Shown in pieces: positions 1 through 36,698 of a stretch of DNA of 36,698 nucleotides. Position numbers and translations under genes: made by a program. Numbering within the stretch: the first letter of the stretch is position 1; each line of letters starts with the position of its first letter. Under the pieces are notes generated by a model. That model was given only the letters and a program-made list of their open reading frames with translations. It did no database searches and was not told where the DNA came from. Location of the stretch: contig CACZXQ010000032.1 in NCBI GenBank assembly GCA_902785115.1, forward strand, positions 1 to 36,698. Reading direction: 5' to 3'. Source of the stretch: Oscillospiraceae bacterium. Lineage in GTDB: Bacteria > Bacillota > Clostridia > Oscillospirales > Oscillospiraceae.

Positions 1-824
1 TCGGCATCACCTTTGAGGAGTCCGAGTACTTCATCAACGACTTCCGCCGCACCGGCGCCATCGACCGCACCGTCGTTTTCTCGAACCTCGCAAACGACCC
101 CGCCGTCGAGCGTATCGCCACCCCGCGCGTCGCGCTGACCGCCGCGGAGTACCTTGCCTTCGAGAAGGACATGCAGGTGCTCGTCATCCTCACCGACATC
201 ACCAACTACGCCGAGGCCCTGCGTGAGGTCTCCGCCGCCAAGAAGGAAGTCCCCGGCCGCCGCGGCTACCCCGGCTACCTGTACACCGACCTTGCCACGC
301 TCTACGAGCGCGCCGGCCGCCGTCAGGGCCGCAAGGGCTCGATCACGATGATCCCCATCCTGACCATGCCCGAGGACGACAAGACCCATCCGATCCCCGA
401 CCTGACCGGCTACATCACCGAGGGCCAGATCATCCTCAGCCGCGATCTGCACCGCAAGGGCATCGTCCCGCCCGTGGACGTGCTGCCGTCGCTGAGCCGT
501 TTGAAGGACAAGGGCATCGGCGTCGGCAAGACCCGCGAGGATCATTCCGGCACGATGAACCAGCTCTTCGCCGCCTACTCCCGCGGCAAGGACGCCAAGG
601 AGCTCATGACGATCCTGGGCGAGGCCGCGCTGTCGGACGACGACAAGCTCTTTGCCAAATTCGCCGAGGAGTTCGAGAAGGTCTACGTCAGCCAGGGCAA
701 CACCACCAACCGCTCCATCCAGGAGACGCTGGACATTGGCTGGAAGCTGCTGAGCATCCTGCCCAAGCGCGAGCTCAAGCGCATCAAGCCCGAATTCATC
801 GAGAAATACCTGCCGCAGAATTGA
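1..824 (+). CDS. atpB: V-type ATP synthase subunit B (5' truncated by window edge)
   Basis: The C-terminal 273 residues of the non-catalytic B subunit of a V/A-type rotary ATPase are visible, read from base 3; the family is usually about 460 residues, so roughly 40% is missing at the left edge. Visible family features are the [20 protein letters not shown] segment, the [20 protein letters not shown] stretch facing the A/B interface, and the [11 protein letters not shown]-terminus. In the A3B3 head, B alternates with the catalytic A subunit and contributes to the nucleotide site at the interface. The head couples ATP hydrolysis or synthesis to H+ or Na+ movement on the inner face of the cell membrane. 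Subunit D follows after 32 bases, the normal A-B-D order, so this is the tail of a complete V-ATPase operon. Identification is firm; the ion specificity cannot be read here. Confidence 0.96.
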
Positions 825-856
825 TCGGCATGAGTGGGAAAGGCAGGTGATTTCTG

Positions 857-1507
857 ATGGCAAGCACAACGATTACCCCGACCAGAATGGTGCTCAACCA
901 GCTCAAGGGGCGTTTGAAGACCGCGCGGCGCGGCCATAAGCTGCTCAAGGACAAGCGCGACGAGCTGATGCGCCAGTTCATGGACGTGGTCAAGCGCAAC
1001 AAGGCGCTGCGTGAGCGCGTGGAGGAGGGGCTGACCGGCGCCTTCGCCTCGCTGCAGGTGGCGAGCGCCATCATGTCCCCGGAGATGCTGGAGCAGGCGC
1101 TCCTGTATCCGCGGCAGAGCGTCGAGCTTGGGATGAAGTTCAAGAACGTGATGAGCGTGAACGTCCCGGTCTACAGCTTCACGACCAAGAACAGCGACCC
1201 GTCCGAGATCTACCCCTACGGCTTCGCGCAGACCTCCGGCGAGCTGGACGACGCGCTGGATAAGCTCGCGCGGGTGTTTGAGGACATGCTGGAGCTGGCG
1301 CAGGTCGAGAAGACCATGCAGCTTCTCGCGGAGGAGATCGAAAAGACCCGCCGCCGCGTCAACGCTTTGGAGTACGTCATGATCCCTGATCTGGAGAAGA
1401 ACATCAAGTACATCACGATGAAGCTTGCGGAGAACGAAAACGCCACGAAGGTTCGTCTGATGAAGGTCAAGGAAATGGTGCTGCAGGACGCGCACAATTA
1501 TACGTAA
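857..1507 (+). CDS. atpD: V-type ATP synthase subunit D
   Basis: A 216-residue protein with the family's N-terminus (ITPTRMVLNQLKGRLKTA) and a long, charged, helical composition at both ends. This matches subunit D, the central stalk that rotates inside the A3B3 head and links it to the membrane ring. The length is normal for the family (about 200-215). The ATG at 857 follows a GGTGA-type ribosome site at 846-851. The middle segment (residues about 75-130) is less helical, as expected for the globular tip. It is the last gene of the V-ATPase operon: a perfect hairpin follows at 1512-1545 and the next gene is unrelated. Confidence 0.95.
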   Translation: MASTTITPTRMVLNQLKGRLKTARRGHKLLKDKRDELMRQFMDVVKRNKALRERVEEGLTGAFASLQVASAIMSPEMLEQALLYPRQSVELGMKFKNVMSVNVPVYSFTTKNSDPSEIYPYGFAQTSGELDDALDKLARVFEDMLELAQVEKTMQLLAEEIEKTRRRVNALEYVMIPDLEKNIKYITMKLAENENATKVRLMKVKEMVLQDAHNYT

Positions 1508-1511
1508 GTGT

Positions 1512-1545
1512 TGTGGCTGTGAAAAAGAACTTTTTCACAGCCACA
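1512..1545 (+). terminator. Terminator of the V-ATPase operon
   Basis: A perfect 16-bp inverted repeat (1512-1527 with 1530-1545) with only two unpaired bases lies directly after the atpD stop and is followed by four T. The stem ends in an A-run paired with a T-run, so the T-tract is inside the 3' arm. The core CTGTGAAAAA/TTTTTCACAG recurs in the hairpin at 22835-22869. Confidence 0.8.
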
Positions 1546-1561
1546 GTTTTGAGGAGAACGA

Positions 1562-2005
1562 GTGAAAACCACCTATCTTCCAGCGGATGAGACGGACATT
1601 GGGCCGATTTTGGCGCAGAGCCGGGCTTTGATCGAACGGTATGAGGATTTCAGCAGTATCGACCGGGAAGCGGTTTTTGCCTGGATAGAGCGCAAGACCC
1701 GCAAGCGCATCGGAGAGTATGTCCGCATCCTCTGTGACGGGGAGACGGCGGGCTGGATCCGCGTGTGCGACGAGGGTGAGAAGCGGGAGCTGGACGATTT
1801 CTTCATCCTGCCGCGCTTTCAAAACCGTGGCATCGGCACGGCAGCGCTGAAAAAATTCCTCTGCGAGAGCGAAAAGCCGGTCTTCCTCTATGTTTTTACC
1901 CGCAACACTGCCGCTGTCCGCCTCTATGAGCGTCTGGGCTTTCGCGTGCGCGAGACGGTGAGCGATACGCGCGTCATCATGGAACAAGCCCCTTGTCAGG
2001 ACTGA
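1562..2005 (+). CDS. GNAT family N-acetyltransferase
   Basis: A 147-residue single-domain GCN5-related acetyltransferase. The acetyl-CoA pyrophosphate-binding motif A is RFQNRGIGTAAL (residues about 85-96). Motif B appears as NTAAVRLYERLGF (about 115-127), the usual end of the fold. The start is GTG at 1562, 6 bases after a GAGGAG site at 1551-1556. The acceptor substrate cannot be predicted: small stand-alone GNATs modify antibiotics, polyamines, amino acids or proteins. It stands between the V-ATPase terminator and a traX-like gene that has its own promoter inside the end of this reading frame, so it is probably expressed alone. The family call is firm; the function is open. Confidence 0.9.
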   Translation: MKTTYLPADETDIGPILAQSRALIERYEDFSSIDREAVFAWIERKTRKRIGEYVRILCDGETAGWIRVCDEGEKRELDDFFILPRFQNRGIGTAALKKFLCESEKPVFLYVFTRNTAAVRLYERLGFRVRETVSDTRVIMEQAPCQD

Positions 2006-2021
2006 CATAAACTGGTATACT
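1993..2021 (+). promoter_or_regulatory. Promoter for the TraX-family gene
   Basis: TTGTCA (1993-1998), a 17-base spacer, then TATACT (2016-2021) preceded by TGG, which makes an extended -10 box. The -35 box lies inside the last codons of the GNAT gene. The predicted start of transcription is just before the TTG start codon at 2044. Confidence 0.7.
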
Positions 2022-2043
2022 GCTTGCGAAAGAAGGGCTGTCA

Positions 2044-2775
2044 TTGGAAACGGAAAAGAAAAAAGGAATCCCCGGCAGCGTCCTCAAGTGGGTGGCGGTG
2101 ATCTCCATGTTCATTGACCACGCCACGGCGGTGCTGGTGGAGGGGAGCTGGAGCGCCGGACTGCGGGCGGTGAGCTACAATCAGTATCTGCTCCTGCGCG
2201 GCATCGGGCGGCTGGCCTTTCCGATCTACTGCTTTCTGCTGACGGAGGGGCTGCTGCACACGCGGAATGTAAAGAAATACCTTGGACGGCTTGCGCTGTT
2301 TGCCGTTCTGTCGGACATTCCCTTTGACCTCGCCTTTGAACGCAGCTTCTTTACCCTCGCCTACCAGAACGTGTTTTTCACGCTGTTTTTCGGCTTGCTG
2401 GGGCTCGCGCTCTGGCGGAAGCTCACGGAGGAGAAGGATTTTCACGCCGCCTGGTGGCGGCAGGTGCTGGGGCTTGGGTGCATTGCCGCGCTGGCATTTA
2501 TCGCGGAAAAATGCAACACAGACTACGGCTGGCAGGGCGTGACGGTCATCGCCATCATGTATCTCCTGCGAAAAAAGCCCGGGCTGCGTGATATCGGAAG
2601 CTTTATCGTGCTGTATTTTTCCAGTTGGCTGGAGCTTGCGGCGCTGCCGGATTTGGTTCTTTTCCGGCTCTATAACGGCGAGCGCGGGAAACAGAGCAAG
2701 TATTTTTTCTACATCTTCTATCCCGCGCACATTATCCTGCTGGCCGGTATTCGCTGGTTGATCTGGAGAATATAA
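2044..2775 (+). CDS. TraX family membrane protein
   Basis: A 243-residue integral membrane protein with about seven hydrophobic segments. The N-terminus has the family's VISMFIDH motif, followed by GRLAFPIYCF near residue 60, and the C-terminus has a KYFFYIFYPAHIILL segment. These match the TraX family, named after the F-plasmid pilin acetylase but widespread on Firmicutes chromosomes, where the substrate is unknown. The family is distantly related to membrane acyltransferases; the conserved His residues in IDH and PAH fit that. The start is TTG at 2044 with AGAAGGG at 2031-2037. It has its own promoter and a strong terminator, so it is monocistronic. There is no conjugation gene nearby, so a role in conjugation is unlikely; acylation of a surface molecule is a guess. 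Confidence 0.88.
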   Translation: METEKKKGIPGSVLKWVAVISMFIDHATAVLVEGSWSAGLRAVSYNQYLLLRGIGRLAFPIYCFLLTEGLLHTRNVKKYLGRLALFAVLSDIPFDLAFERSFFTLAYQNVFFTLFFGLLGLALWRKLTEEKDFHAAWWRQVLGLGCIAALAFIAEKCNTDYGWQGVTVIAIMYLLRKKPGLRDIGSFIVLYFSSWLELAALPDLVLFRLYNGERGKQSKYFFYIFYPAHIILLAGIRWLIWRI

Positions 2776-2786
2776 TACGATCCTCA

Positions 2787-2828
2787 AAACGAATCCGTCT
2801 GCACGATTTGGAGCAGACGGATTCGTTT
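2787..2828 (+). terminator. Terminator after the TraX-family gene
   Basis: A perfect 16-bp stem (2787-2802 with 2813-2828) with a 10-base loop is followed by ATTAATCTTTTT. It sits 11 bases after the stop codon. Confidence 0.85.
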
Positions 2829-2898
2829 ATTAATCTTTTTCTCGATGAATTACCAATGCATATGGATAGAAAATCCCGTTTCCCGATGAAATGGGGAC

Positions 2899-2926
2899 TT
2901 GCAAAACTGAAAAAAGTGTGTATGAT
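2899..2926 (+). promoter_or_regulatory. Promoter for the SpoU methyltransferase gene
   Basis: TTGCAA (2899-2904), 16-base spacer, TATGAT (2921-2926). A second TATAAT at 2932-2937 lacks a matching -35 box. Confidence 0.55.
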
Positions 2927-2964
2927 ACTACTATAATAACAGTTTAACATGGGAGTTTATGGCC

Positions 2965-3720
2965 ATGGAGCAGATCACATCCCGGAAAAACGCATATATT
3001 CGCCATGTGCGACAGCTTGCTTCGGACGGCGCGTATCGCCGGGAAGCGGGGGAATACCTCTGCGACGGGATGAAGACCCTGCAGGAAGCGCTGCGCTTTC
3101 ACGCGAAGGTGACCTCTGTTCTCTGGAAAGAACAGAGCGAGATAGCAGACTGCGGGGATGCGCGGCAGTATGTTTGCCCGAAGGAGCTTTTCGATTACGC
3201 TTCTCCCATGGTCTCAAGCCCCGGCCCGCTCTTCACGGTGGCGATCCGCGGCTGCGGGAAGGGCGTGAGACTGCAAAACGCTCTCGTCCTTGAAGGCGTG
3301 CAGGATCCCGGCAACGTGGGGACGGTGATCCGCACGGCCAACGCCTTCGGCATGGACGCGGTGATCCTGACCGGAAACTGCGCCGATCTCTACCACCCCA
3401 AAACCGTGCGCTCCACCATGGGCGCGATCTTCCGGCAGCGCGTACTGCAGATGGAGCTTGATACACTCGCACCGTTTTTGAAGGAGCAGGGCTTGCCGCT
3501 CTACGGCGCGGCGCTCAGCGAGAGCGCGGCGGACATCCGAACGCTGTCGCTGCGTCATGCCGCCGTTGCGGTGGGCAGCGAGGGCAGAGGACTGAGCGCG
3601 GAGCTGCTGGCTCTCTGCGAGAAGAAAATCATCATCCCCATGCAGCCCGACAGCGAATCGCTCAACGCGGCGGTCGCGGCCTCGGTGCTGATGTGGGAGG
3701 CCGCGAAAGCGGCGATATAA
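2965..3720 (+). CDS. TrmH/SpoU-family RNA 2'-O-methyltransferase
   Basis: This protein has 251 residues when started at the second of two close ATG codons (2965). The GGGAG site at 2951-2955 is 9 bases from 2965 but only 3 from the ATG at 2959. An N-terminal SpoU substrate-binding domain (about 1-95; it begins EQITSRKNAYI) precedes the knotted SpoU methyltransferase domain with its three motifs: VLEGVQDPGNVGTVIRTANA, VGSEGRGLS and IPMQPDSESLNAAVAASVL. The Arg and Asn residues of the motifs that bind RNA and S-adenosylmethionine are present. Members methylate the 2'-OH of tRNA or 23S rRNA; the exact target cannot be assigned. It has its own promoter and terminator and is not part of the dprA operon. 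Confidence 0.9.
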   Translation: MEQITSRKNAYIRHVRQLASDGAYRREAGEYLCDGMKTLQEALRFHAKVTSVLWKEQSEIADCGDARQYVCPKELFDYASPMVSSPGPLFTVAIRGCGKGVRLQNALVLEGVQDPGNVGTVIRTANAFGMDAVILTGNCADLYHPKTVRSTMGAIFRQRVLQMELDTLAPFLKEQGLPLYGAALSESAADIRTLSLRHAAVAVGSEGRGLSAELLALCEKKIIIPMQPDSESLNAAVAASVLMWEAAKAAI

Positions 3721-3752
3721 AGTAAACGCAAATGCTATTTGCGTTTACTTTA
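3718..3752 (+). terminator. Terminator after the SpoU methyltransferase gene
   Basis: A perfect 16-bp stem (3718-3733 with 3737-3752) with a 3-base loop starts on the stop codon itself. The 3' arm ends TTTACTTTA, an imperfect T-tract. It is also the first element of the palindrome array that follows. Confidence 0.6.
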
Positions 3753-3765
3753 CTGAATCAAAGCC

Positions 3766-4086
3766 GTTTTTCTCGCCCCTGACGGGGCAACCGAAAAACA
3801 TGGCAATATAGTAAACTCATTTTTCAAATTCGTTTACTATAATGACTATATGATGGCGAAAAGTCAAAAGGCTTTTCGCCGCGCGGCTTTGCCGCGCAGC
3901 CAAACAGTATAGCTGTTTGGTCATATATTCATTTCAATGAGCATCGGGCGAATGACCCTTTGGGTCATTCGCTGCCAAACTTGTCGTTTGGCAGCGAAAC
4001 CGATCGAATCCTCGATCGATAAACTTGTCGTTTGGCAGCGAAACCGATCGAATCCTCGATCGATTTCGCCATCCGATGGTCATTAT
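3766..4086. repeat. Palindrome array upstream of dprA
   Basis: This 320-base gene-free stretch is almost entirely stem-loops in series. The arms are 3766-3772/3793-3799 with an inner 3775-3779/3784-3788; 3807-3816/3832-3841; 3855-3863/3872-3880; 3881-3887/3891-3897; 3900-3907/3913-3920; 3948-3958/3962-3972 (11 bp, perfect); 3971-3980/3986-3995 (10 bp); and 4001-4007/4012-4018, the last two then duplicated. The segment 3839-3861 is an inverted copy of 4064-4086 (20 of 23 positions), so the central part is enclosed by terminal inverted repeats. This suggests a composite, MITE-like or REP/BIME-like element. No coding potential is evident: open frames here are repeats read through. Confidence 0.8.
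3977..4064. repeat. Perfect 44-bp tandem duplication
   Basis: Bases 3977-4020 and 4021-4064 are identical and adjacent. Each unit carries the right arm of a GCCAAAC/GTTTGGC hairpin and a complete CGATCGA/TCGATCG hairpin. Identity over 44 bases points to a recent event. Confidence 0.95.
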
Positions 4087-4113
4087 AAAAAAGACAGAAA
4101 GAAGGCGAAAGCG

Positions 4114-5301
4114 GTGGCGGCTCTGGAATATTGGCTGTGGCTTTCCTCCAGCGGGGTCAGCCCCAAGGCGAAGGCTGCGCTGCTTGCGCGCTTCGGAGAT
4201 GCGGAAACAGCATTCTTCGCCCCGCCGAAAGCCTTTGAAAAGCTGGAGGGCGTGTCAGCGCAGGAGGCGCAGCGGCTGGAAAAGCGGGAGCTCAGACGTG
4301 CGCACGAGATCGCGGGCGCCTGTGAACGGCAGGGAATCCGGATTCTTACGCTGCAGGATGCGGCATATCCGGTGAGACTGCGGAATATTTTCGCGCCGCC
4401 GGTGGTATTGTATGTCAAAGGCACGCTCCCACCCATCGACAGCAGTGTCGCCATCGCCGTGGTGGGAACACGGCAGGCCAGCCTTTACGGGCGCAAAATG
4501 GCGCGGGATCTGGCCTATCAGATGGCGCAGTCGGGCGCGGTGATCCTCTCGGGGCTCACCAAGGGCATCGACGAGGCGGCGGCGCAGGGCGCGCTCCAGG
4601 CCGGCGGAAAGATCGTCGGCGTTCTGGGAACGCCCCATGAGGAGGAGCGGGGACAGCTTGCCCGTTCAGTTGCCGCCTGGGGTGCGCTCATCAGCGAGTA
4701 TCCGCCCGGCACAGGGCAATCCAATCTCTTCTTCCGGGAGCGAAACCGCATCACCGCCGGTCTCTCGGTGGGCGTTCTCGCGGTGGAGGCACCGGAGAAG
4801 AGCGGAACCCGCCTTTTTGTAGAGGAGGCGGCTTCCCAGGGAAAGGAGATCTTCGCCGTTCCCGGCAACGCAGACGCGCTGAGCAGCGCCGGTACGCTCG
4901 AGATGCTCAAGGAGGGGGCAAAGCTTGCCACCTGCGGCTGGGACGTGCTGTGCGAATTTGAAAAGGTGTATCCCGGCACCCTGCATCGGAGCGAGCGACT
5001 GCACGCGCCGGAGGAAGCAAAACCGGAGCCGCCGAAGAAGGAAAAGCCACCGAAGGGCGCACTTGACAAGAAAAGCGGCGGAGACTATATTGACCTCAAA
5101 CAGCAGCTTGGCGCGTTGAGCGAGGATCAGCTTCGCATCATCACCGCCATGGAGGCCACGCCCACGCATGTGGACGATATTGTGGAGCGAAGCCAACTTC
5201 CGGTCTCAAAGGTGCTCGCGCAGCTCACAGTGCTGCAGGTCAAGGGCTATGTACAGCGTCTGCCCGGGCAGCGCTACGAACGCAAAATAACAAGGAAATA
5301 A
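4114..5301 (+). CDS. dprA: DNA-processing protein DprA
   Basis: DprA loads RecA onto incoming single-stranded DNA during transformation. The GTG at 4114 gives 395 residues. It is preceded by GAAGG at 4101-4105 with 8-base spacing and follows the upstream palindrome array, whereas the frame open further left only reads through repeats. An N-terminal helix-hairpin-like region (about 1-85) is followed by the Rossmann domain with VVGTRQASLYGRKM (about 115-128), SGLTKGID (about 146-153), RERNRI (about 208-213) and a KEIFAVPGN stretch. A winged-helix domain closes the protein (about 330-390), after a Lys/Pro/Glu-rich linker. The loop after VLG is shorter and less typical than in model DprA proteins. 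topA follows after 13 bases, the usual dprA-topA order in Firmicutes. Confidence 0.93.
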   Translation: MAALEYWLWLSSSGVSPKAKAALLARFGDAETAFFAPPKAFEKLEGVSAQEAQRLEKRELRRAHEIAGACERQGIRILTLQDAAYPVRLRNIFAPPVVLYVKGTLPPIDSSVAIAVVGTRQASLYGRKMARDLAYQMAQSGAVILSGLTKGIDEAAAQGALQAGGKIVGVLGTPHEEERGQLARSVAAWGALISEYPPGTGQSNLFFRERNRITAGLSVGVLAVEAPEKSGTRLFVEEAASQGKEIFAVPGNADALSSAGTLEMLKEGAKLATCGWDVLCEFEKVYPGTLHRSERLHAPEEAKPEPPKKEKPPKGALDKKSGGDYIDLKQQLGALSEDQLRIITAMEATPTHVDDIVERSQLPVSKVLAQLTVLQVKGYVQRLPGQRYERKITRK

Positions 5302-5314
5302 GGTAGGAACAACA

Positions 5315-7528
5315 ATGGCAAAAGCAAAGGATCTTGTGATCGTGGAGTCGCCGGCGAAGGCGAAGACGATCGAAAAGTATCTGGGCGGCAATTACAAGGT
5401 AACAGCGTCCATGGGGCATCTGCGGGATCTGCCGAAGAGCAAGATGGGCGTCGATATAGAAAACGGCTTTGAGCCCCAGTACATCGCCGTGCGCGATAAG
5501 TCGGAGCTCATCAGCCAGCTCAAGAAGGATGCCAAGAGTGCCAAAACCGTCTATCTCGCGACTGACCCTGACCGCGAGGGCGAGGCTATTTCCTGGCACT
5601 TGAAGGAGCTGCTGGATCTGCCGGATGAGAAGGCGCAGCGCGTGACCTTCAACGAGATCACCAAGAAGGTCGTCTCCGAGAGCATCCAGCATCCCCGCAA
5701 GATCGACCAGGATCTGGTGGACGCCCAGCAGGCGCGCCGCATCCTCGACCGCATTGTGGGCTATAAGCTCTCTCCGCTGCTCTGGCGCAAGGTCAAAACC
5801 GGCCTCTCCGCCGGGCGCGTACAGTCTGTGGCGACCCGAATGGTCGTAGACCGCGAGGAGGAGATCAAGGCCTTCGTGAGCGAGGAATACTGGCTGCTGG
5901 ACGCGCTATTGTCCCGCGGCGATTCCGGCAGCTTCACCGCCCGCTATTACGGCGAGGGGGAGAAGAAAAAGGAACTCAAGAGCCGCGAGGACGTGGATAA
6001 GATCATCGAGGATACCAAGTCCGCTCCCTTCACGGTGCGCACGGTCAAGCGCGGCGAGAAGCAGCGCACCCCGGCGCCCCCCTTCATTACCTCAACCCTG
6101 CAGCAGGAGGCCAGCCGCCGCCTCTCCATGACGCCGCGGCGCACCATGTCCATTGCGCAGCAGCTCTATGAGGGCGTGGAGATCACGGGTCAGGGCAGCG
6201 TCGGCCTCATCACCTATATGCGTACCGACTCCCTGCGCCTGTCGGAGGAAGCGCTCTCCGCGGCGAAGAATTATATCATCGGACGCTACGGGCCGGAATA
6301 CTATCCCGGCAAGCCACGCACCTTCAAAACCAAGGCCGGCGCGCAGGATGCGCATGAGGCCATCCGTCCCACGGACGTAAACCTCACGCCCGAGCTGGTG
6401 CGCAAGGATCTGACGCAGGAGCAGTACCGGCTCTACCGCCTGATCTGGGGGCGCTTCACCGCCTGCCAGATGGCAAACGCCGTATACGATAACGTGTCTG
6501 TGGACGTGGATTCCGCCGGGCACACCTTCCGCGCCAACTACTCCGAGCTCAAGTTCCCCGGCTACACCGCCGTGTACGAGGAGGCGAAGGACGAGGAGAG
6601 CGATGAGCTGAAAAACCCGCTGCCGTCTTTAAGTGAGGGCGAAGTGCTCAAGCTCGAGAAGATGACGCCCGACCAGCAGTTTACTCAGCCGCCCGCCCGC
6701 TACACGGAGGCGACGCTGATCCGCGCCATGGAGGAGAAAGGCATCGGCCGACCCTCCACCTACGCGCCGACGATCTCCACCATCACCGCCCACGATTATG
6801 TGATCAAAGAGGGCAAGTACCTGCGCCCCACGCCGCTCGGCGAGGTCGTGACGGGACTCATGAAGGAGCATTTTGCCGACATTGTGGATCTCAAGTTCAC
6901 AAACCACATGGAGGAGGAGCTGGACGAGATCGAATCCGGCAAGGCAAAATGGCGCGAGGTGCTGGGGGAGTTCTACGGCGGCTTCGATCAGGAATTTCAG
7001 AAGGCGGAGGAGAGCCTGGACGGCGTGCGCATCAAGGTACCCGATGTGCTCTCTGACGAGTACTGTGATGTCTGCGGACGGCAGATGGTGGTCAAGAAGG
7101 GCAAGTTCGGCCATTTCCTGGCCTGCCCCGGCTTCCCGGAGTGTACCTTCACCAAGCCCATCGTCGAGGTCGCGGAGGGAAAATGCCCCAAGTGCGGCAG
7201 CCAGATCCTCAAGCGGAAGTCCAAAAAAGGCTATGTTTTCTACGCCTGCGAGCGGGGAACCGACTGCGGCTTCATCACCTGGGATGTGCCGACCAAGAAT
7301 TTCTGCCCCACCTGCGGCAAGACTCTGTTCAAGAAATCCGGCAGAGGCCCCCTGAAGAGCTTCTGCATCAATGAAAGCTGCCCCAACTTCGTTCCGGAGG
7401 AACAGCGCAGCTACAAGAAGAAAACGCCCGAGGAAAAGGCGGAGAGCGCGGAGAAGAAGACTGCCGCGAAGAAGACATCCACGAAGAAAACGACAACGAA
7501 AAAGACGACGAGCGCGAAGAAGAAATAA
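5315..7528 (+). CDS. topA: Type IA DNA topoisomerase I
   Basis: A 737-residue enzyme that relaxes negative supercoils by cutting one strand. The TOPRIM domain is at the N-terminus (VIVESPAKAKTIEKYL, GHLRDLP, and DPDREGE at 84-90 for Mg2+). The catalytic tyrosine is Tyr301 in GLITYMRTDS. Three four-cysteine zinc ribbons follow near the C-terminus (CDVCG...CPGFPEC, CPKCG...CERGTDC, CPTCG...CINESC). The last 35 or so residues are almost only Lys, Thr, Ala and Glu, a basic tail that probably binds DNA; it explains why this protein is longer than many Firmicutes TopA proteins (about 690). The ATG at 5315 follows AAGGTAGG. It is co-transcribed with dprA, and trmFO starts 2 bases after its stop. Confidence 0.97.
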   Translation: MAKAKDLVIVESPAKAKTIEKYLGGNYKVTASMGHLRDLPKSKMGVDIENGFEPQYIAVRDKSELISQLKKDAKSAKTVYLATDPDREGEAISWHLKELLDLPDEKAQRVTFNEITKKVVSESIQHPRKIDQDLVDAQQARRILDRIVGYKLSPLLWRKVKTGLSAGRVQSVATRMVVDREEEIKAFVSEEYWLLDALLSRGDSGSFTARYYGEGEKKKELKSREDVDKIIEDTKSAPFTVRTVKRGEKQRTPAPPFITSTLQQEASRRLSMTPRRTMSIAQQLYEGVEITGQGSVGLITYMRTDSLRLSEEALSAAKNYIIGRYGPEYYPGKPRTFKTKAGAQDAHEAIRPTDVNLTPELVRKDLTQEQYRLYRLIWGRFTACQMANAVYDNVSVDVDSAGHTFRANYSELKFPGYTAVYEEAKDEESDELKNPLPSLSEGEVLKLEKMTPDQQFTQPPARYTEATLIRAMEEKGIGRPSTYAPTISTITAHDYVIKEGKYLRPTPLGEVVTGLMKEHFADIVDLKFTNHMEEELDEIESGKAKWREVLGEFYGGFDQEFQKAEESLDGVRIKVPDVLSDEYCDVCGRQMVVKKGKFGHFLACPGFPECTFTKPIVEVAEGKCPKCGSQILKRKSKKGYVFYACERGTDCGFITWDVPTKNFCPTCGKTLFKKSGRGPLKSFCINESCPNFVPEEQRSYKKKTPEEKAESAEKKTAAKKTSTKKTTTKKTTSAKKK

Positions 7529-7529
7529 C

Positions 7530-8843
7530 ATGGAAAAAGTAAGCGTCCTCGGCGCGGGGCTTGCCGGAAGCGAGGCTGCCTGGCAGCTTTCCAAACGCGG
7601 CATTCCCGTGCGCCTTGTGGAGATGAAGCCGGAGAAAATGACCCCGGCGCATACATCGGAATATTTTGCGGAGCTGGTGTGCTCCAACTCCCTGCGCAGT
7701 GACGAGCTGAGCAACGCCGTCGGGCTTTTGAAGGCGGAAATGCGGCGCATGGGTTCTCTCATCATGGAGTCGGCGGATATTAACCGCGTGGCCGCCGGCG
7801 GCGCGCTCGCGGTGGATCGCGGGGGCTTTTCCCGTTATATCACCGAGAAGCTGGAGGCGCAGGCAAACATCGAGATCGTCCGCGCCGAAGCTCGGGATAT
7901 TCCCGAGGGGGAGGTCATCATCGCCACCGGCCCCCTGTCCTCGGACGCGATCGCGGAGAAGATCGCGGCGCTCTGCCCCGACGCCGACCTGCACTTTTAC
8001 GACGCGGTCGCGCCCATCGTCACGCTCGAGAGCGTGGACATGGAGAGCGCCTTCTTCGCCTCCCGCTACGATAAGGGGACGGCGGATTATGTAAACTGCC
8101 CGATGGACAAGGAGGAGTACCTGGCCTTCGTGCGGGAGCTTGTCTCCGCCAAGGAGGCGGAGGTGCACGGCTTTGACGACGCGGGGGTCTTTGAGGGCTG
8201 CATGCCCGTGGAGGTCATGGCGCGCCGCGGGGTGGACACCCTGCGCTACGGCCCCTTGAAGCCGGTGGGCTTGAAGGATCCGCGCACAGGCAGGGAAAAC
8301 TACGCCGTCGTGCAGCTCAGGCGCGACAACGCCGACGGCACCATCTACAACATGGTGGGCTTTCAGACCCATCTGACCTGGGGTGAGCAGCGGCGCGTGT
8401 TTTCGATGATCCCGGCACTCCGTAACGCGGAGTTTGTGCGCTACGGCGTCATGCACCGCAATACATACTTAAACAGCCCGAAGCTTCTCGACCGTTATTA
8501 CCGCTTAAAGAGCGAGCCGCGCCTCTCCTTCGCCGGACAGATGACCGGTGTCGAGGGCTATGTGGAGTCGGCGGCCTCCGGCATGCTGGTCGGCATCGAG
8601 ACGGCGGCGCGCGTGCTGGGGCTTCCGCCGGTGGATTTTCCGCAGGAGACCGCCATCGGCGCGCTGGGGCTATACATCTCCGGCGGCAGCGTGGGCGATT
8701 TTCAGCCGATGAACATAAACTTTGGCATCATCAGCCCGCTTGGCTACCGCGTCAAGGGCAAGAGAAACAAAAACGCCGAGATTTCCAAGCGTTCGCTGGA
8801 GATCATCGAGGCGCTGCAGGAGAAGGAGATTTTTAAGAGATGA
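7530..8843 (+). CDS. trmFO: Methylenetetrahydrofolate-tRNA-(uracil-54) methyltransferase TrmFO
   Basis: TrmFO makes ribothymidine at position 54 of tRNA, using methylene-tetrahydrofolate as carbon donor and FAD/NAD(P)H. The protein has 437 residues, normal for the family. The FAD-binding motif GAGLAGSE is at residues 8-15. The two redox-active cysteines are Cys51 (ELVCSNSLRS) and Cys224 (FEGCMPVEVMARRG), corresponding to Cys53 and Cys226 of the Bacillus enzyme. The C-terminal INFGIISPLG segment is also present. The ATG at 7530 begins 2 bases after the topA stop, and the only purine-rich sequence upstream is the GAAGAAGAA of topA's lysine codons. Translation is therefore probably coupled to topA. 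The 3' end overlaps plsX by 4 bases. Confidence 0.97.
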   Translation: MEKVSVLGAGLAGSEAAWQLSKRGIPVRLVEMKPEKMTPAHTSEYFAELVCSNSLRSDELSNAVGLLKAEMRRMGSLIMESADINRVAAGGALAVDRGGFSRYITEKLEAQANIEIVRAEARDIPEGEVIIATGPLSSDAIAEKIAALCPDADLHFYDAVAPIVTLESVDMESAFFASRYDKGTADYVNCPMDKEEYLAFVRELVSAKEAEVHGFDDAGVFEGCMPVEVMARRGVDTLRYGPLKPVGLKDPRTGRENYAVVQLRRDNADGTIYNMVGFQTHLTWGEQRRVFSMIPALRNAEFVRYGVMHRNTYLNSPKLLDRYYRLKSEPRLSFAGQMTGVEGYVESAASGMLVGIETAARVLGLPPVDFPQETAIGALGLYISGGSVGDFQPMNINFGIISPLGYRVKGKRNKNAEISKRSLEIIEALQEKEIFKR

Positions 8844-9865
8844 AAATCATCGTTGACGCCATGGGCGGCGACAACGCCCCGCAGGAGATCGTCAAGGGCG
8901 CGATCCGCGCAAAGCGTGAGCTGGGCGTGGACATCGAGCTGGTAGGACGCAAAGAAGAGGTGGAAGCCTGCCTGAAGGCGGAGGGCTGCACCGACATTCC
9001 CGTGGTGGACGCCCGCGAGGTCATCACCATGGAGGACGACCCCAGCAAGGCGACACGAAACAAGAAGGATTCCTCCATGACCGTGGCGCTCAACCGCCTG
9101 CGTGACGGGGAAGGGGACGCGGTGGTCTCCGCTGGCTCTACCGGCGCACTGCTCACCGGGGCAACCCTGATCGTCAAGCGCATCCGCGGCATCCGCCGCG
9201 CGGCAATGGCGCCCGTGCTGCCCGCTGGCGAACACGGCGTCATGCTCATCGACTGCGGCGCGAACGTGGAATGTACGGCGGAATATCTGCTGCAGTTTGC
9301 CTATATGGGCAGCTTTTACGCTAAAAAGCTCATGGGCTGCGAAAATCCCCGCGTCGGCCTGCTAAACGTCGGCACCGAGGACACCAAGGGCGGCCAGCTC
9401 CAGCATGAGGCTTTTGCGCTCTTAAAACAGGCAAACGACGAGGGGCGCATCCGCTTCATCGGCAACGTCGAGGGTACCGGCGTCTTTTCCGGCGAGGCGG
9501 ACGTGGTCGTCACGGACGGCTTTACCGGCAACGTGCTATTAAAGGGCACCGAAGGCGTCATCAAATACATGATGAAGGCGCTCAAGGGCGTTTTCTACGC
9601 CGGCACAGTGAATAAGCTCGCGGCGCTGGTACTGAAAAACGATCTTGCCGCCATGAAAAAGTCCATGGACGTCAACGAAGTGGGCGGCACGGCCTTCCTC
9701 GGCATCTCCAAGCCCGTCATCAAGGCGCACGGCTCCTCGAAGGAGGCGGCCTTCTTCGCCGCGATCCGCCAGGCCAAGACCTTTGCGGAATCCGGCATCG
9801 TGGACGACATCAAGGACAACATTGAATACATGAGACTAAAGGGCGAGAGCCATGCAGAAGCTTGA
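8840..9865 (+). CDS. plsX: Phosphate acyltransferase PlsX
   Basis: PlsX converts acyl-ACP to acyl-phosphate, the first step of the PlsX/PlsY route to phosphatidic acid, at the inner face of the membrane. The 341-residue length is typical. The diagnostic N-terminus is IIVDAMGGDNAP; SAGSTGALL (near residue 97) and TDGFTGNVLLKGTEG (near 222) are also canonical. The ATG overlaps the trmFO stop in an ATGA, with GAAGGAG just upstream. In many Firmicutes plsX sits with fapR, fabD, fabG and acpP before rnc. Here those genes are absent and only the plsX-rnc link remains, so fatty-acid genes must lie elsewhere. Confidence 0.97.
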   Translation: MKIIVDAMGGDNAPQEIVKGAIRAKRELGVDIELVGRKEEVEACLKAEGCTDIPVVDAREVITMEDDPSKATRNKKDSSMTVALNRLRDGEGDAVVSAGSTGALLTGATLIVKRIRGIRRAAMAPVLPAGEHGVMLIDCGANVECTAEYLLQFAYMGSFYAKKLMGCENPRVGLLNVGTEDTKGGQLQHEAFALLKQANDEGRIRFIGNVEGTGVFSGEADVVVTDGFTGNVLLKGTEGVIKYMMKALKGVFYAGTVNKLAALVLKNDLAAMKKSMDVNEVGGTAFLGISKPVIKAHGSSKEAAFFAAIRQAKTFAESGIVDDIKDNIEYMRLKGESHAEA

Positions 9866-10532
9866 AGAAAAAATCGGATACCGTTTTCATAAGCGGGAGC
9901 TTTTGAACACCGCGCTGACCCACAGCTCCTTTGCCAACGAGAGCCATGACCAGGACTGCCAAAGCTATGAGCGCCTGGAGTTTCTGGGCGATTCGATCCT
10001 CGGCTATGTGACGGCGGAGTTTCTCTACCGGCATGAGCCGCGGCTTCCCGAAGGGCGCATGACGCGGCTGCGCGCGGAGCTTGTGTGCGAGCAGAGCCTG
10101 CATCAGGTGGCGCTGCGCCTGGGACTGGGGAGCTATATGCGCCTCGGCAAGGGGGAGGAGCACACCGGCGGACGGGAGCGCCCGTCCATCCTGGCGGATA
10201 TGGTGGAGTCCATCATCGCCGCCATCTATCTCGATTCCGGCAGCCTTGACGAGCCGCGCCGCTTTGTGACGGCGCAGATCCTCAAAAACGCCGAGATCGG
10301 TGACAGCCACCGCTTGGCAGATTATAAGACTGAGCTGCAGGAGCTGGTGCAGCGCAAGGCCAACCAGCACATCGCCTATGAGCTCATCGGCGAGAGCGGC
10401 CCGGATCACTGCAAGACCTTCACCTTCCGCGTCAGCATCAACGGCGAGACGGCGGGCGAGGGCAGCGGGCGCACCAAGAAGGAGGCCGAGCAGATGGCCG
10501 CCTGCGAGGCGCTGCGAAAGCTCAGAGCATGA
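9852..10532 (+). CDS. rnc: Ribonuclease III
   Basis: RNase III cuts double-stranded RNA, including the long rRNA precursor stems. This 226-residue protein has the catalytic domain (about 1-150) and a double-stranded-RNA-binding domain (about 156-225, ending GRTKKEAEQMAACEALRKL). The Mg2+-binding acidic residues are present: Glu40 and Asp47 in the ERLEFLGDSIL signature, and Asp116 and Glu119 in ADMVESIIAA. The start ATG lies 14 bases inside plsX, and the 3' end overlaps the next gene by 4 bases, so expression is tightly coupled. rnc commonly precedes smc and ftsY in Firmicutes; here one radical SAM gene is placed between rnc and smc. Confidence 0.97.
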   Translation: MQKLEEKIGYRFHKRELLNTALTHSSFANESHDQDCQSYERLEFLGDSILGYVTAEFLYRHEPRLPEGRMTRLRAELVCEQSLHQVALRLGLGSYMRLGKGEEHTGGRERPSILADMVESIIAAIYLDSGSLDEPRRFVTAQILKNAEIGDSHRLADYKTELQELVQRKANQHIAYELIGESGPDHCKTFTFRVSINGETAGEGSGRTKKEAEQMAACEALRKLRA

Positions 10533-11554
10533 GCGCAAGGGCGGAGATCATCCCGGTCTTCGTGCCTCACCTCGGCTGCAGACACGCCTGTGTGTTTTGC
10601 AACCAGCGGCGCATTTCCGGGGAAAGCTGCCCCGCGACGGCGGAAACCGTGCGCGAGGCGATCCGGAGGGCGGAGACCGTTCCCCGCGTGAAGAAGCGGG
10701 AGCTGGCCTTCTACGGCGGCAGCTTCACCGCCATTGAGGAAACGCGGCAATGTGAATTGCTGGCGGCGGCGAAAGCGGCGCTGGATCAGGGGAAAATCGA
10801 CGCGATCCGCCTCTCCACGAGGCCGGACGCCATTGACGAGCGGGTGCTTGCGCGGCTGAAAGCCTACGGCGTGGAGACCGTGGAGCTCGGCGCCCAGTCC
10901 ATGGACGACGCGGCGCTGACGGCTTCCAAACGCGGACACGGCGCGGGGGATGTGTTTCACGCCTCCGAACTGGTGAAGGCCGCGGGCTTCCGCCTCGTTT
11001 TGCAGATGATGACCGGCCTTCCCGGCGATACGCCCGGACGCTGTGTTGAAACGGCGCGGCGCATTATCAAATGCAAGCCCGACGGCGTTCGCATCTACCC
11101 GACGGTGATCGTGCGGGATACAGAGCTGTATGAGCTCTGGCAGGCGGGCGCGTACCGGGAACACACGGTGGAGGACGCGGTGAGCGTTTGCGCGCGCATC
11201 GTGCCGCTCTTTGAGCGGGCGGGCATCCCGGTCATTCGTCTGGGCTTAAACCCCACGGACGAGCTCTCCGGCGGCGCCGCCGTCGCGGGCGCTTATCACC
11301 CCGCGCTGGGGGAGCTGGTTAAAAGCCGCATCTTCTATAACAGGGCGGAGGCGCTCTTACAGGGGGTGAAACCCGGTATGCGCGTGATGATCGAGGTGAA
11401 TCCATCGCAGGTCTCGCAAATGACCGGGCAGCATAGACAGAATCTTACGCGCCTGCGGGAGCAATTTGCGCTGTCTGACGTGAAAGTGCGCCCGGCGGCG
11501 CTTGAAAAAGGCGAAATCCGTATTTCCGTGATTGAAAACGGGGATGCGTTGTAA
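10529..11554 (+). CDS. Radical SAM protein, Elp3-like
   Basis: A 341-residue radical S-adenosylmethionine enzyme. The cluster-binding cysteines are Cys17, Cys21 and Cys24 in GCRHACVFCN, the CxxxCxxC pattern. FYGGSFTAI (near residue 65), ELGAQSMDD and LPGDTPG follow the Elp3-type radical SAM layout, but no acetyltransferase domain is attached. Proteins of this type sit between rnc and smc in many Clostridia and are annotated only as radical SAM; tRNA modification is plausible because of the Elp3 resemblance and the RNA-enzyme neighbours, but is not shown. It overlaps rnc by 4 bases. A promoter for smc lies in its last codons. Confidence 0.88.
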   Translation: MSARAEIIPVFVPHLGCRHACVFCNQRRISGESCPATAETVREAIRRAETVPRVKKRELAFYGGSFTAIEETRQCELLAAAKAALDQGKIDAIRLSTRPDAIDERVLARLKAYGVETVELGAQSMDDAALTASKRGHGAGDVFHASELVKAAGFRLVLQMMTGLPGDTPGRCVETARRIIKCKPDGVRIYPTVIVRDTELYELWQAGAYREHTVEDAVSVCARIVPLFERAGIPVIRLGLNPTDELSGGAAVAGAYHPALGELVKSRIFYNRAEALLQGVKPGMRVMIEVNPSQVSQMTGQHRQNLTRLREQFALSDVKVRPAALEKGEIRISVIENGDAL

Positions 11555-11560
11555 TATACT
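11532..11560 (+). promoter_or_regulatory. Promoter for smc
   Basis: TTGAAA (11532-11537), 17-base spacer, TATACT (11555-11560), placed at the end of the radical SAM gene. It starts the smc-ftsY unit independently of the dprA-rnc run. Confidence 0.65.
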
Positions 11561-11596
11561 TATACAGTTAGAATATTTTTCGTTGAGGTCACTCTT

Positions 11597-14500
11597 TTGT
11601 ATTTAAAAGCATTGGAAATCCAGGGCTTCAAGTCCTTTGCGGACAAGACCCGGCTGACATTTGAAAAGGATATCACGGCCATCGTCGGCCCCAACGGCTC
11701 CGGCAAATCGAACATCTCCGACGCTATCCTGTGGGTCATGGGCGAGCAGCGCTCCAAAGCGCTGCGCGGCGCAAAGATGGAGGACGTGATCTTCGGCGGC
11801 ACCGAGAAGCGAAATGCCCTTGGCTTTGCGCAGGTCTCGCTGATTATCGACAACTCCGCCCATATCTTCGATAACGACTCCTCGGAGATCATGCTTACCC
11901 GCCGCTACTACCGCAGCGGGGAGAGCGAGTATTACATCAACCGCGAGTCCGTGCGTCTGAAGGATATTCATTCGCTGCTGATGGACACCGGCCTCGGGCG
12001 CGACGGCTACTCGATCATTGGACAGGGGCGCATCGCGGAGATCGTCTCCAACAAGTCCACCGACCGTCGCGAGGTTTTTGAGGAGGCCGCCGGCATCTCC
12101 CGCTTCCGCTATCGGAAGGAGGAGGCCGAGCGCAAGCTCGAAAAGACCGAGGAAAACCTGCTTCGCATCAACGACAAGATCGACGAGCTGGAGATGCAGG
12201 TCGGACCCCTCAAAAAGCAGAGCGACGTTGCCAAGCGCTATCTGGTGCTGCGCGATGAGCTGCGCGTGAAAGAGATCTCCGCCTGGATGACGACGCTCGA
12301 TAAGCTCCACGCCCAGGCCGCCGACATCAAGGCCGAGTATGAGCAGGCAAGCCTGGCTTTGGAAAAGGCCAAAAGCGAGCTGGAATCCCTATACGCCTCT
12401 TCCGGCAGCATCACCGAGCGGATGCATCAGAAGGACATTGAGAGCGAGCAGGCGCGGGAGCGGCTGAGCGCGGTGGAGAGCGCGGCATCCTCCTGCGAGT
12501 CCGAGGCGGCGGTGCTGCGGGCGAACGTGAAGAGCAGCGAGACCGCCAAGGCGCGCATGCTGCAGGACATCGCCGAACAGGAGAGCCGTGTGGAGGAGAT
12601 CCGCGCGGGTATCGCGGAAAACGTGGCGCGCATCACACAGATCGACGCCGATCTCGGCGAGCTTGCGGAAAAGACCCGGGCGAACAACAATGTGCTCGAG
12701 GGCTGCCGCATGAAGCTCAAGAACCGGGAGGACATGGTCTCCCAGCTCTCCGAACGGCTCAATACCCTCTCGGTCGAAGGGCGCAGCATGGATTCGCGGA
12801 TCCATATGCTCTCGGAGATGGAGAAGGACTACGAGGGCTATTCCCGCGCGGTCAAGACCGTGATGCGGGAAGCCCAGCGCGGGAACCTGCGCGGGGTGCA
12901 CGGGCCGGTGGCAAATCTGGTGCGCGCCGATGAGGAATGCGCCCTCGCCATTGAGACCGCCCTCGGCGCGGCGGCGCAGAATATTGTCATCGACAGCCAG
13001 AACGACGGCCGTTACGCCATCGAAATGCTCAAGCGTATGGACGCGGGACGCGCCACCTTCCTGCCCGTGGATACGATCCGCGGCAGTTTGATGAAGGACG
13101 CGCCGGCGCGCGACCCCGGCTTTGTGGGCATCGCCTTTGAGCTGGTGAAGTTTGACCCAAAATATGAGCAGATCATGCTGAGCCTGCTCGGGCGTACGGT
13201 CGTGGCAGAGACCCTGCAGGACGCGGTACGCATGTCGAAAAACAACGGCAACCGCCTGCGCATCGTGACGCTCGACGGGCAGATGATCAACGCCGGCGGC
13301 TCCATGACCGGCGGCAGCAGTGCGAAAAGCACCGGCATCCTCTCCCGCGCAAATGAGCTGGAAAAGCTCAAAAAACAGCGCGTCAGGAGCGCCGAGAACG
13401 AGAAAAAGTGCCAGAGTGATCTGGATCAGGCGCGAAACAGTCTCTCCGCCGTCCGCTACCAGCTCGATATGGCGCTGGAGGATCAGACGGAGATCCGCAG
13501 CACCACGGCTTCTTTCGAGGCCGAAAAGAAGAGTATTTCCGCTTCCGTCTCTCAGCTTCGGCTGCTGCTCGAGAGCCTGAGCGGGGACAGCGAGAGCCGC
13601 CGCAGCGCGGTGGAGGCCTCGCAGCGGCAGATCGAGGGCTTCCGGAAGCGCCTCGAGACCAAGGAGGCGGAGCTTGCCGCCCATCGGGAGAAGGCCGCCG
13701 CGATCAAGGAAGAGATCACGCGGATCGCAAGCCAGAAGCTTGAGCTGGAGGGCAAGCGTACCCGCGCCGAGAAGGACGCGCAGAGCCGCAACGCCGACAT
13801 TCTCGATCTCGAGCGCCAGTGCGCGCGCATCGAGCAGAAAAAGCTCAGCGCGGAGATGGAGGAAAAGCAGATCCTCGATAAGCTCTGGGAAAACTACGAG
13901 CTGAGCCACAGCGCGGCAAACGCCCTGCGCCAGCCCGTTGAGAATCTTCCCAAGGCGAATAAGGAGATCTCCGATCTCCGCCGTCAGATCAGCGCCCTCG
14001 GTACGCCGAACCTCGGCGCCATCGAGGAATATGAGCGCGTCAACACCCGCTATGAGTTTCTGGCGGAACAGCGGGACGATGTGGAGAAGGCCAAGGGCGA
14101 GCTTGTCGGCATCATCAATGAGATCACGGGAGAGATGAAGGAGGTCTTCAACACCCATTTCCGGGAAATCGACGAGTGCTTCCGCCAGACCTTCCTGGAG
14201 CTTTTCGGCGGCGGCAAGGCGGCGCTTGTGCTCGAAGACCCGGACAACGTGCTCGAATGCGGGATTGAAATCAAAGTTCAGCCGCCCGGCAAGGCCGTCA
14301 GCAACATCAGCCTGCTGTCCGGCGGCGAGAAGGCCTTTGTCGCCATCGCGCTGTATTTTGCGATCCTGAAGGTGCGCCCGACGCCGTTTTGCGTCATGGA
14401 CGAGATCGAGGCCGCGCTGGACGAGGCAAACGTCAACCGCTACGCAGACTATATGCGCCGCATGGCGGACAAGACGCAATTCCTGGTCATCACGCACCGC

Positions 14501-14614
14501 CGCGGCACCATGGAGGAAGCCGATATGCTCTACGGCGTGACTATGCAGGAGCGCGGCGTCTCCACCGTGCTGGAGCTCGATCTCGAGCAGGCACAGAAAA
14601 CGATTGAGGAATGA
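11597..14614 (+). CDS. smc: Chromosome segregation protein SMC (short-armed)
   Basis: SMC is the ATPase core of bacterial condensin and works with ScpA and ScpB to compact and separate chromosomes. The start is TTG at 11597 (MYLKALEIQGFKSF) with GAGGT 7 bases upstream. The Walker A motif is GPNGSGKSN at 31-39; the ABC signature LSGGEKA includes Ser908; the Walker B acidic pair is Asp935-Glu936. The hinge spans roughly residues 408-578 and contains GGSMTGG. The total of 1005 residues is about 180 less than Bacillus SMC (1186). Both coiled-coil arms are shorter by a similar amount (about 90 residues each), which keeps the molecule symmetrical, so this looks like a genuine short-armed form and not a truncation. 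Confidence 0.96.
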   Translation: MYLKALEIQGFKSFADKTRLTFEKDITAIVGPNGSGKSNISDAILWVMGEQRSKALRGAKMEDVIFGGTEKRNALGFAQVSLIIDNSAHIFDNDSSEIMLTRRYYRSGESEYYINRESVRLKDIHSLLMDTGLGRDGYSIIGQGRIAEIVSNKSTDRREVFEEAAGISRFRYRKEEAERKLEKTEENLLRINDKIDELEMQVGPLKKQSDVAKRYLVLRDELRVKEISAWMTTLDKLHAQAADIKAEYEQASLALEKAKSELESLYASSGSITERMHQKDIESEQARERLSAVESAASSCESEAAVLRANVKSSETAKARMLQDIAEQESRVEEIRAGIAENVARITQIDADLGELAEKTRANNNVLEGCRMKLKNREDMVSQLSERLNTLSVEGRSMDSRIHMLSEMEKDYEGYSRAVKTVMREAQRGNLRGVHGPVANLVRADEECALAIETALGAAAQNIVIDSQNDGRYAIEMLKRMDAGRATFLPVDTIRGSLMKDAPARDPGFVGIAFELVKFDPKYEQIMLSLLGRTVVAETLQDAVRMSKNNGNRLRIVTLDGQMINAGGSMTGGSSAKSTGILSRANELEKLKKQRVRSAENEKKCQSDLDQARNSLSAVRYQLDMALEDQTEIRSTTASFEAEKKSISASVSQLRLLLESLSGDSESRRSAVEASQRQIEGFRKRLETKEAELAAHREKAAAIKEEITRIASQKLELEGKRTRAEKDAQSRNADILDLERQCARIEQKKLSAEMEEKQILDKLWENYELSHSAANALRQPVENLPKANKEISDLRRQISALGTPNLGAIEEYERVNTRYEFLAEQRDDVEKAKGELVGIINEITGEMKEVFNTHFREIDECFRQTFLELFGGGKAALVLEDPDNVLECGIEIKVQPPGKAVSNISLLSGGEKAFVAIALYFAILKVRPTPFCVMDEIEAALDEANVNRYADYMRRMADKTQFLVITHRRGTMEEADMLYGVTMQERGVSTVLELDLEQAQKTIEE

Positions 14615-14666
14615 CTTGGCTCCCCCTTCGGGGGAGCTGGCTGGCCGCAGGCCAGACTGAGGGGGT
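14615..14666 (+). repeat. GC-rich stem-loop repeat between smc and ftsY
   Basis: An 8-bp hairpin (14619-14626 with 14630-14637), then a 6-bp hairpin (14641-14646 with 14650-14655), then ACTGAGGGGGT. Related copies occur at 15592-15631 and, in reverse orientation, 15641-15703. The same architecture is familiar from intergenic regions of Faecalibacterium and relatives. The terminal GGGGGT is 9 bases before the ftsY ATG and acts as its ribosome site. Confidence 0.85.
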
Positions 14667-14675
14667 ACATTAGAC

Positions 14676-15584
14676 ATGGGCTTTTTTGATAAGATTTTCG
14701 GCGGGCTGAGCAAAACCCGCAAGAACATGGCGGAGCTGGAGGAACTTTTCCAGGGCTATCAGCCCGACAGCGAGGAGTTCTACGAGGAGCTGGAGGAGCT
14801 GCTGGTGCTGGCGGACGTCGGCGCGGCGACCGCGCAGCGCGTGGATTATCTGATGCACAAGGCCACCTGGGAGGAGCGCTACCGCAAGGGCGACGAGGCC
14901 AGAGCGGGACTGATCCGCGTGCTGACGAAGCTTCTGAACGTGGGCGAAACGGACTTGAAGCTGGACACGAAGCCCTCCGTCATCCTGATGGTGGGCGTCA
15001 ACGGCGTCGGCAAGACGACCACGATCGGCAAGCTTGCCCATCAGCTCAAGGAGCAGGGCAAGAAGGTGCTGCTCTGCGCGGGCGATACCTTCCGCGCCGC
15101 CGCCGCCGAGCAGCTCGGCATCTGGGCGGAGCGCGCGGGCGCTGACATCGTGCGCCATGAGGAGGGGAGCGATCCTGCCGCCGTGGTGTATGACGGCATC
15201 TGCGCCGCCAAGGCCAGAGGCTCCGACGTCATCATCATAGATACCGCCGGCAGACTGCACAACAAGGCAAATCTGATGAACGAGCTTGCGAAAATCCGCC
15301 GCATCATCGACCGGGAGCTGCCGGAGGCGGACGTGGAAACGCTCATGGTACTTGACGCCACCACCGGGCAGAACGGTCTCATCCAGGCAAAGCAGTTTCT
15401 GGAGACGGCGGGGCTTACCGGCATCGTACTCACCAAGCTCGACGGCACCGCCAAGGGCGGCATCGTCTTCGCCATTGCAAACGAACTGAATCTCCCCGTC
15501 AAGTATGTTGGCGTGGGCGAGGGCATTGACGATCTGATCCCCTTCCAGGCGGAGACCTTTGTGCAGGCACTGTTCAAGAGGTAG
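14676..15584 (+). CDS. ftsY: Signal recognition particle receptor FtsY
   Basis: FtsY is the GTPase that docks the SRP-ribosome complex at the membrane. This 302-residue form has only the N and G domains, without the long acidic N-terminal domain of E. coli FtsY, as is normal for Firmicutes; it begins GFFDKIFGGLSKTRKNM. The G1 motif is GVNGVGKTTT (about 108-117), followed by GDTFRAAAAEQL, IDTAGRLHNK (near 190) and the guanine-specificity segment LTKLDGTAKGG. The SMC-FtsY linkage is classical. The intergenic stem-loop repeat supplies the purine-rich ribosome site. Repeats follow immediately after the stop. Confidence 0.97.
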   Translation: MGFFDKIFGGLSKTRKNMAELEELFQGYQPDSEEFYEELEELLVLADVGAATAQRVDYLMHKATWEERYRKGDEARAGLIRVLTKLLNVGETDLKLDTKPSVILMVGVNGVGKTTTIGKLAHQLKEQGKKVLLCAGDTFRAAAAEQLGIWAERAGADIVRHEEGSDPAAVVYDGICAAKARGSDVIIIDTAGRLHNKANLMNELAKIRRIIDRELPEADVETLMVLDATTGQNGLIQAKQFLETAGLTGIVLTKLDGTAKGGIVFAIANELNLPVKYVGVGEGIDDLIPFQAETFVQALFKR

Positions 15585-15591
15585 GCTTCTG

Positions 15592-15775
15592 CTTCCCCCT
15601 CCGGGGGAAGTGCCCGAAGGGCGATAGGGGCATCACGCGTCGCCCCTTCAGTCATCCGCCTTGCGTGAGACGGCGGATGCCAGCTCCCCCGGAGGGGGAG
15701 CCACAGGCGGGTGCAAGGACGAACACCACTCATCCGCCCCAGTGTGCGCACTGGAGCACCTTCCCTGGGGGAAGG
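15592..15775. repeat. Cluster of GC-rich stem-loop repeats between ftsY and yhbY
   Basis: Three related units fill this gap. Unit 1 (15592-15631, plus) has the hairpin 15592-15599/15603-15610, then a GCCC/GGGC hairpin. Unit 2 (15641-15703, minus) has the hairpin 15683-15690/15694-15701 and a variable stem 15653-15660/15672-15679; read on the minus strand it matches the 14615-14666 copy at both ends (GGCTCCCCCT...GAGCTGGC and GACTGAAGGGG). Unit 3 (15724-15775, minus) has stems 15739-15744/15749-15754 and 15759-15765/15769-15775. The variable stem differs between copies but remains paired. Confidence 0.8.
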
Positions 15776-15798
15776 ACAAATTGGAAAGGATACTATCT

Positions 15799-16110
15799 AT
15801 GTTAACAAGCAAACAGCGTTCCTACCTCCGCGGACTGGCTGCGGCGGAGGACACCATTGTACAGGTCGGCAAGGGCGGTCTGAACGACAATCTGATCGAA
15901 TCCGTCTCCGCTGCGCTCAAGGCGCGGGAGCTTATCAAAGGCCGCGTACTGGAAAACTCCATGCTTACTGCGCGCGAGGCCTGTGACGCGCTCTGCGAGG
16001 CCTGCAGGGCGGAGGCGGTACAGGTGATCGGCACCAAGTTCGTGCTTTACAAGCGCAACGAAAAAGAGCCGAAAATTGAGCTTCCGAAGGATAAAAAGAA
16101 ACGCGCATGA
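15799..16110 (+). CDS. yhbY: YhbY/CRM-family RNA-binding protein
   Basis: A 103-residue CRM-domain protein. The domain begins LTSKQRSYLRGLA and contains the RNA-binding loop VGKGG (about residues 24-28). It ends with QVIGTKFVLYKRN and a short lysine-rich tail. CRM proteins bind precursor ribosomal RNA and the large subunit during assembly. The ATG at 15799 is preceded by GGAAAGGA (15783-15790); the longer frame to the left runs through the repeat cluster and is not credible. The stop overlaps the next start in an ATGA, so it is translationally coupled to the NadD-YqeK gene, a common Firmicutes neighbourhood (yqeI-nadD-yqeK-rsfS). Confidence 0.94.
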   Translation: MLTSKQRSYLRGLAAAEDTIVQVGKGGLNDNLIESVSAALKARELIKGRVLENSMLTAREACDALCEACRAEAVQVIGTKFVLYKRNEKEPKIELPKDKKKRA

Positions 16111-17273
16111 GAATCATTCTATATGGCGGCACCTTCAACCCGCCCCACCTGGGGCATATCGCCGCCGCCAAAACCGTGAGCGAGCAGCTGCACCCCGATC
16201 TCTTCCTTGTGGTGCCGGACGCGGTGCCGCCCCATAAGGAGCTGGAGGAGGGAACACCCTCACTGGAGGCGCGGCTTCAGCTTTGCCGTCTCGCGTTCCG
16301 GGACATTCCCAACGTCGAAGTGCGGGATATGACCCTCGGCCGCTCAGGGCGCTGCTACAGCGCGGACACCGTGGCGGCTCTGCGTGAGCAGTACCCGGAC
16401 GGGGAGCTTGTTTTCCTGCTGGGGACGGATATGTTTCTCGGCTTTGAGAGCTGGTATCGCTATGAGTATCTGCTGCGCGAATGTGTGCTCGCGGTGCTGC
16501 CGCGGGAGGAGGACGAACGCCCGGCGCTGGAGGCGCAGGCAGAGAAGCTCAGAAGAGAGCATCAGGCCGCCGTTCTGATCCTGCCGCATGAGCCGTTGCC
16601 GCTGCACTCGCACATCATCCGCGAGCGCCTGAGAAGACGTCTTGGCTCGGATATGCTGGACGATGCGGTGTACAGTGAAATCATCCGCCGCCGCTATTAC
16701 GACGCCCGGCCGGAGCTGAGCTGGCTGCGGGAGAAGGCTTACGCCTATTTAAAGCCCAAGCGCATCGCCCATGTGGCCGGCTGCGAGAACGAGGCGGTGA
16801 TGCTTGCCGTCTACTGGGGCGAGGAGCCCGAAAAGGCCGCCGAGGCCGCGATCCTGCACGACATCGCAAAGAAATATAAGCTGGAAGAACAGTTGCAGAT
16901 TTCTGAAAAATATGGTATTATCAACGATCATACTGAGATTGCCTGTCCCAAAATCCTCCATGCGAAAACCGGCGCCGCGATGGCGCGGGATCTCTTCGGC
17001 GTGGACGATGCGGTGTATGAGGCCATCCGCTGGCATTGCACCGGCAAGCCCGACATGACGCTGTTCGAAAAAATCATCTGGCTTGCCGACTACATCGAGC
17101 CCACACGGGACTTCCCCGGCGTGGAGAAGATCCGGAAGCTCGCCTATGAGGACATCGACAAAGCCCTCGCCGTTTCGCTGGAGATGAGCCTTGCTTTTAT
17201 CCGCGAAGAGGGCGGAGAGCCCTATACCGATACCGTTAAGGCGTACCAATGGTACAGCCAAGAGATAGATTGA
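16107..17273 (+). CDS. nadD: NadD-YqeK fusion: nicotinate-nucleotide adenylyltransferase plus HD-domain Ap4A hydrolase
   Basis: One 388-residue protein carries two activities that are separate neighbouring genes in Bacillus. Residues 1 to about 195 are NadD, which adenylates nicotinate mononucleotide: the nucleotidyltransferase motif GGTFNPPHLGH is at 7-17 (His14, His17) and SHIIR at 168-172 is the ATP-phosphate motif. Residues about 215-388 are YqeK, an HD-domain symmetrical Ap4A hydrolase: a metal His in RIAHVAG, the HD pair in AAILHDIAKKY (about 251-252) and the WLADYIEPTRDFPGV segment. No stop or frameshift separates the halves. yhbY overlaps upstream by 4 bases and rsfS follows after 13 bases. 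Confidence 0.95.
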   Translation: MRIILYGGTFNPPHLGHIAAAKTVSEQLHPDLFLVVPDAVPPHKELEEGTPSLEARLQLCRLAFRDIPNVEVRDMTLGRSGRCYSADTVAALREQYPDGELVFLLGTDMFLGFESWYRYEYLLRECVLAVLPREEDERPALEAQAEKLRREHQAAVLILPHEPLPLHSHIIRERLRRRLGSDMLDDAVYSEIIRRRYYDARPELSWLREKAYAYLKPKRIAHVAGCENEAVMLAVYWGEEPEKAAEAAILHDIAKKYKLEEQLQISEKYGIINDHTEIACPKILHAKTGAAMARDLFGVDDAVYEAIRWHCTGKPDMTLFEKIIWLADYIEPTRDFPGVEKIRKLAYEDIDKALAVSLEMSLAFIREEGGEPYTDTVKAYQWYSQEID

Positions 17274-17286
17274 AGGAGGTACTACC

Positions 17287-17646
17287 ATGCTTACTCCCGA
17301 ACAAGTTGCCGCCATCGCCGCCCACGCCCTGAACGACAAAAAGGCCAGGGACGTGAAAATCCTCAAGACCGCGGAGCAGACCGTTCTGGCTGACTACTTC
17401 GTCATCTGCAACGGCACCTCCTCCACCCACATCAAGGCGCTGGTCGATGAGGTGGACAAGCAGCTCTCCGAAGCCGGTGAGCCGCCGATCCGCCGCGAAG
17501 GTCTGCGCTCGGACATCTGGGTGCTGATGGACTTCGGCTGCGTCATTGTCCATGTGTTCACCGACGAGGCCAGAAAGTTCTACAACCTCGAGCGCCTCTG
17601 GTCGGATTCCGAGGAGGTTCCCCTCTCAGCCCTATCCCGCCCCTGA
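17287..17646 (+). CDS. rsfS: Ribosome silencing factor RsfS
   Basis: RsfS (RsfA/YqeL) binds uL14 on the large subunit and blocks subunit joining when nutrients are short. The 119-residue protein has the family core: DYFVICNGTSSTHIKAL (about 37-53) and DIWVLMDFGCVIVHVF (about 76-91), ending NLERLWSD. A near-perfect AAGGAGGT ribosome site precedes the ATG. It closes the yhbY-nadD/yqeK-rsfS unit; a short hairpin at 17639-17656 overlaps its stop codon. Confidence 0.96.
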   Translation: MLTPEQVAAIAAHALNDKKARDVKILKTAEQTVLADYFVICNGTSSTHIKALVDEVDKQLSEAGEPPIRREGLRSDIWVLMDFGCVIVHVFTDEARKFYNLERLWSDSEEVPLSALSRP

Positions 17647-17656
17647 TTACAGGGGC
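17639..17656 (+). terminator. Possible terminator overlapping the rsfS stop
   Basis: A 7-bp perfect stem (17639-17645 with 17650-17656), loop ATTA, includes the stop codon. No T-tract follows, so termination may depend on the larger hairpins just downstream. Confidence 0.35.
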
Positions 17657-17663
17657 ATACCTT

Positions 17664-17803
17664 CAACAGCGAAGCGCGGTTTCGCTGTTGAGCTGCTCGC
17701 GCTTATCGCGCTCGGCTTGCGGGAGTCGCCTCGCTTGGTCGGCGCGAGTGCTCGCTCAGCTCGCATTAAGGTGTTTTTGAGGCGGCAGAGCTGCCTCAAA
17801 AAC
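17664..17803. repeat. Intergenic dispersed repeat, copy 1 (rsfS-leuS)
   Basis: After a perfect 10-bp hairpin (17664-17673 with 17681-17690) comes a segment related to 31158-31267: CTCGCGCTTATCGC at 17696, TTGGTCGGCG at 17735, and AGGTGTTTTTG at 17769. A 7-bp outer stem (17696-17702 with 17742-17748) is kept in both copies with a compensatory change. A second stem (17773-17783 with 17793-17803, 11 bp) closes the element. No coding potential is seen. Confidence 0.85.
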
Positions 17804-17889
17804 GATGGAAATTGCCTTCGGCACGCTTGATATCATATATGTGTATCAATATGCCAGGCGGGAAGTTAGAATGAGAGGATTTGATACCA

Positions 17890-20397
17890 ATGAAATACGA
17901 TTTTGCTGCCATTGAGAAAAAATGGCAGGATAAATGGGAAGAAGTCAAGCCCTACGCCGCCGTGACCGGCAGCCCCAAGCCCAAGTTCTACGGGCTCATT
18001 GAGTTTCCCTACCCCAGCGCCGCGGGTCTGCACGTCGGCCACCCGCGCCCCTTTACCGCGATCGACATCGTATCGCGCAAGAAGAGGATGGACGGCTACA
18101 ACGTGCTCTTCCCGATCGGCTATGACGCCTTCGGCCTGCCGACCGAGAACTTCGCCATCAAGAACCACATCCACCCCTCCATCGTCACCAAGGACAATAT
18201 CGCAAACTTTACCCGCCAGCTCAAGATGCTCGGCTACGGCTTTGACTGGGATCGCGTCGTGGACACCACCGACCCCGGCTACTACAAGTGGACGCAGTGG
18301 ATCTTCCTGCAGATGTTCAAGAAGGGGCTTGCCTACAAGACCACCATGCCCATCAACTGGTGCACGAGCTGCAAGTGCGGCCTTGCCAATGAGGAAGTGG
18401 TCGAGGGCGTGTGCGAGCGCTGCGGAAGCCCCGTCATCCGCAAGGAGAAGAGCCAGTGGATGCTGCGCATCACCAACTACGCCGACCGCCTGATCGACGA
18501 TCTGGACGATCTTGACTACATCGAGCGCGTCAAGGTGCAGCAGAAGAACTGGATCGGCCGCTCCTACGGCTGTGAGGTCACCTTCAAGACCAATACGCCG
18601 GACGATATTACCGTCTACACCACCCGTGCCGATACCCTGTTCGGCACCACCTATGTGGTTATTTCCCCCGAGCATCCGCTGCTCGACGCCTGGAAGGATC
18701 GCATCGCCAACTGGGGGGAGGTCGAAGCCTATCAGGAGGCCGCCTCCCGCAAGTCCGATTTTGAGCGCGGCGAGCTCAACAAAGACAAAACCGGCGTGCG
18801 CCTCGAGGGCATCGAGGTCATGAACCCCGTGACCCACAAGGTGCTGCCGATGTTCGTCTCCGACTACGTCCTCATGGGCTACGGCACCGGCATCGTCATG
18901 GGCGTTCCGGGTCACGATCAGCGCGACTGGGACTTCGCCACCAAGTTCGGCCTGCCGATCGTCGAAGTCGTCGCCGGCGGCGACGTGACAAAGGAAGCCT
19001 TTGTCGCCAAGGACGACAAGGCCATCATGGTCAACTCCGACTTCTTAAACGGCATGACCGTGAAGGAAGCCATCCCCGCCATGAAGAAATACGTCATTGA
19101 GCAGGGCTACGGCAAGGAGAAGGTCAACTACAAGCTGCGCGACTGGGTCTTCACCCGTCAGCGCTACTGGGGTGAGCCGATCCCGCTGGTCAACTGCCCC
19201 AAGTGCGGCTGGGTGCCGCTCGATGAGAGCGAGCTTCCGCTGCTGCTGCCGAACGTGGAGAGCTATGAGCCCACCGACGACGGCGAAAGCCCTCTGTCAA
19301 AGATGACCGACTGGGTCAACACTACCTGCCCCCACTGCGGCGGCCCCGCCAAACGCGAGACCGACACCATGCCCAACTGGGCAGGCTCCTGCTGGTACTA
19401 CCTGCGCTATATGGACCCGCACAACGACAAGGAGTTCGTTTCCAAGGAGGCTGAGGAGTACTGGGGACCCGTCGACTGGTATAACGGCGGCATGGAGCAC
19501 ACCACGCTGCATCTGCTCTACTCCCGCTTCTGGCACAAGTTCCTGTATGACATCGGTGCCGTGCACACCAAGGAGCCTTACGCCAAGCGTACCTCCCACG
19601 GCATGATCCTCGGCCGTAACCCGCACTATGTGGGCTACGCCAGGGACGAGGAGGAGAAGCAGACCTGGATTGCCAAGTACGGCAGTATGGCACAGCGTCC
19701 CTCTGTGAAGATGTCAAAGTCCCTGGGCAATGTGGTCAATCCTGACGATGTGGTCAAGGCCTACGGCGCGGACACCATGCGTGTCTACATCATGTTCATC
19801 GGTGACTTTGAGAAGACCGCCACCTGGTCGGACGAGGCCGTGAAGGGCTCCAAGCGCTTCCTCGACCGCGTGTGGAACCTGATGGATCTGACAAAGGACG
19901 ATTTCGCCGTCACGCCTGAGAACGAGGCCATCCTCCACAAGACCGTCAAGAAGGTTGGCGACGACATTGAAAACCTCAAGATGAACACCGCCATCGCCGC
20001 GCTCATGACCATGGTCAATGAATTCTACGCCAAGGGCTGCACCAAGGGCGACCTGGAGTACCTGCTGCTCCTGCTCAGCCCCTTTGCCCCGCACATCGTC
20101 GAAGAGATGTGGGAGCTCGAGGGCTTCGCCGCCAAGTACGGCAAGATGGCCATGCAGATGGATTGGCCGAAGTATGACGAGAGCAAGACCGTGGACGCCG
20201 TCAAGGAGATGGCCGTACAGGTCAACGGCAAGCTCCGCGCCACCATCAAGCTGCCCGTGGATTCCCCGGACGAGACGGTGATCGCCGCCGCCTGCGCCGA
20301 CGAAAAGGTCAAGCGCCAGATGGAGGGGATGCAGCTCGTCAAGACCATCGTGGTCAAAAACAAGCTCGTCAACCTCATCCTCAAACCCGCCAAGTGA
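17890..20397 (+). CDS. leuS: Leucyl-tRNA synthetase
   Basis: This 835-residue class I synthetase charges tRNA-Leu. The ATP site motifs are HVGH at 48-51 (in GLHVGHPRP) and KMSKS at 607-611. The CP1 editing domain, which removes mischarged norvaline and isoleucine, is present ([14 protein letters not shown] near 240). Zinc-ribbon cysteines occur in NWCTSCKCG...CERCG and in CPKCGW...CPHCGG. A TTG at 17881 could start three residues earlier, but the GAGAGG site (17873-17878) fits the ATG at 17890 better. No T-box leader is visible upstream; the gap is filled by a dispersed repeat. A TTGATA at 17827-17832 is a weak promoter candidate. Confidence 0.97.
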
Positions 20398-20403
20398 GAT
20401 GCG

Positions 20404-20440
20404 GGGGCAATTGGCGAAAAAGATTTTCGCCAATTGCCCC
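20404..20440 (+). terminator. Terminator of leuS
   Basis: A perfect 17-bp stem (20404-20420 with 20424-20440) with a 3-base loop, followed by GTTTAT, starts 7 bases after the leuS stop. Confidence 0.85.
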
Positions 20441-20447
20441 GTTTATC

Positions 20448-20476
20448 TTGACAAGAAGGGTCAAATCCGGTATAAT
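20448..20476 (+). promoter_or_regulatory. Consensus promoter of rpsU
   Basis: A perfect TTGACA (20448-20453), 17-base spacer and perfect TATAAT (20471-20476). This is the strongest promoter in the window, fitting a ribosomal protein gene. The leader of about 60 bases holds two short hairpins before the ribosome site GGAGGGAGGG. Confidence 0.9.
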
Positions 20477-20543
20477 ATCGCTGTTGAACAGCCAATGAAT
20501 TGGCCCTTGAACGTCGTGAGACGTGTTGGAGGGAGGGAAATAA

Positions 20544-20729
20544 ATGTCTGAAATCTACGTCAAAGAGAATGAGTCTCTGGACAATGCTCTGAAAAGATTC
20601 AAGCGCAGCTGCGCCAAGTCCGGCGTCCTGGCTGACCTGAGAAAGAAAGAGTACTATCAGAGCCCCAGCGTCAAACGCCGCAAGAAATCTGAGGCCGCTC
20701 GCAAGAACAAGAATAAGCGCTATTACTAA
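20544..20729 (+). CDS. rpsU: 30S ribosomal protein bS21
   Basis: This 61-residue, strongly basic protein has the bS21 signature: [20 protein letters not shown] at the N-terminus and [14 protein letters not shown] in the middle, ending in a lysine/arginine-rich tail. It sits near the anti-Shine-Dalgarno end of 16S rRNA. It is a single-gene transcript, with a consensus promoter and its own terminator (20738-20764). The usual yqeY or dnaG-rpoD partners are absent, so the gene is isolated here. Confidence 0.97.
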
Positions 20730-20737
20730 GAAGCATC

Positions 20738-20764
20738 AAGGCAGCACCGAAAAGGTGCTGCCTT
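20738..20764 (+). terminator. Terminator of rpsU
   Basis: An 11-bp stem (20738-20748 with 20754-20764), loop GAAAA, with the T-run of the 3' arm continuing into TT. Confidence 0.85.
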
Positions 20765-20838
20765 TTGCAATTAGTTCTGGAATTGTAGGGAATTGTATGG
20801 TATCCTGAGCATAGAAACAGACAGAGGAGGGCAAGCCC

Positions 20839-21564
20839 TTGAAGCTGCTGCTGATCCGGCACGGAGACCCGGACTATGTGCATGACGATCTGACAGAGGT
20901 GGGCAAGCGCGAGGCCGCGCTGCTGGCCGAGCGGATCGCGCCGATGGATATTGCCGAATATTATGTTTCGCCGCTGGGCAGGGCGAAGGCCACCGCCGCG
21001 CCGACGCTCCAGAAGGCCGGGCGGACTGCCGTTGCGTGTGAATGGCTGCAGGAGTTTTCGCCGCGCATTATGCGCCCGGACAAGGATTTCCCCAAAATCG
21101 CCTGGGACTGGCTGCCCGAGGACTGGTTGCAGGACGAGCGCTTTCTGCTGCCGGATGCCTGGAAGGAGAACGAGATCTTTCAGGCCGGCGGCGTGGGCGC
21201 GGAGTATGACCGCGTGACCGCGGCCTTCGACGCGCTTTTGGCGCAGCACGGTTATGTGCGCGAGGGTCGCCGTTACCGGGTGGAGCGGGCAAATTCCGAT
21301 ATGCTGGCCTTCTTCTGCCACTTCGGCGTTACCTGCGTGCTGATGAGCCATCTTATGAACTGTTCACCCATGATCCTCTGGCACGGGCTGGTGACAACGC
21401 CGAGCTCGGTCACACTGATCCACAGTGAGGAACGCCGACCGGGGATCGCGTATTTCCGCGCCGCGCAGGTGGGGGATGTGTCCCACCTCTACGCTGCCGG
21501 GGAGCGGCCTTCCTTCGCCGCCCGCTTCTGTGAAGTGCATGGCAATGGGGATAGAGAAGATTAA
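20839..21564 (+). CDS. Histidine phosphatase family protein
   Basis: A 241-residue member of the phosphoglycerate-mutase-like superfamily. The phospho-acceptor motif LIRHGDPDY gives His8, and a later His161 in the FFCHFGVT segment fits the second catalytic histidine. The SPLGRAKATAAPTL stretch (near residue 44) is the conserved phosphate-pocket region. The start is TTG at 20839 with GAGGAGGG upstream. The substrate is unknown. The next gene, a broken AAA-ATPase/CYTH gene, starts 13 bases later, so the two were probably co-transcribed. Confidence 0.88.
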   Translation: MKLLLIRHGDPDYVHDDLTEVGKREAALLAERIAPMDIAEYYVSPLGRAKATAAPTLQKAGRTAVACEWLQEFSPRIMRPDKDFPKIAWDWLPEDWLQDERFLLPDAWKENEIFQAGGVGAEYDRVTAAFDALLAQHGYVREGRRYRVERANSDMLAFFCHFGVTCVLMSHLMNCSPMILWHGLVTTPSSVTLIHSEERRPGIAYFRAAQVGDVSHLYAAGERPSFAARFCEVHGNGDRED

Positions 21565-21577
21565 AGGAGAAAGAGAG

Positions 21578-22614
21578 ATGCAAATTCGCAAGATCGTCAT
21601 AACGGGCGGCCCCAGCGCGGGCAAGACCACGGGCTTAAGCTGGGTGCAGAACGCCTTTGCCAAGCTGGGCTACACGGTGCTCTTCATTCCCGAGACCGCC
21701 ACGGAGTTCATTTCCGGCGGCGTTGCGCCCTGGACCTGCGGCACGAATTTGAGCAGGCCGCCCGCACCATGCGCGCCGAGAAGATCCTCATCGTCTGCGA
21801 CCGCGGGGCGCTCGACAACAAGGCGTACATGAACGACGAGGAATTTGCGGAGGTTCTCGCCTCCGTCGGCAAGACCGAGCAGGAGCTGCTGGATCGCTAT
21901 GACGCGGTGTTCCACATGGTCACAGCCGCAAAAGGCGCTGAGCAGTTTTACACCAAGGAGAACAACAAGGTGCGCTATGAGAGCGTGCAGGAGGCTGTGG
22001 AGCTGGACGCACGGCTGGTGGCCTCCTGGGAAAAGCACCCTTACCTGCGGATTATCGACAACTCCGTGGACTTTAACCATAAGCTGAGAAACCTGATTGC
22101 GGAGATCCGCCTGGCACTCGGGGAGCCTGAGGCGTTGAGCATCGACCGGAAGTTCCTGGTGGAGTACCCGGATCTGGATTGGCTCGAAAAGCTGCCGGAC
22201 TGCCGCCGTATGGAGATCAGCCAGATGTACCTGCCCGCGAGAGAAGGGGAGGAACTGCGCATCCGCTGCCGCGAGGAAAACGGCAGCCGCATCTATTACA
22301 AGACCCTCAAGCGCCGCGTCAGTGAGTTTAAGCGCATCGAGATCGAGGAGCGCCTGACCCGGGGCGAATACCAGTCGCTGATGCTCAATGCCGAGCCCGG
22401 CGCGCAGCCCATGCGCAAGACGCGCTATTGTCTCAACTTCGAGGGGCAGTATTTTGAGATCGACCTTTATCCCTTCTGGAAGGATCAGGCGATTGTGGAG
22501 ATCGAGCTGAGCGACAAGGGCGATGAGATCCGTATGCCCGAAGGACTCAAGGTCATCCGCGAGGTGACCGGCGATCCTGTATACAAAAACGCCGCCCTGG
22601 CGAAACTGCATTGA
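21578..22614 (+). pseudogene. AAA ATPase-CYTH domain protein, frameshifted
   Basis: The ATG at 21578 follows AAAGGAGA. Frame 1 encodes a P-loop N-terminus (GGPSAGKTT, residues 10-18) up to GGVAPWTCGTN, near 21750. It then loses all similarity and stops at 21832. The continuation FEQAARTMRAEKILIVCDRG is in another frame from about 21748 to 22614. It contains the CDRGALDNKAY segment of the ATPase domain and a C-terminal CYTH-like domain (starting DRKFLVEYPD), a fold that binds phosphorylated or triphosphate ligands. From memory of this family, about 15 residues are missing between the halves; the lost length must be 3n+1 bases. Either the gene is inactivated by a small deletion or this is a sequence error. 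Re-initiation at the ATG at 21769 could make the C-terminal part alone. Confidence 0.75.
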
Positions 22615-22621
22615 TAAAACA

Positions 22622-22658
22622 TGGGTTTGTGAGAAAACTGTATTTTCTCACAAACCCA
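22622..22658 (+). terminator. Terminator after the AAA-CYTH gene
   Basis: A perfect 16-bp stem (22622-22637 with 22643-22658), loop CTGTA, is followed by GTTTTTGG, 7 bases after the stop. Confidence 0.85.
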
Positions 22659-22665
22659 GTTTTTG

Positions 22666-22818
22666 GTGCTTAGTATTTAGCCTTTAGCCGAAAAAATATA
22701 AACTTTTCAGCGTGTATTCAGATTTGTATATGCGTGTCGAAGTGAGGCAAAAACAGTTTTTTCTCCTTATTCTTTTTTATCGTCTATTCCTCTCGGTTTT
22801 CGTCTAAAAGCTAAGCAC
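22666..22818. repeat. AT-rich segment bounded by imperfect inverted repeats
   Basis: GTGCTTAG at 22666-22673 plus CCTTTAGCCGAAAA at 22681-22694 pair with TTTTCGTCTAAAAGCTAAGCAC at 22797-22818 (with a 7-base insertion on the left side). The interior is AT-rich with no open frame. It may be a worn MITE-like insertion between two terminators. Confidence 0.4.
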
Positions 22819-22834
22819 TAAAAGCTAACAACTC

Positions 22835-22869
22835 GGGGCTGTGAAAAAACGAAGTTTTTTCACAGCCCC
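22835..22869. terminator. Terminator of the DUF4830 gene (minus), probably bidirectional
   Basis: A perfect 16-bp stem (22835-22850 with 22854-22869), loop GAA, lies 5 bases past the minus-strand stop. A/T runs in both arms allow function on either strand. It shares the CTGTGAAAAA core with the hairpin at 1512-1545. Confidence 0.75.
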
Positions 22870-22873
22870 ATCC

Positions 22874-23302
22874 TCATTCAATTTTCAGCCCGTGCATGAA
22901 GCCGCCCAGGGCAGTGCTGTGCACATCGCCTGCAATCACACGGCGGCCCTGTATGTAGAGCGTGACCCAGACGGTCTGCGCGCTGTCGGGGTAGTTTGTG
23001 ACCAGATAGCTGTACTGCTCGCACCGCTCACCGAGATGGCGGGACAGATCGTAGCCCTGCGCCTTCTGCATCTGATTATATCCCTCCAGCACCTCACCGA
23101 GCTCCTGCGGCAAACGCACGCTCTTATGCTCTTCACTTTCGGCGTCCACCTCCCAGCCCAAAGACTCGAGAAACAGGATGCGCCCGGCCTGGGTGCTGTT
23201 GTCTGTCTTACTCAGGAAAACACGCAAACTTAGCAGCACAAGCAGAATCAGAGCCGCTGCCAGCACGATGCACAGCGCCTTTTTTTGCGTCATCCTCTTC
23301 AT
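22874..23302 (-). CDS. DUF4830 domain-containing membrane-anchored protein
   Basis: A 142-residue protein on the minus strand. A short basic N-terminus (KRMTQKKA) precedes one membrane helix (about 9-30), and the rest should lie outside the cell. The domain shows the DUF4830 pattern: ILFLESLGWEV, then LPQELGEVLEGYNQMQ, GYDL, a YSYLVTNYP strand, and the closing GDVHSTALGGFMHGL. The function of DUF4830 is unknown; the family is common in gut Clostridia. The start at 23302 is chosen because GGAG lies 6 bases upstream and the helix follows directly; an upstream extension would add non-conserved residues. The gene is divergent from the pseudouridine synthase gene, with about 150 bases between them. 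Confidence 0.85.
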   Translation of the reverse strand: MKRMTQKKALCIVLAAALILLVLLSLRVFLSKTDNSTQAGRILFLESLGWEVDAESEEHKSVRLPQELGEVLEGYNQMQKAQGYDLSRHLGERCEQYSYLVTNYPDSAQTVWVTLYIQGRRVIAGDVHSTALGGFMHGLKIE

Positions 23303-23394
23303 GGTTTTCTCCGTGGAAACCACCTCCCAAACCATGAATATGCGTCGCGGCAAACATTTATGACAAAAATTAGAGACAAAGTGACAATAAAAGG

Positions 23395-23422
23395 TTGCAA
23401 TTTGGTAAAAATGTGGTATTAT
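23395..23422 (+). promoter_or_regulatory. Promoter of the pseudouridine synthase gene
   Basis: TTGCAA (23395-23400), 16-base spacer, TATTAT (23417-23422). Confidence 0.6.
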
Positions 23423-23451
23423 GTTAATTACTGAAGATGGGAGGGAGAACA

Positions 23452-24162
23452 ATGGCGATGATGCGGCTTGACAAAATGCTTGCGGATCAGGGCCTCGCCT
23501 CCCGGAAGGAGCTGCGCGAGATCATCCGCGCCGGCCGCGTCACGGTGGACGGGCAGGTCGAGACCCGCCCTGAGCGCCGGCTTGACCCGGAGAGCGTCAG
23601 CATAGCGTTTGACGGCGCGCCGCTCGATTATCAGCGTTTTCACTATTACATGATGGACAAGCCCACGGGCGTTGTGACCGCCACGGAGGACAAACGCCAA
23701 CAGACCGTACTTGACCTGCTGCCGCCGGACTTAAAGCGCATGGGTATCTTTCCGGTCGGGAGGCTTGACAAGGACACCAGCGGGCTTTTGCTGCTCACGG
23801 ACGACGGAGAATTTGCCCATCGGGTGATTTCGCCAAAATCCTGCGTCAAAAAAAGGTATTATGCAGAGGTAGAGGGCGAAGCGGATGAAGAGGACGTGAT
23901 GGCCTTTTCCCAGGGAATCCTTTTAAAGGACGGAACACAGTGCCTGCCCGCCGCGCTGGAGCTTCTGGGCGGCGGGAAATGCGCCGTCACGGTGATGGAA
24001 GGAAAGTACCATCAGGTGCGCCGGATGCTGGCAAGCAGGGGGAAACCGGTGCTTACGCTGCGAAGACTCTCCATCGGCGGCCTGCGTTTGCCGGCGGATT
24101 TGGACCCCGGCGGCGTCCGGGAACTGACACAAGAAGATTTGTGCACTCTGTTCAATGTTTAA
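23452..24162 (+). CDS. Pseudouridine synthase, RsuA/RluB family
   Basis: A 236-residue enzyme that converts a uridine in rRNA to pseudouridine. An S4 RNA-binding domain (about 1-48: RLDKMLADQGLASRKELREI) precedes the catalytic domain. The catalytic Asp lies in GRLDKDTSGLLLLTDDG (about 104-120), and the KYHQVRRMLA segment near the C-terminus is the RsuA-family motif. The start at 23452 is preferred because the GGGAGGG ribosome site (23438-23444) is 7 bases upstream; the earlier in-frame ATG at 23437 overlaps this site. Whether the target is in 16S (RsuA) or 23S (RluB-like) rRNA cannot be settled. It is transcribed alone. Confidence 0.93.
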   Translation: MAMMRLDKMLADQGLASRKELREIIRAGRVTVDGQVETRPERRLDPESVSIAFDGAPLDYQRFHYYMMDKPTGVVTATEDKRQQTVLDLLPPDLKRMGIFPVGRLDKDTSGLLLLTDDGEFAHRVISPKSCVKKRYYAEVEGEADEEDVMAFSQGILLKDGTQCLPAALELLGGGKCAVTVMEGKYHQVRRMLASRGKPVLTLRRLSIGGLRLPADLDPGGVRELTQEDLCTLFNV

Positions 24163-24263
24163 AACATGGGTAAATCGTCAAAAAAACCCGGCGTTTTTCG
24201 GGAGATTTTGAGCGGATAGGAGACAAACATAAAAAAATTAACAAAAAAACACGGCGATTTCTA

Positions 24264-24292
24264 TTGAAAATCACAAAGTTTGGAGTTATTAT
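24264..24292 (+). promoter_or_regulatory. Promoter of the PucR/CdaR-type regulator gene
   Basis: TTGAAA (24264-24269), 17-base spacer, TATTAT (24287-24292), in an AT-rich gap of about 210 bases. Confidence 0.6.
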
Positions 24293-24375
24293 ATAGAAAG
24301 AAAATTGCGGGGGTATGTCAATTTCGCCAAGCCTTTCCTTGAAGCGCCCGACCGCAGGATACAGGAGGCATCCAT

Positions 24376-25470
24376 ATGTCCAGCAGAATCTTCCAAAATG
24401 TGATCATTCAAATGAAGGACGCCGTTGACCGTACCATCGGTGTGGTGGACGAACAGGGCTTCGTGGTGGCGAGCAGTGAGCTTGCGATCATCGGCTCCCG
24501 GCTTGACGATTTTCATGCCTATGCCTTTGAGAGCGCGGATAAGGTGATCTGCACCGACAGCCGCAGCTACTGTGCACTGAACGAAGAGGGCGGCAAGCTG
24601 GATTTCGCCGCCTTTGTGGAAGGCGCCGATCAGGCTGCAAAAACCATCTGCGCCGTTTCTGCCGTCGCCTTTAACGAGGCGCGCAGCAATTACGAGGAAA
24701 AGCATAACAAGGCGGCCTTTGTCAAAAACATCATCTCCGACAATATTCTGCCCGGGGATGTGTATGTCCGCGCCAAGGAGCTGCACTTTGTCACCGATGA
24801 ACCGCGCAGCGTGCTGCTGGTACGCCAGGCCGACCGTTCCGACGTGACCGCCATGGAGGTCATCCAGCGCCTCTTCCCCGACCGGCAAAAGGATTTTGTG
24901 CTGAACATCAACGAGACCGATACCGTGGTGGTCAAGTCCCTCCCCTCGCCGGAGGCGCATGAGGAGATCCTGAAGGCCGCCCGCGGCATCGAAAACAGCC
25001 TGCGTGAGGAGCTGGGCATCCGCTGTGTCATCGGCGTGAGCACGAACGCAAACCACCTGCGCGAGCTGGCCGATCGCTATAAGGAAGCGCAGGTCGCCAT
25101 CGACGTCGGCCGCGTTTTCGAGAGCGAGAAGACCATCATCAACTATGAAAATCTCGGCCTCGGCCGCATCATCTACCAGCTTCCCACTACGCTCTGCGAG
25201 ATGTTCCTCAACGAGGTGTTCAAGAAAAATCCCATCGAAACGCTGGATGAGGACACGCTGGAGACCATCAACCGTTTCTTTGAGAACAACCTCAACGTCT
25301 CGGAGACCTCTCGCAAGCTCTATGTGCACCGCAATACCCTGGTCTACCGTCTGGAGAAGATCAAGAAGATCACCGGGCTTGACCTGCGGGAGTTTGACCA
25401 TGCCATCGTCTTCAAGGTTGCCATGATGGTCAAGCAGTATCTCGATTCCCTGAACGCATCCAAGTATTAA
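24376..25470 (+). CDS. PucR/CdaR-type helix-turn-helix regulator
   Basis: A 364-residue protein. The C-terminal 60 residues form the PucR-type HTH (FFENNLNVSETSRKLYVHRN, then TLVYRLEKIKKITGLDLR). The middle (about 130-270) resembles the GGDEF-like domain of CdaR regulators (CVIGVSTNANHLRELADRYK). The N-terminus (about 1-100) could be a sugar-diacid-type sensor (QNVIIQMKDAVDRTIGVVDEQGFVV). CdaR relatives respond to sugar diacids, PucR to purine breakdown, but no catabolic gene is near. ftsE starts 57 bases downstream with no terminator between, so this regulator may be co-transcribed with the FtsEX cell-wall module, which is its most informative context. An AGGAGG site precedes the ATG. Confidence 0.88.
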   Translation: MSSRIFQNVIIQMKDAVDRTIGVVDEQGFVVASSELAIIGSRLDDFHAYAFESADKVICTDSRSYCALNEEGGKLDFAAFVEGADQAAKTICAVSAVAFNEARSNYEEKHNKAAFVKNIISDNILPGDVYVRAKELHFVTDEPRSVLLVRQADRSDVTAMEVIQRLFPDRQKDFVLNINETDTVVVKSLPSPEAHEEILKAARGIENSLREELGIRCVIGVSTNANHLRELADRYKEAQVAIDVGRVFESEKTIINYENLGLGRIIYQLPTTLCEMFLNEVFKKNPIETLDEDTLETINRFFENNLNVSETSRKLYVHRNTLVYRLEKIKKITGLDLREFDHAIVFKVAMMVKQYLDSLNASKY

Positions 25471-25527
25471 GTTCGCAAGTCCGCGCCTGCGGAAATACAT
25501 AGCATAACCCTTTGGAGGAAATCTTTT

Positions 25528-26220
25528 ATGGTTCGCATGAAGAATGTCACAAAGGTCTATGACAGCAGCGGCACCGTTGCGCTTGACGGCATAGACCTGA
25601 TGATCGACGAGGGGGAGTTTGTCTTTCTGGTCGGCCCCTCCGGCTCCGGCAAGACCACGCTGATGAAGCTGATCACCGGCGAGGTGCGGGCGGATTCCGG
25701 CAAAGTCATCGTCAACGATTTTGACATGAACAAGATCCGCCGCCACAAGCTGCCCAAGGTGCGCAGAACATTGGGCGTCGTCTTCCAGGATTACCGCCTG
25801 ATCGAGAACATGAACGTCTATGACAACGTGGCCTTTGCCATGCGCGTCGTCGGCGCTTCCGGGCGGGAGATCAGCCGCCGCGTGCCCTATGTGCTGGAGC
25901 TGGTCGGCCTGGAGGGGCGCGAAAAGCGCCTGCCCAGCGAGCTCTCCGGCGGCGAGCAGCAGCGCGTGGCCATTGCCCGCGCCCTCGTCAACAGCCCGCG
26001 CATGATCGTGGCGGATGAGCCTACCGGCAACCTCGACCCGGTCAGAAGCCTGGAGCTGATGCTCCTGTTTGAGAAGATCAACGAGATGGGCACCACCGTT
26101 CTGGTGGTGACGCACGAGAAGGAACTGGTCAACGCGCTCTCAAAGCGCGTGATCTCCATTGACGGCGGTCATGTGATCAGTGACGGAATGGATGGGTACT
26201 ACGGCTATGAGATTGAGTAG
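25528..26220 (+). CDS. ftsE: Cell division ATP-binding protein FtsE
   Basis: FtsE is the cytoplasmic ATPase of the FtsEX complex, which transmits ATP-driven movement across the membrane to peptidoglycan hydrolases. The 230-residue protein has Walker [11 protein letters not shown] (about 36-45), the ABC signature [14 protein letters not shown], Walker [14 protein letters not shown], and the switch His in VVTHEKEL. The N-terminal [12 protein letters not shown] and FVFLVGPSG are typical for FtsE. TTGGAGGAAA is the ribosome site. The 3' end overlaps the probable ftsX start by 14 bases. Confidence 0.96.
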
Positions 26221-27091
26221 AGGCGGTTATTTGATCCGCGAGGGCTTTCGGAGCATCAAAACCCATAGCTTCATGTCCTTCGCGTCGGTTACGATTATCA
26301 TGGCCTGCCTGATCATCATGGGCAGCGTCTTTCTCCTGTCGATGAACATCGACCACCTGATCGGTGATCTGGAGGATCAGAACGAGGTCGTGGCGCTGGT
26401 GGATGAGGAATACAGCTCTGAGCAGGCGCAGAGCCTGCAGGGCGCGGTGGAGGCTGTCCCCAATGTGAGCGATGCGGAGTTTGTAGACCGCGCCGTGGCC
26501 ATGGACAACTTCCTGAACAACTTCGACAGCGATTTTCGCGACGGCATTGATGAGTCGGTGTTCCGCCACCGCTTTGTCATCCATCTGGAGGACATCGCCG
26601 TCATGAGCCAGACCAAGGCGGCGCTCGAGGACATCCCGGGCATCGTGAAGGTCAAGGCGCATCTGGAATATGCAAGCGCGTTCATCACCATCCGCAACAT
26701 CGTGAGCGTTGTGTCTCTCGTGCTGACGGTGATTTTGGTGTTCGTCTCGGTCTTCATCATGTCCAATACCATCAAGCTTGCCACCTTTGGCCGGCGTGAG
26801 GAGATCGGCATCATGAAGATGGTCGGCGCCACCAACAGCTTCATCCGCCTGCCCTTTATCGTGGAAGGCCTGGCGCTGGGCGTGATGGGCGGCGGCCTCG
26901 CCTTTCTGGCGGAGTGGGGGCTTTACAGCCTGCTTGCCAGCCGCCTCATGGGAACGCTTGCCGGCAGCTTCATCAGCGTCATTCCCTTCATGCAGGTGGC
27001 CCTGCCGATGCTGATCGCGTATCTCGGCATCGGTGTGTTCGTCGGCGTCTTCGGCGGCGTCAACGCGATACGCAATTATTTGAAAGTATAA
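26207..27091 (+). CDS. ftsX: Cell division protein FtsX
   Basis: FtsX is the membrane half of FtsEX. The ATG at 26207 gives 294 residues beginning [19 protein letters not shown], the usual FtsX N-terminus; a GTG at 26180 and an ATG at 26192 would add non-conserved residues. One membrane helix near residue 25 is followed by an external domain (about 50-160) that contacts the hydrolase. Three more helices follow, and the FGRREEIGIMKMVGATNSFI segment before the third is the conserved cytoplasmic coupling loop. The M23 peptidase gene starts 16 bases later. Confidence 0.95.
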   Translation: MRLSRGGYLIREGFRSIKTHSFMSFASVTIIMACLIIMGSVFLLSMNIDHLIGDLEDQNEVVALVDEEYSSEQAQSLQGAVEAVPNVSDAEFVDRAVAMDNFLNNFDSDFRDGIDESVFRHRFVIHLEDIAVMSQTKAALEDIPGIVKVKAHLEYASAFITIRNIVSVVSLVLTVILVFVSVFIMSNTIKLATFGRREEIGIMKMVGATNSFIRLPFIVEGLALGVMGGGLAFLAEWGLYSLLASRLMGTLAGSFISVIPFMQVALPMLIAYLGIGVFVGVFGGVNAIRNYLKV

Positions 27092-27107
27092 ATGTAGGAG
27101 ATTCGGA

Positions 27108-28439
27108 ATGAATCAAAAGAGAGCAGTACAGATTCTTGCGATCATCATGGCGGTGGTGATGGTCCTCTCTCTGATCCTGAGCGTACTGCCGACAGCGCAT
27201 GCCGTAACGCAGGGCGAAATCGACGCGCTGCGCGAGAAAAAGGCGGAGCTGACTGCCCGCGTGCAGGAGGCGGAGGAACGCCTCAGCCAGATGCAGAAGA
27301 AGGAAGCCACAGTGCTGGAGAAGAGAGATGCGCTGGAGGTTCAGAACCAGGCGTCCCTTGAAGCCCTCGCGCTCGTGGCGGAAGAGCTTCGCATGTACGA
27401 TGAGCTCGTAGCGCAGAAAACCGAGGAGCTGCAGCAGGCGCTCACCGTCGAGCAGGAGCAGGGGCGCAAGTATCGCGCCCGCATCCGCTCTATGGAGGAA
27501 AACGGTACATACGATGTGCTGGCGCTGCTGCTGCGCGCATCCAGCTTTGCAGAGCTTCTCTCTACACTGGACGATATGGATGCCATCATGGAGAGCGACA
27601 AACGCTTGGAGGAGCAGTACCGCGCCGCGCGCGAGGAGACCGAGCGCACCAAGGCCGAGTATGAACAGGTGCGCACCGAATGCGCCGACAGACAGGCGCA
27701 GCTTCGCACCGAGCAGGCGCAGCTTCAGGAGCGCATTGAGGAGGCCAACGCCCAGCTTGCGGCGCTTGCCGACGAGATCGAGGAAGCCACGCGCCTGCGC
27801 GATGAAGAGCGCGACGCCGAGGCGGCGGCAGACGCCGAGATCAAGCAGATGATCGCCGAATATGAGGCGCAGAAGCGCGCCGAAGAGGAAGCCCGCCGCA
27901 AGGCCGCTGCGGAAGCCGCCGCAAGAAACAATGCCGGGAACACCGGAAGCACCGGGAATACCGGAAGTACCGGCTCCGGCGGCGAGACAGGCAGCTCCGG
28001 CGGTGAGACGACGCAGACCCAGCCGGTTACGAACATTTCCGGCTTTACCTGGCCGGTGCCCTGTTCCCGCCGCATTTCCGGGCGCTACGGCGAAAGCCGC
28101 CCCGGGCACTTCCACAAGGGGATCGACATTGACGGTTACGGCAACGATGGCGGCAGCATCGTCGCGGCGGCCTCCGGAACAGTCATCTTCTCCGGCAGCA
28201 ACGGCGCCTATGGCAACTTAGTGACGATAGACCACGGCAACGGCTATGTGACGCTCTACGCGCACAATTCCGGCAACGCCGTGAGTTACGGCCAATGGGT
28301 CAACGCGGGCGACGTGGTGGCTTATCTCGGCGCCACCGGCAACGCGACCGGCACCCATTGCCATTTTGAGATCCGGATCAACGGCTCCACCGTTGACCCT
28401 GCGCAATACTTCGGCGGCCTGACCTACTGGAACTGCTAA
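27108..28439 (+). CDS. Coiled-coil M23 peptidase (EnvC/PcsB-like), first copy
   Basis: A 443-residue secreted protein. The signal peptide (about 1-32, ending PTAHA) is followed by a long coiled coil (about 35-262, rich in Glu, Ala, Gln, Arg), a Gly/Ser/Thr linker (about 265-300) and a LytM/M23 domain (about 318-443). The zinc ligands are His336, Asp340 and His419, with His417 in the HCHFE motif as catalytic partner, so the enzyme looks active. Coiled coil plus LytM directly after ftsX is the EnvC/PcsB arrangement in which FtsX binds the coiled coil and relieves self-inhibition, allowing cleavage of peptide cross-links. The gene lies 16 bases after ftsX with a TAGGAGA site. Confidence 0.93.
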   Translation: MNQKRAVQILAIIMAVVMVLSLILSVLPTAHAVTQGEIDALREKKAELTARVQEAEERLSQMQKKEATVLEKRDALEVQNQASLEALALVAEELRMYDELVAQKTEELQQALTVEQEQGRKYRARIRSMEENGTYDVLALLLRASSFAELLSTLDDMDAIMESDKRLEEQYRAAREETERTKAEYEQVRTECADRQAQLRTEQAQLQERIEEANAQLAALADEIEEATRLRDEERDAEAAADAEIKQMIAEYEAQKRAEEEARRKAAAEAAARNNAGNTGSTGNTGSTGSGGETGSSGGETTQTQPVTNISGFTWPVPCSRRISGRYGESRPGHFHKGIDIDGYGNDGGSIVAAASGTVIFSGSNGAYGNLVTIDHGNGYVTLYAHNSGNAVSYGQWVNAGDVVAYLGATGNATGTHCHFEIRINGSTVDPAQYFGGLTYWNC

Positions 28440-28470
28440 GCGGCAGTTGTGACACCTGTTACTTATACTC

Positions 28471-29787
28471 ATGAAAAACCTTACTCTTTGCAAATCCCTC
28501 GCCCTGCTTCTGGTATTCACGCTTATCGTGTGCGCGATGCCGGTTTCCGCCTTCGCGGTGACGCAGGAAGAAGTCAACGCCATGCGTGCCGAACGCGACG
28601 CGATCTCCGCCAAGCGCCGGGAGGCGCAGGCGGTCGTGGATCAGCTTGAGGCCGAGCAGGCGGGCGTCATGGAGCGCAAGCGCGCCATGGATGAGCGCAA
28701 CGCCTACACCCTTCAGGAGATCCAGCTCAATCAGGAGGAGATCAACCTTTACGACGCCATGATCGCCGCCAAAGCCAAAGAGGTGGAGATCGCGCTGGCG
28801 CTGGAACAGGAGCAGATGGAGCGCTACCGCGCCCGTCTGCGCGCCATGGAGGAAAACGGAGGCTACGGTATTTTGACCATGGTGCTGCGTACCTCGAACA
28901 TTGCGGAGTTTCTCTCCGCGATGGACGATGTGGGCGAAATTATGGAGAGCGATAAACAGCTCGAGGAAGCCTACCGCGCCGCGCGGCAGAACACCGAACG
29001 CGTTAAGGCCGAGTATGAGGCTGTTCAGACAGAGCTGGAGGCAAAGAAACGCGAGCTGCAGGCGCAGCAGGAAGCGCTTCAGGCCGAGATCGACGAGGCC
29101 GCCCGGCTCATCCTTGATCTGCAAAGCGATATTGACGCCAACCGCGAAGCGGTGGAGGCCATCCGCGCCGAGGAAGAGGCGGCGGAGCGAGAGCTGCAGG
29201 CGCTCGCGGCAGAGCTGGAGCGCCAGCGCCAGGAGGAAGAGCGCAGACGCCGTGAGGCGGAGGCCGCGGCAGCCGCCGCTGCAGCCGCGGCTGCCGCTGC
29301 GGCGGCGCAGGCGGCTCAGCCGGCGCAGAGTGCTTCCGGCGGCGGCTCGACGGCGGCGGTGGGAACCGGCTCCTTCGGCTGGCCCGTGCCGTCCTGTACC
29401 TATATCACCAGCCGTTTCGGCATGCGTGTGCATCCCATCACCGGCGAGTATAAGAGCCATACCGGACTCGATATCGGCGCGGGCTACGGTGCGGCAATCG
29501 TCGCGGCGGACGGCGGTTCGGTGTCATTTGCGGGTGTCAAGGGCGGATACGGCAACTGCGTGATGATCAATCACGGCAACGGCTATGTGACGCTCTATGG
29601 GCACATGTCCTCCATTGCGGTGAGCGAGGGGCAGAATGTGTCCAAAGGAGAGACCATCGGCTATGTGGGCAGCACCGGCGTCGCCACCGGGCCGCACTGC
29701 CACTATGAAATCTATTCCGGCGGCAGCCGGATCGACCCTGAGCAGTTCTATTCCGGCCTGACCTTCTCGGAGGACGCGGGCGTATAA
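28471..29787 (+). CDS. Coiled-coil M23 peptidase (EnvC/PcsB-like), second copy
   Basis: A 438-residue tandem paralog of the preceding gene, with the same layout: signal peptide (about 1-29, ending SAFA), coiled coil (about 30-262), linker and C-terminal M23 domain. Shared segments include MEENG, an LR-(A/T)-S stretch and (I/A)MESDK in the coiled coil. The linker contains a run of 15 or so alanines (about 263-280) instead of the Gly/Ser/Thr linker of the first copy. Zinc ligands His330, Asp334 and His411, with His409, are present. No clear ribosome site precedes the ATG at 28471, 31 bases after the first copy, so its translation may depend on the upstream gene. It is likely a second FtsEX-controlled hydrolase or a specialised version. 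Confidence 0.92.
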   Translation: MKNLTLCKSLALLLVFTLIVCAMPVSAFAVTQEEVNAMRAERDAISAKRREAQAVVDQLEAEQAGVMERKRAMDERNAYTLQEIQLNQEEINLYDAMIAAKAKEVEIALALEQEQMERYRARLRAMEENGGYGILTMVLRTSNIAEFLSAMDDVGEIMESDKQLEEAYRAARQNTERVKAEYEAVQTELEAKKRELQAQQEALQAEIDEAARLILDLQSDIDANREAVEAIRAEEEAAERELQALAAELERQRQEEERRRREAEAAAAAAAAAAAAAAAQAAQPAQSASGGGSTAAVGTGSFGWPVPSCTYITSRFGMRVHPITGEYKSHTGLDIGAGYGAAIVAADGGSVSFAGVKGGYGNCVMINHGNGYVTLYGHMSSIAVSEGQNVSKGETIGYVGSTGVATGPHCHYEIYSGGSRIDPEQFYSGLTFSEDAGV

Positions 29788-29817
29788 GAAACAGAAGATA
29801 CAGCCCTCGGGCTGGCT

Positions 29818-29843
29818 GCCGGACAGTGTTTTTGCTGTCCGGC
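29818..29843 (+). terminator. Hairpin between the second M23 gene and the S41 gene
   Basis: A 9-bp perfect stem (29818-29826 with 29835-29843) has a loop with five T. No T-run follows the stem, so it could be a partial terminator or an mRNA processing/stability element that sets lower expression of the S41 gene. Confidence 0.45.
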
Positions 29844-29868
29844 TAAGCCATGACATGGAGGTTTACTT

Positions 29869-31116
29869 GTGGGGAAAATATTTAACAGAGTTCTGCGCCG
29901 GATCGGACATTTTATCCACGGCTTTTTCAATATCGGAATCAGTCTGCGGGCAGTTGTGATCCTTCTGGCACTGGTAGGCTGCGGCACGTATTTCTGGACC
30001 TACAACAGCATGCTCAGGCAGGTCGGCGGCAGGGAAGACTACGATGAAGCCATGCGCTATATCGAAATCAAAGACCTGCTGGATGAGAAATTCATCGACC
30101 CGGTGGATCGCCAGTCCATGGGGCAGTCCGCAGCGGCGGCTATGGTCGCCGGTCTCGGCGATAGCTGGAGCTATTACATGACCGACGACGAATACCGCAC
30201 CTATCAGCTCTCCTCCTCCAACGACTATTCGGATATCGGCATGTCGCTGGTGAAGGACGAGACGCTCGGCGGCTTCCAAGTCATCGCCATTTACCCCAGC
30301 TCTCCGGCTGCCTGGGCGGGCGTGAGCCAGGGAATGCTCATCACCGCCGTGGACGGACAGAAGGTGGCCTCCTTTACCACCGACCAGGTGCGCACGCTGA
30401 TCCGCTCAAAGCTCAACAGCAAGTTCGAGCTGGAGATCAGCAACCAGTATACCATAGAGGTCGATTGCACCAACTTTAACGCCGACGCGGTGGTATCGCG
30501 CTTGGAAAAGACCGGCGCTGCCTATGTGCAGGTGAAGAACTTTGAAGCGGGCAGCGGTCAGGCGGCTGTGAACGCCATCGAGTATTATATGGCACAGGGA
30601 GCGGACTCCTGCGTGCTGGATCTGCGCAATAACGCCGGCGGCCTTGCCGGTGAGGTACAGGTGTTGCTGGACTATCTGCTGCCGGAGGGACGGCTTTTCT
30701 CCGAAGTGACCAAGGATGGCCATGCGGAGGCCTACGATTCCGACGGCATGTGGATTCAGTTTCCCATGGTGGTGCTCATTAACAGCGGCACCTTCCGGGA
30801 GTCCGAACTCTGCGCGGCGGTACTCAAGGAGTATCAGCGCGCGGTGCTGATGGGGGAATCCTCCAGTGGCAGCACCCGCTCGCAGGAAACCATTCCGCTT
30901 GAAAACGGCGGCGCTGTGCGTCTCTCCACCCGCAGCTATTTGACCGCTAACGGCACGGATATTTCCAAGGTGGGCGGCGTTGTGCCGGATATGATCGTCT
31001 TTAACAGCGATGAATCCGCCACCGGCACGACCGAGGGCACCACCGGCGGCGAGGCCGGTACCGCCAGCACCTCCGAGGACGATCAGCTCATGGCGGCGCT
31101 GAAATATTTAAGCTAA
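29869..31116 (+). CDS. S41-family PDZ protein, catalytic residues replaced (probable pseudoprotease)
   Basis: A 415-residue homologue of carboxy-terminal processing proteases (CtpA/CtpB). The start is GTG at 29869 with GGAGG 7 bases upstream. One membrane helix (about 28-47) anchors an external part with a PDZ domain (about 122-195, SSPAAWAGVSQGMLITAVDG) and the S41 core, including the LDLRNNAGGLAGEV strand-turn. In active enzymes the nucleophile and base are Ser and Lys exactly 25 residues apart, in SASE and FGKG contexts. Here the matching positions are Arg310 (in GTFRESEL) and Ser335 (in SSGSTRSQ); Gln339 matches the conserved Gln. The spacing is unchanged, so the fold is kept while the catalytic dyad is lost. 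It closes the ftsEX-M23-M23 segment and has a C-terminal Gly/Thr-rich tail. Confidence 0.88.
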   Translation: MGKIFNRVLRRIGHFIHGFFNIGISLRAVVILLALVGCGTYFWTYNSMLRQVGGREDYDEAMRYIEIKDLLDEKFIDPVDRQSMGQSAAAAMVAGLGDSWSYYMTDDEYRTYQLSSSNDYSDIGMSLVKDETLGGFQVIAIYPSSPAAWAGVSQGMLITAVDGQKVASFTTDQVRTLIRSKLNSKFELEISNQYTIEVDCTNFNADAVVSRLEKTGAAYVQVKNFEAGSGQAAVNAIEYYMAQGADSCVLDLRNNAGGLAGEVQVLLDYLLPEGRLFSEVTKDGHAEAYDSDGMWIQFPMVVLINSGTFRESELCAAVLKEYQRAVLMGESSSGSTRSQETIPLENGGAVRLSTRSYLTANGTDISKVGGVVPDMIVFNSDESATGTTEGTTGGEAGTASTSEDDQLMAALKYLS

Positions 31117-31118
31117 AC

Positions 31119-31154
31119 TACATCAGCAGTCCCCGCAAGGGGACTGCTGATGTA
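31119..31154 (+). terminator. Terminator of the ftsEX-M23-S41 unit
   Basis: A perfect 16-bp stem (31119-31134 with 31139-31154) is closed by a GCAA tetraloop, 2 bases after the S41 stop. There is no T-tract, but the stem is very stable. Confidence 0.7.
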
Positions 31155-31157
31155 AAA

Positions 31158-31267
31158 CTCACGCTTATCGCACGAGGCGCACGGTGGACGCGCCTCGTTT
31201 GGTCGGCGTGAGACCTCGCACAGCTCGGTTTGAGGTGTTTTTGCCGAGGCAAGGCCCCGTCAAAAAC
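31158..31267. repeat. Intergenic dispersed repeat, copy 2 (S41-greA)
   Basis: Related to 17696-17803. It has CTCACGCTTATCGC at the start, TTGGTCGGCG at 31199-31208 and GAGGTGTTTTTG near 31232-31243. The outer stem is 31158-31164 with 31206-31212, an inner stem 31174-31180 with 31190-31196 (GAGGCGC/GCGCCTC), and the last stem 31237-31243 with 31261-31267. Like copy 1, it follows directly on a hairpin at an operon end and precedes a translation-related gene. Confidence 0.85.
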
Positions 31268-31302
31268 GGATTGAATTGTTTTTCACTGTGCAAAGAAATC
31301 AG

Positions 31303-31332
31303 TTGACATTGCCCGGGGTATTTGGGTATAAT
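31303..31332 (+). promoter_or_regulatory. Promoter of greA-lysS
   Basis: A perfect TTGACA (31303-31308), 18-base spacer and perfect TATAAT (31327-31332). Confidence 0.85.
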
Positions 31333-31371
31333 CATTAGGTTAAAACAGCATTGTAAAGGAGTTTTGCATAC

Positions 31372-31863
31372 ATGGCCAGCAACAGCAATCGTTTTAAAAT
31401 GAGCCAGGAGCGCCTGGACGCGATCAAGCAGGAACTGAACTATCTGGAAACCGTCCGCGAGAAGGAAGTGGCGGAGCTCATCAAGGAAGCCAGAAGCTTT
31501 GGCGACCTGTCCGAGAACAGCGAGTATGATGAAGCGAAGGCCGAGCAGGGTAAGCTCTACTCCAAGATCGCAGAGCTGAAGGTGCTCATTGATAACGCCG
31601 AGATCGTCGACAATATCGATCATGACGCTCCGAAAGATACCGTGACGCTCTCCAGCATCGTGCGTGTGCGCGATCTGGAGGATGACTTCGAGGAGACCTA
31701 CGAAATCGTCGGCAGCCAGGAGGCTAATCCCAAGGCTGGCCGCATTTCGGACGATTCGCCTCTCGGTCAGGGTCTGATCGGTCACCGCGCCGGGGAAGTG
31801 GTTACTGTCAATGCTCCCGCCGGTGAACTCAAGTTTGAGATCCTGTCCGTCGAGAATAACTGA
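31372..31863 (+). CDS. greA: Transcription elongation factor GreA
   Basis: GreA rescues backtracked RNA polymerase by stimulating transcript cleavage. The 163-residue protein has an N-terminal coiled coil with the acidic tip in the [18 protein letters not shown] signature (about 42-59) and a C-terminal FKBP-like domain that contacts polymerase ([16 protein letters not shown] near 125-140). AAAGGAG precedes the ATG. The gene is first in a two-gene unit with lysS, a frequent Firmicutes pairing. Confidence 0.97.
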
Positions 31864-31922
31864 GAAACCTTCACGAGCGGCGCTTATGCCCGCCCGTGTG
31901 CGCTTATACAGGAGAGAAGAAA

Positions 31923-33422
31923 ATGAGTGAGAATCCCAATGTGAACGTCGCTCCCCAGCAGGAGCTGAGCGAGATCCTGCAGGTACGCCGGGACAAGCTG
32001 GCTGCGCTGCAGCAGGAGGGGAGAGACCCCTTTCTGATCACAAAGTATGATGTGACCCATCACAGCACCGACGTGACCGCAAACTTCGCTGAGCTTGAGG
32101 GCAAGGAGGTTTCCGTTGCCGGACGCCTGATGGTCAAGCGTGTGATGGGCAAGGCCTCCTTCTGCAAGATCCAGGATCGCGAGGGCATCCTGCAGATCTA
32201 TGTGGCGCGCGACGCCATCGGGCAGGAGGAGTACGCGGCATTTAAAAAGATGGACATTGGTGACATCATCGGTGTGACCGGCGCTGTGTTCCAGACCAAG
32301 ACCGGCGAGACCACCGTGCATGCCGCCACGCTGACGCTGCTCTCAAAGTCCTTAAAGCCCCTGCCGGAGAAGTTCCACGGCCTGACCGATGTGGACGCCC
32401 GCTACCGTCAGCGCTATGTGGACCTGATCGCAAACCCGAATGTGCGCGATACCTTTATCAAGCGCTCTCAGATCATCAGCGAGATCCGCCGCTTCCTTGA
32501 CGCCAGAGGCTTCATGGAGGTGGAGACCCCCATGCTGGTTTCTAACGCCGGCGGCGCCGCGGCGCGTCCTTTTGAGACCCACTACAATGCGCTGGATGAG
32601 GATGTGCGCCTTCGCATTTCGCTGGAGCTGTATCTCAAGCGGCTGATCGTGGGCGGCTTGGAGAAAGTCTATGAGATCGGGCGCGTTTTCCGCAATGAGG
32701 GTCTGGATACCCGGCACAACCCGGAGTTTACGCTCATGGAGCTCTATCAGGCCTATACCGACTATAACGGGATGATGGATCTGACGGAGGCGCTCTTCAA
32801 GCATCTGGCGCAGACCGTCTGCGGCACGACGACCATCAGCTACCAGGGGACCGAGATCGACCTTGGAAAGCCCTTCGAGCGCCTGACCATGACCGACGCG
32901 GTCAAGCGCTGGGCGGGCGTGGACTTTGACGCCATCGCCACCGAGGAGGAGGCCAAGGCGCTCGCCAAGGAGCGCGGCATCGAGTATGAGACTCGCCATA
33001 AGAAGGGAGACATTCTGAACCTCTTCTTTGAGACCTACTGCGAGGAGAAGCTGATCCAGCCGGTGTTCATCATGGATCACCCGGTGGAAATCAGCCCCCT
33101 CACCAAGCGCAAGCCCTCCGACCCCAGCAAGGTGGAGCGCTTTGAGCTCTTCATCTATGGGCGCGAGATGTGCAACGCATACAGCGAGCTGAACGATCCC
33201 ATCGACCAGCGTGCGCGCTTCGCCGCGCAGGATGCGCTGGCCGCGGCAGGGGACGCCGAGGCCAACCACACCGACGAGGACTTCCTCAATGCGCTGGAGA
33301 TCGGCATGCCCCCCACGGGTGGCATCGGCTACGGCATCGACCGCCTGGTCATGCTCCTCACCGATTCCCCCTCCATTCGCGACGTTTTGCTTTTCCCGAC
33401 CATGAAGCCTGTTGAAAACTGA
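31923..33422 (+). CDS. lysS: Lysyl-tRNA synthetase (class II)
   Basis: A 499-residue class II synthetase that charges tRNA-Lys. An N-terminal OB-fold anticodon-binding domain (about 50-150, with [16 protein letters not shown]) precedes the catalytic core. Motif 2 is [19 protein letters not shown] (about 255-272) and motif 3 is [12 protein letters not shown] (about 466-477). The ATG at 31923 is chosen because GGAGAG is 6 bases upstream; an in-frame GTG at 31896 would add nine residues. It lies 59 bases after greA, with no promoter or terminator in the gap. A terminator follows at 33512-33551. Confidence 0.97.
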
Positions 33423-33511
33423 TAACTTTTAAGCTATTAAAACAAGCCAAAACGAGATAAATGATATAAAAACATAACTTTTAAAAGAAAAACAGAACAA
33501 TAAAGTACTTC

Positions 33512-33551
33512 AAAAGAGACGTCTCCAAAAACAATGAAAGACGTCTCTTTT
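33512..33551 (+). terminator. Terminator of greA-lysS
   Basis: A perfect 13-bp stem (33512-33524 with 33539-33551), 14-base loop, with the T-run inside the 3' arm. It is 90 bases after the lysS stop. Confidence 0.75.
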
Positions 33552-33922
33552 AAGTTTTATTTAGCGACTCTTTAAGGCATGGCCCAAATTATTCATATGT
33601 AATAACAGAAAAAAAGCTAACAAATCCACTGTATTTGGAATAATTAGAGCGAATTCGAAAAGTCACTTATTTTTGTGTAAGTCTATTTGGCTTTCGGTGT
33701 TTCTCTTTTGAAAAAGCCTTTTTTCCTGCAGTTTACGCTGATTTACACAAAGAATACACAAAACGATTTCACGATTTTCACGTAAGTTAATATAACTCAT
33801 TATAACTTCATATATTGCGTTAAATTGTATTACACATATTGACTTCTTGTGAGCAGTTATCAGTGCACAACAGGAGCGAGAATTAAGCAAATACGATTTG
33901 TGTAATTTTATCTCCTATAAAT
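33552..33922. other. AT-rich gene-free stretch
   Basis: About 370 bases clearly richer in A and T than the core genome to the left. No frame with a ribosome site and recognisable product was found; a 75-codon open frame on the minus strand has none. No tRNA, repeat unit or attachment site is recognised. It marks the change from the housekeeping core to an accessory segment. Confidence 0.6.
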
Positions 33923-33951
33923 TTGACAAACGAAACCGCCAAAAGTAAAAT
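33923..33951 (+). promoter_or_regulatory. Promoter of the surface protein gene
   Basis: TTGACA (33923-33928), 17-base spacer, TAAAAT (33946-33951). A hairpin (33965-33975 with 33981-33991, one mismatch) followed by TTTT lies at the expected 5' end of the mRNA and could act as an attenuator or a stabilising 5' stem. Confidence 0.65.
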
Positions 33952-34028
33952 TGATAATAGTAAGAGGAACCTAACGTTGAGTTTGGTTCCTTTTGCCTAT
34001 TTTTAAAACAAAAGGAGGATTTCAGACT

Positions 34029-35807
34029 ATGAAATCTAAATTAGCTTCCAACCCGGCAAAGAAGATTCTTTGCCTCGCACTGTGCGCGATCATGCTGATC
34101 GCCATGTTGCCGGCCATGGCAGTGCCGGCCTATGCAGCGGATGAGGATGTTGAAATCGGCTCTGTGTGGATTCAGTATGTGGATGCTGATACACACGAAG
34201 AAATTGCAGAACCCACTCTCTTGCATTATGAAGACTTACCTGATGGCCTCTTTACGATGGAAGATGTCCCAGATATCGAGGGTTATACAATGGTCAACAC
34301 ACAGCGGTTTGTTGAGGGGGCTATAGACAAAGATCATGCTCACGTAACAAAGACTGGGGCTTGGCGTTATAGTGATTTTCCAATTAGCTATCAGCTTTCC
34401 GATGAAAATGATTGGGGTAAGTTTAGACTCATCTATAACAACGATAAAGCTGACAGTGGCTATATTAAGATCAACAGCGATACCTATTATGAACATGATC
34501 CATCATGGACAGATATGACATATATTTATTACTATGATGACATGACCAACGGTGAATATTCTATTGATCTCAATAAAGCAGGATATCAGATCATGGAGAT
34601 ATATGAAGAGATTTCTAGGACATCGATAACTGTACCCACCAATGGTATCTTGACAGGAACATTGGTACAGGGAGATGTTCATAAGCTAACTGTCTACTAC
34701 GTTCCCGACACCAACACTTCTTCTTTTAATTCCGTCCTTCTTCTGAACGAGAATTCAAGCGTTCCCAATGCCACGATCAACTATAGCATCGAGCCTGGCA
34801 CCGGCATTGCTGCTGTTCCTGGAACATCGATGGCTGTCCTTGCTCCAAGCACTGACACCGGCGTGACCGGCGCCCCGACGATCAGTAATGCGGTGTTCGC
34901 TCCCGGCGACGCCACCGTTACCTCCGTTGAAGGTGTGACCATTGATGCGGGCGAGAAAGCCGTTGTAAAGCCCATCTCCGTTGATTTCTCCGGCGTGACC
35001 TTCGCGCAGCCGGGTATCTTCCGTTACGTGATCAGTGAGCCGTCCAGTGGCAACAATATGACCTATGATACGCAGCTGAACGACACGACCAACGGTACCC
35101 GCTACCAGCGCGTCCTCGACGTTTACGTTGTCCGTAACGCCAGCGATGAATACGAGATTGGCGGATTCGTTCTCCATGAAGTGGCCGGCGCCGTTAACGA
35201 AGGCGAAACCACGGCCGCGGATAAGTCTTCCGGCTTCGTGAATGAGTACAACACCACGGGCCTCACGCTTGAGTGCCAGGTTGAAGGCAACCAGTCGTCC
35301 ATCGATAAGTACTTCGCTTACACGATCACCATGCAGAACCCCGGCAACAGCGCGTTCAACGTCTCTGCTGATTGGTCGAATGCTTCCGGCGCACAGAATC
35401 CTGTTGCGAACCCTGCAACCAGCTATACAAACGAAGCGATCACAGCGGCCAATACGAATGAGTGGACTTCCAACGCCGATGGATCTATGAGCAAGACCAT
35501 CTATCTGAAGGACGGCCAGAAGGTCGCGCTCGACGGCATCCCGGTTGGCACTGCTTACAGCATCACGGTCGCCGAGGAAGACTACGGCCCGAGCTGGGTC
35601 GTCGGCAGCGATAACGGTAGCAACGATGCAACCGGCAACCGCACGCTGAACGCTGTTGAAGATGTGGTCTTCACCCTTACGCGTGAAGGCGTCGTTCCCA
35701 CGGGTGTTGCACTCTCCATCCTTCCTGGCGTCATCCTCATGGGCGCTGCGGCTACATTCTTCTTTGTGATGAAGAATCGCAAAAAGGAAGAGGGCGCAAA
35801 CGCGTAA
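34029..35807 (+). CDS. Sortase-anchored pilin-like surface protein (Spy0128/FctA-type and DUF7601 domains)
   Basis: A 592-residue cell-wall protein. The ATG at 34029 follows AAAGGAGGA. The signal peptide covers about 1-36 (ending VPAYA). Residues about 40-230 are a poorly conserved, tyrosine- and aspartate-rich region with MucBP-like character (SVWIQYVDADTHEEIAEP). Residues about 230-410 are a Spy0128-type isopeptide pilin domain: SVDFSGVTFAQPGIFRYVIS, then VLDVYVV, and the closing SGFVNEYNT with the candidate bond-forming Asn. Residues about 415-550 are a DUF7601-like domain. The end is a VVPTG sorting signal (555-559), a membrane helix and NRKKEE. VPTG resembles the EVPTG signal of streptococcal FctA, so a class B/C-type sortase elsewhere is implied. 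DNA for about residues 50-235 is much richer in A and T than the rest. Confidence 0.87.
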   Translation: MKSKLASNPAKKILCLALCAIMLIAMLPAMAVPAYAADEDVEIGSVWIQYVDADTHEEIAEPTLLHYEDLPDGLFTMEDVPDIEGYTMVNTQRFVEGAIDKDHAHVTKTGAWRYSDFPISYQLSDENDWGKFRLIYNNDKADSGYIKINSDTYYEHDPSWTDMTYIYYYDDMTNGEYSIDLNKAGYQIMEIYEEISRTSITVPTNGILTGTLVQGDVHKLTVYYVPDTNTSSFNSVLLLNENSSVPNATINYSIEPGTGIAAVPGTSMAVLAPSTDTGVTGAPTISNAVFAPGDATVTSVEGVTIDAGEKAVVKPISVDFSGVTFAQPGIFRYVISEPSSGNNMTYDTQLNDTTNGTRYQRVLDVYVVRNASDEYEIGGFVLHEVAGAVNEGETTAADKSSGFVNEYNTTGLTLECQVEGNQSSIDKYFAYTITMQNPGNSAFNVSADWSNASGAQNPVANPATSYTNEAITAANTNEWTSNADGSMSKTIYLKDGQKVALDGIPVGTAYSITVAEEDYGPSWVVGSDNGSNDATGNRTLNAVEDVVFTLTREGVVPTGVALSILPGVILMGAAATFFFVMKNRKKEEGANA

Positions 35808-35861
35808 ATCTGAGTAGAATAGAGCCTGTTACTGGCAAGCTCACATACTAAAGCATAAAAA

Positions 35862-35902
35862 GAAGAACAGGCTTTCTGTATTACACGGAAGACCTGTTCT
35901 TC
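35862..35902. terminator. Convergent terminator between the surface protein and HTH genes
   Basis: A 10-bp perfect stem (35862-35871 with 35893-35902), 21-base loop, lies between two convergent genes. The 3' arm on the plus strand is followed by TATTTGCTTT, and its last base touches the minus-strand stop codon. Confidence 0.65.
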
Positions 35903-36129
35903 TATTTGCTTTCGATATGCTTTTTTTCTATGCTTTCTCGCCGAAATTCGATGACATCGGATACATTACAATCCAGAATATCACAAAGGGCATCAAGCGT
36001 TTGTGTTGAGATGTGCTTGCCTCTCCTGATCGCGTGATAGTTCGACATGGGAAAGCCCATTTTTGCCAATCTATATGAAGTAATCCCTTTTTCTTTCAGC
36101 GTTCGGAAGAACGGCTCATAACTGATCAC
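35902..36129 (-). CDS. Small helix-turn-helix (Cro/CI-type) regulator
   Basis: A 75-residue protein that is almost only a Cro/CI-type HTH. TSYRLAKMGFPMSNYHAIRRG (about 17-37) forms the two HTH helices, and TQTLDALCDILDCNVSDVIEF (about 42-62) is the third conserved stretch. The start is GTG at 36129 with GAGGTGA on the minus strand 6 bases upstream. Such minimal HTH proteins are common in mobile elements and next to toxin or phage genes in Clostridia. It is divergent from the small gene at 36242; an imperfect palindrome between them (36142-36168) could be its operator. Confidence 0.85.
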   Translation of the reverse strand: MISYEPFFRTLKEKGITSYRLAKMGFPMSNYHAIRRGKHISTQTLDALCDILDCNVSDVIEFRRESIEKKHIESK

Positions 36130-36141
36130 GGCTCATCACCT

Positions 36142-36168
36142 CACAGACTAAATCAAATATAATCTGTG
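36142..36168. promoter_or_regulatory. Imperfect palindrome, possible operator of the HTH regulator
   Basis: CACAGA (36142-36147) and TCTGTG (36163-36168) flank an AT-rich centre, 13 bases upstream of the HTH start codon, between divergent genes. The position suits autoregulation; there is no direct evidence of binding. Confidence 0.35.
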
Positions 36169-36177
36169 GGTTTCAGC

Positions 36178-36206
36178 TTGCATATATACGCAAATTCACA
36201 TATATT
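36178..36206 (+). promoter_or_regulatory. Promoter of the small hypothetical gene
   Basis: TTGCAT (36178-36183), 17-base spacer, TATATT (36201-36206). It lies close to the possible operator on the left. Confidence 0.5.
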
Positions 36207-36241
36207 ATAACCCGCACGCAAAAAAAGAGGAGGATAAATAT

Positions 36242-36547
36242 ATGACCGGATATGCGTATTTTGTCGAGAAGCCGAGGATGATCGAGGATTTACTTCAGCC
36301 GCACCCAATTGAATCAGAAAGACCATATGAGATCGTAAAAACGATCAATTTATCCGGAATTGACTATGAAAACTTCGTTACGGACATGGTTGCCGATCGG
36401 CAGTTTTTAGAAGAAAATGCGGCTTTGTGCAGCATGACAGAATCCACTATTCGTTGCCTGTTGGTGAAGCACCGGATAACGGGTGAGGGCATACTTGTTG
36501 TTCCCGATAAAGCGTGGGTGGATATTGCGGCTTTTGAAAATGTTTAA
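36242..36547 (+). CDS. Small conserved hypothetical protein
   Basis: A 101-residue protein with a good GAGGAGG site 8 bases before the ATG. There is no signal peptide or membrane helix. The segment GIDYENFVTDMVADRQFLEEN (about 39-59) and the ending GEGILVVPDKAWVDIAAF look familiar from small uncharacterised proteins of gut Clostridia carried on accessory elements; I think of the DUF6329-like group but cannot confirm it. No catalytic motif is visible. It lies divergent from the HTH regulator and ahead of a further promoter at the window edge. Confidence 0.7.
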   Translation: MTGYAYFVEKPRMIEDLLQPHPIESERPYEIVKTINLSGIDYENFVTDMVADRQFLEENAALCSMTESTIRCLLVKHRITGEGILVVPDKAWVDIAAFENV

Positions 36548-36560
36548 CCACTAAAATACA

Positions 36561-36589
36561 TTGATTTTAATTTGAATATGCAGTATAAT
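36561..36589 (+). promoter_or_regulatory. Promoter at the right edge
   Basis: TTGATT (36561-36566), 17-base spacer, perfect TATAAT (36584-36589). The transcript would start near 36596 and run off the window. Confidence 0.65.
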
Positions 36590-36622
36590 CATATTAGAAA
36601 CTAATACTTCCCACATGCGAAA

Positions 36623-36695
36623 CGCCATGAAATATGGCGAAACAAGCCGGGAAAACGAGATTTCCCCGCCATTATGTCGCTTGAAAAGTTCCCGG
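36623..36695 (+). other. Foldable leader at the right edge
   Basis: Downstream of the edge promoter, a 6-bp hairpin (36623-36628 with 36634-36639) precedes a 7-bp stem (36647-36653 with 36689-36695) enclosing about 35 bases, with an alternative GGGAAA/TTTCCC pairing inside. No known riboswitch core was recognised, and no start codon with a ribosome site appears before the edge. Confidence 0.35.
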
Positions 36696-36698
36696 AAC

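Follow-up and report, generated by a model that had tools for sequence, protein, structure and literature searches.

C-terminal processing proteases (CTPs) are already known as degraders of peptidoglycan hydrolases. Those of E. coli and P. aeruginosa act on such enzymes (PMC8764530, PMC3808539, PMC11021448), and in P. aeruginosa the CTP CtpA, together with its adaptor LbcA, has been reported to degrade M23 and NlpC/P60 hydrolases (PMC11021448, PMC8764530). The catalytic residues of B. subtilis CtpB are given as Ser309, Lys334 and Gln338 (PMC3808539, PMC8764530), and Ala453 of Prc is described as supplying one amide of the oxyanion hole (PMC6686036). Loss of the serine alone was reported to abolish cleavage by CtpA of H. 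pylori (PMC12749690) and of P. aeruginosa (PMC8764530), and the S309A variant of CtpB still binds a C-terminal peptide and reaches the active conformation (PMC3808539). As for the FtsEX complex, its function in B. subtilis and C. glutamicum has been found to need extra membrane co-factors (PMC6705773). A protein already called a pseudoprotease is CspC of C. difficile, of the subtilisin type, which is thought to act in signal sensing (PMC6636752) and is unlike the protein described here in both its fold and the process it serves (spore germination). Among the matches listed from the open-licence literature, no description was found of a dead S41 CTP encoded beside ftsEX.

The window analyzed in this work is the whole 36,698-nt stretch CACZXQ010000032.1, from a gut bacterium of the Oscillospiraceae, and the window protein is the product of the ORF at 29869-31116 (+). 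The features of the locus are the following:

25528..26220, + strand: FtsE (Pfam; TIGR02673, 272.6 bits against a cut-off of 264.85)
26180..27091, + strand: FtsX (Pfam; NCBIfam score of 223.5 bits, just under the cut-off of 225)
27108..28439, + strand: M23 hydrolase a, coiled coil and M23 domain with HxGxD and HxH motifs, ending in TYWNC (Pfam and pattern)
28471..29787, + strand: M23 hydrolase b, coiled coil and M23 domain with HxGxD and HxH motifs (Pfam and pattern)
29857..29861, + strand: GGAGG ribosome-binding site, 7 bases 5' of the GTG (read from the sequence)
29869..31116, + strand: putative pseudo-CTP, an S41 homologue of 415 aa with GTG start, consisting of N-terminal membrane anchor, PDZ and S41 core
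29944..30024, + strand: hydrophobic N-terminal segment, about residues 26-52, probable signal anchor (sequence reading; helix 26-52 in a poor AlphaFold model)
30205..30468, + strand: PDZ region, about residues 113-200 (Pfam and alignments)
30232-30234, + strand: Asp122 codon, replacing the first Gly of the PDZ carboxylate-binding loop (alignment)
30403-30405, + strand: Arg179 codon, at the place of the CtpB sensor Arg168 (placed by alignment and spacing)
30520..30996, + strand: Peptidase_S41 core, residues 218-376, including the LDLRNNAGG turn (Pfam)
30796..30798, + strand: codon of Arg310, which occupies the position of the catalytic Ser (alignment)
30799..30801, + strand: codon of Glu311, in the position of Prc Ala453, the oxyanion-hole Ala (alignment)
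30871..30873, + strand: codon of Ser335, which occupies the position of the catalytic Lys (alignment)
30883..30885, + strand: Gln339 codon, third triad position, retained (alignment)
31119..31154, no strand assigned: perfect 16-bp inverted repeat right after the S41 stop, possible operon end, with no T-run on the + strand

The position of the S41 gene after ftsE, ftsX and two M23 hydrolases, as given in the preliminary description, was confirmed by Pfam, with FtsE also above its NCBIfam cut-off, and the metal-ligand motifs are intact in both M23 proteins. Since a hairpin (31119-31154) follows the stop codon and a consensus promoter-like site is found before greA at 31303-31332, the operon probably ends with the S41 gene. 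Further along the window, 33993-35807 encodes a 604-aa surface-type protein with a DUF7601 domain and a C-terminus in which a hydrophobic part precedes a basic tail; this protein is possibly anchored to the wall.

Judged by its sequence, the window protein belongs to the C-terminal-processing (CtpB/Prc) type of PDZ-S41 proteins and is full-length, with a predicted membrane topology that places the S41 part outside the cell. Pfam identifies Peptidase_S41 (PF03572; 6.7e-30, 104.3 bits against a cut-off of 24) and, ahead of this core, PDZ_6 (1.3e-06, 28.5 bits against 27), while the CtpB-type N-terminal domain PF22694 gives 20.2 bits against a cut-off of 27. Its relatives by sequence in the PDB are CTPs: 7rqh/7rpq (6e-35), the photosystem II D1 protease (8e-27) and B. 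subtilis CtpB (6.5e-23). An AlphaFold model built from 7 rows was poor (mean pLDDT 51.5, pTM 0.37) and was set aside. The NCBIfam model TIGR00225 (prc) gives 161.2 bits against a cut-off of 218.6, but proteins with an intact Ser-Lys dyad often fall below it too (three of five control rows from the family and both from the genus), and this cut-off was dropped as a mark of dead proteins. Domain order, PDZ, S41 core and triad spacing are the same as in B. subtilis CtpB, Prc, CtpA and the D1 protease; compared with CtpB and the other CTPs, the window protein differs in the replacement of both dyad residues, in a Glu on the oxyanion-hole Ala and in an Asp for the first Gly of the carboxylate loop. 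A weak relative in the PDB is interphotoreceptor retinoid-binding protein (9frx, 1.5e-12; 1j7x, 1.2e-4), a eukaryotic retinoid carrier with repeated modules in which an S41 fold without a protease role is put to binding use; we know of no link between this protein and FtsEX.

When the window protein was aligned to 7rpq with phmmer, residues 300-342 were free of gaps, and R310 fell on the catalytic Ser, S335 on the Lys and Q339 on the Gln. The spacings of 25 and 4 residues (310/335/339) are those of Ser309-Lys334-Gln338 in CtpB. With respect to the features of S41A membership, the catalytic Ser is absent (Arg310), as is the general-base Lys (Ser335), and Gln339 is present. It had been claimed that Arg310 and Ser335 stand in place of Ser and Lys in a protein that keeps the PDZ domain, the LDLRNNAGG turn and the spacing, and that Gln339 matches the third conserved position; Pfam and the 7rpq alignment bore out the former, and the latter agrees with the same alignment and with the invariance of this residue described below. 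A sequencing error is unlikely, because the identical R/S pair is present in the separate assembly of a relative with 93-94% identity to the window (row L033, the same as L142). Glu311 aligns with the oxyanion-hole Ala (Prc Ala453), although Glu at this position does not remove the oxyanion amide.

The distribution of the dyad was then surveyed at the level of genus, family and order. In the genus draw, made up mostly of draft genomes, an orthologue was present in 90 of 101 genomes and in 33 of the 34 good ones (completeness of 90% or more, contamination of 5% or less). The alignment contained 89 of these 90, the copy of G183 (row L139, RN type), split over two frames at a contig start, being left out; rows L001/L032 (window copies), L065/L066 (copies of L025/L003) and L142-L147 (repeats of genus rows) were dropped. 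The Ser-Lys dyad is absent from 86 of the 89 aligned orthologues, referred to here as dead rows, and the pairs found at 310/335 are RN (22 rows), GK (15), GN (11), AS (9), AK (9) and GR (6), along with the rarer RS (5), SR (3), AM (3), GM (2) and KN (1). Ser-Lys is kept only in L114, L128 and L131, which are 50-54% identical to the window protein and belong to another clade. Intact dyads in close relatives, which would point to recent decay, were looked for and found in none of the 33 rows of the window clade. The idea that the Arg/Ser replacements might be fixed in the clade held in part: RS is restricted to the window and its four nearest rows, and Arg is present in 27 of the 33, but the two positions are variable in the remainder of the genus.

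Outside the genus, 94 of 95 rows from the same family are Ser-Lys-Gln, in a set that excludes low-scoring S41 proteins of another kind (L194-L207) and S41 proteins near 600 aa and that drew on only part of the 111 genomes with an S41 match among the 150 of the family draw. The exception is Asp-Ser-Gln. The order sample (197 genomes) yielded 66 rows of 65 loci among the better-scoring matches listed, 9 of them in the same family and 57 outside it; both Ser and Lys are present in 56 of these 57 (54 Ser-Lys-Gln and 2 Ser-Lys-Ile), the other one being Asp-Lys-Gln. With such proportions in family and order set against 3 of 89 in the genus, the dyad is, as far as sequences tell, a near-constant that fails in this genus. 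Recent decay and assembly error were ruled out as explanations by the genus survey and the separate assemblies, and the proposal of a pseudoprotease gains support in sequence terms, the dyad being replaced genus-wide while domain and reading frame persist.

Several individual cases deserve mention. Six of the relatives are metagenome assemblies, from sheep or with RUG names, which we take to stand for rumen genomes. Of the 11 genus genomes without a match, 4 have a clear ftsX orthologue; in three of these 4 the contig ends inside the second M23 gene, and in the other, G161, a good genome (99% complete), the S41 gene is missing at the locus and another frame lies between M23 and greA. The only dead S41 protein (Asp-Ser) among the 95 family rows outside the genus is L070 (genome G084 of genus g84, 4949-7455), whose locus has two M23 genes, the second with HLD instead of HxH and the first ending in YYC, like most genus loci; it possibly represents a parallel conversion. 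In another family of the order, L286 (genome G376, 217-1455) has tandem S41 genes, one of them with Asp for Ser (DKQ), and L271 and L282 keep Ser and Lys and have Ile for Gln at the third position.

Phylogenetic analysis placed the genus in one clade against the outgroup (support 100/100). The label dead or Ser-Lys needs 4 changes, 4 being forced by the starred branches, and over 200 bootstrap trees the number was 4 at both the 5% and the 95% points. Without regain of the dyad, at least five losses are needed: in L063 plus L138, in L123, in L130, in a five-row GR clade and in a 77-row clade whose support (90/92) is not fully firm. The residue pair itself changes state 18 times in the tree with 8 outgroup rows and 19 times in a quick tree with 23, both of which carry long-branch warnings. 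Among the long branches of the 8-outgroup tree is L133 (genome G155), an S41 orthologue with no recognised M23 or greA neighbour, which could be a chimeric contig or a moved gene. In the dead rows, 310 and 335 belong to the more variable third of positions 60-385 (of these 326, 86 vary more than 310 and 61 more than 335). Residue 311 is Ala in 94 of 95 family rows versus Glu in 83 of 89 genus rows, the remaining ones having Ala (L063 and L138) or Cys (four rows). Because all three Ser-Lys rows of the genus also have Glu311, the active site of the main lineage may, on these sequences, have changed before the dyad eroded. Two pairs of sister rows differ in the dyad: L123 (AM) and L128 (Ser-Lys), and L130 (GK) and L131 (Ser-Lys).

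Immediately 5' of the S41 gene, an M23 gene is present in 86 of the 89 genus loci (two more lack the flank, and L133 has none), as it is in 81 of 94 family loci. On the 3' side, greA is the first recognised gene in 84 of 89 and 63 of 94 loci, respectively. A PucR-type gene precedes ftsE in 53 of the 55 genus loci and in 51 of the 58 family loci whose fetched stretch includes ftsE. Since Ser-Lys relatives in the family show the same order, the order is older than the loss of the dyad, and because these active-type relatives share it, gene order alone is no argument for a new role. The M23 motifs were found by pattern in 135 of 136 genus frames of at least 300 aa, the exception (L115) being a shifted frame. 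At least two M23 frames are present in 52 of 56 genus loci versus 8 of 59 family loci, but duplication of M23 as the cause of dyad loss was rejected, given four dead loci with a single M23 (L063, L138, L099, L121) and a comparison that is essentially a two-clade contrast. A C-terminal Cys, mostly as part of (S/T)YYNC, is carried by an M23 protein in 37 of 56 genus loci (by the first one in loci with two), and an M23 protein ending in Cys is seen in only 3 of 59 family loci. The partner of this residue may be the Cys in WPVPC, where the M23 domain begins; a disulfide between the C-terminal Cys of M23a and Cys200 of the S41 protein was considered and dropped, as Cys200 stays in the 19 genus loci without the terminal Cys. 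Separately, C-terminal residues of the S41 protein such as DDQLMAALKYLS (window 31078-31113) are found again, behind a linker of low complexity, in many rows of the genus and in some of the family.

Taken together, the results suggest that a degrading enzyme has turned into a non-cutting partner of the cell-wall machinery. The explanation we favor, and consider somewhat probable, is that of a pseudo-CTP: a membrane-anchored extracellular PDZ-S41 protein in which hydrolysis has been lost nearly genus-wide and which is kept as a binding partner of FtsEX and the M23 hydrolases. It would descend from a CTP encoded after ftsEX and M23 which, by analogy with described CTPs, would have caught proteins of the envelope (probably the M23 hydrolases encoded next to it) by means of its PDZ and tunnel and then degraded or trimmed them. 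Peptide-bond hydrolysis would have been lost in nearly the whole genus, with fold, place and sequence staying under selection, and the present protein would still use N-terminal, PDZ or cap surfaces to dock its M23 partners or FtsX at the membrane, regulating or positioning the M23 hydrolases without cutting them. A role of the S41 protein with hydrolases is plausible from gene position and from what CTPs do elsewhere, and the inactivity of the protein, its binding of M23 or FtsX and the direction in which it affects the hydrolases are predictions. Conservation in the dead rows suggests that the genus kept docking and lost cutting. Arg179, at the place of the CtpB sensor, is Arg in all 86 dead rows, but only in 35 of the 94 family rows with Ser-Lys. 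The first Gly of the PDZ carboxylate loop (residue 122; CtpB Gly113) is present in 94 of 94 Ser-Lys family rows versus 34 of 89 genus rows, and because it is replaced in the other 55 (by Asp in 46, the window included), binding of C-termini by the PDZ may be gone in these rows.

A pseudogene-like decay of an enzyme that had become useless would fit the 18 changes of state at the catalytic positions and the one genus copy of 90, that of G183, that is split; the other 89 copies, however, are single frames, all but one of the good genomes keep the gene, and dN/dS is far below 1, with values of 0.027-0.137 in 20 of 21 pairs and 0.209 in L123/L128 (the pairs were hand-picked among close rows, and dS exceeds 1 in some). 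The dN/dS of the S41 gene is below that of every M23 gene compared in 17 of these pairs, between two M23 genes in 2 and above in 2, and below that of ftsX in 11 of the 16 pairs where ftsX was comparable. The gene is under strong purifying selection, and decay appears extremely improbable. What selection maintains could be the fold only, as a structural piece (a dimer or ring scaffold in the envelope) that does not handle M23 proteins. Residues that the genus has fixed and that are rare in the family are indeed found not only at the groove, but also in the N-terminal region (Y64, K68, R81) and at 183-217, and the altered PDZ loop in more than half of the genus rows points the same way. Nevertheless, R175, R179, D251, R253, N255, G257, G258, E262, E313, G334 and Q339 are invariant in all 86 dead rows, and the absence of any variation in the DxRxNxGG turn and Gln339 is more than a mere scaffold seems to need; the retained order with M23 also speaks against this explanation, which we regard as unlikely.

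The constancy of Gln339 could instead mean that the protein is still a peptidase using other residues, and residue 308, which is Thr or Ser in all 86 dead rows, might be one of them; moreover, 24 dead rows keep Lys335 and 3 keep Ser310. Thr or Ser is, however, equally common at 308 in Ser-Lys relatives (93 of 94), 59 of the 86 dead rows (all but the AK, GK and SR types) have neither member of the dyad, and neither Lys nor His is the commonest residue at any position of 249-262 or 300-345 in the dead rows, because of which a conserved second Ser-Lys pair is unlikely. We judge such an activity very improbable. The protein might also, as a subunit, regulate an active S41 enzyme whose gene lies at another place in the genome; this explanation, which we find improbable, would agree with the presence of more than one S41 domain, among the matches listed, in 34 of the 93 S41-bearing genus genomes (G183, with its split gene, included), and in view of these genomes S41 activity need not be lost from the genus. 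By hand count, on the other hand, the ftsEX-linked gene is the only S41 domain among the matches listed in 57 of the 93, including the genome of the window, although absence from a draft is not proof, and the extra S41 domains listed score no more than 87.4 bits, below the ftsEX-linked copies. Two further genomes have only another kind of S41 among the matches listed. A separate expansion is seen in G164, G210, G217, G220, G231 and G244, with 8-14 S41 domains each, mostly, among those listed, in frames near 600 aa. Because CtpB serves sporulation in B. subtilis, loss of sporulation was also tested as a cause of dyad loss, and was not supported: of the 101 genus genomes, 66 have SpoIVB above its cut-off, including the nearest relatives of the window (G194, G200, G182, G211), as do 130 of the 150 genomes of the family draw; none was found in the draft genome of the window itself.

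Returning to the pseudo-CTP, a fuller history can be outlined only tentatively, and we consider it possible but doubtful: in one genus a CTP would have become a non-cutting FtsEX co-factor, in the main lineage through Glu311 first and then repeated erosion of Ser310 and Lys335, with a separate loss in L063/L138 that kept Ala311 and a parallel case in L070 of genus g84 (Asp-Ser, with the second M23 short of one HxH histidine). The window S41 gene is encoded with ftsEX, like an FtsEX co-factor, and contact of its product with FtsEX is a prediction. SweDC and SteAB are membrane proteins that FtsEX needs for hydrolase control, which by analogy is what is proposed for the pseudo-CTP. To our knowledge, neither of them is an S41 protein. 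They differ also in that SweC and SweD are described as having intracellular C-terminal domains (PMC6705773).

If this history is true, conversion into a pseudo-CTP would be a route by which FtsEX regulators arise repeatedly. That the FtsEX-linked CTP of a clade is strongly conserved although its dyad is almost always missing suggests that selection can act on binding instead of on degradation, an idea that the natural sister pairs L123/L128 and L130/L131 make directly testable.
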